Assembly (NCBI RefSeq): GCF_023736115.1
Contig: NZ_JAKQZC010000001.1
Location: forward strand, 434,001-498,000
DNA: 64,000 nucleotides
Source of the DNA: Salinicola avicenniae
GTDB lineage: Bacteria; Pseudomonadota; Gammaproteobacteria; Pseudomonadales; Halomonadaceae
Reading direction: 5' to 3'
Position numbers and translations under genes: made by a program. Positions 1 to 64,000 of the stretch are shown one piece after another. The notes below the pieces were generated by a model. The model searched no databases, was not told the DNA's origin, and was given only the letters and a program-made list of their open reading frames with translations. How positions within the stretch are numbered: the first letter of the stretch is position 1; every line of letters starts with the position of its first letter.

Positions 1-25
1 GCATCTTGGTGAAGTTGAGCAGCAT
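1..25 (-). CDS. dapF: Diaminopimelate epimerase, first codons only (partial)
   Basis: Only the first eight codons lie inside the window, reading MLLNFTKM on the minus strand. This matches the usual DapF opening (M-L-x-F-T-K-M-H-G). DapF converts LL- to meso-diaminopimelate, the substrate of the LysA encoded just upstream. Its ATG shares one base with the lysA stop codon (TGATG), so the two are translationally coupled. The identification rests on this short stretch plus the lysA-dapF gene order known in gammaproteobacteria. Confidence 0.7.
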
Positions 26-1287
26 CAGTCGCTCTCCGGCAGGCGAGACTCGAGCGCCCACAGCGACTCGACGGACTCACGACGGCGGATCAGATGAGCA
101 CGATCGGCGTCGACCATGACCTCGGCCGGCCGGCCGCGACTGTTGTAGTTCGATGCCATGGCGAAGCCATAGGCGCCGGCGGAACGAACGGCCAGCAGGT
201 CGCCCTCGGCGATCGCGAGCTCGCGTGCCTGGCCGAGGAAGTCACCGCTTTCGCAGATCGGGCCGACCACGTCGTAGAGCGCGCTGGGACGTTCGGCACG
301 GCTATCGACCCGGTCGATGCCCTGCCACGCCTGATAGAGAGAGGGCCGGATCAGGTCGTTCATGCCGGCATCGACGATGGCGAAGTTCTTGGTTTCGCCC
401 GGCTTCAGGTATTCGACGCGAGTCAGCAGCACGCCGGCATTGGCGGCGATCGAACGGCCCGGCTCCAGCAGCAGGGTCAACTGGCGTCCGGCCAGGCGCT
501 CACGCACCGCGGCGACCAGCTCGCCGGCCGCCGGCGGGCGTTCGTCCTGGTAGGTGACGCCGAGACCGCCGCCGAGGTCGAGGTGCTCGATCGCGATGCC
601 GTGATCGGCGAGCCGGTCGACCAGCAGCAGCAAGCGGTCGAGGGCATCCAGGTAGGGCGACAGCTCGGTCAACTGGGAACCGATGTGGCAGTCGAGGCCG
701 ACCACCTTGAGATAGGGGCGCTCGGCGGCCCAGGCGTAGAAATCGAACACCTCATCCGCGGCAACGCCGAACTTGTTGGCCTTGAGCCCGGTGGAGATGT
801 AGGGATGGGTCTTGGCATCGACGTCCGGGTTGACGCGAATCGAGACGTTGGCGATCTGGCCGCGCGCCGTGGCGACACGGTCGAGACGCTCCAGCTCCGA
901 GCGCGACTCGACGTTGAAGCACTTGATACCGACCGCCAGCGCACGGGCCATCTCGTCGGCCTGCTTGGCGACGCCGGAGAAGACCACCTTGGCGGGATCG
1001 CCACCGGCGGCGATGACGCGCTCGAGCTCACCGACGGAGACAATGTCGAAGCCGGCGCCGAGACGGGCGAGCAGGTCGATCACCGCCAGGTTGGAATTGG
1101 TCTTGAGCGCATAGCAGACCAGGTGCGGCATATCGCCGAGGGCGTCGCTGTAGGCCTGGAACTGCTGCGTCAGCGCGGCACGCGAGTAGACATAGCAGGG
1201 CGTACCGAACTGCTCGGCAATGGCCGTCAGCGGCAGGTTCTCGGCGTGCATGACGCCATCGCGAACGGAAAAGGCGTCGAACCTCAC
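25..1287 (-). CDS. lysA: Diaminopimelate decarboxylase
   Basis: This is the PLP enzyme that makes L-lysine from meso-diaminopimelate in the cytoplasm. The 420-residue product is full length for the family. It has the PLP-lysine motif CYALKTNSN (Lys62), the phosphate-binding LDLGGGLGV loop near residue 240, and the GPICESGDFLG active-site motif near residue 345 typical of fold-III decarboxylases. It begins inside the end of lptM (ATGA overlap) and ends on the dapF start, so argH-lptM-lysA-dapF reads as one minus-strand operon. This is the standard gammaproteobacterial arrangement. Confidence 0.96.
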   Translation of the reverse strand: MRFDAFSVRDGVMHAENLPLTAIAEQFGTPCYVYSRAALTQQFQAYSDALGDMPHLVCYALKTNSNLAVIDLLARLGAGFDIVSVGELERVIAAGGDPAKVVFSGVAKQADEMARALAVGIKCFNVESRSELERLDRVATARGQIANVSIRVNPDVDAKTHPYISTGLKANKFGVAADEVFDFYAWAAERPYLKVVGLDCHIGSQLTELSPYLDALDRLLLLVDRLADHGIAIEHLDLGGGLGVTYQDERPPAAGELVAAVRERLAGRQLTLLLEPGRSIAANAGVLLTRVEYLKPGETKNFAIVDAGMNDLIRPSLYQAWQGIDRVDSRAERPSALYDVVGPICESGDFLGQARELAIAEGDLLAVRSAGAYGFAMASNYNSRGRPAEVMVDADRAHLIRRRESVESLWALESRLPESD

Positions 1288-1568
1288 GGGGTGTCCTCGC
1301 TGTCAGGCTGCGGATTGGCGGGCTGCGCGTCGTCGGGCATGGGGCTGGCCTGAGGTGCGGGCGCCGCTGTGTTGCGCTCCTCCTCGGTGCGAGATTCGGT
1401 CCGTGGATCCTGCGTCGATTGAGGCGCGTCCTCGTAGGCGTTCTGCGGGTCGTAGGTCTCCGCGGACTCGCTATCGCCGGGCAGATAGAGGGGGCCCTTC
1501 TGGCCACAGCCGGCGAGCGCCAGCAGCGCGCCGACAAGAACGCCGAGCAGCAGGGGGTTACGCGCCAT
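1284..1568 (-). CDS. lptM: LptM-type small lipoprotein (YifL family)
   Basis: A 94-residue lipoprotein. A hydrophobic signal sequence ends in the lipobox LAGC, with Cys21 as the predicted lipidated residue. It is followed directly by GQKGPLYLP, the conserved signature of LptM/YifL, which in E. coli helps mature the LptD/LptE lipopolysaccharide translocon in the outer membrane. The rest is acidic, Pro/Ser/Thr-rich and probably disordered. The start overlaps the argH end by 11 bases and the stop overlaps lysA by 4. Location between argH and lysA matches the family's usual neighbourhood next to lysA-dapF. Confidence 0.88.
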
Positions 1569-2985
1569 GGTCGGTGCCCTCCTGCGGGCCGCCCGCGAGC
1601 GTCGCGAGCGCCTCTCTGGCTCGCTGCGCAGCGGCGCGAACCTGGTCCGGCGCGGTGCCGCCGATGTGATTGCGGGCAGCGACCGAGCCTTCCAGCGTCA
1701 GCACCTCGAAAACGTCATCGTGGATGGCGTCGGAGAAGCGCTGGAGTTCGTCGAGCGACATCTCGGAAAGGTCCTTCTTCTGTTCGATGCCGTAGGCGAC
1801 CGCCTTGCCGACGATCTCGTGAGCATCGCGGAAGGCGACGCCGGCGCGGACCAGATAGTCGGCCAGATCGGTGGCGGTGGAGAAGCCCTTGCGCGCAGCC
1901 TCGAACATGTTTTCCGCCTTGGCCTCTAGCGCCGGCGCCATGTCGGCGAAGGCGCGCAGACAACCCTTGACCGTGTCGAGGGTGTCGAACAGCGGCTCCT
2001 TGTCTTCCTGGTTGTCCTTGTTGTAGGCCAGCGGCTGCGACTTCATCAGCGTCAGCAGGCTCATCAGGTGGCCATAGACACGGCCGGTCTTGCCGCGCAC
2101 GAGCTCTGGCACATCCGGATTCTTCTTCTGCGGCATGATCGAGGAGCCGGTGCAGAAGCGATCCGGCAGATCGACGAAGTCGAACTGGGCGCTGGCCCAC
2201 AGCACCATCTCTTCGCTCATGCGCGAAAGGTGCATCAGCAGGATGCTGGCAAAGGCCGTGAATTCGATCGCGAAATCCCGGTCGCTGACCGCATCCAGCG
2301 AATTTTCCGCTGGACGCTCGAAGCCGAGCAACTCGGCGGTGACGTGGCGGTCGATCGGATAGGTGGTGCCGGCGAGCGCGGCGGCGCCCAGCGGCAGCAC
2401 GTTGACGCGCTTGCGGCAGTCGAGAAGGCGCTCATGATCGCGCGTCAGCATCTCCTGCCACGCCAGCAGATGGTGGCCGAAGGTGACCGGCTGCGCCGTC
2501 TGCAGGTGGGTGAACCCCGGCATGATGGTGTCGGCCTCGCGCTCGGCGAGTTCGATCAATCCGCTGCGCAGCCGAGCCAGCTCGGCGGCCACGGCATCGA
2601 TCTCGTCGCGCAGGTAGAGGCGGATATCGGTGGCGATCTGGTCGTTGCGCGAGCGGCCGGTATGCAGCTTCTTGCCGGTGATGCCGATCTTGTCGGTCAG
2701 CCGCGCCTCGATATTCATGTGGATATCTTCCAGCGCGATCGACCATTCGATCTCGCCGCGTTCGATCTCCGCCTCGATCTCGCCGAGTCCCTCGATGATG
2801 CGGTCGCGTTCGTCGTCGGTGAGCACGCCGACGCGCGCCAGCATCGTCGCGTGGGCGATCGAGCCGCGGATGTCATGGTGATAGAGGCGCTTGTCGAACG
2901 GAATCGAAGCGGTGAAGGCGGCGACGAATGCGTCGGTGGGCTCGCTGAAACGTCCGCCCCAGGATTGGTTGGTTGCCTGCGTCAT
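1558..2985 (-). CDS. argH: Argininosuccinate lyase
   Basis: This enzyme catalyses the last step of arginine synthesis, splitting argininosuccinate to arginine and fumarate. The 475-residue product opens with SWGGRF and carries the fumarase/aspartase-superfamily signature [12 protein letters not shown] near residue 280. The ATG at 2985 was chosen because the [13 protein letters not shown] start matches the family; an in-frame start 17 codons upstream would add a poorly conserved leader. It is the first gene of the argH-lptM-lysA-dapF operon and is divergent from hemC. Confidence 0.95.
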
Positions 2986-3241
2986 CGAGAATCGAACTCT
3001 GCCTAGGGTTGCGAAGATAGGTTTGCCGTGCGGCACAACGAAGAAAACGCTGTCTCGAGTGTATCAGAGTCGGCACGCCCGTAGGGCGGCGACTTGGCCG
3101 GCGGGCCGGGCGGGCGGCGTTTTTCCTTGTCCGGAGACTGCTTTATCATGCCTGGCAGAGTTCGCGTTCATGAACATTCATTCGGCGATGGTCGATGCGC
3201 TGTCGGCGCCGACCGTTCTGCCCCTCGACCTGGAGACCGGC

Positions 3242-4183
3242 GTGCTCGACGCTAATCGATTGAGAATCGCAACCCGCAAGAGCGCGCTGGCGCTCTGGCA
3301 GGCCGAACATGTCAAGGCGCTGCTGGAGCGTCACCACCCTCACCTGAGCGTCGAACTGGTGCCGCTGTCCACCCGCGGCGACAAGATCCTCGATACGCCG
3401 CTGGCCAAGATCGGCGGCAAGGCGCTGTTCGTCAAGGAGCTGGAAGAAGCGATGCTCGACGGCCGCGCCGATCTGGCTGTGCACTCGATGAAGGACGTGC
3501 CGATGCAGTTTCCGGACGGTCTCGGCCTGTCGGTGATTCTGGAGAGCGGTGCGCCTACCGATGCCTTCGTGTCCAACCACTATGCCGGCGTCGATGCGCT
3601 GCCGGAAGGTTCACGGGTCGGGACGTCGAGCCTGCGCCGCGGGCTGCAGATCAGTGCCCGGCGCCCGGATCTTGAGGTGCTGCCGTTACGCGGCAACGTG
3701 CAGACGCGCTTGGGCAAGCTCGACGCCGGCGATTTCGAGGCGATCATTCTGGCTACCACCGGCCTGCAGCGCCTCGAGCTGGCCGAGCGCATCACCGCCG
3801 AACTGACGCCGGAGGAGAGCCTGCCTGCCTGTGGCCAAGGCGCGTTGGGGATCGAGTGTCGTCACGACGACGCCGATCTGGTCGCGCTGCTGGCGCCGCT
3901 GGATCATGGGCCGACAGCGACCCGCGTGCGCGCCGAGCGCGCCATGAACACGCGCCTCGACGGTGGCTGCCAGGTGCCGATCGGCGGCTATGCGGTGCTC
4001 GAGAATGGCGGCGACACCCTGTGGATGCGCGGCCTGGTTGGACATCCCGACGGTTCGCGTGTGCTGCGTGCCGAAGATCGAGGATCCGCGATGGAGCCTG
4101 AGTCGCTCGGCATCCGCGTGGCCGAATCCCTGCTCGAGCAGGGCGCCGGCGAGATTCTCGCCGAGGTCTACGGCGACGCGTGA
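3242..4183 (+). CDS. hemC: Porphobilinogen deaminase (hydroxymethylbilane synthase)
   Basis: HemC polymerises four porphobilinogen units into hydroxymethylbilane in haem synthesis. Seen in the sequence: the [15 protein letters not shown] opening, the STRGDK loop, [23 protein letters not shown], and GGCQVPIG, whose cysteine carries the dipyrromethane cofactor. I chose the GTG at 3242: GGAG sits six bases upstream and the product is then 313 residues, the length of E. coli HemC. ATG codons at 3170 and 3188 are in frame and would add 24 or 18 residues, but have poor ribosome sites. It is the first gene of hemCDXY and overlaps hemD by one base. Confidence 0.95.
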
Positions 4184-4965
4184 TGGCCGGCCGCGTGCTG
4201 TTGACCCGGCCGGGGGGGCGGGGCGAAGTGCTGGCCAGCGCGCTCGCCGCTCGCGGGCATGATGCGGTATTGCTCGACGTGCTGCAGTTCGAACCGCTCA
4301 CCCTGGTGGCGGGCGCCCGTCAGGCGCTGCTCGATCTCGATCTCTACGACGGGGTCGTGGTGGTCAGCCCGCAGGCGGCGACGTGTCTTGCCGAGGCCAT
4401 TACGTCATACTGGCCGCAGCTGCCGCAGGGACTGCGTTTCTATGCGGTCGGGGAGGCCACGGCACGGACGCTGCATGCCAAGCTGGGCGTTCCCTCGGTG
4501 CTGCCGCCGGCCGGTGCCGGAGAGCACGGTGAGGGGCTATTGCAGGCTGCCTCGCTACACCGGGTCGCCGGCAAGCGTTTATTGCTGGCGCGGGGGGAGC
4601 GCGGGCGCGACGCGCTACCGGAGGGGCTGCGCGAGCGCGGTGCCGAGGTCGTGACGCTGCCGCTCTACCGCCGCGGCTTTTCGGCGCCGGGGGAGCCGGC
4701 GGCCAGCTGGCTGGCGCAGGGGGATTTTGCGGCGCTGGTGGTGAGCAGCGGGGAAATATTGCAACATCTGGTCACGGGGTGTGGCCCGGTGGCGTTGAAC
4801 CAACCGCTAATCGTTTCGAGCCCGCGGTTGGCTACACTGGCGAAAACGCTGGGGTTCGGCACGCGATACGTGGCGCCGGGCGCGTCGCCCGCGGCGCTGT
4901 GCCAGGCGGTGGATGCCGTTCTCGGGGCGCGGAGCGCCACCTTCGATCAGGGTGATCACGAATAA
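4183..4965 (+). CDS. hemD: Uroporphyrinogen-III synthase
   Basis: HemD closes and inverts ring D of hydroxymethylbilane to give uroporphyrinogen III. The family is poorly conserved. Support comes from the RVLLTRPGG opening, the FYAVGEATARTL motif, the late VVSSGEILQHL segment, the 260-residue length, and its place directly after hemC. The ATG at 4183 shares one base with the hemC stop (TGATG); a GTG at 4180 is also in frame. hemX follows 12 bases downstream. Confidence 0.9.
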   Translation: MAGRVLLTRPGGRGEVLASALAARGHDAVLLDVLQFEPLTLVAGARQALLDLDLYDGVVVVSPQAATCLAEAITSYWPQLPQGLRFYAVGEATARTLHAKLGVPSVLPPAGAGEHGEGLLQAASLHRVAGKRLLLARGERGRDALPEGLRERGAEVVTLPLYRRGFSAPGEPAASWLAQGDFAALVVSSGEILQHLVTGCGPVALNQPLIVSSPRLATLAKTLGFGTRYVAPGASPAALCQAVDAVLGARSATFDQGDHE

Positions 4966-4977
4966 AGGCAAGCGTAG

Positions 4978-6468
4978 ATGAGCAAGCAACGCAGAGATCA
5001 GCAGTCGCCGTCGGACACCGCTTCGGGAAAGACCGCTGGGGCAAGCGACGCCAGTGGTACCCGGCAGGATGTCGATCCGGCTCAGCCCGAGCCGCGACAG
5101 GAGACAAATCCCAGCAAGCCCGATGTCACCCCTGACAAGGCCGGCGAGCCCGCCAAGCAGGCGGAGGCAACGACGCCTGCCGCCTCGTCGCATGGCGATC
5201 GGTCCGCGTCGACACCGACCGACACGAAAAAGCCTGAGACGACGAAGCCGGCGTCGGCCAAGTCCGGAACGGCCAAGTCCGAGACGACCTCCAGCGCGTC
5301 GAAGCCGAGCACGAAAACGCCCGGCCAAGCCAAGGCCGCGACGTCGGCAGGCACCTCGAACAGCGGCGCCAAACCGGGGACGGGAGGCACGCCGCCGTCG
5401 GGCAGCAAGCCGACCGGTAGTGGCCGCGGCAAGGGCGGCAAGCTGGGGCTGATCGCCCTGATCCTGGTGATTCTGCTGGCGCTGGCCGCTGCCGCTGCCG
5501 GTTACCGCGGCTGGCAGATGCTGCAGCAGCAGCAGGCTCGGCTGAGCCAGGTCGACGATAACCGTAGCGCGCTCGACGAGCTGGAATCGCGTCTCTCCGA
5601 TCTCGACTCGAATCGCCAGCATACCCTCAACATGATGCGCGGCGAGTTCGACCAATATCGCGAAAATCTCGACAGTACGCTCGACAAGGTACTCGATGAG
5701 CTGGCCCAGGAGCAGCAGGCGGACCCGCGCGAGTGGCTGCATGCGGAAGCCGAGTATCTGCTGCGTCTGGCTAACCAGCGTCTGCAGCTCGAGCGAGACG
5801 TCAAGGGCGCCAAGGCGCTGCTCAATGCGGCCGACTCGCGCCTGCGTGAAGCCGACAACCCGGCGTTGGTGCCGGTGCGCCGGGCGATCCAGTCAGAACT
5901 CGCGGCGCTCGACTCGGTGCCGGAGATCGATCGTACCGGACTCTATCTGGCGCTCATGGCGCAGCAGGAGCAATTGGCGCGACTGCCGCTCAAGCAGGAG
6001 GTCGACGAGATCGCAGCCGGTGAAGGCGAGACCCGACCGAGCGGAGGCTGGCGCGATCAGCTGGCGACGCTGGGCCGCGAGCTCAAGGATCTGGTGACCG
6101 TGCGTCGTCATGATCAGCCGTTGGAAGCGTTGATCACGCCGGAGCAGGAGTCCTATCTGCGCCAGAACGTGCGCCTGCTGCTGGAACAGGCGCAGCTGGC
6201 GCTGCTGAAGTCGGAGCCCGAGCTTTATCAGGCCAGTCTCGACAAGGCGCGTGAGCTGGTCGAGGGGTATTACGCGGCCGACAACGAGGGCGTCCAGCGT
6301 TCGCTGAGCCGGCTTGAATCGCTGCGCGAGACCAACGTTCGCCCCTCGTTGCCGGATATCAGCGAGTCCTCGCAGCGGCTCAAGCGCTTTATCGAGCAGC
6401 GCTTCGGCAACGGCGGTAGCAACGGCTCTGGCGCGCAGAACGGATCGGCACAGGGAGAGGGCGAATGA
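4978..6468 (+). CDS. hemX: HemX-family membrane protein of the haem operon
   Basis: A bitopic inner-membrane protein with a cytoplasmic N-terminus. Residues 1-155 are a low-complexity region rich in Lys, Pro, Ser, Thr and Ala. One membrane helix follows at about 156-176 and then a periplasmic helical, coiled-coil-prone domain with many Gln and Leu residues. The EWLHAEAEYLLRLANQRLQLE segment and the hemCDXY order identify HemX. E. coli HemX has been called a uroporphyrinogen methyltransferase, but no methyltransferase motif is visible here, so the role is unproven. At 496 residues it is longer than the E. coli protein, mainly because of the N-terminal region. It overlaps hemY by four bases. 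Confidence 0.88.
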   Translation: MSKQRRDQQSPSDTASGKTAGASDASGTRQDVDPAQPEPRQETNPSKPDVTPDKAGEPAKQAEATTPAASSHGDRSASTPTDTKKPETTKPASAKSGTAKSETTSSASKPSTKTPGQAKAATSAGTSNSGAKPGTGGTPPSGSKPTGSGRGKGGKLGLIALILVILLALAAAAAGYRGWQMLQQQQARLSQVDDNRSALDELESRLSDLDSNRQHTLNMMRGEFDQYRENLDSTLDKVLDELAQEQQADPREWLHAEAEYLLRLANQRLQLERDVKGAKALLNAADSRLREADNPALVPVRRAIQSELAALDSVPEIDRTGLYLALMAQQEQLARLPLKQEVDEIAAGEGETRPSGGWRDQLATLGRELKDLVTVRRHDQPLEALITPEQESYLRQNVRLLLEQAQLALLKSEPELYQASLDKARELVEGYYAADNEGVQRSLSRLESLRETNVRPSLPDISESSQRLKRFIEQRFGNGGSNGSGAQNGSAQGEGE

Positions 6469-7688
6469 GAAAGCTGATCCTGCTGATCGTCTTCGGTCTG
6501 GCGGTCGGCGCGCTGTTCGGGCAGTTGATGCAGTCGCTGCCGGGCTACTGGTTCATCCGGGTCGGCGACACCTCGGTCCAGACCTCTTTCTGGTTTGGCT
6601 GCGTGCTGCTGCTGGCCGTGTTTCTGGTTCTGCACTTCGCGCTGCGAGCGCTGATGCGTCTGCGACGCCCGGTCAGCCGGCTCAAGGTCTGGAACAGCCG
6701 CTCTCGCCATCGCACGGCGATGAAGCGCACCGTTCGCGGGCTGGTCGCGCTGGCAGAAGGGCGCTGGAAGCGTGCGGAGAAGGCGCTGACCAAGGCCGCC
6801 GACGACTCCGGCACGCCGCTGGTCAACTATCTCTCGGCCGCGCTCGCCGCTCACTATCAGGGGCGCTACGAGCAGGCCGACGTGCTGCTCAAGCAAGCTC
6901 ATCACAGTACCGAGGGCGCGCATACGGCGGTCGGCCTGGTGCAGGCCCAGCTGATGCTCGACCGCCAGCAGTTCGAGGAAGCGTTGGCCACATTGACGCG
7001 GCTCGAGCAGCAGCTGCCGGAGCATCCCCAGGTGCTCAAGCTGCTCAAGCAGGCCTATCTCAGCGTCAACGACTGGGACGGTATGCGCCGGCTGCTGCCA
7101 CGACTGGACAAGCACCGTCTGATCACTGACGACGAGCGTCTGGAACTCGAGCAGCGAGCCTACCGCGAGCTGCTGATCCAGGCCGCGCAGCAGCCCGACA
7201 ACCTGCAGCGGGTGCGTTCTCTGTGGGCGGACATGCCCGATGCCCTGCGCGGCGACGTGGAGCTGGTCGGTCTCTACGCCGAAGCGCTGATCCAAGGCGG
7301 CGAAGAGGGCGATGCCGAGCGACTGCTGCGCAATGCCCTGAAGGAGCACTGGGACACGCGCCTGGTACTGCGCTACGGGTTGCTCAATGTCGACGCCGCA
7401 CGCCAGCTGGTCTACGCGGAAAAGTGGCTGCAGGAGCGTCCCAACGACCCCGACCTGCTGTTGACGCTGGGCCGACTGTCTCTGCGCAACGCCTATTGGG
7501 GCAAGGCGCAGGAGTATTTCGAAGCCAGCCAGCGGCAGCGACCCAGCGGCGTGGTCTGTGCCGAGCTGGCGCGGCTCTATGCCAACCTCGGCGATCACAG
7601 CAAGAGTCAGCTCTACTATCGCCAGAGCGTGACCCTGCTCGACAAGTCGCTGCCGGCACTGCCGCAGCCCAGTGACATGACACGCTGA
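6465..7688 (+). CDS. hemY: HemY-type TPR membrane protein (haem operon)
   Basis: A 407-residue inner-membrane protein. Two hydrophobic helices (about 2-20 and 40-62) precede a soluble region made of tetratricopeptide-like helices, including ALAEGRWKRAEKAL, LAAHYQGRYEQADVLL and RLSLRNAYWGKAQEYF. It belongs to the enterobacterial HemY family, whose exact role in porphyrin synthesis is unsettled, and is unrelated to the protoporphyrinogen oxidase called HemY in Bacillus. Its ATG overlaps the hemX stop (ATGA), and the operon ends at a strong terminator 33 bases downstream. Confidence 0.9.
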   Translation: MRKLILLIVFGLAVGALFGQLMQSLPGYWFIRVGDTSVQTSFWFGCVLLLAVFLVLHFALRALMRLRRPVSRLKVWNSRSRHRTAMKRTVRGLVALAEGRWKRAEKALTKAADDSGTPLVNYLSAALAAHYQGRYEQADVLLKQAHHSTEGAHTAVGLVQAQLMLDRQQFEEALATLTRLEQQLPEHPQVLKLLKQAYLSVNDWDGMRRLLPRLDKHRLITDDERLELEQRAYRELLIQAAQQPDNLQRVRSLWADMPDALRGDVELVGLYAEALIQGGEEGDAERLLRNALKEHWDTRLVLRYGLLNVDAARQLVYAEKWLQERPNDPDLLLTLGRLSLRNAYWGKAQEYFEASQRQRPSGVVCAELARLYANLGDHSKSQLYYRQSVTLLDKSLPALPQPSDMTR

Positions 7689-7720
7689 TCGTTTCAGCGG
7701 TCTCGACCCATTGCTCTCCT

Positions 7721-7744
7721 GGGCGCCTGCGGGCGCCCTTTTTT
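7721..7744 (+). terminator. Rho-independent terminator of hemCDXY
   Basis: Seven-base-pair stem GGGCGCC / GGCGCCC with a TGCG loop, followed by six T residues. It lies between hemY and the ROK kinase gene on the same strand. Confidence 0.9.
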
Positions 7745-7799
7745 ACGGCTGGCCGGCAGGTGATGACGCGTCGCCTGCCGCTCGATGGCGAGGAAGCCT

Positions 7800-8717
7800 A
7801 TGCATTACGGGATCGATATCGGCGGGACCAAGACCGAAATCGCCGTCTACGACCAGAACTGGCAGGTACAGTCACGCTGGCGTGAGCCAACGCCGGCCGC
7901 CGATGGCGACGCCCTGCTGGGGCTGCTTCAGACGCTGGTCCAGGAGGCCGACCGGCGCGCGGGCGTGCGCGGCACGCTAGGCATCGGTGTGCCGGGCGTG
8001 CTGGACCGTCGCGGTTGCCTGATCGCGGCCAACCTGCCTGGCCTGCGCGACCTGCCTCTGGGCGCGGCGCTCACGACACGGCTCGAGCGCCAACCGGTGT
8101 TGGAGAACGACAGCCGCTGCTTCATTGTGTCCGAGGTAGGCCCGGGCGGAGCCGCCGCCGCCGCGAGCCATGCCTTTGGGGCCATTCTTGGCACCGGCGC
8201 CGGCGGTGGCGCGGTCATCGAAGGCCAACTGCTGCGCGGCGCGGGCGGCCTGGCGGGGGAATGGGGGCATCTGCCGTTGCCGGCGCTCGCCCGCGAGCGT
8301 CATGACTTGCCGCGGGTCGCCTGCGGTTGCGGGTTGCCGGACTGTCTCGAAAGCTATATCGCCGGCCCCGGGCTGGTGCGTCTTCACCACCACTTCGGTG
8401 GGGAGAGCGAGTCCACGCTGGCTTGGCAGCAGGCGCTACAGGCCGGTGAAGACGCTGCACGCCGGGCGCATGACTGCCATCTCGAACTGCTCGGCGGGGC
8501 GCTGGCCAACGTGGTCAAGCTGTTGGCGCCGGAGGTGATCGTGGTCGGAGGCGGGGTCTCGCTGGTACCGGGGCTGGTCGAAGCACTGCCGGCGGCGCTG
8601 GCCGAGCATCTGTTCGCGGGGGTGCCGACGCCGGCGATCGTGCGCTCGCGCTTCGGCGATGCCAGCGGCGTGCGGGGGGCGGCCATGCTGGGGGCTCGAG
8701 CTCGAATGCTGACCTAA
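7800..8717 (+). CDS. ROK-family sugar kinase (N-acetylglucosamine kinase or fructokinase type)
   Basis: A cytoplasmic ATP-dependent sugar kinase of the ROK family. The N-terminal phosphate-binding motif GIDIGGTKTE is present, as are LENDSRCF, the GTGAGGGAV loop, and the ROK zinc site EWGHLPLP...CGCGLPDCLESY. E. coli NagK and Mak/YajF are the nearest familiar proteins, so GlcNAc or fructose are plausible substrates, but the sequence alone does not decide. ATG 7800 is preferred to ATG 7785 because AGGA lies five bases upstream. It stands alone between two terminators. Confidence 0.85.
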   Translation: MHYGIDIGGTKTEIAVYDQNWQVQSRWREPTPAADGDALLGLLQTLVQEADRRAGVRGTLGIGVPGVLDRRGCLIAANLPGLRDLPLGAALTTRLERQPVLENDSRCFIVSEVGPGGAAAAASHAFGAILGTGAGGGAVIEGQLLRGAGGLAGEWGHLPLPALARERHDLPRVACGCGLPDCLESYIAGPGLVRLHHHFGGESESTLAWQQALQAGEDAARRAHDCHLELLGGALANVVKLLAPEVIVVGGGVSLVPGLVEALPAALAEHLFAGVPTPAIVRSRFGDASGVRGAAMLGARARMLT

Positions 8718-8806
8718 CCGTGGGCGGTGGTCGTACCGGCGCACCTACAGCCTGTGTCGCGAGGACGTCGAGCGGCTGCATCGGTCCACAAGAAAGGGCA
8801 GTCCAC

Positions 8807-8830
8807 AAAAAAGGCCGCCCGAGGGCGGCC
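8807..8830 (-). terminator. Rho-independent terminator of the mechanosensitive channel gene
   Basis: On the minus strand, GGCCGCCC and GGGCGGCC form an eight-base-pair stem with a two-base TC spacer between the arms (a practical loop opens one or two pairs), followed by six T residues. It lies 22 bases after the stop of the minus-strand channel gene. Confidence 0.85.
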
Positions 8831-8852
8831 TTGTCGCTATCGTCGCGTGTGA

Positions 8853-11315
8853 TCAGCGCTCGTCACCGGCATCGTCGTCGACGTCGTCATGCGTCGGCTT
8901 ACGATGCGTGTCGTCGGCAGGGCGCGTGTCGGGCTCGCCCTCGCCGAGTTTTTCTTGGGCTTCGCCGGCAATGTCGCGGCGCTCGTCACGCAGCACGCGA
9001 ACGTGAGCGGGCGGTGCGCTGCCGTCCCGGTCCTCGCCGAAGTAGAGCGTGGTGTGCGGGAACGGAATCTCGATGCCGGCCTTGTCGAAGTAGAGCTTGA
9101 CCAGCCGGTTGTAGGCGCGGCCGACGCCCCACTGGTCACCCGGCGTGGTCTTGATCACGACGCGGATATTGACCGAGCTGTCCGCCAGCGCGGTGACGCC
9201 GGCCACGGTCAGCGGCGCCAGCAGTTTGTGGCCGTGCTCCTCGCTCTCCTTGAGCTCCTCGAAGGCGGCCTGCAGCTGTTCGATCGCGTAGTCGATGCTC
9301 TCGCGATAGGCGATGCCGTACTCGCCGACGTGGTTGCCGTACTCGCGCATGAAGTTGGAGACGGTATCCACTGAAGAGAACGGCACGATGTGGTAGGTGC
9401 CGGAGAGATCGCGGATGGCGACCGAGCGGATGCTGACGCGTTCGGCCGTGCCGGTGATGCCGCCGGCGGTGACCACATCACCGGTGTTCATGGCGTTCTC
9501 GAGCTGGATGAAGACGCCGGTGATGACATCTTGCACCAGCTTCTGCGCGCCGAAGCCGATGGCCAGACCGAGCACGCCGGCACCGGCGATCAGCGGGCCG
9601 ATGTTGATGCCGATCTGCGACAGCACGATCATCACGGTCATGATGATCAGGGTGATGGCCAGCGCGTTGCGGAATAGGCTCATCAGCGTCTGCGCGCGTG
9701 CGGTGGGGGCGCCGCCGCCGGTTTCCGGGTTGAGGTAATTCTCGATCAGGCTGGCCAGCCCGATCCAGACGGCGCCGGCCACGATCAGGATGAGGATGAC
9801 CTGGATCACGGTGGCGACGGTGCGTGCACCAGCCTCGCTGGCGTACCAGGCGGCAAGGTCGAACGTGCCCCAGGCATCCAGGGTGTACATGACCACGGCG
9901 ATCAGAATGATGGCTCGCAGCACCTTGAGCAGCGTCGGCACGTAGGAGTTGAGCCGCGTCTCCAGCATCGGCAGCCGCTGGCGCAGCTCGTCGCTCAGCG
10001 TGATGCGGCGGTCGATCAACTGTGTCAGCAAGCCGGAAACCAGCATGCCGATGCCGATATAGATTACGGTTTCGAGCGTCGCCAGCAGCACGAAGGGCAG
10101 GGCGGTCTCGGGGTGCAGCAAGGTCACGCCAAAGACCATGAGGGCGTAGAGCAGGGCGATGATGTGCCAGACCCGTGCCAGCAGGTTGAGCGCCATGCGC
10201 GAGGCGGACATGGTCGTCGTTTCGGCCTTCCGCTGGATCATGTCGCGCACCGGCTCGCGCTTCTTGAGAATCACGCAGACGGCATAGATCAGCGCCAGCA
10301 GCATGATCAGAACGCCGACGGTCTTGCCCAGCGTCGGTGAGAGCGTGACGTTGAGAATCGGTACCGCCACCAGCATGCCGTAGCCGATGAAGCCTGCCAG
10401 CGTCGCCAGGAAGCGATTGCAGTAGCGGGCCTGGCCGGCCTCGATCGGCACCAGGCGCAGTCCTTCATGGCTCGAGGCGAACAGCACACGCAGGGCGCAC
10501 TTGAACAGCTCGATCATCAGGAAGGCGTTGAGGAACAGCGACAGACGGGTATTGAGGCTGCCGCTCTCGCCGACCAGGAAGGTAGCCACGAGATTGCCGG
10601 CCACGTAGGCCAGGATCACTACCGCGACATCGACGACGGCGGCCAGGATGACACCGACGATGACGCGCAGCAGGTGGCCGCCGCCTTCGCCCTTGAGCGA
10701 CCACTGGCTGAAGCGGGAGAACAGTGGCCGGGCGATGACGCGTAGCACCAGGAAGGCCACGATGGTGGCGCCGATCACCATGATCAGGTCCAGCGCGGCA
10801 CTCAGGAAGTCGCTCATGCTGAAGGCCGGTCCGCTGCTGGCTACTGCGTCGCCGCTGCTGAAGAAGCCACCAACCATGCCGGCCAGCGCGGTGAACTGGC
10901 CGCCGATATCACTGGCGAAGCTGCTGGTAACCTCGGCCATGCGGCGTGGGAAGGACGCGGCCGTGGCGGTCTCTGTCTCGTCCGCCGCGGCGCTGCCACT
11001 CTCCGTGTCGGATGCCGGCGTGTCTGCCGCGTTCTCTGCTGTTTCGGCCGAACCCGAGCCTTCACTCGAATCGGATGCCGGTGTCTCGCCGCTCTCCGCC
11101 GACGGTTGCTCGGTGGCGAGCTGTCTGAGCTGATCGATCAGTGCCTGACGGGATTGCTCGTTCTCGAGCAGGTCCGCCATGGTCGAGTAGGCTGGCCCCT
11201 CTTGAGAGGCCTCGCCGCCGGTCGTGCTCTCCTGAGCGAATGCCGGTGCGGCAAAAATCAATAATATCAGCAGTAGCCAGCGGCTTAGCCAGCGATCGGG
11301 GCGAAGGACTGTCAA
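8853..11315 (-). CDS. MscS-family mechanosensitive channel, large YbiO-like type
   Basis: A predicted 820-residue inner-membrane osmotic safety channel. A cleavable signal peptide (AFA-QE, about residue 27) is followed by an acidic Ser/Ala/Glu-rich periplasmic segment to about residue 125, then many membrane helices. The MscS pore helix and beta domain (LAIGFGAQKLVQDVITGVFI, GDVV, FSSVDTVSNF) are near residues 600-680. A charged tail ends in acidic repeats. The start is TTG at 11315, supported by AAGGAGG seven bases upstream; no better ATG exists. The architecture resembles E. coli YbiO. It has its own terminator and is divergent from the TPR/SGNH gene. A channel of this size fits an organism exposed to salinity shifts (inference). 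Confidence 0.9.
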   Translation of the reverse strand: MTVLRPDRWLSRWLLLILLIFAAPAFAQESTTGGEASQEGPAYSTMADLLENEQSRQALIDQLRQLATEQPSAESGETPASDSSEGSGSAETAENAADTPASDTESGSAAADETETATAASFPRRMAEVTSSFASDIGGQFTALAGMVGGFFSSGDAVASSGPAFSMSDFLSAALDLIMVIGATIVAFLVLRVIARPLFSRFSQWSLKGEGGGHLLRVIVGVILAAVVDVAVVILAYVAGNLVATFLVGESGSLNTRLSLFLNAFLMIELFKCALRVLFASSHEGLRLVPIEAGQARYCNRFLATLAGFIGYGMLVAVPILNVTLSPTLGKTVGVLIMLLALIYAVCVILKKREPVRDMIQRKAETTTMSASRMALNLLARVWHIIALLYALMVFGVTLLHPETALPFVLLATLETVIYIGIGMLVSGLLTQLIDRRITLSDELRQRLPMLETRLNSYVPTLLKVLRAIILIAVVMYTLDAWGTFDLAAWYASEAGARTVATVIQVILILIVAGAVWIGLASLIENYLNPETGGGAPTARAQTLMSLFRNALAITLIIMTVMIVLSQIGINIGPLIAGAGVLGLAIGFGAQKLVQDVITGVFIQLENAMNTGDVVTAGGITGTAERVSIRSVAIRDLSGTYHIVPFSSVDTVSNFMREYGNHVGEYGIAYRESIDYAIEQLQAAFEELKESEEHGHKLLAPLTVAGVTALADSSVNIRVVIKTTPGDQWGVGRAYNRLVKLYFDKAGIEIPFPHTTLYFGEDRDGSAPPAHVRVLRDERRDIAGEAQEKLGEGEPDTRPADDTHRKPTHDDVDDDAGDER

Positions 11316-11694
11316 GCTCCAACCTCCTTGTCTTATGGGCGAAATCGCGCGGCGAGTCGGCGACGCGCGGCGAACCGAAACATCCTTAGGGTATCATTTT
11401 CTTGATCTGGGCCAATTTCCGACGGCAGCGAAACCCTCTAAGAGAAGGCTAGCCAATCCGGTCGGGATTGCCATGGCGGGCCTGGCTCCGTCGCATGGCG
11501 AGGTAGCCGGGCGGTGCGGCAATGAGAATTTTCGCCCCCACCTCCTGAAAAAGTTCACCCGTGACGGCTGATGTTGGGCGATGCAAGGGCTCGCTATAGT
11601 CGAACGGTCGGCAAAGCCGTCCAACGATGATCGTCGGGCCCCGCAAGCGTCATGGCGTCGCCTGGCCGAGCCCACATCACAAGGTGAGACCGCC
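11316..11694. other. Divergent intergenic region (379 bases)
   Basis: This region holds the control sequences of the minus-strand channel gene and the plus-strand TPR/SGNH gene. Next to the channel start is the minus-strand Shine-Dalgarno AAGGAGG (11323-11329). For the plus strand, TATAGT at 11595-11600 with TTGGGC at 11574-11579 is a possible promoter, though the 15-base spacing is short. I see no convincing small gene, tRNA or repeat. An in-frame ATG at 11581 would extend the downstream protein by 38 residues but lacks a ribosome site. Confidence 0.4.
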
Positions 11695-13437
11695 ATGCAG
11701 AACCCTACCCTGACCGAGCGCGGCCCAGCCGCTACCGGCTCCACCGATGCGGCAGCCGCGGCGCTGGCGCGTGGCGAGTTCGAGACTGTCCTGGCGCAAC
11801 TGGAGCCATCGTATCGTGCCGGTGCCGACAGTGCCGAGATCCTGTTGCTGTTGATCCGGGCCTACGCGGGGCTGGGGCGTAGCGATGAGCGTCGGGCAGT
11901 GCTGGCACAGGCCTTGCAGAAGTATCCCGACAAGCTGGAGTTTCGCGTCGCCGACGCGGAGTTCGCCATGGCCCGCCAGGATTGGACAGCGGCGATCGAG
12001 CGCTGGCAGCGGATCGAGACGAGCTTCCGCGAATTCCCGTCGGCCGTTCACCTGCGTCACGCGCGTGCTTGCCTGGCGGCTAGTGATTTCGATGCCGCCC
12101 TGCGAGCGGTGGATGCCGCGCTCGAACGCCAATCTGACAACGCGACGGCGCGTGACCTGCGCGACGTCATCGCCAGCCGCAAGGCGCGCAAGTACCAGAT
12201 CGCCGATCAGGCGCTGGCGGCACCCTCCCTACTGAGCTGGACGCCAGCGGAGGCGCAGCGTCGAATCGCTACGCTGTCGGCCTTTCGCCAGTGCCAGATT
12301 CAAGTTGCGCTCGATAGCAGTGCGACAGAGGCGGCGCTGCTGCTGATCCGTACCGGAGACGAGGTCGAAACGCGACCGCTGCACCCGAGTGTGGAAGACG
12401 CGGCCCAGGTCGTACTGACGCTCGATCTGACTCGACCAGTGGAGCTCGGCGTATCCCAGGCGGGCGAGGCACACTGGTGCGTGAAGCTGAGCTTGAGTCC
12501 GGTCATGGAGGTGATCCAGGGTAAGGACGGCTGGCTGTTTCTGGCCAATGACTCTAATGCCAGCGTCGACCAGTTCACCGGCAGGAAGCGGCTCGAGGCA
12601 GAGCAGCGCCAGCAGTGGAGAACGTTTGCGACGGCGCTGTCGGCGCTGCAGCGTCGTCGTTCGGTGCTCTTCCTGATTGCCAACTCGAAGGAAAAGGTGC
12701 GGCCCGAGCGTTATCCGCATCAACAGGCCGCCGTCACGCCGACCGAGCAGGTAGAGGCGATCCTGCAAGCTGCCGGGGCAGCCTACTGCAACCCGATCAA
12801 GGCGATGCAGGCTGCGCCGGCCAGCTACTACGCCACGGATACGCACTGGAGCGGCCTGGGCGCCTTTCTGGCATTCCAGTCCTGTATGCGGCGGTTCGGC
12901 TATCAAGACCATTTCGAAAGCCTATTCGCCTTTCACGAGCAGGAGGTGGTCGGCGATCTTGGTTCCAAGCTCGACCCGCCGGCTCGCACCCGCATGACCG
13001 TGGCAACCTATCAAGGTGGCAGTCAGACGCGCTGCCTTTTCACCAATGCGATCCCCGGCACCGGCAATATCACCATCTTCGAGAACGCGCGACCGCGTCA
13101 TGCGCGCACCCTAGTGATCTTCGGCGGTTCCTCGTCGGGCGCCGGGGGCTTTGCCAATCTGTTCGCGGCGATCTTCCGACGTGTCGTCGTGATCAACCTC
13201 CCGGGGAGCTACATTCACGAAGTGGTCGATCGGGAGCAGGCGGATCATGTCATCATTCAGACCAACGAGCGCTACCTGCCTTCGCCCGGCAGCGTGCGCG
13301 AGACGCTGTCGGAGATGACAACGGATATTCAGCGACATCGTCTATCGGAGGCACAGCGCGCGAAATTGCGGGAGAGAATTCAGCATCAAGGGCCTTGCGC
13401 GCCATACGACACTTTCATGGCCCAGGCGCTGCGCTGA
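11695..13437 (+). CDS. TPR protein fused to an AlgX/AlgJ-like SGNH domain
   Basis: A 580-residue protein with no signal peptide or membrane helix, so probably cytoplasmic. Residues 1-180 form TPR-like helix pairs (LARGEFETVLAQLE, AYAGLGRSDERRAVLAQAL, CLAASDFDAALRAVDAAL). A short beta-rich segment follows, then from about residue 275 a domain opening VIQGKDGWLFL, as in AlgX/AlgJ polysaccharide O-acetyltransferases. The catalytic Asp/His motif ATDTHWS and a serine in IFGGSSSGAG are kept, so an acyltransferase or esterase is expected. AlgX itself is periplasmic; cytoplasmic placement is odd. ATG 11695 follows AAGGTGAG. No polysaccharide operon surrounds it, so substrate and partner are unknown. 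Confidence 0.75.
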   Translation: MQNPTLTERGPAATGSTDAAAAALARGEFETVLAQLEPSYRAGADSAEILLLLIRAYAGLGRSDERRAVLAQALQKYPDKLEFRVADAEFAMARQDWTAAIERWQRIETSFREFPSAVHLRHARACLAASDFDAALRAVDAALERQSDNATARDLRDVIASRKARKYQIADQALAAPSLLSWTPAEAQRRIATLSAFRQCQIQVALDSSATEAALLLIRTGDEVETRPLHPSVEDAAQVVLTLDLTRPVELGVSQAGEAHWCVKLSLSPVMEVIQGKDGWLFLANDSNASVDQFTGRKRLEAEQRQQWRTFATALSALQRRRSVLFLIANSKEKVRPERYPHQQAAVTPTEQVEAILQAAGAAYCNPIKAMQAAPASYYATDTHWSGLGAFLAFQSCMRRFGYQDHFESLFAFHEQEVVGDLGSKLDPPARTRMTVATYQGGSQTRCLFTNAIPGTGNITIFENARPRHARTLVIFGGSSSGAGGFANLFAAIFRRVVVINLPGSYIHEVVDREQADHVIIQTNERYLPSPGSVRETLSEMTTDIQRHRLSEAQRAKLRERIQHQGPCAPYDTFMAQALR

Positions 13438-13570
13438 GGGAGAGTAAGGCCCGGGCGCGTCGTGATAGTGCGTTGTACGGGGTTTGTACATCGCCAGCGA
13501 TTCTGCCAAGGTGTGGGCTCGACGATACCGGCTTGCCGGCACCTCATGAAGAAGCCAAGGAGGGACTCTC

Positions 13571-13768
13571 ATGCATCATCGTCTCGAATGCCCGCGCTGT
13601 GGCGACCACCACGCCGTCTCTGCCGATCTCGGTGTCGCCTGGGATGACATTCACTGCGAGACTTGCGGTGAATTTCTCGAGACGCGCCAGGCGCTGTCCG
13701 AGCGCGTTGCTCCCTCACTACTGATTGAATCCTGCCTACGCGCACGCCAGATGGGTATCGCCGCCTGA
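13571..13768 (+). CDS. Small four-cysteine zinc-ribbon-like protein
   Basis: A 65-residue protein of unknown function. Two cysteine pairs, CPRC near residue 8 and CETC near residue 29, have zinc-ribbon spacing (CxxC-N18-CxxC). A helical tail follows. The ATG at 13571 has a strong AAGGAGG ribosome site seven to eight bases upstream, which supports a real gene. It lies between the TPR/SGNH gene and a second small four-cysteine gene. Binding to metal, RNA or a protein partner is possible, but nothing in the sequence decides. Confidence 0.65.
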   Translation: MHHRLECPRCGDHHAVSADLGVAWDDIHCETCGEFLETRQALSERVAPSLLIESCLRARQMGIAA

Positions 13769-13862
13769 CGCCGGACGATATCGGCCAGCGCGAGGCCTTG
13801 CCGGCCAGAATCTACGAATAACGCCGCGCGACGCGGCGACACTACCAGGGAAGAATCTTGCC

Positions 13863-14054
13863 ATGCTGAAAGTCACACTGGCGCTGCGTTGTAACGTCTG
13901 CGGCGGGGAGCAGTTCATGTTGCCCTCGCCGGCGGACACCAATGAGGACATTCGTTGCGCCGACTGCGCTGCCTTCAAATGCAAGAGCGACGATCTGGAG
14001 CGGACCATGGCCGCGGCACCCCGTGCCGCTGGCCCGGTGCGCGCCAGCCTCTAA
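13863..14054 (+). CDS. Second small four-cysteine zinc-ribbon-like protein
   Basis: A 63-residue protein of unknown function. It carries CNVC and CADC pairs about 20 residues apart, a spacing similar to its neighbour at 13571, but little other sequence in common. AGGGAAG lies nine bases before the ATG. An Ala/Pro-rich basic tail closes the protein. It ends 22 bases before a strong bidirectional terminator, which suggests the two small genes form a short transcription unit. Confidence 0.6.
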   Translation: MLKVTLALRCNVCGGEQFMLPSPADTNEDIRCADCAAFKCKSDDLERTMAAAPRAAGPVRASL

Positions 14055-14076
14055 GTCGAACGCGACGCCGCCAACG

Positions 14077-14111
14077 AAAAAGCCCCCGATGAGCGAATCA
14101 TCGGGGGCTTT
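14077..14111. terminator. Bidirectional terminator between the small zinc-ribbon gene and ssrA
   Basis: AGCCCCCGATGA pairs with TCATCGGGGGCT across a five-base loop. A run of five A residues precedes the stem (a T run for the minus strand) and TTT follows it. It can end the plus-strand small genes and the minus-strand tmRNA transcript. Confidence 0.85.
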
Positions 14112-14119
14112 CTGGTGTT

Positions 14120-14499
14120 TGGTGGAGGCGGGGGGAATTGAACCCCCGTCCGCCGGCACTCACCCATCGGCTCTACATGCTTAGTTCCGTCTTTTGATTT
14201 AGCTCGGTGCCCTCCGACGGGCAGGATGACACCTTGCGATCTCTCTAAAGTTTAACGCACGTCAGGAGAGCGCTGACGTACGCGGTCCCATCAATCTGAG
14301 CTCTTCTCCTCTCCACGATGAATGGGCACATCGCTTCGAGGCCAGGCTAACAGCTAGCAGTTGTTACGCTGCCAGTGCGCCCTGAGCGTAGTTTTCGTCG
14401 TTTGCGACTATTTAATCGTAACGTTGGATTTACGAGATACGTTACGCTCTCGGCATGCACCTCAGGGATTGCCACCGGCGTCGAAGCCATGTCGCCCCC
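14120..14499 (-). ncRNA. ssrA: Transfer-messenger RNA (tmRNA)
   Basis: This RNA rescues stalled ribosomes by trans-translation together with SmpB. The tRNA-like part is clear: 5' GGGGGCG pairs with CGCCTCC before the ACCA 3' end, the T-loop reads GGTTCAATTCC, and GGCTTCGACG follows the 5' acceptor strand. The mRNA-like part starts at the resume codon GCA (14405) and encodes the tag ANDENYAQGALAA, ending at TAA (14364-14366). Total length is 380 nucleotides. smpB lies just upstream on the same strand. Confidence 0.97.
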
Positions 14500-14575
14500 G
14501 TGGAACGTCTTCATTCTAGCAGGTGGGGATGATCCGGCGCCATATCAAGTGGCAGATCAATCCCTTGGATATCAC

Positions 14576-15055
14576 TCAGGCGTGATCACGCATCACGCGT
14601 GCCTTCTCGCGGTTCCAGTCGCGCTCCTTCTGCGTGGCGCGTTTGTCGTGAAGCTGTTTGCCGCGAACCAGTGCCAGCTCACACTTGATCAGGTTCTTCT
14701 TCCAGTAGAGACGCAGCGGCACGCAGGTGTGCCCCTTCTCCTGCGTGCGGGAGAAGATGCGCGCGATCTCCTTGCGATGCAGCAGCAACTTGCGCGTCCG
14801 TGTGGGGTCGGCCACCACATGGGTGCTGGCCGTGTTCAACGGCATGATATGGCTACCGAGCAACCAGGCCTCGCCGTTCTTGACGAGAATATAGGTGTCG
14901 GTGAGCTGGGCCTTGCCGGCGCGCAGGCTCTTGACCTCCCATCCGGCCAGCGACAGGCCGGCTTCGAAGGTTTCGTCGATGTGATACTCGAAGCGAGCCT
15001 TCTTGTTCTGGGCGATCGTGCTGTCGCCGGGCGCATTGCCTTTCTTCTTACCCAT
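14576..15055 (-). CDS. smpB: SsrA-binding protein
   Basis: SmpB binds tmRNA and brings it to stalled ribosomes. The 159-residue product shows the family core: [32 protein letters not shown], and the basic C-terminal tail [22 protein letters not shown] with its KxxD/W features. The ATG at 15055 follows AAGAGGTG. The gene lies 76 bases upstream of ssrA on the same strand, an arrangement that suits their joint function. Confidence 0.96.
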
Positions 15056-15178
15056 GACACCTCTTCGCGGTGATATCCGGTCCGCCCTTCGATATGTGGG
15101 CGAGCGTGATACCATTCAAGCATTCGGGAAATAGCCCCATGATACGCATGTCGGGGCGATAAATCAGTGGAGAACCCC

Positions 15179-15622
15179 ATGCCAAACGTGAACCGCTCCG
15201 CCTTTGTCCGGCACACGCCGGAACAGATGTTCGAGCTGGTCAACGACTTCGAACGTTACCCGGAGTTTCTGCCGGGCTGCCGCCGTGCCAGCGTGGTAGA
15301 GCGCGGCGACGATTATCTAGTGGGGCGTATGACGCTGGCCAAGGGCGGCGTGGAGCAGAGCGTGACCACGCGCAACGATCTGGAGCGCCCGGAGCGTATC
15401 GATCTATCGCTGGTGGACGGGCCGTTTCGTCGTCTGAGTGGGCGCTGGCATTTCCGTCAGATGGGCGAAGGCGCCTGCAAGATCGAGCTCGAGATGGAGT
15501 TCGAGTTCAGCAACCGCCTGCTGGGCATGGCGTTCGGGCGCCTGTTCCAGCAGGTAGCAGGGCAGCTGGTCGACGCGTTCACCCGGCGTGCGGACCAGAT
15601 CTATGGCCGGCAGGGTGCCTGA
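15179..15622 (+). CDS. ratA: RatA/CoqJ-like START-domain protein
   Basis: A 147-residue SRPBCC (START-like) protein of the RatA family; members bind ubiquinone-like lipids, and E. coli RatA also inhibits 70S ribosome assembly when overproduced. Typical features are VRHTPEQMFELVNDFERYPEFLPGC at the N-terminus and a C-terminal amphipathic helix after FGRLFQQVAGQLVDAF. ATG 15179 has GGAG six bases upstream and is preferred over GTG 15167. It is followed immediately by rnfH/ratB, the standard pair, and is divergent from smpB, also standard. Confidence 0.9.
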   Translation: MPNVNRSAFVRHTPEQMFELVNDFERYPEFLPGCRRASVVERGDDYLVGRMTLAKGGVEQSVTTRNDLERPERIDLSLVDGPFRRLSGRWHFRQMGEGACKIELEMEFEFSNRLLGMAFGRLFQQVAGQLVDAFTRRADQIYGRQGA

Positions 15623-15623
15623 G

Positions 15624-15914
15624 ATGGCTACCATCGAGGTCGCTTTCGCCACGCCGCAATGCCAGCTACTCGTGGCGTTGCCGCTGACGCCAGGCCTGGA
15701 TGCACGCACGGCCGTTATGCGCGCCGATCTGGCATCGCGCATTGAGGGCTATGACGAGGCCTTCTTTCGCCAAGCGCCGCTCGGCATCTTCGGCGAGCGG
15801 CTGCGCGAGCCGGAGCGACGCGAGCTGTTGAGCGGCGAGCGGGTCGAAGTCTATCGTCCGCTCGAGATCGACCCCAAGCAGGCAAGACGCGAGCGGGCGG
15901 CCGGCGCGTCATAG
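15624..15914 (+). CDS. rnfH: RnfH-family ubiquitin-like protein (RatB)
   Basis: A 96-residue protein of the UPF0125/RnfH family with a beta-grasp fold. The IEVAFATPQCQLLVALPL opening, GIFG, and ERVEVYRPLEIDPKQARRERA close to the end are characteristic. Its cellular role is unknown; in many gammaproteobacteria it is paired with ratA, as here. The ATG at 15624 lies one base after the ratA stop; earlier in-frame ATGs overlap ratA and do not match the family start. Confidence 0.9.
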   Translation: MATIEVAFATPQCQLLVALPLTPGLDARTAVMRADLASRIEGYDEAFFRQAPLGIFGERLREPERRELLSGERVEVYRPLEIDPKQARRERAAGAS

Positions 15915-15941
15915 CGCAGACCGCTCGCCGCGCCTTCTGTC

Positions 15942-15981
15942 GAGCCAGGCTGGACGTCCGTCAAGACGGCCAGCCTGGCTC
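15942..15981. terminator. Bidirectional hairpin between rnfH and bamE
   Basis: GAGCCAGGCTGG pairs with CCAGCCTGGCTC, with an inner CCGTC/GACGG stem and an AA loop. There is no T run on either side, so it may be a weak terminator or a transcript-stabilising structure between two convergent genes. Confidence 0.5.
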
Positions 15982-16013
15982 TCTAGAGAGGCACGTGTCT
16001 TTCGACCGGCGAT

Positions 16014-16436
16014 TTAGACGCCGCTCGGCCCCACCTGCGGCACTGCGGTGCCTTCGCCGGCGCCTTCCACAGCGGGGCCGGGGCCACCGTCCTGGTTAAG
16101 CTCGATGTTGGATTCCATGTCGCCGGACTTGTCGATGTCGACCAGCTGGTCGTTATCGAAGGTCAGCGTCAGGCGTTTCTCGACGGTGTCCCCGTAGGCT
16201 TCGTCCAGATAGAAGACATAGTCCCACTGATCCGACGAGAAGGGGGCCTCCATCAGCGGTGTGCCCATGATATAGGCGACCTGCTCTCGGCTCATGCCGG
16301 GGTGCAGTTGGGACACCATTTCCTGGGTGATCAGGTTGCCCTGAGGGATGTCTCTTTTGTAGACGCCGAAGTAGCTGCAACCCGCAACGAGAGACGCTGC
16401 GAGAAGAAATACGACCGTTTTGATCAGGTTTTGCAT
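16014..16436 (-). CDS. bamE: Outer-membrane protein assembly lipoprotein BamE
   Basis: BamE is a small lipoprotein of the BAM complex that folds beta-barrel proteins into the outer membrane. The 140-residue product has a signal sequence ending in LVAGC (Cys20 lipidated), then IPQGNLITQEMVSQLHPGMSREQV and MGTPL, the BamE core. A Gly/Pro-rich acidic tail of about 30 residues is added at the C-terminus. ATG 16436 was chosen because the lipoprotein signal starts there. It is divergent from fur, as in Pseudomonas. Confidence 0.93.
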   Translation of the reverse strand: MQNLIKTVVFLLAASLVAGCSYFGVYKRDIPQGNLITQEMVSQLHPGMSREQVAYIMGTPLMEAPFSSDQWDYVFYLDEAYGDTVEKRLTLTFDNDQLVDIDKSGDMESNIELNQDGGPGPAVEGAGEGTAVPQVGPSGV

Positions 16437-16508
16437 TTGAGTCCGTCTTTCACTATCGTTGCGTGGATTGATCATACCCGACACGAGACGCTACTGCGAA
16501 GAGCGACC
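16437..16508. promoter_or_regulatory. Divergent bamE/fur promoter region
   Basis: A 72-base region must contain both promoters. A minus-strand TATGAT-like hexamer lies near 16470-16480. I do not see a match to the 19-base Fur box, so autoregulation by Fur is not supported by sequence here. Confidence 0.4.
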
Positions 16509-16958
16509 ATGGCCGACGAAAATCAAGAATTGCGCAAGGCGGGGCTGAAGGTCACTCTGCCGCGTGTCAAGATTCTGCAGATCCTCGAAGCGACTCGCAT
16601 GGAAGAAGAGCTCCACATGAGTGCCGAGGACGTCTACAAGGCGCTGCTGGAGTCTGGAGAGGATGTCGGGTTGGCCACGGTCTACCGCGTTCTGACTCAG
16701 TTCGAGGCGGCGGGCCTCGTAGTGCGCCACAACTTCGACGGCGGCCACGCCGTGTTCGAGATGACCCAAGAAGAGCATCACGATCACATGGTCGACCTGG
16801 AATCCGGCGAGATCGTCGAGTTCTACGATGAAGAGATCGAACGGCGTCAGCGCGAGATCGTCGAGGAGCACGGCTACGAGCTGGTTGAGCACGCGTTAGT
16901 GCTTTACGTGCGCCCTCGCGGCTCCAAGGCGACTCGCCAAGATGGGGTCAAGAAGTAG
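16509..16958 (+). CDS. fur: Ferric uptake regulator
   Basis: Fur is the iron-responsive repressor. The 149-residue product has the winged-helix region (LKVTLPRVKILQIL, DVGLATVYRVLTQFEAAGLV), the metal-binding HHDHM motif near residue 90, and EIVEF. It contains no cysteine at all; the E. coli CxxC site is absent and the single cysteine of Pseudomonas Fur is an aspartate here (HHDHMVDLESGE). Metal binding must rely on His, Glu and Asp. The start follows GAAGAGCGACC. A terminator lies about 110 bases downstream. Confidence 0.96.
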   Translation: MADENQELRKAGLKVTLPRVKILQILEATRMEEELHMSAEDVYKALLESGEDVGLATVYRVLTQFEAAGLVVRHNFDGGHAVFEMTQEEHHDHMVDLESGEIVEFYDEEIERRQREIVEEHGYELVEHALVLYVRPRGSKATRQDGVKK

Positions 16959-17064
16959 TCTCGTGTGGTTGACTCCTGGCTCGATATCGCTTCGAGCCCG
17001 CCTGGCAGCGGCTGCCGGCTTTCAAGGCTGCCCGTTGTTAGGGCCACAAGATGGTTTCCCACGA

Positions 17065-17099
17065 GAAGCGCCGGCCCTTGAGCCGGCGCTTCTTGTTTT
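17065..17099 (+). terminator. Rho-independent terminator downstream of fur
   Basis: GAAGCGCCGGC pairs with GCCGGCGCTTC around a six-base loop, followed by TTGTTTT. Confidence 0.8.
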
Positions 17100-17338
17100 G
17101 AGCGGCCGCGCTAGCGGCTCTCGCCATTCGGCGTGTGTCTGTGCTTAGCGCGATGACCCTCTGCTTCCCCGCTTCCCCGGCACTTCTTGCTACCTCTATA
17201 TCTCCCCTGTCTTCCCCGGTGTCGCTGCTTCACTGTCGGACACTAGCGTGTAGGTCGGAAGGCCGTCGATAGCATCATGCTTGGCTGTCGCTCGCGGCGT
17301 AACACAGATCGGCGCGACGGCTGTCGCGCCCGGCAGGT

Positions 17339-19012
17339 TCAGTGTGCGGCGCTCTGGCTGGCTGCGAGCATCTCGCGGGCGTGTGCCAGGGTTCGGTCGG
17401 AGAGCTTGACGCCGCCCAGCATACGCGCCAGTTCGCGGACGCGCCCGGCATCGTCCAGCTGTGCCATCTGCGTGCGCGTGGCATGGTCGTCCGACTGCTT
17501 CTCGATGTGCAGGTGCTGATGCGCCTGGGCGGCGACCTGCGGCAGGTGGGTAACGGTCATGACCTGCGCGTGCGCGCCGAGCCGACGCAGCAGTTGGCCG
17601 ACGATCTCCGCCGTCGCGCCGGAAATGCCCACATCGACCTCGTCGAAGACCAGCGTGGCCAGCGTGCTGTGGCTGGCCGCGACGACCTGGATTGCCAGGC
17701 TGACGCGCGACAGTTCCCCCCCGGAGGCGACCTTGGCCAGCGGACGAGTCGGCTGGCCCGGGTTGGCGCTGATCTGCAGGCTGACGCGGTCCATGCCGTG
17801 GGGCTGGGGTGTATCCAGGGGCGTTACTTCGACCGCGAAGTGCGCCTTGCCCATACCGAGAAAGGCGAGCTGCTCCTGGACCTGCGTGGCGAAGGTTTCG
17901 GCCGTGCGCTGGCGTGTCTCGCTGATGCGGCGAGCGGCATCACGATACTGCTGGCGCAGCTCGTCGAGTCGGCTGCGCAGTGTCTCCAGGTCGTCGTCGC
18001 CACCGTCGAGCGTTTCCAGCTCCTGGCGCAGACGCTGATGCAGGTCGACCAGCTCTTCCGGCATGACATGGTGCTTGCGCGCGATGCGGTGAATCTCGCC
18101 CAGGCGCTCGTCAACCCAGGCAAGACGCTGCGGGTCGAGCTCTGTGGATTCGACATAGTGGTGAAGTTCGCGAGCGGCCTCCTCGAGCTGGATCTGGGCG
18201 TCGTTGAGCATGCCGAGCGCCTCCGCCAGGCTGCCGCGGTCGCTGCCGGGGGTCCGTGACAGGCGCAAGGTGGCCTGCCCCAGTAGGGTCAGAGCGCCGC
18301 TCTCTTCATGATCGCAGCTGTCGGCCGCGAACTGTGCCTCGTGCAGCGTCTCCTCGAGATGCGCCAGGGTCTCCTGCTCCTGCTCCAGCTCGACCAGTTC
18401 GTCCGGCTGCAGGTCGAGTTGGTCCAGCTCCTCGACCTGGTAGCGCAGCAGCTGGCTGCGCGCCTGGCGCTCTTCGTCGTTCTCGCTGCGTTCGCGGTAC
18501 TGGCGTCGCAACGTGTGCCACTGGCGGTGCAGGGCGGCCAGGGCATCGACTTCCTGGCGATGGCCGGCGGCGTCGTCCAGCAGCCGTCGGTGCGTCTCTT
18601 CGTTGAGCAGCGCCTGATGGGCGTGCTGGCTGTGTACGTCGATCAGGCACTCACCCAGTTCGCGCAGATCGGCCACGGTGCAGGGTTGGCCGTTGATCCA
18701 CGCCTTGGAGCGGCCGCTGGCGGTGACCACGCGGCGCATCAGGCAATCATCGACGGGCAGTTCGCGATCTGCCAGCCAAGCGCGAGCCTCTTCGCGCGCG
18801 GTGATATCGAAGCGCGCGCTCAGGTCGGCGCGCTCGGCGCCGTGGCGGACGCCACCGGCGTCGGCGCGTTCGCCCAGGCAGAGTCCGAGGGCGCCGAGCA
18901 GGATGGATTTGCCGGCACCGGTTTCACCGGTAATCGCCGTCATGCCGGCCTGAAAATCCAGGTCGAGGGTGTCGACGATGGCGAAATCACGAATCGCGAG
19001 TTGAATCAGCAT
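17339..19012 (-). CDS. recN: DNA repair protein RecN
   Basis: RecN is an SMC-like ATPase used in repair of double-strand breaks. The 557-residue product has Walker A GETGAGKS at about residue 30, a long coiled-coil middle rich in Glu, Leu and Gln, the signature VASGGELSRV, and Walker B TLVFDEVDVGISG near residue 460. The start is ATG 19012 with GAGG upstream. A perfect LexA box covers its promoter, so it belongs to the SOS response. A hairpin at 17311-17330 (GGCGCGAC/GTCGCGCC) downstream could be a weak terminator but has no T run. Confidence 0.96.
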   Translation of the reverse strand: MLIQLAIRDFAIVDTLDLDFQAGMTAITGETGAGKSILLGALGLCLGERADAGGVRHGAERADLSARFDITAREEARAWLADRELPVDDCLMRRVVTASGRSKAWINGQPCTVADLRELGECLIDVHSQHAHQALLNEETHRRLLDDAAGHRQEVDALAALHRQWHTLRRQYRERSENDEERQARSQLLRYQVEELDQLDLQPDELVELEQEQETLAHLEETLHEAQFAADSCDHEESGALTLLGQATLRLSRTPGSDRGSLAEALGMLNDAQIQLEEAARELHHYVESTELDPQRLAWVDERLGEIHRIARKHHVMPEELVDLHQRLRQELETLDGGDDDLETLRSRLDELRQQYRDAARRISETRQRTAETFATQVQEQLAFLGMGKAHFAVEVTPLDTPQPHGMDRVSLQISANPGQPTRPLAKVASGGELSRVSLAIQVVAASHSTLATLVFDEVDVGISGATAEIVGQLLRRLGAHAQVMTVTHLPQVAAQAHQHLHIEKQSDDHATRTQMAQLDDAGRVRELARMLGGVKLSDRTLAHAREMLAASQSAAH

Positions 19013-19064
19013 GCTGCCTCCCGAGTGTCGATGGCGGCCTTGTGATGTCCGGAGAATCTAGGGT

Positions 19065-19080
19065 CTGTTCGTTTATACAG
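19065..19080 (-). promoter_or_regulatory. LexA (SOS) box of recN
   Basis: On the minus strand the site reads CTGTATAAACGAACAG, a perfect CTGT-N8-ACAG, preceded by TA as in the E. coli consensus. It lies 53 bases before the recN start and overlaps a TATAAA -10-like hexamer, so LexA binding would block recN transcription. Confidence 0.88.
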
Positions 19081-19141
19081 TAGTCTTGAGCCCCCTTCAA
19101 TCGCCACCCGAGGGGTTCGTTCAGGGCATGCGCGGTCAATG

Positions 19142-19169
19142 CTTGAGATCGCGAGCAGGGCCCCCATAT
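19142..19169 (+). promoter_or_regulatory. Sigma-32 (heat-shock) promoter of grpE
   Basis: CTTGAGA and CCCCATAT are 13 bases apart, close to the E. coli RpoH consensus CTTGAAA-N13-15-CCCCATnT. The site lies about 60 bases before the grpE start. Confidence 0.85.
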
Positions 19170-19227
19170 AGGCTGACAACTCGATACTTATCGAATCGCT
19201 GTCACAACATCCTGCCAGGAGAGACTC

Positions 19228-19854
19228 ATGGCTAGAGACCCGCAGAAGCCCGTAGACGAAGAGATCGAGCGCGCCGAGCGCGAAGGTGAGCCGCAGCCAG
19301 GCGAGGAGACGCTGGAAGGCGATCTCGAGGAAGTCGCCGACGCGCTGGAACAGGATATCGAGGCTGCCGAGGCCGGTGACAATCCCGAAGCGGAGGTGCT
19401 GGCCGCGCGTGTCGAGGAGCTCGAGCAGTCGCTCGCCGAGGCCAAGGATCAGTCCATTCGCGCGGCGGCCGAGGCGCAGAATGCGCGTCGCCGTGCCGAA
19501 CAGGATGCCGACAAGGCGCGCAAGTTTGCGCTCGAGAAATTCGTCAAGGAGCTGCTGCCGGTCGTCGACAGTCTCGAGAAGGGTCTGGAGAGCATGCAGG
19601 AGGTCGACGAGACCCATCGCGAAGGGGTGTCGATGACGCTCAAGATGCAGCTCGACGTGCTCGGCAAGTTCGGCGTCGAGCAGATCGACCCGCAGGGCGA
19701 GCCGTTCGACCCGCAATTCCACGAAGCCATGACCATGGTGCCCAACCCGGAGTTGGAACCGAATACGGTCATGGACGTGATGCAGAAGGGCTACACGCTG
19801 AACGGCCGCCTGGTGCGTCCGGCGATGGTGGTGGTCAGCAAGGCGGCCGGCTGA
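19228..19854 (+). CDS. grpE: Nucleotide exchange factor GrpE
   Basis: GrpE releases ADP from DnaK. The 208-residue product has a very acidic N-terminal half predicted to be a long coiled coil ([38 protein letters not shown]) and a C-terminal beta domain with the family motif [20 protein letters not shown] and VLQKGY-like [22 protein letters not shown]. The start follows CAGGAGA. It is controlled by its own sigma-32-type promoter, and dnaK follows after 188 bases with a second one. Confidence 0.96.
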
Positions 19855-19882
19855 CGATGGCGACTGGGGAATGGCGCCGGGC

Positions 19883-19910
19883 CTTGAAAGGTGGCGACCA
19901 GCCCCCACAT
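19883..19910 (+). promoter_or_regulatory. Sigma-32 (heat-shock) promoter of dnaK
   Basis: CTTGAAA, an exact -35 match, is followed after 13 bases by CCCCACAT. It lies in the grpE-dnaK gap, so dnaK can be induced separately from grpE. Confidence 0.88.
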
Positions 19911-20042
19911 AGCAATCAAACGCGCGAAAGCGCAGCCATCGTCGGAGAGCGAATCTGCTCTCGACACAGTGAATCAACGGTTTTCGATCAACCGAACAAC
20001 GATCTCCCGGCGAGATCGATAAAGACTCAGAGGTGAGGAATT

Positions 20043-21977
20043 ATGGGACGCATCATTGGCATCGACTTGGGTACGACCAACTCCTGTGTCGCCGTTCTCG
20101 ACGGTGACAAGTCGCGCGTCATCGAAAATGCCGAAGGCGGCCGCACGACGCCGTCGATCATCGCCTACACCGACGACGGCGAGACGCTGGTCGGTCAGGC
20201 GGCCAAGCGCCAGGCAGTGACCAACCCGAACAACACGCTCTACGCCATCAAGCGTCTTGTCGGTCGCAAGTTCAAGGACGATGTCGTTCAGAAAGACATC
20301 AAGATGGTGCCTTACGAGATCGTCGAAGCCGATAACGGTGACGCTTGGGTCAAGGTCGGCGACAGCAAGCTGGCGCCGCCGCAGGTCAGCGCGGAAGTGC
20401 TGAAGAAGATGAAGAAGACCGCCGAAGACTATCTTGGCGAGGAAGTGACCGAGGCGGTCATCACCGTGCCGGCCTACTTCAACGATTCCCAGCGTCAGGC
20501 CACCAAGGATGCCGGTCGCATCGCCGGTCTCGACGTCAAGCGCATCATCAACGAGCCGACGGCAGCCGCGCTGGCCTACGGCATGGACCGCTCGCAGGGC
20601 GATCGCACCATCGCGGTCTACGACCTGGGCGGCGGGACCTTCGATATTTCGATCATCGAAGTGGCCGATGTCGACGGCGAGAAGCAGTTCGAGGTGCTCG
20701 CGACCAACGGTGACACCTTCTTGGGCGGCGAAGATTTCGACCTCAAGCTGATCGACTATCTCGTCCAGCAGTTCAAGAGCGACTCCGGCATCGATCTGTC
20801 CGGCGACAGCCTTGCCATGCAGCGTCTGAAGGAAGCCGCCGAGAAAGCCAAGATCGAGCTCTCCTCCGCGCAGCAGACCGAGGTCAACCTGCCGTACATC
20901 ACGGCTGACCAGACCGGGCCGAAGCACCTGGCGATCAAGGTCACGCGCGCCAAGCTCGAGTCGCTGGTCGAAGATCTCGTGGCTCGCTCGCTCGGCCCGT
21001 GCAAGACCGCGATGGAAGACGCCGGTCTCTCCAACAGCGAGATCCACGACGTCATTCTGGTCGGTGGTCAGACCCGCATGCCGATGGTTCAGCAGAAGGT
21101 CGCCGAGTTCTTCGGCAAGGACGCTCGCAAGGACGTCAACCCGGATGAAGCCGTGGCCATGGGTGCCGCGATTCAGGGTGGCGTGCTGGGTGGCGACGTC
21201 AAGGACGTGCTGCTGCTCGACGTGACCCCGCTGACGCTCGGTATCGAGACGCTGGGTGGCGTGATGACGCCGCTGATCGAGAAGAACACCACGATCCCGA
21301 CCAAGAAGACCCAGACCTTCTCGACCGCCGAAGACAACCAGACGGCCGTGACCATTCATGCGCTGCAGGGTGAGCGCAAGCAGGCGGGGCAGAACAAGTC
21401 GCTGGGTCGCTTCGATCTGGCCGACATTCCGCCGGCGCCGCGCGGCGTGCCGCAGATCGAGGTCGCGTTCGACCTGGACGCCAACGGCATCCTGAACATC
21501 ACCGCGAAGGACAAGGCGACCGGCAAAGAACAGTCGATCGTGATCAAGTCTTCCGGCGGTCTCTCCGACGACGAGATCGACCAGATGGTCAAGGACGCCG
21601 AGGCGCACGAGGCCGAGGACAAGAAGTTCGAGGAGCTCGTCCAGCTGCGTAACCAGGCCGACGGCATGATCCACGCCGCCCGCAAGACGCTCGAAGAGGC
21701 CGGCGACAAGGTTGAGGCCGACGAGAAGAGCAACATCGAGAACGCGATCAGCGAGCTCGAGGAAGCGCTCAAGGGCGACGACAAGGATCAGATCCAGGCC
21801 AAGCTGGATGCCCTGACCGAAGCCTCCGGCAACCTCGCGCAGAAGATGTACGCCGAGCAGGGCGAAGGCGCCGAGGCTGCCGGCGAACAGGCCGACGCGC
21901 AGCAGGGCGGCAAGAAGGAAGACGATGTGGTCGATGCCGAGTTCGAAGAAGTCAACGACGACCAGAAAAAGCAGTAA
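20043..21977 (+). CDS. dnaK: Chaperone DnaK (Hsp70)
   Basis: Hsp70 ATPase of 644 residues. Motifs run in order: [13 protein letters not shown] at the start, [11 protein letters not shown] and [11 protein letters not shown] in the ATPase domain, [11 protein letters not shown], the linker [15 protein letters not shown] near residue 390, the peptide-binding domain, and an acidic lid and tail ending in [11 protein letters not shown]. The start follows GTGAGGA. dnaJ follows after about 100 bases, with a hairpin in between that may reduce dnaJ expression. Confidence 0.98.
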
Positions 21978-22010
21978 CCACAACGTCTGACGCCGTGTAG
22001 ACGGCCGTAG

Positions 22011-22036
22011 CGCGGGAGCCTGCAACGACTCCCGCG
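22011..22036 (+). terminator. Hairpin between dnaK and dnaJ (possible attenuator)
   Basis: CGCGGGAG pairs with CTCCCGCG around a ten-base loop, followed by TTGCTGTTT. The weak T tail suggests partial termination or an RNA-processing site rather than a complete stop, since dnaJ follows with no clear promoter of its own. Confidence 0.5.
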
Positions 22037-22075
22037 TTGCTGTTTGCACGGTGCCGATACGGAGGCGGACGCGTC

Positions 22076-24218
<2,143 letters not shown>

Positions 24219-24322
24219 GCCGAGGCGGCGGCGCCAACCGCATCGGTCGACGATTGAGGGGTGGAGTCCAGCGACAAGATTCGGTATCATTAGCCCAATT
24301 TGGCCGGGCGAAGCCGCAGGCA

Positions 24323-24384
24323 ATGCTGCAATCAGGACAATAAGCGGGATGAAACCGGTTTTCCGGATTTCGTCCCGCTTTTTT
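24323..24384 (+). promoter_or_regulatory. carA leader: six-codon open frame followed by an intrinsic terminator
   Basis: ATG at 24323 opens a six-codon frame (MLQSGQ, TAA at 24341-24343). It runs into a strong hairpin: AAGCGGGA...CCGG, TTTT loop, CCGG...TCCCGCTT, then TTTT (24342-24384), with about 17 paired bases and one bulge. carA begins 117 bases further on. Placement inside the 282-base dapB-carA gap allows either simple termination after dapB or attenuation of carAB. A TATCAT hexamer at 24285-24290 could be the -10 of a carAB promoter. Confidence 0.6.
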
Positions 24385-24500
24385 ACGACCTGGAATCGCG
24401 GCATCCCGGTCGACGAGATCTCGGGTACGGGTAGCGCGTCGCGCCGCCATGACGATGTGCCCACATGACACAGTTGGTGACCAGTGAGGAGGATGTTGCC

Positions 24501-25658
24501 TTGAACAGACCCGCGATACTGGCTCTCGAAGACGGTAGTGTATTTCACGGTACTGCGATCGGAGCCGATGGGCAAACCAGCGGGGAGGTGGTGTTCAACA
24601 CCGCCATGACCGGCTATCAGGAAATTCTCACCGACCCCTCCTACACCCGCCAGATCGTCACGCTGACCTACCCGCATATCGGTAACACTGGTATCAATGC
24701 CGAAGATATCGAGTCCACGAGCATCGCCGCCGCCGGACTGGTGATTCGCGATCTGCCGCTGATCGCCAGCAACTTCCGCAGCGAATCCTCGCTCTCGGAT
24801 TACCTAGCTGCCCAGAACGTGGTCGGCATCGCCGATATCGATACGCGTCGCCTGACGCGCATTCTGCGCAGCAAAGGCTCGCTCAACGGGGCGGTGCTGG
24901 CCGGCGAGGCGGCGCGCGGTGACGACGCTATCGAGCGTGCGCTGGCGGCGGCGCGCGAGTTCCCCGGGCTTAAGGGCATGGATCTGGCCAAGGTCGTCTC
25001 GTGCCAGTCCACCTACGAGTGGGCCGAGGGTGAATGGGCGCTGGGTAGCGGCTATGCCGATGCGGCGCTGGGCGAACGACCCTATCACGTCGTTGCCTAC
25101 GACTATGGCGTCAAGCACAACATCCTGCGCATGCTGGCGTCGCGCGGCTGTCGCCTCACCGTGGTCCCGGCCGAGACGCCGGCCAGCGAGGTGCTGGCGC
25201 TGAACCCGGACGGCGTCTTCCTGGCCAACGGCCCGGGCGATCCGGAGCCTTGCGACTACGCGATCAGCGCGATCGGCGAAATTCTCGAGACCGGCATTCC
25301 CGTCTTCGGGATCTGTCTGGGGCATCAGCTGCTGGCGCTGGCCGCCGGCGCGAAGACGATGAAGATGAATCACGGTCACCACGGTGCCAACCACCCGGTG
25401 CAGGACCTCGACAGCGGTCACGTGATGATCACCAGCCAGAACCACGGCTTCGCGGTCGACGAGACCAGCCTGCCGGGCAACGTGCGTGCGATCCATCGCT
25501 CGCTGTTCGACGGCACGCTGCAGGGCATCGAATTGACCGACCGCCCCGCTTTCAGTTTCCAGGGGCACCCGGAAGCGAGCCCGGGGCCGCAGGACGTGTC
25601 GCCGCTGTTCGATCGTTTCGTGTCGATGATGCAGGCTCGCAAGCCGGCGGCGGCCTGA
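24501..25658 (+). CDS. carA: Carbamoyl-phosphate synthase, small (glutaminase) subunit
   Basis: CarA hydrolyses glutamine and passes ammonia to CarB for carbamoyl phosphate, the precursor of arginine and pyrimidines. The product opens [16 protein letters not shown]; the glutaminase domain has [14 protein letters not shown]-type nucleophile cysteine (VFGICLGHQ near residue 275) and the late HPE triad element ([11 protein letters not shown]). I chose TTG 24501: AGGAGG lies eight bases upstream, giving 385 residues, close to the E. coli 382. An in-frame ATG at 24465 would add 12 unconserved residues. Confidence 0.95.
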
Positions 25659-25770
25659 GCCGCCACCCGACGGTCGCGGCCTTGAGGGCTGGCGCCTGTC
25701 GCCATGAAGAACCGAACCTTATTCAGGGTGGCGCCCGTCGCCATCCTCACTTCTCGACGAGTGTTAGCGC

Positions 25771-28996
<3,226 letters not shown>

Positions 28997-29004
<8 letters not shown>

Positions 29005-29473
29005 GGTCCCGATGACCGTCCACGGCGAGCAGGCCTTGCGCGAGGAGCTCAATCATCTCAAGGGCGAGGAGCGTCCGCGGGTGATTGCCGCGATCGCCGA
29101 GGCGCGGGAACACGGCGATCTCAAGGAGAACGCCGAATATCACGCCGCGCGCGAACAGCAAGGCTTCATCGAAGGCCGTATCCAGGAGATCGAGGGCAAG
29201 CTCTCCAACGCCCAGGTCATCGACGTGACCAAGATGCCGAAGAACGGCAAGGTGATCTTCGGCGTTACCGTCGAGCTGCTCAATCTCGAGACCGATGATG
29301 AAGTGCGTTATCGCATCGTTGGCGAGGACGAGGCCGATATCAAGGCAGGCAAGATTTCGGTGACCTCCCCGATTGCCCGCGCGCTGATCGGCAAGAGCGA
29401 GGGTGACGTGGTTAATGTGCGCACGCCGGGCGGGGATGTGGAGTACGAAATCTCCGGCGTCGAGCACCTCTGA
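28997..29473 (+). CDS. greA: Transcript cleavage factor GreA
   Basis: GreA rescues backtracked RNA polymerase by stimulating transcript cleavage. The 158-residue product, the exact E. coli length, has the coiled-coil tip with the acidic [15 protein letters not shown] motif (residues about 41-55) and the C-terminal FKBP-like domain ([19 protein letters not shown]). ATG 28997 lies inside the end of carB with GGAG upstream. A terminator follows. Confidence 0.97.
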
Positions 29474-29486
29474 TCAGGCGCGCTTG

Positions 29487-29543
29487 AAACCGGCCTTGGC
29501 GGGCGCTCGACGCCCTTCGGGCTTCACGGCCGAGGCCGGTTTT
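29487..29543 (+). terminator. Terminator downstream of greA
   Basis: AAACCGGCCT pairs with AGGCCGGTTT, enclosing an inner GGGCG-rich hairpin, and is followed by T residues. It probably ends the carA-carB-greA transcript. Confidence 0.6.
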
Positions 29544-29595
29544 GTCTGGTTTTCCCCTGACGCGCCAGCGCGTTCGACAAGGCAGTTCGTGATCC

Positions 29596-29636
29596 AACGA
29601 CAGACGCCAGTGACAATGTCACTGGCGTCTGTCGTT
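29596..29636. repeat. Perfect 19-base inverted repeat between greA and yhbY
   Basis: Two arms of 19 bases (29596-29614 and 29618-29636) are perfectly complementary and separated by AAT. It lies between convergent genes. The tail is TT followed by CCC on the plus strand and lacks a T run on the minus strand, so it is an atypical bidirectional terminator or another palindromic element. Confidence 0.75.
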
Positions 29637-29678
29637 TCCCGCGTTCGCTTTCTGCGTTACAGGCTGGCTCTCGGCCGC

Positions 29679-30005
29679 TCAGTGACGGCCGTGGTGGTGC
29701 TCGGCGCGGGCGATGTTGGAGAGCTTGGGGTTGGCTTTGGGGTTATGGCGATAGAGCAGTGCCACCTTGCCCAGTGATTGCACCAGCTCGGCGCCGGACA
29801 GAGCGACCAGCTCCTCGATCATCGCCTGGCGGTCATCGCGCTCGGGGATGGCGAGCTTGACCTTGATCAGCTCGTGATCGTCCAGCGCGCGTTCGAGTTC
29901 CTGCCGGGCGCCGTCGCTCAGGCCGTTCTCGCTGACCGTGACGACGGGCTGCAGGTGGTGGCCGATGCTGCGATAGGCTTTCTTTTGTGCCGCTGAGAGG
30001 CTCAT
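29679..30005 (-). CDS. yhbY: CRM-domain ribosome assembly RNA-binding protein YhbY
   Basis: A 108-residue protein of the CRM-domain family that binds pre-50S ribosomal particles. The MSLSAAQKKAYRSIGHHLQPVV start, VSENGLSDG, HELIKVKL and the GxxG-equivalent region, and the late VLYRHNPKAN-type motif (ALLYRHNPKANPKL) match YhbY. ATG 30005 was chosen on these motifs; longer upstream frames are not conserved. It is divergent from rlmE, as in E. coli (yhbY-rlmE-ftsH). The His-rich end HHHGRH is unusual but short. Confidence 0.92.
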   Translation of the reverse strand: MSLSAAQKKAYRSIGHHLQPVVTVSENGLSDGARQELERALDDHELIKVKLAIPERDDRQAMIEELVALSGAELVQSLGKVALLYRHNPKANPKLSNIARAEHHHGRH

Positions 30006-30257
30006 GGTAATCTGACCGTTGGACTTCGCGAATAGGGAAGGCGGTGCCGCTACAGGTCTCACCACCGCAATGTCGAAACGCGTTATGGTACGGCTTTCGG
30101 CGTTGGCGGGGAAGACGGCATCGCGTGATCTCCCGGACATCGGCCCCTGGATCGGCTCGTGCCGTTCCGCCAAGCTTCTCCCGCATGACCCCCGGCGGCC
30201 GATCGCGACCGCATCCACATCGTCCCTTGCCCCGTATCCGACTTCAGGTGATCTTTA

Positions 30258-30917
30258 GTGGCTCGCCCCAACCGTTCCGACAAGCCCGGCGCCGCGGCGC
30301 GACAGAGCAAGAGTAGTGCCGGATGGCTGAAAGAGCATTTCGATGACCGCTACGTGCAGCAGTCGTGGAAAGACGGCTATCGTTCTCGCGCCAGCTACAA
30401 GCTGATCGAGCTCGACGCCCGCGACCGGCTGTTTCACCCTGGCATGGCCGTGATCGACCTCGGCGCGGCGCCGGGCGGCTGGAGCCAGATTGCCGCCGAC
30501 AAGGTCGGTGGCGAGGGCAGGGTCGTGGCCTCCGACCTGCTGGAGATGGATGCGCTGGCCGGGGTGAGCTTCATCCAGGGGGACTTTACCGAGGAGAGCG
30601 TGCTCGAGGCGATTCTCGCCGAGCTCGACGGTCGCCCGGTCGACCTGGTGATGTCGGACATGGCGCCGAACATGAGCGGTATGGCCGCGATCGATCAGCC
30701 CCAGGCGATGTATCTGGTCGAGCTGGCGCTCGATCTTGCGCGCCAGACCCTGTCGCCGGGTGGTAACTTTCTGGCCAAGGTGTTCCAGGGTGAGGGCTTC
30801 GACGACTATCTGCGTGACCTGCGAACCAGCTTTCGCAAGGTCGTCACGCGCAAGCCGGAGGCGTCCCGCGCGCGGTCGCGGGAAGTCTATCTGCTGGCGC
30901 AGGGATTTCAGGGCTAG
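30258..30917 (+). CDS. rlmE: 23S rRNA 2'-O-ribose U2552 methyltransferase
   Basis: RlmE (FtsJ/RrmJ) methylates U2552 in the 23S A loop late in 50S assembly. The SAM-binding motif [13 protein letters not shown] is clear, and the K-D-K-E catalytic set can be read in [26 protein letters not shown] and SREVYLLA. The GTG at 30258 follows AGGTGA with six bases between. The product is 219 residues. ftsH follows, the classical heat-shock pair. Confidence 0.95.
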
Positions 30918-30918
30918 G

Positions 30919-30947
30919 CTTGCAAGCATGGTCGCTCGCCCCCATCT
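30919..30947 (+). promoter_or_regulatory. Sigma-32 (heat-shock) promoter of ftsH
   Basis: CTTGCAA and CCCCATCT are separated by 14 bases, beginning right after the rlmE stop and about 60 bases before the ftsH start. In E. coli the heat-shock promoter lies before rlmE; here it directly precedes ftsH. Confidence 0.75.
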
Positions 30948-31007
30948 GATGTAGGGTCGAACCATGGCAAGCACGGGCAGCAGGATTCGTACTATGAGGG
31001 TGGTGTC

Positions 31008-32978
<1,971 letters not shown>

Positions 32979-32998
32979 CAGTGCCAGTGGTAATCCCT

Positions 32999-33033
32999 GC
33001 GACAGGGCGTCAGAAATGGCGCCCTGTCGCGTT
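32999..33033 (+). terminator. Terminator-like hairpin downstream of ftsH
   Basis: GCGACAGGGCG pairs with CGCCCTGTCGC across about ten bases, followed by GTTTCC. The stem is strong and the T run short. Confidence 0.6.
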
Positions 33034-33170
33034 TCCGGCGTCGGTGAGTGTGTGTATCGTCCCGAGATCGCCGACGGCGACGTGGGGCTGCATGCCAGCA
33101 GCCGGCGACGCCTCGCCTAACCGGCTAGCGGCGGGCTGTCCCCGTCCGCCGAGCCACGATTCACGGAGCA

Positions 33171-34058
33171 ATGACTGACGCCATGACCGATTCGCCCGCC
33201 GTGCTGCGCTGCGGCAAGCACCTGCTGGATCTCTCGCGCCCGCGGGTGATGGGGATTCTTAACGTGACGCCGGATTCTTTCTCCGACGGCGGTCGCCACA
33301 ACCAGCTCGACGATGCGCGACGCCACGCGGAGCGACTGCTCAAGGAAGGCGCCGCGATCATCGATGTGGGCGGCGAATCGACACGCCCCGGTGCGGAAGC
33401 GGTTCCGCTGGACCAGGAGCGCGAGCGTGTGCTGCCGGTGGTGGAGATGCTGGTGCAGGAGTTCGATGCGCTGGTGTCGGTCGATACCAGCACGCCCGAG
33501 CTGATCACCGAGGTCGCGGCGGCAGGGGGTGGGCTGATCAACGATGTGCGCTCGCTCGTCCGGCCCGGTGCCATGCAAGCGGCCGCAATGACCGGCCTGC
33601 CGGTGTGTCTGATGCATATGCTCGGCGAGCCACAGACGATGCAGGCAGCGCCGCACTACGACCGTTCGGTCGAGATCGAAGTCGCGGATTTTCTGTCCGC
33701 GCGCGTGGCCGAGTGCGAGGCCGCTGGCATCCCGCGCTCGCGCCTGCTGCTCGATCCCGGTTTCGGTTTCGCCAAGACGCTCGAGCACAATCTCGAACTG
33801 CTCAATCGCATGGCAATGCTGAACACGCTGGGGCTGCCGTTATTGGTCGGTATGTCGCGCAAGAGCATGATCGGCAAGACCTTGGGGCGTGCCGTCGACG
33901 AGCGGCTGCCCGGCGGGCTGGCGTTGTCGGTGATGGCGGTGGAGCGAGGCGCTAGAATTGTCAGGGTGCACGATGTGGCTCCCACGGTCGACGCGGTCGA
34001 TATGGCCTGGGCTGTGCTTCAGGAACGTGCGGTTTCAGAACGAGGCGAACATGAGTAG
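33171..34058 (+). CDS. folP: Dihydropteroate synthase
   Basis: FolP joins p-aminobenzoate to the pterin pyrophosphate in folate synthesis and is the sulfonamide target. The TIM-barrel motifs [42 protein letters not shown] and SRKS are all present in the 295-residue product. Two starts are close (ATG 33171 and ATG 33183); GGAG is only two bases from the first, so the second may be used. The end overlaps glmM by eight bases, the standard ftsH-folP-glmM order. Confidence 0.96.
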
Positions 34059-35436
34059 ACGTTATTTCGGTACCGACGGCATTCGCGGGACGGTCGGGCA
34101 GTACCCCATTACCGCCGACTTCATGCTCAAGCTCGGCTGGGCGGTCGGGCGTGTGCTCTCGGGCAAGCTGGCGGGGCAAGAGGGGCGTCTCAAGTCGCGT
34201 CAGTCGCCGCGCCCCAAGGTGATCATCGGCAAGGACACGCGAATCTCGGGTTACATGTTCGAATCTGCGCTGGAGGCGGGGCTTTCCGCGGCCGGTGCCG
34301 ACGTGTCGCTGCTCGGGCCAATGCCGACGCCGGGGATTGCCTACCTGACGCGCACCTTTCGCGCCGACGCGGGTATCGTGATTTCAGCGTCGCACAATCC
34401 GTACCAGGATAACGGCATCAAGTTTTTCTCGGCGGAAGGTCTGAAACTGGCCGATGCGACCGAGCTCGAAATCGAGGCCGAGCTCGATCGCGAGCTCGAA
34501 ACCATGCCCCCGGACCAACTCGGTCGTGCCGTGCGCATCAACGACGCTGCGGGTCGCTACATCGAGTTCTGCAAGTCCACGGTGCACAACCGGCTCGAGC
34601 TGCATGGACTCAAGCTCGTGCTCGACTGCGCCCACGGGGCGACCTATCACATCGCGCCCAACGTATTCCGCGAGTTGGGGGCGGATGTCAGCGTCATCGG
34701 GGCCGAACCGGATGGGCTCAACATCAATCACGAAGTGGGTTCGACGCATACCGAACGCCTGCGCGATGCGGTGCTGGCGAGACAGGCCGATCTGGGGATC
34801 GCCTTCGATGGCGATGGCGACCGGGTGCTGATGGTCGACGCCCAGGGCAGTCTGGTGGATGGCGACGAGATCCTTTACGTCATTGCCAGCGACCTGCAGG
34901 CGCGCGGCAAGCTCAATGGCGGCGTCGTCGGTACGTTAATGAGTAATTTCGGACTGGCAGCGGCATTCGAAAAGGCCGATATTCCGTTCGAGCGCGCCAA
35001 GGTCGGCGATCGCTATGTGACCGAAAAACTGGTGGCCAACGATTGGCTGCTGGGCGGTGAAGCCTCCGGGCACATCGTCTGTCGTCATGTGCAGACCACC
35101 GGTGACGGCATCGTTGCCGCGCTGCAGGTGCTGGCCGTGATGGTGCGCGAAGAGGCGTCGCTGGCGCAGCTGCTCGACGGCTTTGAGAAGGCGCCGCAGT
35201 CGCTGATCAATGTGCGCTTGCCGACAGGAACCGACGCCGGCACGCTGTTGAAGAGCGATGCCTTGCATCACACCGTAGAGGCGGTCGAGCGAGAACTGGG
35301 CGACAGTGGCCGGGTTCTGCTGCGACCGTCCGGCACCGAACCCCTGATCCGGGTAATGGTGGAGGGGCGGCCGCGCTTTGACGTGCAGGCGCTGGCGCAG
35401 CGCATCGCCGACAGTGTCGAGACGCTGATCGCCTGA
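34051..35436 (+). CDS. glmM: Phosphoglucosamine mutase
   Basis: GlmM interconverts glucosamine-6- and -1-phosphate on the way to UDP-GlcNAc for peptidoglycan and LPS. The product has [11 protein letters not shown] at the start, the active-site serine in [16 protein letters not shown] (about Ser114), the metal loop AFDGDGDR and the phosphate-binding [15 protein letters not shown] near the end. At 461 residues it is longer than the usual 445; the extra residues sit around 41-54 ([14 protein letters not shown]) in a surface region. It is translationally coupled to folP. Confidence 0.96.
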
Positions 35437-35483
35437 AATACCGGTGTTGCCGGTGTGTCTGCAGTAACGTGGCAGTAATTCCC

Positions 35484-35513
35484 TTGTTGTCTTGCTGTCA
35501 AGGCTTTTATACC
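35484..35513 (+). promoter_or_regulatory. Possible sigma-70 promoter before tpiA
   Basis: TTGTTG (35484-35489) and TATACC (35508-35513) are 18 bases apart, just before the tpiA ribosome site. Both hexamers are moderate matches. Confidence 0.45.
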
Positions 35514-35539
35514 ATGTCGCACCACCGACGGGAGGTAGC

Positions 35540-36289
35540 ATGCGCAAGCCGCTGATCGCGGGTAACTGGAAGATGAATGGCTCGGCGGAGTTGGTCGAGG
35601 CATTCGGTCGGGCATTTGCCGAGGCGTCTTTGCCCGCACCGGTCGAAGTCGTCATCCTGCCTCCCTTTCCCTATCTCGATGCCGCGCGTCAGGCTTTTGC
35701 CGACACGCCGGTCACGCTGGGGGCGCAGACGTTGAACCCGTTGCATTCGGGGGCGCGCACCGGCGAGGTCAGCGGTCAGATGCTGCGCGAGTTCGGTGTC
35801 GACTACGTGCTCGCCGGCCACTCCGAACGTCGCCAGCTCTATCGGGAGAGCGACGAAGAGGTCTACGACCGGGTCATCGCCGCCTTCAGTGTCGGTATTC
35901 GGCCGATACTCTGCGTGGGGGAAACCCTGGAAGAGCGTGATGCCGGGCATACGGAGGATGTGGTGCTGCGTCAGGTGGGTTATGTCATGGCGCGCCTCGA
36001 TCCAGAGCAGCGGCGTCGCATGACGATCGCCTACGAGCCGGTCTGGGCGATCGGTACTGGGCGTACCGCCACGCCTCAGCAGGCACAGCAGGTGATGGCG
36101 GCAATTCGGCGCTATCAGGCCGGGTTCGACCGTGAGCTTGCCGGTGAGCTGCGCCTGCTCTATGGCGGCAGCATGAACGCGAGCAATGCCAAGGAGTTGC
36201 TCGCGCAGGAAGATATCGACGGCGGCCTGATCGGCGGTGCCTCGCTCAAGGTCGACGATTTCATAGCGATTTGTCAGTCAGCAGGTTGA
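35540..36289 (+). CDS. tpiA: Triose-phosphate isomerase
   Basis: TpiA interconverts dihydroxyacetone phosphate and glyceraldehyde-3-phosphate. The 249-residue TIM barrel carries the catalytic set: Lys in AGNWKMNG, His in LAGHSERR and Glu in [11 protein letters not shown], plus the phosphate loop YGGSMN and [15 protein letters not shown] is seven bases before ATG 35540. secG begins four bases after its stop, so the two are co-transcribed, as in Pseudomonas. Confidence 0.97.
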
Positions 36290-36293
36290 TTTC

Positions 36294-36674
36294 ATGCAGA
36301 TAGCAGTCTTGATGGTTCATGTTCTTATCGCCATCGCCGTGGTGGTGCTCGTCCTGCTGCAGCAGGGCAAGGGCGCCGAGGCCGGAGCGGCGTTCGGTGG
36401 CGGTTCCTCGCAGACGGTGTTCGGCTCACGCGGCAGCGGCGGTTTCCTCGCCAAGCTGACCGGGGGCCTGGCGGCACTGTTCTTCGTCACGTCGCTGGCC
36501 CTGGCTTACTTTGCTGCCAACGCCGGCAGTGCGCCGCAGACCGGGATTCCGGATGCGCAGGTGATCGAACAGCAAAGGAATAGTGCGCCGACGCTTGACG
36601 ACGGCGAGCAAAGCGGGAATAATGCTGCGCCAGCACTCGAGGAAGGCGGTAGCCAGAATTCGTCAAATCCTTGA
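36294..36674 (+). CDS. secG: Protein translocase subunit SecG
   Basis: SecG is a small inner-membrane partner of SecYE. Two membrane helices (about residues 3-21 and 53-74) flank the conserved loop [33 protein letters not shown] hydrophilic acidic Asn/Ser/Glu-rich tail extends the protein to 126 residues. It lies directly after tpiA and before tRNA-Leu, as in many gammaproteobacteria. Confidence 0.95.
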
Positions 36675-36758
36675 GTGGCAAGGAAAACTCGTTGTCGCTC
36701 AGCTTGGCTGTTTAGTAGCGAGTTTCGTGTGACGCCCAGGCGTGACACACCCCCGGAT

Positions 36759-36845
36759 GCCGAAGTGGTGGAATTGGTAGACACGCTATCTTGAGGGGGT
36801 AGTGACCTTACGGTCGTGCGGGTTCAAGTCCCGCCTTCGGCACCA
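36759..36845 (+). tRNA. tRNA-Leu (anticodon GAG)
   Basis: An 87-nucleotide class II tRNA. The acceptor strand GCCGAAG pairs with CTTCGGC and the CCA end is encoded. The anticodon loop TTGAGGG gives GAG, which reads CUC and CUU. The long variable arm (GTGACCTTACGGTCGT) and GGTTCAAGTCC T-loop are clear. Confidence 0.96.
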
Positions 36846-36926
36846 TCGTCAAGCCAAGCGGCCAGCCGCTGACGCGAGACGAAAAGGGTTTCTCGCAGAG
36901 AGAACCCGGCGATATGAAGGAGCTCC

Positions 36927-36955
36927 TTGACCCATCCAGAGGTCGTTCCTATAAT
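36927..36955 (+). promoter_or_regulatory. Sigma-70 promoter of the initiator tRNA
   Basis: TTGACC and a perfect TATAAT are separated by exactly 17 bases, ending 14 bases before the tRNA 5' end. It probably also drives part of the downstream rimP-nusA-infB transcription. Confidence 0.85.
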
Positions 36956-36969
36956 CGCCAACCTGATGT

Positions 36970-37046
<77 letters not shown>

Positions 37047-37059
37047 AGTTTCTTGAAAG

Positions 37060-37084
37060 GCCCCTTCCTGTGAAGGGGCTTTTT
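37060..37084 (+). terminator. Terminator after the initiator tRNA
   Basis: GCCCCTTC pairs with GAAGGGGC around a CTGT loop, followed by TTTTT. It lies between the tRNA and rimP, so read-through into rimP-nusA is probably partial. Confidence 0.85.
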
Positions 37085-37190
37085 GTTAGCAGCCCCGTCT
37101 GCTGACGCCAACGTCAGTCAGCCACCTAGCACCTTGCATTTCTCTCAACTCCCGGTCAGGTGCCTGATGCAACTGCTGTAGGAGTCGTCT

Positions 37191-37652
37191 GTGGTCACCA
37201 AAGACGCAGCACTGTATGCGATCATCGAGCCCGTGGTCAGCGCCATGGGCTTCGAGCTGTGGGGCCTCGATTATCTGGCTCAGGGCAAGCACTCCAAGCT
37301 GACGGTCTATATCGACAGCGACAACGGCATCTCCGTGGACGATTGCGCCGAAGTCAGCCGCCAGATCAGCGGCGTGATGGATGTCGAGGACCCGATCTCG
37401 GGCAACTACCATCTGGAGGTGTCGTCTCCGGGTATGGACCGCCCGCTCTACACGCTCGATCACTTTTCCCGTTATCGCGGACATGTGGTGCAGCTGCGTC
37501 TGCGTACCGCCTTTGACGGCCGTCGCAAGTTTCAGGGGCAGTTGGCCGGCGTCGATGGCGACGAAGTGCTGCTGCGCATCGACTCGGAAGAGTACTGCTT
37601 TCCCATTGAGAGTATCGACCAGGCTCGCGTCGTTCCGCAGTTCGACGACTGA
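37191..37652 (+). CDS. rimP: Ribosome maturation factor RimP
   Basis: RimP assists assembly of the 30S subunit. The 153-residue product opens with a family-like IIEPVVSAMGFELWGLDYL, then YIDSDNGISVDDCAEVSRQI and LEVSSPGMDRPLYTLDHFSRYRG, the RimP signature. GTG 37191 follows GGAG with six bases between and is the only well placed start. It is the first protein gene of the nusA operon. Confidence 0.95.
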   Translation: MVTKDAALYAIIEPVVSAMGFELWGLDYLAQGKHSKLTVYIDSDNGISVDDCAEVSRQISGVMDVEDPISGNYHLEVSSPGMDRPLYTLDHFSRYRGHVVQLRLRTAFDGRRKFQGQLAGVDGDEVLLRIDSEEYCFPIESIDQARVVPQFDD

Positions 37653-37708
37653 TTTCGATCACCTGCTAATTCGATGATAAAGAACCGGTTTTTCGGCGAG
37701 GCATAGGC

Positions 37709-39202
37709 ATGAGCAAAGAAATCCTGCTGGTCGTTGACGCCATCTCCAACGAGAAGAGCGTGCCCCGAGACGTCATTTTCGAAGCGGTCGAGGCGGCGTT
37801 GGCCAGTGCATCGCGCAAGCGTTTTGAAGGCGAGGACGTCAGCGTTCGCGTCGAGATCGACCGTCGCACCGGCGAGTACGATACCTTCCGCCGCTGGGTG
37901 GTGGTCGAGGACGAGGAGTATCTCAGCGAAGAGCGCGAGATCCCGCTTTCCGAGGCAGAACAGCGCGATCCGCCGCTCGGGCTCGGCGATGTGGTCGAGG
38001 AGCAGATCGAGTCGGTGGCGTTCGGTCGTATTGCCGCGCAGACTGCCAAGCAGGTGATCGTGCAGAAAGTGCGCGAAGCCGAGCGCGCGCAGATCGTGCA
38101 GCAGTACACCGAGCGCGAGGGTGAGCTGGTCGCCGGTATCGTCAAGAAAACGACACGTGACGGCCTGATCATTGATCTGGGCGAGAACGCCGAAGGCTTC
38201 CTGCCGCGTGGCGAGATGATTCCCGGCGAGCGATATCGCATGAACGAGCGCGTCCGTGCGCTGCTGTGGAAGGTCGACGCGGAAGCGCGCGGTTCCCAGC
38301 TGATTCTCTCGCGGACCAAGCCCGGCATGCTGGTCGAGCTGTTCAAGATCGAGGTGCCGGAAATCGCCGAGCAGCTGATCGAGATCAAAGGCGCGGCCCG
38401 CGATCCTGGCGCCCGCGCCAAGATCGCCGTCAAGACCAACGACAAGCGCATCGACCCGGTCGGTGCCTGTGTGGGCATGCGCGGTTCGCGTGTGCAAGCG
38501 GTGTCCAACGAGCTGCGCAATGAGCGCGTGGACATCATTCTATGGGACGACAACCCCGCGCAGCTGGTGATCAACGCCATGGCGCCGGCGGAAGTCGCCT
38601 CGATTCTCGTCGATGAAGACGCCCATTCGATGGACGTCGCGGTCGGCGAGGACAATCTTGCCCAGGCCATCGGTCGTAGTGGTCAGAACGTCAGGCTCGC
38701 CAGCGAGCTGACGGGTTGGACGCTCAACGTCATGACCGAAGATGAGGCCGAGGGCAAACGCGAGCAGGAAGTCGACAGCCTGGTCGAATATTTCGTCAAC
38801 CATCTCGAGATCGACGACGAAGTCGCTCGCATCCTCGTGGAGGAAGGCTTCACGACGATCGAGGAGCTGGCCTACGTGCCGCTCGAGGAGATGCTGGAGA
38901 TTGAAGACTTCGACGAAGAGCTGGTCGAGGAACTGCGAGCACGCGCCAAGGATGAGTTGCTCAACCTGGCGATCGCCTCGGAAGAGGAATTGGACGGCGC
39001 TCAGCCCGCCGAAGACCTTCTCACGATGGACGGCATGGACCGCCACCTGGCCTTTGTACTTGCCAGTCGTGGCATCGTCACCATGGAGGACCTCGCAGAA
39101 CAGTCCATCGAGGATCTGAAGGATATCGACGACGTGGACGAGGAGCGCGCAGCGGCACTGATCATGACTGCCCGTGCGCCTTGGTTTCAGAGCGAAGAGT
39201 AA
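37709..39202 (+). CDS. nusA: Transcription elongation and termination factor NusA
   Basis: NusA binds RNA polymerase and modulates pausing, termination and antitermination. The 497-residue product has an N-terminal RNAP-binding domain, an S1 domain ([32 protein letters not shown], about 135-165), two KH domains ([32 protein letters not shown]), and two acidic C-terminal repeats after residue 360, as in E. coli. rimP lies 56 bases upstream and infB 27 bases downstream. Confidence 0.97.
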
Positions 39203-39229
39203 CGTGGTCACGGGTTCAGGAGGGTCGTA

Positions 39230-41743
39230 ATGTCAGACATGACCGTAAAAGAGTTTGCAGGGAAGGTGGGGCGCGATGTGTCCCGCCTGCTCGAACAGAT
39301 GAAGGATGCGGGTCTGCCGCATCAACAAGAGAACGACGCGGTGTCCGAAGAGGACAAGCAGCGTTTGCTGGATCACCTGACCAAGAGTCACGGTGGCGGC
39401 CGCGGGCCGCGTAATCGCGTCACGCTGACGCGCAACACGCGCAGCAAGATTCGGTCCGGCGATCGTGGCAAGACGATCGAGGTGCAGGTTCGCAAGAAGC
39501 GCACCTACGTCAAGCGCGAGGCGGAGCCGGCCGAGGAGACTCAGGCTGAAGAGACCGGCCCGCGTCAGCTGGTCGGCGACATGGCTGACCAGGCGGCGGA
39601 GCAGCAGGCCAGTGCGGAGGCGGCAGCCGAGCAGCAGGCGCAGAGCGCAGGCCAGGCCGTTTCCGACAAGGCAGCAGCGCCGGCGCCCGAGCCGGAAGCC
39701 CCCGGTGCCGACATTCCGCAGGAGCCGCAGGTCGAAGACGACGCGCCGACATCCAACAGTCAGCCGTTCGTCGAGCCGCCGCCCAAGGAACCGCGCACTG
39801 ACAATCGTCGCGCCCATCCGAAGAAGGACAAGGAGCGCGATCAGGGGCGCCGCGGCCGGCGTGACGACAACGACGATCGTTCCGAACGTCGTCGCGGCGG
39901 CGGTGCCAAGAAGGCCAAGCGCGCCGAGCGTCGTGGTACTCGCCGCGGTCGCGACAACGAGCATGGCTTCCAGAAGCCGACGCAGCCGATCGTGCGTGAA
40001 GTCGCGCTGCCGGAATCGATCAGCGTGGCCGAGCTGGCCGACAAGATGTCGATCAAGGCCAACGCCGTGATCAAGGCCATGTTCAGCATGGGCGCGGCGG
40101 TGACCATCAACCAGACCATCGATCAGGATACTGCCGCGATCGTCGTCGAGGAGATGGGCCACAAGCCGAAGCTGGTCAAGGAAGATGCGCTCGAGACCGA
40201 AGTGCTCGAAGGCATCTCCTACGAGGGTGACGAAATTGTTCGCTCGCCGGTTGTCACCGTGATGGGTCACGTTGACCACGGCAAGACCTCGCTGCTCGAC
40301 TTTATCCGTCGCACCAAGGTCGCGACCGGTGAAGCCGGCGGGATCACCCAGCATATCGGTGCCTATCACGTTGAAGGCGAACACGGCGGCGTGACCTTCC
40401 TCGATACGCCGGGACACGCGGCCTTTACCGCCATGCGTGCTCGCGGTGCCCAGGCGACCGACGTGGTTATCCTCGTCGTCGCGGCGGATGACGGCGTCAT
40501 GCCGCAGACGATCGAGGCGGTCGAGCACGCCAAGGCGGCGGAAGTGCCGCTGGTGGTCGCGGTCAACAAGATCGACAAGGAAGGCGCCGATCTCGACCGG
40601 ATCCGCAACGAGCTGTCTCAGCACGGTGTGATCTCGGAAGAGTGGGGCGGCGATACGCAGTTCGTGCCGGTCTCCGCCAAGACGGGCGAAGGGATCGATC
40701 AGCTGCTGGAATCCGTGCTGCTGGTGTCCGAAGTGCTCGAGCTCAAGGCCGTGCCGGAAGCGCCTGCCAAGGGCGTGGTGGTCGAGTCGCGTCTCGACAA
40801 GGGTCGTGGCCCGGTGGCAACCGTGCTGGTCCAGAATGGGACGCTGAACCGCGGCGATATCGTGCTGGCAGGTCTGCACTACGGTCGTGTCCGTGCGCTG
40901 ACCAACGAGCTCGGCAAGCAGGTCGAGTCGGTCGGTCCGTCGATGCCGGTCGAGATCCAGGGTCTCGACGGCACGCCGGAAGCCGGTGAAGACTTCATGG
41001 TGCTGGCCGACGAGAAGAAGGCGCGCGAGATCGCCAACTTCCGCCAGGGCAAGTACCGCGAAGTGCGCCTGGCGCGTCAGCAGAAGGCCAAGCTGGAGAA
41101 CATGTTCAGCCAGATGGGCCAGGACGAGGTGGCCAAGGTCAATATCGTTCTCAAGGCCGACGTGCAGGGCTCGCTGGAAGCGATCCGTGGTGCGCTGGAA
41201 GAGCTCTCCACCGACGAAGTCCAGGTGGCCGTGGTCTCCTCGGGTGTCGGCGGTATCACCGGCACCGATGCCAACCTGGCGCTGGCTTCCGAGGCGATTC
41301 TGGTCGGCTTCAACGTGCGTGCCGACGCCTCCGCTCGCGAGATCGTCGAGCGTGAAGGGCTGGATCTGCGCTACTACAGCGTCATCTACCAGCTCATCGA
41401 CGAAGTCAAGCAGGCCATGAGCGGCATGCTGGCACCGGAGTGGAAAGAAGAGATCGTCGGTATCGCCGAAGTGCGCGACGTCTTCAAGGCGCCGAAGATC
41501 GGTGCCGTCGCGGGCTGCATGGTCGTCGAGGGCGCCGTGCACCGCAACAAGAAGATCCGTGTGCTGCGCGAGAACGTGGTCATCTACGAAGGCGAGCTCG
41601 AGTCGCTGCGTCGCTACAAGGACGATGTCAACGAAGTGCGTAATGGCATGGAGTGCGGCATCGGCGTCAAGAACTACAATGACGTTCAGGTCGGCGACAA
41701 GATCGAGGTCTTCGACCAGGTCAAGGTCGAGCGCACCCTGTAA
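39230..41743 (+). CDS. infB: Translation initiation factor IF-2
   Basis: IF-2 is the GTPase that brings formyl-Met-tRNA to the 30S subunit. The 837-residue product starts with the IF2_N module ([23 protein letters not shown]), continues with a highly charged Ala/Glu/Arg linker to about 255, a second IF2_N ([22 protein letters not shown]), and the G domain with [12 protein letters not shown] (about 345), DTPGH and NKID. C-terminal domains IV-VI follow. Ribosome site AGGAGGG precedes ATG 39230. Internal starts, known for E. coli infB, cannot be judged here. Confidence 0.97.
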
Positions 41744-41862
41744 GTCGCAGCACCGCGAACGCGACGTTCGCGGTGCCGTGACGGCAGCCCGGCATCGCCG
41801 GGTCATGAATCGCGGCGTCCGACATCCACCCTCGGGTAATGTCGGGCCGCAGCACAGACGGC

Positions 41863-41890
41863 GGCCCTCGCGTGTTTTCACGCGGGGGCC
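41863..41890 (+). other. Stable hairpin upstream of rbfA
   Basis: GGCCCTCGCGTG pairs with CACGCGGGGGCC around a TTTT loop, 20 bases before the rbfA start. A second perfect hairpin, GCACCGCGAAC/GTTCGCGGTGC, lies at 41750-41776 just after the infB stop. Neither has a T run. They may be processing or translation-control structures within the infB-rbfA gap. Confidence 0.5.
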
Positions 41891-41910
41891 GGTCCGCAAG
41901 GTAGAGAGTC

Positions 41911-42339
41911 ATGCGCGAATTCAAACGCACCGACCGGGTCGCCGATCAGCTGCAGCAGGAGCTGGCGGTGCTGATCCAGCGCGAGATCAAGGATCCACGC
42001 CTGGGCATGGTGACGGTCAGCTCGGCGAAGGTCAGTCGCGACCTCGGCTATGCCGACATCTATGTCACCCTGCTGGGCGAGAACGACCCGACACGTATCA
42101 AGGAAAACCTGGCGGTGCTCAAGCGCGCGTCGGGTTTTCTCCGGACGCAGGTGGCACGCCGCATCAAGCTGCGCCACGTGCCGGAACTGCGTTTCCACTA
42201 TGACGAGAGTGTCGTTCGCGGGCATCAGCTGTCGGCCCTGATCGACGAGGCCGTGGCCAGCGACCGTCACGATGCCGACGGCAACCCCGCCGAAGGGCAT
42301 GAGGGCACCGCCTCCGGGGGAGACGAGGAGTCCCGCTGA
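41911..42339 (+). CDS. rbfA: Ribosome-binding factor A
   Basis: RbfA is a 30S maturation factor and cold-shock protein. The 142-residue product has REFKRTDRVADQLQQELAVLIQREIKDPRLGMVTVS at the start, YADIYVTLLG, and KLRHVPELRFHYDES, all RbfA hallmarks. The tail is acidic and Gly-rich. It follows infB and its stop shares one base with the truB start (TGATG), so the two are translationally coupled. Confidence 0.96.
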   Translation: MREFKRTDRVADQLQQELAVLIQREIKDPRLGMVTVSSAKVSRDLGYADIYVTLLGENDPTRIKENLAVLKRASGFLRTQVARRIKLRHVPELRFHYDESVVRGHQLSALIDEAVASDRHDADGNPAEGHEGTASGGDEESR

Positions 42340-43271
42340 TGGCGCGGCGTCGCAAGGGCTTGCCCATCGACGGTGTGCTGCTGCTGGACAAGGCAAGCGG
42401 CATGTCCAGCAACCATGCCCTGCAGCGGGCACGTCGCCTGTTCCAGGCGCGCAAGGCTGGCCACACCGGCACGCTGGATCCGATGGCGACCGGGCTTTTG
42501 CCGGTCTGCTTCGGCGAGGCCACCAAGTTCTCCGCGCATCTGCTCGAGGCCGACAAGGTCTATCGCACCCGGGTCAAGCTGGGGGAAACCACCGATACCG
42601 GCGATGCCGAGGGCGAGATCGTCTCGCGCCGAGCGTTACCGGACGGTCTGGACCAAGCGATGGTCGAGGCGGTGCTTGCGCGCTTTCGTGGAGAGATCGA
42701 GCAGGTGCCGCCGATGTATTCGGCGCTCAAGCATCAGGGCCGCAAGCTCTACGAGCTGGCCCGCGAGGGCAAGACGATCGAGCGTGCGCCGCGCCGCGTG
42801 ACAGTGTATGATGTGCGGCCGTTCGACTGGGCCGAGGATGGCTTCTGGCTTGAGGTGCGCTGCAGCAAGGGCACCTATATCCGGACGCTGGCCGAGGATA
42901 TCGGTGAAGCGCTCGGTGTCGGGGCGCATATCACCGCGCTGGAACGACTAGAGACCGGCCCTTTCGATAGCGAGCAGCGCCTGTCGCTCGAGACGCTCGA
43001 AGCGATGAGCGACGCGCAACGGCTTGCGATGCTGCTGCCGGTCGACGTGATGCTCCAGCATCTGCCAACGCTGCAGGTAGCGTCCGATGTGGCAGATCGC
43101 CTGCTGCATGGACAGCCTGCCACCGGTCTCGATATCGAGCTGGCACCGGGTGACACGGCAAGACTGTATTGCGGCCGGGCCTTTCTGGGGCTGGTCGAGT
43201 CGACTGCGCCGGGGACACTGATCCCCAAGCGTCTGGTCGACACCGCGGCAATGACGGCTGCACCGGCGTAA
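42339..43271 (+). CDS. truB: tRNA pseudouridine-55 synthase
   Basis: TruB makes pseudouridine 55 in the T-loop of most tRNAs. The catalytic Asp motif [18 protein letters not shown] is at about residues 42-58, followed by [19 protein letters not shown] and the C-terminal PUA-like region. The product is 310 residues. It is coupled to rbfA and followed by rpsO, the conserved order. Confidence 0.97.
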
Positions 43272-43325
43272 CGGCGTCGGGCAACGTGATCGCTGCGGCG
43301 ACGTCGGCAATGGCCGGCGTTATCC

Positions 43326-43375
43326 GGAGAGACTGCAAATATGCGTGGTCTCCGACATTCATGACTCAAGCATAT
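43326..43375 (+). promoter_or_regulatory. Candidate pseudoknot in the rpsO leader
   Basis: GGAGA (43326-43330) can pair with TCTCC (43349-43353), and ATATGC in that loop (43339-43344) can pair with GCATAT (43370-43375). This is an H-type pseudoknot ending about 18 bases before the rpsO start. E. coli S15 represses its own mRNA through a pseudoknot; this could be an equivalent element (inference). Confidence 0.5.
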
Positions 43376-43393
43376 TCCGATTGGAGAGTTTGC

Positions 43394-43663
43394 ATGGCAC
43401 TGACTGCTGAAAAGAAAGCCGAGATCGTCAAGGAATTCGGCCAGGGCGAGAACGACACCGGTTCCCCGGAAGTTCAGGTTGCGCTGCTGAGCGCCAACAT
43501 CGATGGCCTGCAGGGCCATTTCAAGGGCCACAAGCAGGATCACCACTCCCGTCGTGGTCTGATCCGCATGGTCAACCAGCGCCGCAAGCTGCTTGACTAC
43601 CTCAAAGGCAAGGACTTCGATCGCTACCAGGCGCTGATCAAGAAGCTCGGCCTGCGTCGCTAA
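43394..43663 (+). CDS. rpsO: 30S ribosomal protein S15
   Basis: S15 binds 16S rRNA early in 30S assembly. The 89-residue product is the family length and shows [17 protein letters not shown] and [28 protein letters not shown] 43394 follows GGAGAG. It is the last gene of the rimP-nusA-infB-rbfA-truB-rpsO block and is closed by a strong terminator; pnp, which usually follows, is absent. Confidence 0.98.
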
Positions 43664-43719
43664 GACGTGTCGTCAGGCATCGCCTGACGTCCGACACCGG
43701 GGCCTCTGCCGCCGGTCTC

Positions 43720-43751
43720 GCAAAAAGCCCCACTTCGGTGGGGCTTTTTGC
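43720..43751 (+). terminator. Strong terminator downstream of rpsO
   Basis: GCAAAAAGCCCCAC pairs with GTGGGGCTTTTTGC around a stable TTCG tetraloop, with a T run in the 3' arm; the A run makes it bidirectional. A separate hairpin, CGTCAGGC-ATC-GCCTGACG at 43671-43689, precedes it and could be a ribonuclease site. Confidence 0.92.
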
Positions 43752-44087
43752 GTTGGGTGTCTGGAATGTCTGTTTGGAATGTCTGTCTGTATTGCCAGCT
43801 TGCGCTCCCTTGTCTGGCGGAGACGATGTTGCGATGAAGGCCAGGCAGGCGGGGGGGCGCCTCCCAACGGCCGGGCGCCGATGCGCTGTTCTGTTCTTCA
43901 TGCCCTCCTTCCCTCCTTTCATTTCTCCTCGCCTTGCCGGCGGATCTGCTGGCGTGACAGCCTCCGACGCCAGCCCTCCGACGCCAGCCTACCGAGGCCA
44001 TTGCTTGGCCGATAGCGGCTGACGCCCGGTAATGGTTTTTTCTTGTCGGGTCTTTACATCGCCTTGCAAGGCTGGATATCGTGGCGA
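43752..44087. other. Noncoding junction between rpsO and the lacI-type gene
   Basis: No credible gene is present in these 336 bases. Two short tandem duplications are visible: TGGAATGTCTGT twice (43762-43773, 43775-43786) and CTCCGACGCCAGCC twice in direct succession (43962-43989). The promoter of the lacI-type gene should lie near the right end. Small open frames here have neither ribosome sites nor family features. Confidence 0.5.
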
Positions 44088-44113
44088 GTAAACGCGTTTA
44101 CTAAACCGGTTTA
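44088..44113 (+). promoter_or_regulatory. Two adjoining LacI-family operators
   Basis: GTAAACGCGTTTAC (44088-44101) is a perfect 14-base palindrome with the central CG typical of LacI/GalR operators. It is followed immediately by TAAACCGGTTTA (44102-44113), a perfect 12-base palindrome. The two lie 22 bases before the regulator's start, which predicts autoregulation. Confidence 0.82.
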
Positions 44114-44135
44114 CGTGCTTGTTTTGGAGTACAGC

Positions 44136-45152
44136 ATGGCCAACCTGCAGGACGTGGCGAAAGCGGCGGGGGTGTCCAAGACCACCGTGTCGCGCTACCT
44201 GAACGGTTCCCTGGAGCTGCCGGCCAAGACCGCGGAGGCCATCGATGCCGCCATTCGGCGTCTGGAATACGTGCCCAACCCGCACGCGCGTCGCCTCAGT
44301 CTCGGCCGCTCCGACACCATTGCACTGGTCGTGCCCGATATCGCCTCGCCGTTCTTCGCTACCTTCGTGGCGGCCGTGGAGGCGGAAGCCGACAAGCAGG
44401 GGCTTTCGCTGGCACTGCACGCGACCCTCAATCGACCCGATCGCGAGATCACCTATCTGGATCGTATTCGGCAGGGGCACGTGGATGGATTGATCTTCGT
44501 CACCAACCATGCCGGCAATGCTGCCCTGGCTGCCAAGCTCAACAGCGCCGGTCCCTGCGTGGTGGTCGACGAGGACGTGGCCGAGGCGCGGGTGCCCAAG
44601 CTGTTCTGCGACAACGAACAGGGCGGCTATCTGGCGGGGCGTTACCTCGCCGAGGCGGGCCACCGTCATGTGCTGTTCATCGGTGGTATCGACCAGATGA
44701 TCAGCGGTGCTCGCCGTTTCCGTGGCTTCGAACGTGGCCTGCGCGAGGTCGCCGGCGAAACCGCGAAGATCGAGCGCTCGTGCGGCACCTACACCTTCGA
44801 GGCCGGTCGCGAGGCGGGACGTCGCTTCGCGGCCCGAACGCAGGCGCGCCCCACCGCGATCTTCGCCACCTCGGACGAACTGGTGATCGGGCTCTACGAG
44901 GCGCTGGGTGAGGCCGGTCTCGTGGTGCCACGGGATGTTTCCGTGATGGGGTTCGACGATGTCGGCCCGTTGCACCTGTTCGCGCCCGCCGTGACCGCGA
45001 TCCGCCAGCCGGTACGCGAGCTGGGCAAACGGGCACTCGAACTGCTGCTCGATGCGCGCCCGGTCGACCCCGCCAAGCCACCGGCCGAAGCGTTGCTACC
45101 GGTCACCCTGGTCGAGCGCCACTCGGTCGGCCCGCCGCCTGTGGTGCCCTGA
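44136..45152 (+). CDS. LacI-family transcriptional regulator
   Basis: A 338-residue repressor. The N-terminal helix-turn-helix and hinge read NLQDVAKAAGVSKTTVSRYLNGS...RLEYVPNPHARRLSLGRS, as in LacI/RbsR. The C-terminal periplasmic-binding-protein-like domain (IALVVPDIASPFFATFV, GHVDGLIF, MGFDDVGP, IRQPVRELGKRALELLL) should bind a sugar-like effector. ATG 44136 has GGAG six bases upstream. Two palindromic operators overlap its promoter. Its position before an ABC importer, kinase, BtpA and TenA genes suggests that it controls this locus. Confidence 0.93.
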   Translation: MANLQDVAKAAGVSKTTVSRYLNGSLELPAKTAEAIDAAIRRLEYVPNPHARRLSLGRSDTIALVVPDIASPFFATFVAAVEAEADKQGLSLALHATLNRPDREITYLDRIRQGHVDGLIFVTNHAGNAALAAKLNSAGPCVVVDEDVAEARVPKLFCDNEQGGYLAGRYLAEAGHRHVLFIGGIDQMISGARRFRGFERGLREVAGETAKIERSCGTYTFEAGREAGRRFAARTQARPTAIFATSDELVIGLYEALGEAGLVVPRDVSVMGFDDVGPLHLFAPAVTAIRQPVRELGKRALELLLDARPVDPAKPPAEALLPVTLVERHSVGPPPVVP

Positions 45153-45243
45153 TGCGCGGGCAGACCTACAGCCAGGCCGCGCGTCGCTCGCTGCAGTCTT
45201 GTGCCGACGGCTCACTGACAGCGCGCCGCCGCCACGACATAAC

Positions 45244-45273
45244 AATGTTTTGACACAGAAATGTTCTGACACA
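45244..45273 (+). promoter_or_regulatory. Direct repeat and -35-like site before the importer genes
   Basis: AATGTTTTGACACA (45244-45257) is repeated as AATGTTCTGACACA (45260-45273), a 16-base period. The first copy contains TTGACA, a consensus -35, but no good -10 follows at 17 bases. It may be a promoter with an activator or repressor site. No copy of the LacI palindrome is present here. Confidence 0.45.
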
Positions 45274-45321
45274 ACTAACGCATTACCCAAACCGCAACAA
45301 ATCCAATAACGAGGAAACCTC

Positions 45322-46254
45322 ATGTCTTCAACGATCGATCGTCGCAAGCTCGGCGCCCTCCTGATTTCCAGCGCCGTCGGCCTTGCCGCGCTGCCCAGTG
45401 TCGCCCAGGCCAAGACCTTCGCGCTGGTGCAGATCAATCAGCAGGCACTGTTCTTCAACGAGATGAACCGGGGTGCCGAGGAGGCCGCCAAGGCCATGGG
45501 CGCCGACCTGCAGGTCTTCAACGCCAACAATGTCTCGTCGGATCAGAACAGCGCCATCGAGACCTATATCCAGGAGGGCGTCGACGGCATCGCCGTCGTG
45601 GCGATCGACGTCAACGGCATCATGCCGGCGATCGAGCAGGCCGATGCGGCCGGCATTCCGGTGGTCGGCATCGATGCGGTGCTGCCGGAAGGACCGCAGA
45701 AAGCGCAGGTCGGTGTCGACAACGCCGAGGCCGGCGCGCAGCTCGCGGCCTACTACAACGACACCGTCGAGGGCGAGACGAAGTTGGGGGTCGTCGCGGC
45801 GCTCAACTCGCTGACCCAGAACATGCGTCGCGATGGCTTCGTCGGCGCGCTCGACACGGATCGTGTCGAGGTCATCAACACCGTCGACGGGCAGAACGTG
45901 CAGGACCTGGCCCTGAGCGCGGCCGAAAACCTGATGATCGCCAACCCGGATCTGGACGCCATCTACGCGACCGGCGAGCCGGCGCTGATGGGCACCATTG
46001 CCGCCGTGGCCAGCCAGGGTAAGCAGGGCGATCTGTCGCTCTACGGCTGGGACCTGACCCAGCAGGCGATCGATGCCATCGATCAGGGCTACGTCAAAGG
46101 CATCGTCCAGCAGGATCCATCGGCCATGGGCGCGGCGGCGATCGAAGCGCTCAATACCCTGTCCGACGGGGGCGAGGTCGAAGCGAATATCTCGGTGCCG
46201 GTCACCATCGTCACGCAGGAGAACGTCGATGCATTCCGGGGGCTGTTCCAATGA
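45322..46254 (+). CDS. Periplasmic sugar-type substrate-binding protein (RbsB family)
   Basis: The solute receptor of an ABC importer. The 310-residue product has a signal peptide cleaved near AQA-KT (residue 30); an RRK before the hydrophobic core hints weakly at Tat export. The mature protein follows the RbsB pattern: FFNEMNRGAEEAAKAMG, DQNSAIETYIQEGVDGIAVVAID, AAGIPVVGIDA, and the late YGWDLTQQAIDAIDQGYVKGIVQQDP. Substrates of this family are pentoses, hexoses, or nucleoside- and autoinducer-like furanoses. It overlaps the ATPase gene by four bases. Confidence 0.93.
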   Translation: MSSTIDRRKLGALLISSAVGLAALPSVAQAKTFALVQINQQALFFNEMNRGAEEAAKAMGADLQVFNANNVSSDQNSAIETYIQEGVDGIAVVAIDVNGIMPAIEQADAAGIPVVGIDAVLPEGPQKAQVGVDNAEAGAQLAAYYNDTVEGETKLGVVAALNSLTQNMRRDGFVGALDTDRVEVINTVDGQNVQDLALSAAENLMIANPDLDAIYATGEPALMGTIAAVASQGKQGDLSLYGWDLTQQAIDAIDQGYVKGIVQQDPSAMGAAAIEALNTLSDGGEVEANISVPVTIVTQENVDAFRGLFQ

Positions 46255-47033
46255 GTGCGGCAGCGGCCTCCTTCTCGGCGGAAAGCGATGTCGGTGCACC
46301 GGCGCCGATTCTCAGCCTGCGTGATATCCACAAGACGTTCGGGTCGCACCAGGCCCTGCGCGGTGTCAATCTGGACATCCGGCCGGGCGAGTGTCTCGGC
46401 CTGATCGGCGACAACGCGGCCGGCAAGTCGACCCTCTCCAAGGTGATCGCCGGTACCTACGTGCCCGATGACGGCGTGATCGAGATGGAGGGCCGGCGCG
46501 CTCACTACGCGAGTCCGCTGGAGGCGCGCGACCTGCACATCGAGATGGTCTATCAGGATCTCGCGCTGTGTAACCACGTCGACGTGGTCGGCAACCTGTT
46601 TCTGGGGCGCGAGCTGAAGCGCGGTCCCTTTCTGGACCAGAAGCGGATGCTTGCCGAGGCCGAAAAGATGCTGGCGGCGCTGGAAATTCGTATCCCCCGG
46701 CTGACCGCCAAGGTGGCGAACCTCTCCGGTGGCCAGCGGCAGGCCATCGCCATCGCGCGGGCCGCCAGCTTCCAGCCCAAGGTGTTGATCATGGATGAGC
46801 CGACCTCGGCGCTGGCGGTGGCCGAGGTAGAAGCGGTGCTCGAACTGATCAACCGGGTCAAAGCCCGGGGTGTTGCCGTGGTACTGATCACCCATCGCAT
46901 GCAGGACCTGTTTCGGGTCTGCGACCGTATTGCCGTGATGTACGAGGGTACCAAGGTTGCCGAACGTCTGATCGGCGATACCAACCTGCAGGAACTCGTC
47001 GACCTGGTCGTCGGCAAGGGAGGCGAGGCATGA
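46251..47033 (+). CDS. Sugar ABC importer ATPase (single-domain, FrcA-like)
   Basis: A cytoplasmic ATPase with one nucleotide-binding domain (260 residues), unlike the duplicated RbsA. It resembles the FrcA size class. Walker A is GDNAAGKST, in which the usual G-A is A-A; the Q-loop is in EMVYQDLALC; the signature is NLSGGQRQAIAIARA; Walker B is VLIMDEPTSAL, and the H-loop is LITHRMQ. The gene is coupled by four-base overlaps to the binding-protein gene before and the permease gene after it. Confidence 0.93.
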   Translation: MSAAAASFSAESDVGAPAPILSLRDIHKTFGSHQALRGVNLDIRPGECLGLIGDNAAGKSTLSKVIAGTYVPDDGVIEMEGRRAHYASPLEARDLHIEMVYQDLALCNHVDVVGNLFLGRELKRGPFLDQKRMLAEAEKMLAALEIRIPRLTAKVANLSGGQRQAIAIARAASFQPKVLIMDEPTSALAVAEVEAVLELINRVKARGVAVVLITHRMQDLFRVCDRIAVMYEGTKVAERLIGDTNLQELVDLVVGKGGEA

Positions 47034-48034
47034 CTACCTATACCGAACGGCAGCGTGGTTCGCAGCTGGCGGATTTCGTCGCGGAACACGCGCAGGTGCT
47101 GTCCATCGCCACCTTCTTCGTGCTCTGTCTGGCGTTCTTCGGATTGATGAACGACAACTTCCTGACCCTCAGCAACCTGCTCAACGTGGTGCGCCAGGCG
47201 GCGCCGATCCTGATCGTGGCCGTCGCGATGACGCTGGTCATCGCCACCGCCGGGATCGACCTCTCGGTCGGCTCGATGGTGGCGCTGATCAACGCGACCG
47301 CCGCGATCGTGATCGCCGCCGGGGTGAGCTGGCCGCTGGCGATCGTGCTGATGCTGCTGATGGGGGCCTTGATCGGCGGTGTGCAGGGTTGGTTCATCTC
47401 CTATCAGGGGATCCCCGCGTTCATCGTCACGCTGGCGGGTCTGTCGATCCTGCGTGGGGCGGCGCTGTTCCTCACCGAGGGGTACTCGATCCCGATCCGC
47501 GATGCCGGTGGCTTCTTCTGGCTCGGCCGGGGCGAGGTGCTGGGGCTGCCGGTGCCGGCACTGCTGGCGGTGCTGGTCGCGGTACTGGGCTTCGTAGTGA
47601 TGCGCAAGACCGCCTACGGACGCCAGGTGATCTCGGTCGGCTCGAACATGGAAGCGGCACGTCGTGTCGGCATGCCCGCCAAGCGGGTGCTGGCCTCGGT
47701 CTACGTCGTCGCCGGCGTGGCTTGTGCGGTCGCCGCCATCCTGCTTGCGGCCCGCTTGGGGTCCGGCTCCTCCAATGCGGCCCAGGGCTTCGAACTGCAG
47801 GTGATCGCGGCGGTGGTGCTGGGCGGTACGGCGCTGCAGGGCGGCAAGGCGTCGATGCTCGGCACGGTGCTCGGCACCATGACCATCGCGGTCATCGGCA
47901 ATGGGCTGATCCTGATGCACATCTCGCCGTTCTTCACCCAGATCGTCACCGGCACGATCATCCTGATCGCGATCTGGATGAACACGCGGCTGTTCGATCG
48001 TCGCTGGCGCTGGGGCAAGAAGAAGGCGGCGTAG
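47030..48034 (+). CDS. Sugar ABC importer permease (RbsC/FrcC family)
   Basis: A 334-residue inner-membrane permease of the BPD_transp_2 family, with about ten hydrophobic helices. Family marks are LTLSNLLNVVRQAAPILIVAVAMTLVIATAGIDLSVGSMVAL near the N-terminus and the EAA-like AARLGSGSSNAAQGFELQVIAAVVLGGTALQGGKASMLGTVLG near residue 250. It completes the importer and is followed by a convergent kinase gene. Confidence 0.93.
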   Translation: MTTYTERQRGSQLADFVAEHAQVLSIATFFVLCLAFFGLMNDNFLTLSNLLNVVRQAAPILIVAVAMTLVIATAGIDLSVGSMVALINATAAIVIAAGVSWPLAIVLMLLMGALIGGVQGWFISYQGIPAFIVTLAGLSILRGAALFLTEGYSIPIRDAGGFFWLGRGEVLGLPVPALLAVLVAVLGFVVMRKTAYGRQVISVGSNMEAARRVGMPAKRVLASVYVVAGVACAVAAILLAARLGSGSSNAAQGFELQVIAAVVLGGTALQGGKASMLGTVLGTMTIAVIGNGLILMHISPFFTQIVTGTIILIAIWMNTRLFDRRWRWGKKKAA

Positions 48035-48059
48035 GTGCTGTCAGGTGCTGTTGGCTGGC

Positions 48060-48092
48060 GCGCGCCGATGGTCATCGAGACGTTCGGCGCGC
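48060..48092. terminator. Hairpin between the permease and kinase genes
   Basis: GCGCGCCGA pairs with TCGGCGCGC across a 15-base loop, between two convergent stop codons. No T run is seen, so the call is tentative. Confidence 0.45.
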
Positions 48093-48106
48093 GATAGGGT
48101 GCTGGC

Positions 48107-48988
48107 TCAGCCGGCGAGGATCGCCTCCATCTCGGTCGGGGAGGGGAAGGCGGTCACGGTGCCGGGGCGGGCCACGGTATGCGAAGCCGCTCTGGCAGCA
48201 TGAACCAGAGCGCGCTCATCCAGCGCGCCACCGCGGCGAATCGCCGAGGCCAGCACCACGGCCATGAAGCAGTCGCCGGCACCGGTGGTATCGACGATAG
48301 CGCAGGGTTCTGCGGGCACGTCGAGTCGCTGGTGCTGGCGGATCAGCGCCGCTCCCTCGCCGCCGAGCGTCAGCACGATATCGCTGACGCCCCGGGCGAG
48401 CAGGTGCTCGACGCCACCCAGCGCGGCGGCCTCGCCCTCGTTGACGAAGGCGACGTCGATCAGCGGCCAGAGCGGATCGAAGTAGTCCTGCAGCGGGGAT
48501 GGATTGAAGGCGGTGCGCATGCCGAGTTCCCGGGCCCGCTCGAGTGCGGCGACGGTGGTCTCGGCACCGAGGTTGCCCTGCATGACCAGCCAGTCGCCGG
48601 CGACGGCGTCGGCCAGTGCGGTGCGGGCCATCTCGGGCGTCACTGCCGAGGCGGCCTCGCGGGTGGTGATGATGGCATTCTCACCCTGTTCGCTCATCAG
48701 CACCGTCGAGAAATCGGTCGCGGTGTCGTCAAGCTCCAGCAGGTGTGCCTGGACGGGCTCAGGCGCCAGTCGTTCGGCAATTTCACGCCCCCGGGCATCG
48801 CGACCGACGCCGGCGACCAGAATGCAAGGCACCCCCGATCTCGCCAGAACCGTGGCCTGATTGGTGCCTTTTCCACCCAGATCGCGAGATAGAGACTGGC
48901 CGAAAATGGACGCGCCGGGCTGTGGGAAATCGGGAATGGATAGCGTCTCGTCGAGCGCGACATTGCCGATAACGAAAGTCTTGATCAC
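48107..48988 (-). CDS. PfkB/ribokinase-family carbohydrate kinase
   Basis: A 293-residue kinase. The N-terminal PfkB signature GGKGTNQATVLARSG and the C-terminal catalytic motif DTTGAGDCFMAVVLA, with its base aspartate, are intact, so it should be active. Ribokinase and nucleoside-type kinases are the nearest groups; the substrate cannot be read from sequence. It is divergent from the BtpA gene with only 32 bases between, convergent with the permease gene, and most likely phosphorylates the imported compound. Confidence 0.9.
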   Translation of the reverse strand: MIKTFVIGNVALDETLSIPDFPQPGASIFGQSLSRDLGGKGTNQATVLARSGVPCILVAGVGRDARGREIAERLAPEPVQAHLLELDDTATDFSTVLMSEQGENAIITTREAASAVTPEMARTALADAVAGDWLVMQGNLGAETTVAALERARELGMRTAFNPSPLQDYFDPLWPLIDVAFVNEGEAAALGGVEHLLARGVSDIVLTLGGEGAALIRQHQRLDVPAEPCAIVDTTGAGDCFMAVVLASAIRRGGALDERALVHAARAASHTVARPGTVTAFPSPTEMEAILAG

Positions 48989-49020
48989 TGATTGTTTTTC
49001 CTATTCCAAGAGATAACGAC

Positions 49021-49863
49021 ATGCAAATTATTTCCGATCGCTCGGAGAATGCAATAAGCGAAATTTTCGGTCGCGATAAAGCGCTGATCGGCATGATTCA
49101 TTGTCCAGCATTTCCCGGTTCTCCGCGCTACCGTGGGGAATCCATGGCGACGATCTACGACGCTTGTCTGCGTGATGCCGAGCGCCTGATCAAAGGGGGG
49201 CTTCACGGGCTTGTGGTCGAAAATCACGGCGACGTGCCTTTCTCCAAACCCGAGGATATCGGTCCGGAAACCTCGGCATTTCTGTCAGTTGTTACCGACA
49301 GAATCAAGCAGGAATTCGACGTGACAATGGGTATCAACGTGCTCGCGAATGCGCCGTTGCCGGCACTGGCGACTGCTGTGGCGGGTGGGGCGGATTTCAT
49401 CCGCGTGAACCAGTGGGCCAATGCCTATGTGGCCAACGAAGGCTTCATGGAGGGGCGGGCAGCGGAAGCGATGCGCTACCGTTCGCTGCTGCGCGCGGAG
49501 CACGTGAAGATTTTCACTGACTCTCACGTCAAGCACGGCAGCCATGCCATCGTCGCCGATCGTTCGATTCCCGAGATGACCCGGGATCTGGCGTTCTTCG
49601 ACAGCGATTGCATCATCGCCACCGGCCAGCGCACCGGCAACAGCGCCACGCTGGAGGAGATCGAGGAGATCGGCGGTGCCACGCACCTGCCGCTGCTGGT
49701 CGGTTCCGGGGTGACCGAAGAGAACATCGCGCAGATTCTCGATCTGACCAACGGCGTGATCGTGGCGTCGTCGCTCAAGGAGGGCGGCGTATGGTGGAAT
49801 CCGGTCGACGAGACACGCGTCGCGCGCTTCGTGGCCGCCGCCCGGGAGCAGCACGATGTCTGA
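49021..49863 (+). CDS. BtpA/SgcQ-family TIM-barrel protein
   Basis: A 280-residue BtpA-family protein. The family pattern is clear: IGMIHCPAFPGSPRY near residue 25, DAERLIKGGLHGLVVENHGDVPF, MGINVLANAPLPALA, GADFIRVNQW, ADVHVKH-like TDSHVKHGSH, and LLVGSGVTEENIAQIL. The fold is expected to be a phosphate-binding barrel, but enzymatic activity in the family is not firmly known; BtpA was named in cyanobacteria for photosystem I, while E. coli SgcQ belongs to a sugar operon. Here it overlaps the TenA-like gene by eight bases and adjoins the kinase. Confidence 0.9.
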   Translation: MQIISDRSENAISEIFGRDKALIGMIHCPAFPGSPRYRGESMATIYDACLRDAERLIKGGLHGLVVENHGDVPFSKPEDIGPETSAFLSVVTDRIKQEFDVTMGINVLANAPLPALATAVAGGADFIRVNQWANAYVANEGFMEGRAAEAMRYRSLLRAEHVKIFTDSHVKHGSHAIVADRSIPEMTRDLAFFDSDCIIATGQRTGNSATLEEIEEIGGATHLPLLVGSGVTEENIAQILDLTNGVIVASSLKEGGVWWNPVDETRVARFVAAAREQHDV

Positions 49864-50524
49864 GCTGCTGACCGATCGCATCCTGGCCGAAAACGCCGCC
49901 GTCTTTGAGGCCATGGTCTCCCACCGCTTCGTTCACGACATCGAGGCGGATCGCCTGCCGGTCGAGGTCTTCGATCGCTATCTGCTGATCGAAGGCGCAT
50001 TTGTCGAAACGGCCATTGCCATCTTCGGCTACGCGGTGGTCAAGGCGACTGACCTCGACGATCGGCGCAAGCTGATCGCCTCGCTCGACGCGCTGGCCAA
50101 CGAACAGATGCCCTACTTCGAGGCGGCATTTGTCCAGCGCGGTATCGCACCCGATCCCACATTGCAGGCAGAGCCTCGGGTGGCGGCGTTCCGCGACGGG
50201 ATGCTGGCGATTGCCCGTGACGGCGACTTCAGCGCCATCATCACCGCCATGTTCGCGGCCGAGTGGATGTACTGGACCTGGTGCGATGCCATCCGCCAGG
50301 CGCCCATGAGCGACCCGATGGTGCGTGACTGGATCGAGATGCACGCTGCGCCCGGTTTTGCGGCGCAGGCGCGCTGGTTGCGGGATCGACTGGATGCGTT
50401 GGGCGCGCAGATGACGCCGGCCCAGCGCGACGAGGCGGTCCGCGTGTTCGGTGAAGTGCAACGGCTCGAGATCGATTTTCATGCCGCGGCCTACGTCGAG
50501 AGCGAGCTCTCCCCGGTGGCCTAG
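49856..50524 (+). CDS. TenA-family protein lacking the catalytic cysteine
   Basis: A 222-residue all-helical protein of the TenA/THI-4 family; classical members hydrolyse aminopyrimidine in thiamin salvage. The conserved late glutamate (QRLEIDFHAAAY) is present, but the catalytic Cys segment is AAEWMYWTW, with Ala in place of Cys, and the usual Asp near residue 44 is Glu (YLLIEGAFVE). It therefore belongs to the cysteine-free group (TenA_E-like), whose substrates are largely unknown. It overlaps the BtpA gene, suggesting a joint function. Confidence 0.8.
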   Translation: MSELLTDRILAENAAVFEAMVSHRFVHDIEADRLPVEVFDRYLLIEGAFVETAIAIFGYAVVKATDLDDRRKLIASLDALANEQMPYFEAAFVQRGIAPDPTLQAEPRVAAFRDGMLAIARDGDFSAIITAMFAAEWMYWTWCDAIRQAPMSDPMVRDWIEMHAAPGFAAQARWLRDRLDALGAQMTPAQRDEAVRVFGEVQRLEIDFHAAAYVESELSPVA

Positions 50525-50803
50525 GTGTCATTTTGACCGCTGTTGCCTGTCCGTCGAGGCGCGTTGACGCGCCAGTGACAGCGTTTGCCACTCATGGTCC
50601 TGATCGGCGACCTCGACGCTGGTCGGGCCAATTGCAAAGCGCGGCGAGGTTGCCTAGTCTCCTCGCCCGATCTTTTTCGGGAACCCCGTTTTGTCGGCGT
50701 GTCCCGCGTCCCGTTATCTCCGCCCGGTTTCTGCCTGCCCGTCGTTTGCCGGCTGTCGTCAACGGCTGTTTTCAATGGCTTTGGGCCCTCCAAGGATATT
50801 TCC

Positions 50804-51994
50804 ATGACCCGATCGCACGCTGTCGCCGGCATCTCGCCTACGCGGCATCTGATCGTCCTCACTGTGTCGCTGTTTCTCTCCTACTTGTGCGTGGCGCTGT
50901 CGCTGCCGGTGGTCTCCGTCTACGTCAACCAGCATCTGGGGCTTGGCGATACGCTTGGCGGTCTGGCCGTCGGGATCACCTTCCTGGCGACCATTCTCAC
51001 GCGCAATCTGGCCGGTCGTCTCTCCGACCGTTACGGCGGCCGACATGCGATGTTTCGTGGGCTGGCGCTCTACGCGCTGGCGAGTCTCGTCTGTCTGGCG
51101 TCGTCCCTGGTTAGTGCAACGCCGTTGTTGGCTTATGCTGGGCTGCTCGTCGGCCGGCTGTTGCTGGGGCTGGGCGAAAGCCTCACGATCATCGGCATGG
51201 TCAGCTGGGGGATGGGGCTGGGCGGCCCGGCGCGCTCTGGACGCGTGCTCTCGCTGATGGGCATGGGCATGTACGGCGCCTTCGTGGTCGGTGGTCCGCT
51301 GGGGCTGGCGCTCTATCATCAGTTCTCCTTCGCGGGTTTGATGGGGCTGGCGGGTCTGCTGCCACTGCTGGGCGCGCTGCTGGTCCGCTCCGTGCCGGCC
51401 GATACGCCGGTGGCGGGCGAGAGGCAGTCGTTCTGGCGCTTGATCGGGCGAATCTGGAAGCCCGGCGCGGCCGTCGGGTTGCAGGGGGTCGGCTTCGCCG
51501 CGCTAGGCGCCTTCATCTCGCTCTACTTTCTTGACGAGGGTTGGCCCTGGGCGGGTTGGGGGTTGAGTGGCTTCGGTCTCGGTTACGTGCTCGTGCGTCT
51601 GCTGTGCGGGCACCTGCCGGATCGGCTCGGCGGAACCCGGGTGGCGATGGTGTCGCTGGCCGTCGAGGCCTGCGGTCAGGCGCTACTATGGCAGGCAACC
51701 GGGCCCGGGATGGCGCTCGTCGGCGCCTTCCTGACCGGTCTCGGCTGCTCGATGGTGTTCCCGGCGATGGGGCTGGAGGCGGTGCGCCGCGTGCCGGCAT
51801 CGCAGCGCGGCACGGCGATGGGGGGATTCGCCGCTTTCCAGGATGTCGCCTACGGCGCCACGGGGCCGGTCGCCGGCCTGTTCGCCGGCGCTTTCGGCTA
51901 CGCCAATATCTTCCTGCTCGGCCTGCTGGCGGCGTTGCTGGGGCTTTGGGTGGCCTGGCTGGCCCACCGGGATACGCCCGGCGAAGGAGGCTGA
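50804..51994 (+). CDS. MFS transporter (YhhS-like)
   Basis: A 396-residue inner-membrane transporter with about 12 helices. The MFS motif A is visible in loop 2-3 as NLAGRLSDRYGGRHAM, with a second GHLPDRLGG between helices 8 and 9. General resemblance is to YhhS/YfcJ exporters. AAGGA lies seven bases before ATG 50804; the longer in-frame reading from 50585 is rejected. It lies alone between the BtpA/TenA pair and eutBC, 128 bases before eutB, so transport of a substrate or product of either is possible but unproven. Confidence 0.85.
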   Translation: MTRSHAVAGISPTRHLIVLTVSLFLSYLCVALSLPVVSVYVNQHLGLGDTLGGLAVGITFLATILTRNLAGRLSDRYGGRHAMFRGLALYALASLVCLASSLVSATPLLAYAGLLVGRLLLGLGESLTIIGMVSWGMGLGGPARSGRVLSLMGMGMYGAFVVGGPLGLALYHQFSFAGLMGLAGLLPLLGALLVRSVPADTPVAGERQSFWRLIGRIWKPGAAVGLQGVGFAALGAFISLYFLDEGWPWAGWGLSGFGLGYVLVRLLCGHLPDRLGGTRVAMVSLAVEACGQALLWQATGPGMALVGAFLTGLGCSMVFPAMGLEAVRRVPASQRGTAMGGFAAFQDVAYGATGPVAGLFAGAFGYANIFLLGLLAALLGLWVAWLAHRDTPGEGG

Positions 51995-52122
51995 TATCGG
52001 CGCGTTGAAAGGTGAGCCCGCTGCGGCAGCGCGCATCGCGGCGAAGATGGCATAAACTGCAGGTATCTCGACGATAGACACGATGACAACCACAAGCACG
52101 GCGAATCGCACCGAGACCCCTT

Positions 52123-53523
52123 ATGGCCGAACACTTCATCGATATTGGCGGACGACGTTACCGCTTTGAATCGCTCGGCGCGCTGATGGCGGCGGCGTCA
52201 CCTCGGCGTTCCGGCGACGAGCTGGCCGGCATCGCCGCGGAGAGTGCCGAGCAGCGCGCCGCGGCGCAGATGGCGCTGGCCGAGCTGCCGCTGACGACCT
52301 TTCTCGACGAGCCGTTGATCCCCTATGAAACCGACGAGATCACACGGCTGATTCTCGACCGCCACGACCGCACGGCGTTCGCCCCTGTGGCGAGCTTGAG
52401 CGTCGGTGAGTTCCGCAACTGGCTGCTCTCCGAGCGCGCCGATGGCGGCACGCTCAAGGCGCTCGCGCCGGGGTTGACCCCGGAGATGGTCGCCGCGGTC
52501 TCCAAACTGATGCGGGTGCAGGATCTGGTACTGGTCGGGCGCAAGTGCGAGGTCGTCACGCGCTTTCGCAATACCCTCGGCCTGCCCGGGCGTCTGGCGA
52601 CGCGGCTGCAGCCCAACCACCCCACCGATGATGCCGCCGGCATTGCCGCGAGCATCCTCGATGGCCTGCTCTACGCCAGCGGTGACGCGGTGATCGGCAT
52701 CAACCCGGCGACCGACAATACCGGCACCGTGGTGACGCTGTTGACGATGCTCGACGAGATCATCTCGCGTTACGAGATACCGACCCAGAGCTGTGTGCTG
52801 ACGCACGTGACGACCGCGATCGAGGCGATCGAGCGTGGTGCACCGACTGATCTGGTGTTCCAGTCGATTGCCGGCACCGAGGCGGCCAATCGCGGCTTTG
52901 GCATCGACCTCTCGCTGCTGCGCGAAGGCCAGGACGCGGCGCGCTCGCTGGGTCGCGGCACGCTCGGCGACAATGTCATGTACTTCGAGACCGGCCAGGG
53001 CAGCGCGCTGTCGGCGGATGCCCATCATGGGCTCGATCAGCAGACGCTGGAGGCGCGCGCCTATGGTGTCGCGCGTGAGTTCTCGCCGCTGCTGGTCAAC
53101 ACCGTGGTCGGCTTCATCGGCCCGGAGTATCTGTTCGATGGCAAGCAGATCATCCGCGCCGGGCTCGAGGATCACTTCTGCGGCAAGCTGCTCGGCGTGC
53201 CGATGGGCTGCGACATCTGCTATACCAACCACGCCGAGGCGGATCAGGACGATATGGATATGCTGCTGACCCTGCTCGGCGCGGCCGGCTGCAACTACAT
53301 CATGGGCATTCCGGGCTCGGACGACATCATGCTCAACTACCAGACCACGTCGTTTCACGATGCGCTCTACCTGCGCGAAGTGCTGGGCCGTCGGCCGGCG
53401 CCGGAGTTCGAGACATGGCTGGAATCGAGCGGCATCTATCGGCACGGCAAGGGGATCGCCTTCGCCAACGCGTTGCCGGCGCGCTTTCAGCATGTGCTCG
53501 CCGATGCCGGAGCGCCGACATGA
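52123..53523 (+). CDS. eutB: Ethanolamine ammonia-lyase, large subunit
   Basis: EutB with EutC uses adenosylcobalamin to convert ethanolamine to acetaldehyde and ammonia. The 466-residue product has the family stretches LMRVQDLVLVGRK, LQPNHPTDDAAGIAASILDGLLYASGDAVIGINPATDN, and HHGLDQQTLEARAYGVAREF, and is full length. ATG 52123 has a weak ribosome site. eutC overlaps by four bases. No microcompartment, reactivase (eutA) or aldehyde dehydrogenase genes are within the window; soluble EutBC systems of this kind occur in Pseudomonas-like organisms. Confidence 0.96.
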   Translation: MAEHFIDIGGRRYRFESLGALMAAASPRRSGDELAGIAAESAEQRAAAQMALAELPLTTFLDEPLIPYETDEITRLILDRHDRTAFAPVASLSVGEFRNWLLSERADGGTLKALAPGLTPEMVAAVSKLMRVQDLVLVGRKCEVVTRFRNTLGLPGRLATRLQPNHPTDDAAGIAASILDGLLYASGDAVIGINPATDNTGTVVTLLTMLDEIISRYEIPTQSCVLTHVTTAIEAIERGAPTDLVFQSIAGTEAANRGFGIDLSLLREGQDAARSLGRGTLGDNVMYFETGQGSALSADAHHGLDQQTLEARAYGVAREFSPLLVNTVVGFIGPEYLFDGKQIIRAGLEDHFCGKLLGVPMGCDICYTNHAEADQDDMDMLLTLLGAAGCNYIMGIPGSDDIMLNYQTTSFHDALYLREVLGRRPAPEFETWLESSGIYRHGKGIAFANALPARFQHVLADAGAPT

Positions 53524-54332
53524 CGCAACGCGACAGCCGTTCCGTGACCGTGGTCAACCCCTGGCGGCGCCTGCGCGACCTGACCGACGCCCGCATTGGC
53601 CTGGGGCGCGCCGGTAGCAGTCTGCCGACCGATGCCCAGCTGGCCTTCCAGATGGACCACGCTCGCGCTCGCGATGCGGTTCACATGGCGCTGGATACCG
53701 AGTTGCTGATGCCCGAACTCGACGCGCGCTTTCCACTGGCGCTGCGTCTCCACAGTCAGGCGGCGGATCGCGACGAATACCTGCGCCGCCCGGATCTGGG
53801 GCGGCGGCTGGCCCAGGCGTCGGCGGACGAGCTCGCCCGGCTCGAGCTGGCGCCCTCCGATGTCTCGGTCTGCGTGGTCGACGGACTCTCGGCGCGGGCG
53901 ATTCACGCACAGGTGGTGCCGTTTCTCGATGCCGTGCTGCCGGCCATCGAGCGGCTAGGGCTGTCGCTCGCGCCGGTGGCGCTGGTCGAGCAGGGTCGTG
54001 TCGCCATCGGTGACCCGATCGGCGAGGCGCTCGGTGCGCGCATGAGCGTGGTGCTGATCGGCGAGCGGCCCGGGCTCAGCTCGCCGGACAGTCTCGGCGT
54101 CTACTTCACATGGGCGCCGCAGAGCGGCCGCCGCGACAGCGAGCGCAACTGCATCTCCAACATCCGCCCGCGCGGACTCTCCTACGCCAATGCCGCCAAG
54201 CTGCTCGCCTACCTGATGCGCGAAGCACAGGCCCTCGGTGCCTCTGGTGTCGCGCTCAAGGATGACAGCGAGGTCGACTCGCAGCTCGGCGACGGCCGCG
54301 AGGGCAACTTTCTGTTGCCGTCGCAAGACTGA
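53520..54332 (+). CDS. eutC: Ethanolamine ammonia-lyase, small subunit
   Basis: The small subunit that binds cobalamin together with EutB. Family motifs in the 270-residue product are NPWRRLRDLTDARIGLGRAGSSLPTDAQLAFQMDHARARDAVH, VVDGLSARA, LIGERPGLSSPDSLGVYFTW, and ERNCISNIRPRGLSYANAAKLL. ATG 53520 overlaps the eutB stop (ATGA) and agrees with the family start. The N-terminal microcompartment-targeting extension seen in enterobacteria is absent, as expected for a cytosolic enzyme. Confidence 0.96.
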   Translation: MTQRDSRSVTVVNPWRRLRDLTDARIGLGRAGSSLPTDAQLAFQMDHARARDAVHMALDTELLMPELDARFPLALRLHSQAADRDEYLRRPDLGRRLAQASADELARLELAPSDVSVCVVDGLSARAIHAQVVPFLDAVLPAIERLGLSLAPVALVEQGRVAIGDPIGEALGARMSVVLIGERPGLSSPDSLGVYFTWAPQSGRRDSERNCISNIRPRGLSYANAAKLLAYLMREAQALGASGVALKDDSEVDSQLGDGREGNFLLPSQD

Positions 54333-54371
54333 CCCCCAGCCTCGCTGGGTCTCAGCCCCCGAATCGATCGT

Positions 54372-54398
54372 TTGCGCCAGATTAAAGTCCGGGCGCAA
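54372..54398. promoter_or_regulatory. Inverted repeat upstream of the choline-sulfatase gene
   Basis: TTGCGCC (54372-54378) and GGCGCAA (54392-54398) are complementary arms separated by 13 bases, about 40 bases before the start. It could be a regulator's operator, but arms this short may be chance. Confidence 0.4.
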
Positions 54399-54435
54399 GC
54401 TGGATTCACCATAACCGAGGGTTCCGGGGGGACCG

Positions 54436-55962
54436 ATGACACGACCCAATATTCTGGTGCTGATGGCCGATCAGGTGAACGGCACGCTGTTCGAGGATGG
54501 CCCGGCGGACTTTCTGCACATGCCGAACCTGAAGGCGCTGGCCGCGCGCTCGGCGCGTTTTTCCAAGGCCTATACGCCGAGCTATCTCTGCGCGCCGGGG
54601 CGTGCCGCGTTCATGTCCGGCCAGTTGCCGTCGCGCTCCGGTGTTTACGACAACGCCGCCGAATTCCCTTCCAGCATTCCGACCTGGGCGCACCATCTGC
54701 GTCGTGCCGGCTACGCGACCTGTCTCTCCGGCAAGATGCACTTCGTCGGCCCGGATCAACTCCACGGCTTCGAGTCGCGCCTGACCACCGATGTCTATCC
54801 CGCCGATTTCGGCTGGACGCCGGATTACCGCAAGCCCGGCGAGCGCATCGACTGGTGGTATCACAATCTCGGCTCGGTCACCGGCGCGGGCGTCGCCGAG
54901 ATCTCCAACCAGATGGAGTACGATGACGAGGTCGCCTTCCTGGCCGAGCAGAAACTCTACGACCTGGCCCGCGGTCACGACGCACGACCGTGGGCGATGT
55001 GCGTGAGCTTCACGCATCCGCACGACCCCTATGTGGCGCGACGCAAGTACTGGGATCTCTACGCCGATTGCGAGCACTTGGAACCGACATTGGCCGAAGT
55101 GCCCTATGCCGAGCAGGACCCGCATTCCCAGCGTCTCTATGTGGCCAATGACTACACGCAGTTCGATATCCAGCCCGAGCACGTGCGGCGGGCGCGCCGC
55201 GGCTATTTTGCCAACCTCTCGTATGTCGATGACAAGATCGGTGGCATTCTCGATGTGCTCGAGCGCACACGCATGCTCGACGACACGCTGATTCTGTTCG
55301 TCTCCGATCACGGCGACATGCTCGGCGAGCGCGGATTGTGGTTCAAGATGAGCCCGTTCGAGGGCTCCTCCCGGGTGCCGCTGATGATCGGTGGTCCGGG
55401 TATCACCCCGGGGCGTATCGACGATCCGGTCTCGACGCTCGACGTCAACGCCACGCTGGCCGATCTGGTCGGGCTCGATCTGTCGGCGATCGAACCCTGG
55501 ACCGACGGCGAATCGCTGGTGCCGCTGATGCCGGGGGCCGCCCCAGGGAGGCGGCGCGAAACGCCCGTCTATCTGGAGTACGCCGCCGAAGGCACCGACG
55601 CGCCGCTGGTGACGATTCGCCAGGGCCGCTACAAGTTCAATCACTGCGAACTCGACCCGCCGCAACTCTTCGATCTCGAGACGGACCCGATGGAGCAGCG
55701 CAATCTGGCCGAAGATGCTGACCATGCCGAGCTGCTGGCGGACTTTCAGCGCCAGTGTCGCGAGCGCTGGGACATGGCCCGGTTCGACGCCGAGGTGCGC
55801 GAGAGCCAGGCACGGCGGCTGATCGTCTATGAAGCACTGCGCAACGGTGCCTACTATCCCTGGGATCATCAGCCGCTACAGGTCGCCTCCGAGCGCTATA
55901 TGCGCAATCACATGGATCTCAACGTCCTGGAAGACTCCCAGCGCTATCCCCGCGGGGAGTGA
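54436..55962 (+). CDS. betC: Choline-sulfatase
   Basis: BetC hydrolyses choline-O-sulfate to choline and sulfate; choline then feeds glycine betaine synthesis. The 508-residue product has the sulfatase core: PNILVLMADQ (metal Asp), the formylglycine motif CAPGR (Cys52) in YLCAPGRAAFMSGQLPSRSGVYDNAAEF, CLSGKMHFVGPDQLHGFE, and FVSDHGDMLGERG. The C-terminal choline-sulfatase extension is also present (EVRESQARRLIVYEALRNGAYYPWDHQP). GGGGGGA precedes ATG 54436. No betI/betT neighbours are visible. No signal peptide is seen, so it is cytoplasmic. Confidence 0.92.
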   Translation: MTRPNILVLMADQVNGTLFEDGPADFLHMPNLKALAARSARFSKAYTPSYLCAPGRAAFMSGQLPSRSGVYDNAAEFPSSIPTWAHHLRRAGYATCLSGKMHFVGPDQLHGFESRLTTDVYPADFGWTPDYRKPGERIDWWYHNLGSVTGAGVAEISNQMEYDDEVAFLAEQKLYDLARGHDARPWAMCVSFTHPHDPYVARRKYWDLYADCEHLEPTLAEVPYAEQDPHSQRLYVANDYTQFDIQPEHVRRARRGYFANLSYVDDKIGGILDVLERTRMLDDTLILFVSDHGDMLGERGLWFKMSPFEGSSRVPLMIGGPGITPGRIDDPVSTLDVNATLADLVGLDLSAIEPWTDGESLVPLMPGAAPGRRRETPVYLEYAAEGTDAPLVTIRQGRYKFNHCELDPPQLFDLETDPMEQRNLAEDADHAELLADFQRQCRERWDMARFDAEVRESQARRLIVYEALRNGAYYPWDHQPLQVASERYMRNHMDLNVLEDSQRYPRGE

Positions 55963-56056
55963 CGGTTCGCCTCGTTCCTTCAAGCCAGCCCCTTAAAGCC
56001 GGTCCCTTCAAGGCGTGCACGCAGCGACGCGGATGTTGATCGCGGCCGACCGGGCG

Positions 56057-56085
56057 GTGACCCGGTCGGCAACGGCGCGTACAAT
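56057..56085 (+). promoter_or_regulatory. Sigma-70 promoter before the ABC-F gene
   Basis: GTGACC and TACAAT are exactly 17 bases apart. The -35 lies within a GC-rich hairpin, CCGACCGGG/CCCGGTCGG (56046-56069), which may also act as a weak terminator for betC. Confidence 0.55.
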
Positions 56086-56168
56086 GCGCCTTCGACATAG
56101 GTCGATATCCCTGCTGATCGACGACCGATGCCGATTCATTCACGCCGTTTCCCCGCGAGATCCCCGCT

Positions 56169-57758
<1,590 letters not shown>

Positions 57759-57880
57759 GCCGATCGGCCAGTGGCCTATGCGCGACGGGCGGCGAGGTGA
57801 TCGTGCCGGCAGGAATGGACTACGCTGAAACCGGTTCTGTCCATCTCCGGTTCTGTCCTTCTATTGAGGAGCGTACTCCC

Positions 57881-58486
57881 ATGCCCGTCGATCCCTCTCG
57901 CACCGCGCTGGTGCTGATCGAATTCCAGAACGACTTCACCACCGAAGGCGGGGTTCTGCACGACGCCGTCGAGACGGTCATGACGAGCAGCGACATGCTC
58001 GCCAACACCCGGCGTGTCGTGGCCGAGGCGCGCGAGGCAGGGGTCGCCATCCTGCACGCGCCGATCCACTTCGCGCCGGGCTACGCCGAGATCACCGCTC
58101 ATCCCTACGGGATTCTGGCCGGCGTGGTCGAGGGCAACGCCTTCGTCAAGGGCGAGTGGGGCGCCGAGATCTGCGAGTCGCTGGCGCCGCAGCCCGGCGA
58201 TATCGTCGTCGAGGGCAAGCGCGGACTGGACACCTTCGCCTCCACCAATCTCGATTTCATGCTGCGCAGCAAGGGGATCGAGACGATCGCGCTGGCCGGT
58301 TTTCTGACCAACTGCTGTGTCGAATCGACCATGCGCACCGGCTACGAGCGCGGCTTCGAGGTGCTGACGCTGACCGATTGCGTCGCCGCGACCAGCCAGG
58401 CGGAGCACGATGCCGCGATCGCCTACGACTATCCGATGTTCTCCAAGCCGATTTCGGCCGCGGATTTCCTTGCCCTGCTGCCCTGA
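57881..58486 (+). CDS. Isochorismatase-family cysteine hydrolase
   Basis: A 201-residue hydrolase of the isochorismatase-like fold. The catalytic triad can be read as Asp in LIEFQNDF, Lys in GDIVVEGKRGLDTF and Cys in GFLTNCCVESTMRTGYERGFEV. The cis-peptide VAAT element follows. Substrates in this family range from isochorismate to N-carbamoyl, nicotinamide and peroxyureido compounds, and the sequence does not settle which. ATG 57881 follows GAGGA by ten bases. CCGGTTCTGTCC occurs twice (57831 and 57847) just upstream. Confidence 0.85.
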   Translation: MPVDPSRTALVLIEFQNDFTTEGGVLHDAVETVMTSSDMLANTRRVVAEAREAGVAILHAPIHFAPGYAEITAHPYGILAGVVEGNAFVKGEWGAEICESLAPQPGDIVVEGKRGLDTFASTNLDFMLRSKGIETIALAGFLTNCCVESTMRTGYERGFEVLTLTDCVAATSQAEHDAAIAYDYPMFSKPISAADFLALLP

Positions 58487-58669
58487 GAACGTGACGACAG
58501 GGATCGAAACGCGATTTCTGCGGTCTATCGCTCCATCGATGCCGATAACCTGCTCTCATCACAAGGCGCCGCCTGGGTGAGGGTGCGTCATCGGCGCTGA
58601 CCGACGCCGGCGCAGCGAGGCGCCGGGTCCACCGCAGATCCGCGGGACTCGATGAAGGAGCGACGAGCG

Positions 58670-60022
58670 ATGATGTCACGGATGCGACCCTTGACCCTGG
58701 CGGCAACGGCCGTGCTGACGACCCTGTCGGCCACTGCGGTCCAGGCACTCCCCAGCAGTTTTCCCACCGGTACCACGGTCTATGATCCCGAGCGTGCCTA
58801 CAACGGTTATGTCCTGTTCCCCGGCGGCGATCGCAAGACGCACCTGATCGACATGAACGGCAACGAAGTGCACCGCTGGGATCACGAGAGCTTTCCGCCG
58901 GTGCCGCTGGGGACCGCTCGCGATAGCGGCGAACCGGGTCATGTGCTGGTCCAGCTGGCGCGTGCCGAGACGCTGCCCGAGCATGCCAGCCCCGGCAACG
59001 GTCTGACCAACGCGTCGGTCGCGGAGCTCGACTGGGCGGGCGACGTACAGTGGCAGTGGGGCAGTCAGGATGCGCCGGTCTACCAGCACCACGACATGCA
59101 TCGCGCCGAGAACGGCCACACCCTGGTGCTGACGGCCGACCTGCGCGAGATCAACGGCCTCGACTTCGAGATTATCGACAATGCCATCGAAGAGGTGAAC
59201 GCCGAGGGCGATGTGGTCTGGTCCTGGTCCGTTGGCGACCACCTCGACGCCCTGGGCTTTTCCGATACGCGGCTGCGGGCATTGAAGGACGCCGAGGACC
59301 CTGACTTTCTGCACCTCAACACGGCGGTGCCGCTGGGGCCCAATCGCTGGTACGAGGCGGGCGACGAGCGTTTCGCACCGGACAACATTCTGGTCAATTC
59401 GCGCAACGCCAACGTCACGTTCATCGTCGATCACGACAGTGATGAGGTCGTCTGGCAGATCGGCCCCGATTTCCCGGCGCTCCAGCTCAACGGCGAACTC
59501 GGCCGCGCCGTGGATCAGACGGTCGGTTCGCACGACACTCACCTGATCCCCGAGGGCCTGCCCGGTGCCGGTAACCTGCTGATCTTCGACAATCAGGGTA
59601 ACGCCGGCTTCCCGCCGTCGAAGCAGGGATTCTTCTCCTCGTCGCGGGTGATCGAGGTGGACCCGAGTACCCACGAGATTGTCTGGCAGTACACCGGCAG
59701 TCAGTCCGGCCGCGCGCCCTACAGCTTCTACAGCTCGTTCATCTCCAGCGCGCGGCGCCTGCCCAACGGCAACACGCTGATCGACGAAGGTCAGAACGGT
59801 CGCCTGTTCCAGGTCACGCCCGAGGGCGAGATCGTCTGGGAATACGTGAGCCCCTACTTCGGCAAGTCGATGCCGAACGACGATTACGTCACCAATCAGG
59901 TCTATCGCGCGCAGCTGGTCGACTATGACTGGGCTCCCGAGGGCACGCCGCGCGAGGAGACGCCGGTCGTTCCCGACTGCGAGCGCTATATCGCCGCGCC
60001 GGGCTGCGAGCCGGACGCGTGA
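58670..60022 (+). CDS. Exported arylsulfotransferase-family protein
   Basis: A 450-residue protein with a signal peptide (RPLTLAATAVLTTLSATAVQA, cleaved near residue 29), so periplasmic. The repeated beta-propeller blades carry the ASST pattern: HHDMHRAENGHTLVL, HLNTAVPLGPNRW, SHDTHLIPEGLPGAGNLLIF, and SSARRLPNGNTLIDEGQNGRLFQVTPEGEIVWEYVSP. E. coli-type enzymes move sulfate from one phenol to another through a catalytic histidine; several conserved His are present but the exact one is not assigned. ATG 58670 follows AAGGAG; the upstream ATG 58652 is less likely. It may link to the nearby choline-sulfatase (inference). Confidence 0.85.
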   Translation: MMSRMRPLTLAATAVLTTLSATAVQALPSSFPTGTTVYDPERAYNGYVLFPGGDRKTHLIDMNGNEVHRWDHESFPPVPLGTARDSGEPGHVLVQLARAETLPEHASPGNGLTNASVAELDWAGDVQWQWGSQDAPVYQHHDMHRAENGHTLVLTADLREINGLDFEIIDNAIEEVNAEGDVVWSWSVGDHLDALGFSDTRLRALKDAEDPDFLHLNTAVPLGPNRWYEAGDERFAPDNILVNSRNANVTFIVDHDSDEVVWQIGPDFPALQLNGELGRAVDQTVGSHDTHLIPEGLPGAGNLLIFDNQGNAGFPPSKQGFFSSSRVIEVDPSTHEIVWQYTGSQSGRAPYSFYSSFISSARRLPNGNTLIDEGQNGRLFQVTPEGEIVWEYVSPYFGKSMPNDDYVTNQVYRAQLVDYDWAPEGTPREETPVVPDCERYIAAPGCEPDA

Positions 60023-60051
60023 CGTGCACGCGATGACGGCGTAACGCGCGA

Positions 60052-60089
60052 CCGCCCGGCCTGACGGCAAAGCGCCGCAGTCCGGGCGG
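60052..60089. terminator. Hairpin downstream of the arylsulfotransferase gene
   Basis: CCGCCCGG pairs with CCGGGCGG, with inner CTG/CAG and CGGC/GCCG pairs. No T run follows. It lies between the arylsulfotransferase and hemG genes. Confidence 0.4.
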
Positions 60090-60148
60090 ATGCAGCCCGC
60101 GGTCTGGCTGCGTAAACTGGGTAGCGTCACCTACCCGCGCGAGTATCC

Positions 60149-61621
60149 ATGTCCGCTTCCCTTGATATCCCTGCTAGCCACACCGACGCCGCCCGCCACG
60201 ACGCGGCGTCCGCGCCGCTCGATGTGCTTGTGGTCGGCGGCGGCGCTACCGGCCTGGCGGCGACCTGGAGCCTGGCCCGACGAGGCCGGCGCGTCGCCCT
60301 GCTGGAGCGCGGTGCCGCGTTCGGCGGCAATCTGCAGACCGAGCGCGATGGCGACTGGCAGATCGAGCACGGCCCCAATACGGTAATCATGAAGCCGCCG
60401 TTGTACGCGCTGCTCGAGCAGCTCGAGCTGCTCGACGAGGCGCAGGCCGCGAATGCTGTCGCCAACAAGCGCTACGTCGTACTCGATGGGCAACTCGAGG
60501 CGCTGCCGATGAAGCCGCTGGCGGCGCTGCGCTCGCCGCTGATCGGCTGGCGTGGCTGGGCACGGCTGGCGCGAGAACCGTTCATCGGTCGTGCCCGGGG
60601 CGACGAGGAGAGCCTGGCCGGCTTTGTCGAGCGCCGGCTTGGAGAACGCATTCTGCGGCGGATGATCGACCCCTTCGTATCCGGCGTCTATGCCGGCGAT
60701 CCGGCCAGGCTGTCGGTACAGGCGGCGATGCCGCGTCTGGCCGCGTTGGAGGCGAACCATGGCTCGCTGATCCGTGGCGGACTCAAGCGGCTCAGGCAGG
60801 CCCGTCGCGAGCCGTCTCCGATACCCGCCGCCTGGCGCGGCAAGCTGGTCAGCTTCCCGCGCGGCCTGCAGCAGCTGGCCGAGCGCCTGGCAGAACGCAT
60901 CGCGGCTCAGCCGCAGGCGGCACTGGTGGCAGACTGCGAGATCGTCGCGCTGCGACGCGACGGGGCAATATGGGTCGCCGAGTCCGCGGCGGGCCGGCAG
61001 TGGCGCGCCCGCGACCTGGTCCTGGCGGTGCCGGCGCCGGTTGCGGCGCGGCTGCTGCGACCGCTGGATGAAGCGTTGGCGGCGCCCCTGACCGAGATTG
61101 CCTATCCGCCGGTCAACGCCGTGGCGCTCGGTTTCCGCGAAGCGGATATCGGGCATCCGCTGGATGGCTTCGGCGTGCTGATTCCCCGCGCGGAGGGGCG
61201 TCGTACGCTGGGCGCACTCTTCTCCTCGACGCTCTTTCCCGGGCGCGCGCCGGCCGGTCACAAGCTGCTCAACGTGTTTATCGGCGGGCGCCAGGACCCG
61301 GAGGCGGCCACAGGCGACGATGCCGAACAGGTCGCTCGGGTGATCGCCGAGCTGCGCGACCTGCTCGGGATTCGTGGCGAGCCGGTGTGGCAACGCGTCA
61401 CGCGTTGGCCGCAGGCAATTCCACAGTACGAGCTCGGCCATCTGGCGCGCCTCGAGGCGCTGGATGCCGCGCTCGCCGCGCAGGACGGCCTGCACCTGGC
61501 CGGCAACTGGCGCGGCGGTATCGCGGTCGGCGACTGTCTCGAAAACGGGCGCCTGCTGGGCGAGGCGCTGGCCGACGCCGCCGTGGAGGCGCCGGACCCG
61601 CGAGGTGGCGGCGGGGCGTAA
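60149..61621 (+). CDS. hemG: Oxygen-dependent protoporphyrinogen oxidase
   Basis: An FAD enzyme that oxidises protoporphyrinogen IX to protoporphyrin IX, the step before ferrochelatase. The 490-residue product has the dinucleotide-binding motif VLVVGGGATGLAATWSLARRG near residue 27, GGNLQTERDGDWQIEHGPNTV, RMIDPFVSGVYAGDP, FPRGLQQLAERL, and the C-terminal HLAGNWRGGIAVGDCLENGR flavin motif, all typical of the HemG/HemY(Bacillus) type. It is 52 kb from hemCDXY and ends 5 bases before a convergent HAD gene. The start is ATG 60149; a short Ala-rich leader precedes the Rossmann fold. Confidence 0.92.
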   Translation: MSASLDIPASHTDAARHDAASAPLDVLVVGGGATGLAATWSLARRGRRVALLERGAAFGGNLQTERDGDWQIEHGPNTVIMKPPLYALLEQLELLDEAQAANAVANKRYVVLDGQLEALPMKPLAALRSPLIGWRGWARLAREPFIGRARGDEESLAGFVERRLGERILRRMIDPFVSGVYAGDPARLSVQAAMPRLAALEANHGSLIRGGLKRLRQARREPSPIPAAWRGKLVSFPRGLQQLAERLAERIAAQPQAALVADCEIVALRRDGAIWVAESAAGRQWRARDLVLAVPAPVAARLLRPLDEALAAPLTEIAYPPVNAVALGFREADIGHPLDGFGVLIPRAEGRRTLGALFSSTLFPGRAPAGHKLLNVFIGGRQDPEAATGDDAEQVARVIAELRDLLGIRGEPVWQRVTRWPQAIPQYELGHLARLEALDAALAAQDGLHLAGNWRGGIAVGDCLENGRLLGEALADAAVEAPDPRGGGGA

Positions 61622-61626
61622 GGAGC

Positions 61627-62424
61627 TTACTTGTCGACCAGCTCCGCCACCGACGACAGCGTCTCCTTGGGCCGGAACGGGTAACGCTCGATCTCGGCCT
61701 TGTCTGAGATTCCGGTCATCACCAGCACCGTGTGCATGCCGGCTTCGATACCGGCGACGATATCGGTATCCATGCGATCGCCGATCATGCCGGTATCGTC
61801 GGAGTGGACACCGAGCTTGTTCAGCGCCGAGCGGAACATCATCGGATTGGGCTTGCCGACGATATATGGCTTGCGTCCGGTCGCTTCGGTGATGAGTGCC
61901 GCCACCGCACCGGTCGCCGGCAGCACGCCCTCGGCGCTCGGCCCGGTGGCGTCGGGGTTGGTGCAGATGAAGCGAGCGCCGTCCCGGATCAGCCGGATCG
62001 CCTTGGTGATCGCCTCGAACGAGTAGGAGCGCGTCTCACCCAGCACCACATAGTCCGGTGCGGTATCGGTCATGATGAAGCCGGCCTCGTGGATGGCCGT
62101 GGTCAATCCCGCTTCGCCGACGACATGGGCCGTGCTGCCCGGCGCCTGGTCGCGAAGGAAGGCGGCAGTGGCCAGCGCCGAGGTCCAGATCCTGTCCTCC
62201 GGTACCTCGATACCGCTGTGCTTCAGCCGGGCGCTCAGGTCGCGCGGGGTGAAGATCGAGTTGTTGGTCAGTACCAGAAACGGAATCTCCCGCTCCCGCC
62301 ACTGGTTGATCAGATCCGCAGCGCCGGGGATGGCCTTGTTCTCGTGAACGAGAACGCCGTCCATATCGGTCAACCAGGATTTGATGTTGCGGCGACTCGC
62401 GGTGTTGTCTTTCTTGCTGGCCAT
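61627..62424 (-). CDS. HAD-IIA phosphatase (NagD-like)
   Basis: A 265-residue cytoplasmic phosphatase. HAD motifs are DMDGVLVHENKAIPGA (nucleophile Asp), VLTNNS, KPNPMMF (Lys) and MIGDRMDTDI. The CII cap and length fit NagD/pyridoxal-phosphatase-like enzymes, which hydrolyse nucleotides or sugar phosphates. ATG 62424 is preceded by AAGGGA at five bases; an upstream ATG at 62451 is rejected. It is convergent with hemG. Confidence 0.9.
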   Translation of the reverse strand: MASKKDNTASRRNIKSWLTDMDGVLVHENKAIPGAADLINQWREREIPFLVLTNNSIFTPRDLSARLKHSGIEVPEDRIWTSALATAAFLRDQAPGSTAHVVGEAGLTTAIHEAGFIMTDTAPDYVVLGETRSYSFEAITKAIRLIRDGARFICTNPDATGPSAEGVLPATGAVAALITEATGRKPYIVGKPNPMMFRSALNKLGVHSDDTGMIGDRMDTDIVAGIEAGMHTVLVMTGISDKAEIERYPFRPKETLSSVAELVDK

Positions 62425-62551
62425 AAAATCCCTTAGCGTGCGGAGAAACAAAGTCGCGCCGGGTGTCGACGCGACAAGGCCAGTTTAGCAACTTGTCGGC
62501 GCGCGTGCGGCCGTCGCCGTCAGCGCCTGTTTGTCGGGCTGGTCGCCGCTT

Positions 62552-63484
62552 TCAGTAGCCGCGCGCCGCATCGGCGAGATCCTCGACGTGACCGGTCTCC
62601 TCGAAGCGGGCGATATTCGCGGCCACGATGCGCGAGCCGGTCGGCGCGTCGATCAGCGAGGCGATATGCGGCGTGACCGTCACGTTCGGGTGCGTCCAGA
62701 ACGGGTGCGCCTCGGGCAGCGGCTCGACGTTGAAGACATCCAGCGTGGCGTGATTCAGCCGGCCGCTGGCCAGGGCCGCGAGCAGGTCCTGCTCGACCAG
62801 ATGCGGGCCGCGTCCGGCGTTGATGAGACTGGCGCCCTCGGGCAGCTTGGCGAACAGCTCGGCGTTCAGAAGGCCGGTCGTCGCCTCGGTCAGCGGCAGC
62901 AGGCAGACGAGGATCTCGCAGCGGCCGAGGAAGTCGTCGAATCCGGCCTGGCCGGCGTAAGTGGTCACGCCGGCGAGCTCGCGCGGAGTGCGCGACCAGC
63001 CGAGCGTCTCGAAGCCGAGCGCGGCCAGTGTCGTCGCGGCCGCACCGCCCAGATTGCCGAGCCCCATGATGCCGACGGTACGCCGTGTCGCGGGCGGCAC
63101 GATCAGCTGCTGCCAGCGTTTCTCGCGCTGGTGGGCGCTGATCGCCGGCATCTCGCGGTGATGGCGCAGTACGTGGAGCGCCACGTACTCACGCATGCGC
63201 TGGGTCAGATCGGTCCCCACGGTGCGAATGATCGGCACTTGGCGCGGCAGCTGGGTATCGGCCAGCACGTGGTCGATACCGGCGCCGAGCGAGACGATGG
63301 CCTTGAGGTTGGGAAAGGGCAGGAAGGTGCCCGTGGCCGGCTTCCACACCACGGCGTAGGTGACGTCTTCCGGCGCACCGGGATCATGGATCGAGCGCAG
63401 GGTCCAGCCCGGCAGCAGCGGCGTGAGCTGTTCTATCCACCAGTCGATCTTTGCGTGCGAGGGGTGGGCAACGATAATGGTCAT
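62552..63484 (-). CDS. ghrA: Glyoxylate/hydroxypyruvate reductase (GhrA family)
   Basis: A 310-residue NAD(P)H-dependent 2-hydroxyacid dehydrogenase that reduces glyoxylate or hydroxypyruvate. The nucleotide motif GIMGLGNLGGAAATTLAALGFETLGWSRT, LPLTEATTGLLNAELFAKLPEGASLINAGRGPHLVEQDLL (catalytic Arg), and the late TPHIASLID (catalytic His) are all seen. GhrA of E. coli is very similar in length. It is divergent from the LysR gene, 42 bases apart, with an inverted repeat between them. Confidence 0.9.
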   Translation of the reverse strand: MTIIVAHPSHAKIDWWIEQLTPLLPGWTLRSIHDPGAPEDVTYAVVWKPATGTFLPFPNLKAIVSLGAGIDHVLADTQLPRQVPIIRTVGTDLTQRMREYVALHVLRHHREMPAISAHQREKRWQQLIVPPATRRTVGIMGLGNLGGAAATTLAALGFETLGWSRTPRELAGVTTYAGQAGFDDFLGRCEILVCLLPLTEATTGLLNAELFAKLPEGASLINAGRGPHLVEQDLLAALASGRLNHATLDVFNVEPLPEAHPFWTHPNVTVTPHIASLIDAPTGSRIVAANIARFEETGHVEDLADAARGY

Positions 63485-63504
63485 GATTCATCTACCTGAC
63501 GATA

Positions 63505-63520
63505 ACAATGAACGGATTGT
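63505..63520. promoter_or_regulatory. Candidate LysR-type operator between ghrA and the regulator gene
   Basis: ACAAT and ATTGT form a perfect inverted repeat around six bases, centred in a 42-base divergent gap. LysR-type regulators commonly bind such imperfect dyads beside a divergent target. Confidence 0.5.
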
Positions 63521-63526
63521 CCGCGA

Positions 63527-64000
63527 ATGAATTTCAAGCAGCTGGAAGCCTTTTACTGGCTGGCCCAACTGGGTAATTACCAGCGCGTCGCCGAGCGTCT
63601 GAGTCTGACCCAGCCGGCCGTCTCGGCACGCATCAGCGGGCTGGAAGAGATGCTCGAGACGCGTCTGGTCGAGCGTCGCGGCGCCGACTTCGCGTTGACC
63701 GAGGCGGGCCATTCGGTGGCCGGCTACGCCGAACAGTTCCTCAACCTGCGCGAGGCCATGAGCGGGCGGCTGAACCAACGCCAGCGTCAGCGCCTCTCGA
63801 TTGCCATGACCGGGCCGGCGGCGTTGACCTGGGGCGCCGGGCTACGTGCCGATATCGTCCGTCATTCGACGGATCTCATGGTCGATCTGCACGCCTCCGC
63901 CAACTACCAGCTGCGCCCGATGATCGCCTCCGGCGCGATCGATATCGCCTTCCTCTCCAACGATGCCGGGCTCTCGTCGGTGGCCGACAGCTTTGGCGTC
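63527..64000 (+). CDS. LysR-family regulator, N-terminal part (runs off the window)
   Basis: The first 158 codons of a regulator lie in the window. The N-terminal winged helix reads MNFKQLEAFYWLAQLGNYQRVAERLSLTQPAVSARISGLEE, the standard LysR pattern, followed by LTEAGHSV and a linker helix. The effector domain begins at about residue 90 and is cut off by the window end. It is divergent from ghrA, which is its likely target. Confidence 0.9.
   Translation, partial: MNFKQLEAFYWLAQLGNYQRVAERLSLTQPAVSARISGLEEMLETRLVERRGADFALTEAGHSVAGYAEQFLNLREAMSGRLNQRQRQRLSIAMTGPAALTWGAGLRADIVRHSTDLMVDLHASANYQLRPMIASGAIDIAFLSNDAGLSSVADSFGV

What the first reader, a model, noticed from the sequence alone, without database searches (positions are those of the whole stretch)
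48107..50524. Uncharacterised kinase-BtpA-TenA module next to a LacI-controlled sugar importer
Seen: a LacI regulator (44136), a three-gene RbsB/FrcA/FrcC-type importer (45322-48034), and then a PfkB-family kinase divergent by 32 bases from an overlapping BtpA plus cysteine-free TenA-like pair. Known: PfkB kinases phosphorylate sugars and nucleosides, TenA relatives cleave amino groups or amides, and BtpA is a barrel protein of unclear activity. Inference: this is a salvage route in which an imported sugar-like or nucleoside-like compound is phosphorylated, split by BtpA and deaminated or hydrolysed by TenA. No known pathway matches this set exactly as far as I can tell.
Basis: partly seen in the sequence, partly recalled or inferred. 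Interest (0 to 1): 0.75.

Follow-up and report, generated by a model that had tools for sequence, protein, structure and literature searches.

The report
Salvage operon for unknown ribosyl compound
A salt-loving bacterium has acquired, apparently by gene transfer from marine alphaproteobacteria, a regulated set of genes that probably imports and breaks down a ribose-bearing nitrogen compound whose identity is still unknown.

Summary
In detail: LacI, a CUT2-type importer, a PfkB kinase, BtpA and a cysteine-free TenA lie where stated. They are a conserved unit: in 80 BtpA-selected loci a kinase is found in 80, the binding protein in 78, TenA in 64. A hydantoinase/carbamoylase-type M20 amidase accompanies TenA in 19 loci and takes its place in 10. 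A LacI operator precedes lacI here and in 78 of 78 relatives. The host looks Halomonas-like by 16S, but BtpA nests among Rhodobacterales and the block is an insertion after rpsO: horizontal transfer. Binding protein and kinase keep some ribose contacts and lost others. I favour import of a ribosyl-N compound, 5-phosphorylation, BtpA action on the phosphoribosyl bond, and C-N hydrolysis by TenA/M20. Substrate and reactions are untested. Salmonella's kinase-GAT-PTE cluster is published, substrate unknown; searches found no paper on the BtpA-TenA form.

The parts
44087..44102 (.). LacI operator, perfect 16-base palindrome AGTAAACGCGTTTACT, 33 bases between its end and the lacI start
   Evidence: Only match in the window at up to 3 mismatches, 0.05 expected; same motif (at most 2 mismatches) upstream of lacI in 78 of 78 loci with a LacI hit, 58 exact, control windows 0
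44136..45152 (+). LacI-family regulator
   Evidence: Pfam PF00356 and PF13377; no NCBIfam model listed reaches its cut-off
45322..46254 (+). Periplasmic binding protein, RbsB-like but with altered pocket
   Evidence: PF13407; nearest solved chain 5hsg, E 1.3e-99; pocket residues
46251..47033 (+). ABC ATPase, single domain
   Evidence: PF00005, 260 aa
47030..48034 (+). ABC permease
   Evidence: PF02653
48107..48988 (-). PfkB/ribokinase-like kinase, antisense to its neighbours
   Evidence: PF00294; nearest solved chain 3i3y, E 3.9e-72; same antisense placement in 60 of 80 loci
49021..49863 (+). BtpA/SgcQ-family barrel protein
   Evidence: PF03437, TIGR00259 above cut-off; conserved GSG and SLK motifs
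49856..50524 (+). TenA-like protein of the cysteine-free, TenA_E-like type
   Evidence: PF03070; Ala135/Glu136/Glu205
50654..51994 (+). MFS transporter inside the inserted block; role in the pathway unknown
   Evidence: NF009048 'arabinose transporter' and NF003477 'MFS transporter' subfamily models over cut-off; absent between rpsO and eutB in sibling L171
43664..52122 (.). Inserted block between rpsO and eutB
   Evidence: In same-genus locus L171 rpsO ends at 1776 and eutB starts at 1977

Best explanation
A horizontally acquired, LacI-controlled catabolic unit for a ribose-bearing nitrogen compound (a nucleoside-like or N-ribosyl compound rather than free ribose). Proposed steps: (1) the CUT2-type ABC system imports it; (2) the PfkB kinase phosphorylates the ribosyl 5-hydroxyl; (3) BtpA, a barrel with a probable phosphate-gripping C-terminal half, breaks or rearranges the bond between phosphoribosyl and nitrogen, giving a pentose phosphate and the aglycone; (4) the TenA_E-like enzyme, helped or replaced in relatives by an M20 amidase, hydrolyses a C-N bond of the aglycone. 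PTE and GAT, present in most relatives but not found here, would trim or open a substrate form this host does not use. Shown: gene content, families, conservation, operator motif, residue changes, transfer. Inferred: every reaction and the ligand.
For: Co-conservation: kinase 80 of 80 loci, binding protein 78, PTE 78, GAT 78, TenA 64 of 80. Independent sample of 398 Pseudomonadota genomes: the 4 close TenAs (E <= 2e-50, window included) all adjoin BtpA and kinase, while the 14 distant TenAs show no BtpA in their roughly 3.6-kb loci; of 12 clade BtpA genes in 11 genomes, 11 have a kinase nearby. One operator motif before lacI in 78 of 78. Binding protein (86 sequences at least 50% identical to a reference): F15, F16, D89, R141, D215 kept in 86 and Q235 in 85, while N13, F164, N190 are replaced in 86 and R90 is A (82) or S (4), all small residues. 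Kinase (81 sequences, same filter): D16, G42, K43, N46, D255 kept, E143 is N in 81, whereas the kinase of the rikA-type cluster in E. albertii keeps Glu there. BtpA profile to TrpA E 0.0022, CutC E 0.0095, TrpF E 0.62 over residues about 187-272. Nitrogen context: hydantoinase/carbamoylase-type M20 next to BtpA or TenA, ureidoglycine aminohydrolase and M20 beside the E-37 unit, nucleoside hydrolase beside the Palleronia unit, XdhC beside the K15/93 unit.
Against: No ligand or activity is known. The Salmonella relative of the kinase phosphorylates free ribose (PMC13432705). TenA is absent in 16 of 80 loci, no kinase was found in the Palleronia locus, and BtpA is not among the genes described or annotated in the Salmonella-type clusters, so no part is strictly obligatory. 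Neighbouring purine or ureide genes vary between loci: clustering of flanks found no non-core family conserved across clades. The TrpA similarity of BtpA is weak and partial, and no structure model could be made. Residue counts leave out members under 50% identity; the own-genome paralogous set differs at some of these positions.
Confidence: 0.5

Rival explanations
1. The unit degrades a glycated amine (ribulosamine or other Amadori compound): the kinase phosphorylates the sugar, BtpA is a deglycase analogous to FrlB, and PTE, GAT, M20 and TenA trim the amino-acid part.
For: A GAT homologue lies close to a hydantoinase/oxoprolinase pair, an SIS protein and a fructoselysine 6-kinase on a Ti plasmid; gamma-glutamyltransferase adjoins the Roseivivax marinus TenA-kinase-importer set.
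Against: Those are single loci, the first with a distant GAT (40% identical); the binding pocket is ribose-like and TenA has no role there that I know of.
Confidence: 0.15
2. Ordinary ribose or simple pentose importer and kinase, with BtpA and TenA as accessory or unrelated genes.
For: RikA of Salmonella is a ribose kinase (PMC13432705); the kinase keeps the ribokinase core residues and the binding protein keeps several RbsB contacts.
Against: Four RbsB contacts and kinase E143 are replaced in all clade members compared; BtpA/TenA linkage is conserved; the authors of the RikA paper themselves suggest an unknown substrate.
Confidence: 0.13
3. Salvage of thiamin pyrimidine breakdown products (FAMP to AmMP to HMP) by a TenA_E enzyme.
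For: The TenA has the TenA_E residue pattern; M20 amidases recur beside it, as YlmB does the deformylation in bacteria (PMC5635689 passages; that YlmB is an M20 protein is recalled).
Against: LacI control and a sugar-type importer; no TPP riboswitch in the window or in L036, L101, L102; Sagittula stellata E-37, whose plasmid carries such a BtpA-TenA pair, has TenA_E but did not grow on FAMP (PMC10470507 passages; I could not prove that its listed TenA_E is this one, and the authors suggest lack of a FAMP transporter); kinase, BtpA and PTE have no place in that route as I know it.
Confidence: 0.07

Closest known systems
Salmonella rikA cluster STM3547-STM3550 (PMC13432705)
   Same: PfkB kinase, PF07090 protein and phosphotriesterase-family protein side by side in most relatives of the window unit; substrate unknown there too
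   Different: DMT transporter instead of the ABC system; STM3547-3550 as described holds no BtpA or TenA; the window lacks the PF07090 and PTE genes of that cluster
Thiamin pyrimidine salvage by TenA_E / YlmB
   Same: Cysteine-free TenA, in relatives often with an M20 amidase
   Different: Sugar-type importer, LacI, kinase, BtpA; no riboswitch found
E. coli rbsDACBK-rbsR ribose operon
   Same: RbsB-like binding protein, ATPase, permease and PfkB kinase; LacI-type regulator
   Different: Altered pocket, single-domain ATPase of 260 aa, BtpA and TenA added
E. coli sgc operon (SgcQ)
   Same: BtpA/SgcQ family member in a sugar-uptake operon
   Different: PTS uptake, distant BtpA lacking the NQWANAY and VKHG(S/A)HA motifs

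Membership tests
BtpA/SgcQ family | Match to PF03437 / TIGR00259 over full length above cut-off | tested here: met
   223 bits (cut-off 30) and 212 bits (cut-off 153)
BtpA/SgcQ family | Photosystem I biogenesis equivalog NF045918 | tested here: not met
   184 bits against cut-off 400
TenA_E | TenA family protein without active-site Cys135 but with two conserved active-site glutamates | tested here: met
   PF03070; Ala135, Glu136 and Glu205; criterion as in PMC5635689. Which two glutamates that paper means was not checked residue by residue
TenA_E | Hydrolysis of FAMP/AmMP | not testable with these tools
   Needs enzyme assay
Thiaminase II equivalog TIGR04306 | Score over cut-off | tested here: not met
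   57.6 bits against 130
Ribokinase (TIGR02152) | Score over equivalog cut-off | tested here: not met
   174.7 bits against 299.65
Ribokinase | Conserved sugar and catalytic residues incl. E143 (roles recalled) | tested here: not met
   D16, G42, K43, N46, D255 kept; E143 is Asn in 81 of 81 compared
Ribose-binding protein RbsB | Full set of ribose contacts (list recalled) | tested here: not met
   N13, R90, F164, N190 replaced; RbsB equivalog 92.5 bits against 337
CUT2-type ABC importer | Peripla_BP_4-type binding protein, ABC ATPase, BPD_transp_2 permease in one unit | tested here: met
Thiamin salvage operon | TPP riboswitch | tested here: not met
   None at gathering score in window, L036, L101, L102
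rikA-type cluster | Kinase with PF07090 and PTE genes | tested here: not met
   Neither found in this genome (the PTE search had no positive control); present in 78 of 80 relatives

The most novel reading that the evidence does not exclude
BtpA of this clade is a phosphoribosyl-N lyase or isomerase of a new type (TrpA/TrpF-like barrel), and the TenA_E branch here serves carbon and nitrogen catabolism of a ribosylated heterocycle or ureide (for example ring-opened or oxidised nucleosides) instead of thiamin salvage: a modular nucleoside-like catabolic pathway spread by gene transfer across Alpha- and Gammaproteobacteria.
Probability: 0.35. Interest if true: 0.75.

Novelty: new variant of a known kind. 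Interest (0 to 1): 0.55.

Why it matters
BtpA/SgcQ proteins have no assigned reaction that I know of, and sequence searches found no clear solved relative. A conserved operon tying one BtpA clade to a kinase, an importer and C-N hydrolases gives a concrete, testable substrate class. It also warns that some bacterial TenA_E genes counted as vitamin B1 salvage may belong to another pathway, which could explain why Sagittula stellata E-37 failed to grow on FAMP. And it links the orphan Salmonella rikA cluster to a wider gene set.

Tried and rejected
Thiamin salvage: set low on regulation, importer type, lack of riboswitch and the E-37 growth result. Chance neighbours: rejected by co-conservation. 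Base-composition evidence for transfer: none, the cluster is 64.9% GC against 64.7% for the window; transfer rests on tree, 16S and insertion site. I first read the 10 M20-only loci as simple replacement of TenA; 19 loci have both genes (18 with M20 directly after TenA, L065 elsewhere), so they may be successive steps. First alignment A1 held one wrongly taken row (L009, 23% identical) and was replaced by A2. I read R141 of RbsB as lost by eye; the alignment of 86 shows it kept. Flank clustering gave no further conserved partner. Literature: a gene-tag search and family-combination searches gave, of use, only the RikA paper and two papers on TenA_E. Clade-wide counts rest on loci chosen by BtpA similarity and on the best 80 of 274.

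A structure model of BtpA was asked for eight times and the machine was busy each time; no fold search was run.

Full report
What is there. Searches confirm LacI (44136-45152), an RbsB-like binding protein, a single-domain ATPase and a permease (45322-48034), a PfkB kinase on the minus strand (48107-48988), BtpA (49021-49863) and TenA (49856-50524). Among the NCBIfam models listed for these seven proteins (for the ATPase the best 25 of 188), only the BtpA/SgcQ subfamily model is passed at its cut-off.

Conservation. A scan of named genomes with BtpA found 274 relatives; the best 80 (L011-L090) were examined. By tblastn and blastp the usual order is LacI - SBP - ATPase - permease - PTE - GAT - kinase(-) - BtpA - TenA, in Rhodobacterales and Rhizobiales. 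PTE, GAT and SBP lie within 9 kb of BtpA in 78 of 80; the two misses, L024 and L032, are cut upstream by contig ends. PTE and GAT directly follow the permease in 74 of 80; they follow TenA in L068, L073 and L090 and belong to a second set upstream in L065 (my count on the listing). A kinase hit is found in 80 of 80: antisense directly upstream of BtpA in 60, in the BtpA direction in 17, antisense but elsewhere in 3. TenA is present in 64 of 80: 45 without and 19 with a hydantoinase/carbamoylase-type M20 amidase. Of the 16 without TenA, 10 have that M20 right after BtpA and 6 have neither; one of the 6, L024, has an ArgE/DapE-like M20 gene facing BtpA. Three M20 proteins from the place after BtpA (L047, and plasmid loci L102 and L110) score 372 to 406 bits against the 204-bit cut-off of TIGR01879.

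An unselected view. In 398 Pseudomonadota genomes the BtpA clade (E <= 1e-45) occurs in 11, with 12 copies. For 10 of the copies I fetched the region, and the window and own-genome copies were already held; 11 of 12 have a kinase nearby, L153 being the exception; 4 of 12 have TenA, 3 the carbamoylase-type M20, and 7 PTE and GAT. TenA searched on its own hits 18 of 398; the four strong hits (E <= 2e-50, window included) lie beside BtpA and kinase, while none of the 14 weak ones has BtpA in its roughly 3.6-kb locus. One other gammaproteobacterial locus, L150, has LacI, importer, TenA, BtpA and kinase but no PTE or GAT hit, like the window. The rikA cluster of Salmonella (PMC13432705: outline, abstract and passages read) and the similar cluster of an E. 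albertii plasmid have kinase, GAT and PTE, with no BtpA or TenA described or annotated there. So two submodules, {kinase, PTE, GAT} and {kinase, BtpA, TenA and/or M20}, are often fused.

Regulation. A perfect palindrome AGTAAACGCGTTTACT at 44087-44102 is the only such site in the window at up to three mismatches, 0.05 expected. GTAAANCGNTTTAC with at most two mismatches lies within 150 bases upstream of lacI in 78 of 78 loci with a LacI hit, exact in 58, and in none of the control windows of the same length inside the same loci. Binding by LacI is inferred. No TPP riboswitch was found in the window, L036, L101 or L102.

Origin. Among the 15 records listed for the genome's 16S, the most identical is Halomonas sp. 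PA16-9 at 94.1% over 1,087 bases; the others, which cover more or as much of the query, are at about 88-90% and are gammaproteobacterial. The tally of that call counts two records at 95-99%, which were not listed and which I did not see. The BtpA tree puts the window with Rhodobacter sp. TJ_12 (support 98/84) inside a Rhodobacterales set (100/95). In a class-level sample of 369 genomes, 6 including the window have a BtpA at E <= 1e-30, the other five only 30-38% identical, and TenA is found in 1 of 194 genomes of the order, the window's own. Eight genomes of the same genus or family listed lack TenA and BtpA at those thresholds. Of six same-genus rpsO regions, L171 has eutB 200 bases after rpsO and L173 has rpsO then eutB with 1.4 kb between; L174 goes to the sulfatase gene, L169 and L170 differ, L172 ends. 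The block 43664-52122 is therefore read as an insertion; it includes an MFS gene of uncertain role. PTE and GAT were not found in this genome (the PTE search had no positive control, the GAT search did).

Residues. TenA: alanine where H. pylori TenA has its cysteine, with Ala135, Glu136, Tyr139 and Glu205 invariant in 71 sequences. This fits the TenA_E criterion in PMC5635689 (passages). Binding protein, 86 sequences against E. coli RbsB (contact list recalled; only proteins at least 50% identical to a reference were taken, and a few loci occur twice under two ids): F15, F16, D89, R141, D215 and Q235 kept (Q235 in 85), F214 is Trp; N13 and R90 are Ala (R90 Ser in 4), F164 and N190 are Gly. Kinase, 81 sequences against RbsK with the same filter: E143 is Asn in all, core residues kept. 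The kinases of E. albertii (rikA-type cluster) and Rhodococcus keep Glu there, and the own-genome paralogue differs. I read this as a ribosyl group with a substituent where free ribose has its hydroxyl; that is inference. BtpA: no clear solved homologue by single sequence; with a profile the best PDB hits are TrpA (E 0.0022), CutC (E 0.0095) and, weakly, TrpF (E 0.62), all over its C-terminal half, which holds the conserved GSG and SLK motifs. Phosphate binding there is inference from the TrpA likeness and fits a kinase acting first.

Hints about the aglycone. M20 enzymes of carbamoylase or ArgE/DapE type recur. Sagittula stellata E-37 has a RidA family gene, ureidoglycine aminohydrolase (303 bits, cut-off 200) and an allantoate-amidohydrolase-like M20 directly before a GntR - kinase - BtpA - unknown - unknown - BtpA - TenA run. 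Palleronia has a nucleoside hydrolase directly before lacI. Rhizobium K15/93 has XdhC, and Pantoea has molybdenum hydroxylase genes nearby. PTE is closest among solved proteins to 3k2g, then 3rhg and 9efa; PTER, which I recall as the 9efa protein, is an N-acetyltaurine hydrolase (PMC11374699, listing only), so an amidohydrolase role is reasonable. These hints point to nitrogen heterocycles or ureides but vary from locus to locus.

E-37 point. PMC10470507 (passages) reports that E-37 has TenA_E yet did not grow on FAMP; the authors suggest lack of a FAMP transporter. E-37 carries a TenA of the present kind (57.7% identical; region). If that is the TenA_E they list, a non-thiamin role is a simple alternative. 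I could not link their UniProt entry to this gene.

Verdict. A real, conserved, mobile catabolic unit of unknown substrate, best read as ribosyl-N compound salvage.

Noticed in passing
window 48989-49020 and 60 of 80 related loci: The kinase gene is antisense inside an otherwise collinear unit, its start only 24-49 bases from the btpA start (32 here), little room for two ordinary divergent promoters; possibly a noncontiguous-operon arrangement (the term from the listing).
   Followed up: partly
L094 5570-11239 (G000 contig 5): A second kinase-BtpA-importer set in the same genome, with two small unknown proteins (about 241 and 115 aa; the larger has no Pfam match) in place of TenA; a like kinase-BtpA-unknown-unknown run lies beside BtpA-TenA in Sagittula stellata E-37.
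   Followed up: partly
L019: An Enemella evansiae (Actinomycetota) record carries a Rhodobacterales-type cluster (BtpA 82% identical to the window); it groups with an alphaproteobacterial MAG and may be contamination or mislabelling.
   Followed up: no
L100 6326-8000: In a Klebsiella pneumoniae record an IS1 transposase gene lies between a shortened kinase frame and BtpA, so the kinase looks interrupted.
   Followed up: no
L107 7989-11901: Rhodococcus rhodochrous pNit has a GAT homologue with LacI, PfkB kinase and ribose-phosphate pyrophosphokinase genes, near nicotinate phosphoribosyltransferase: another ribose-linked GAT setting.
   Followed up: no
L092 11599-11612, L015 and L019 11627-11640: An exact copy of the LacI operator motif lies downstream of TenA in three loci, perhaps before another regulated gene.
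   Followed up: no
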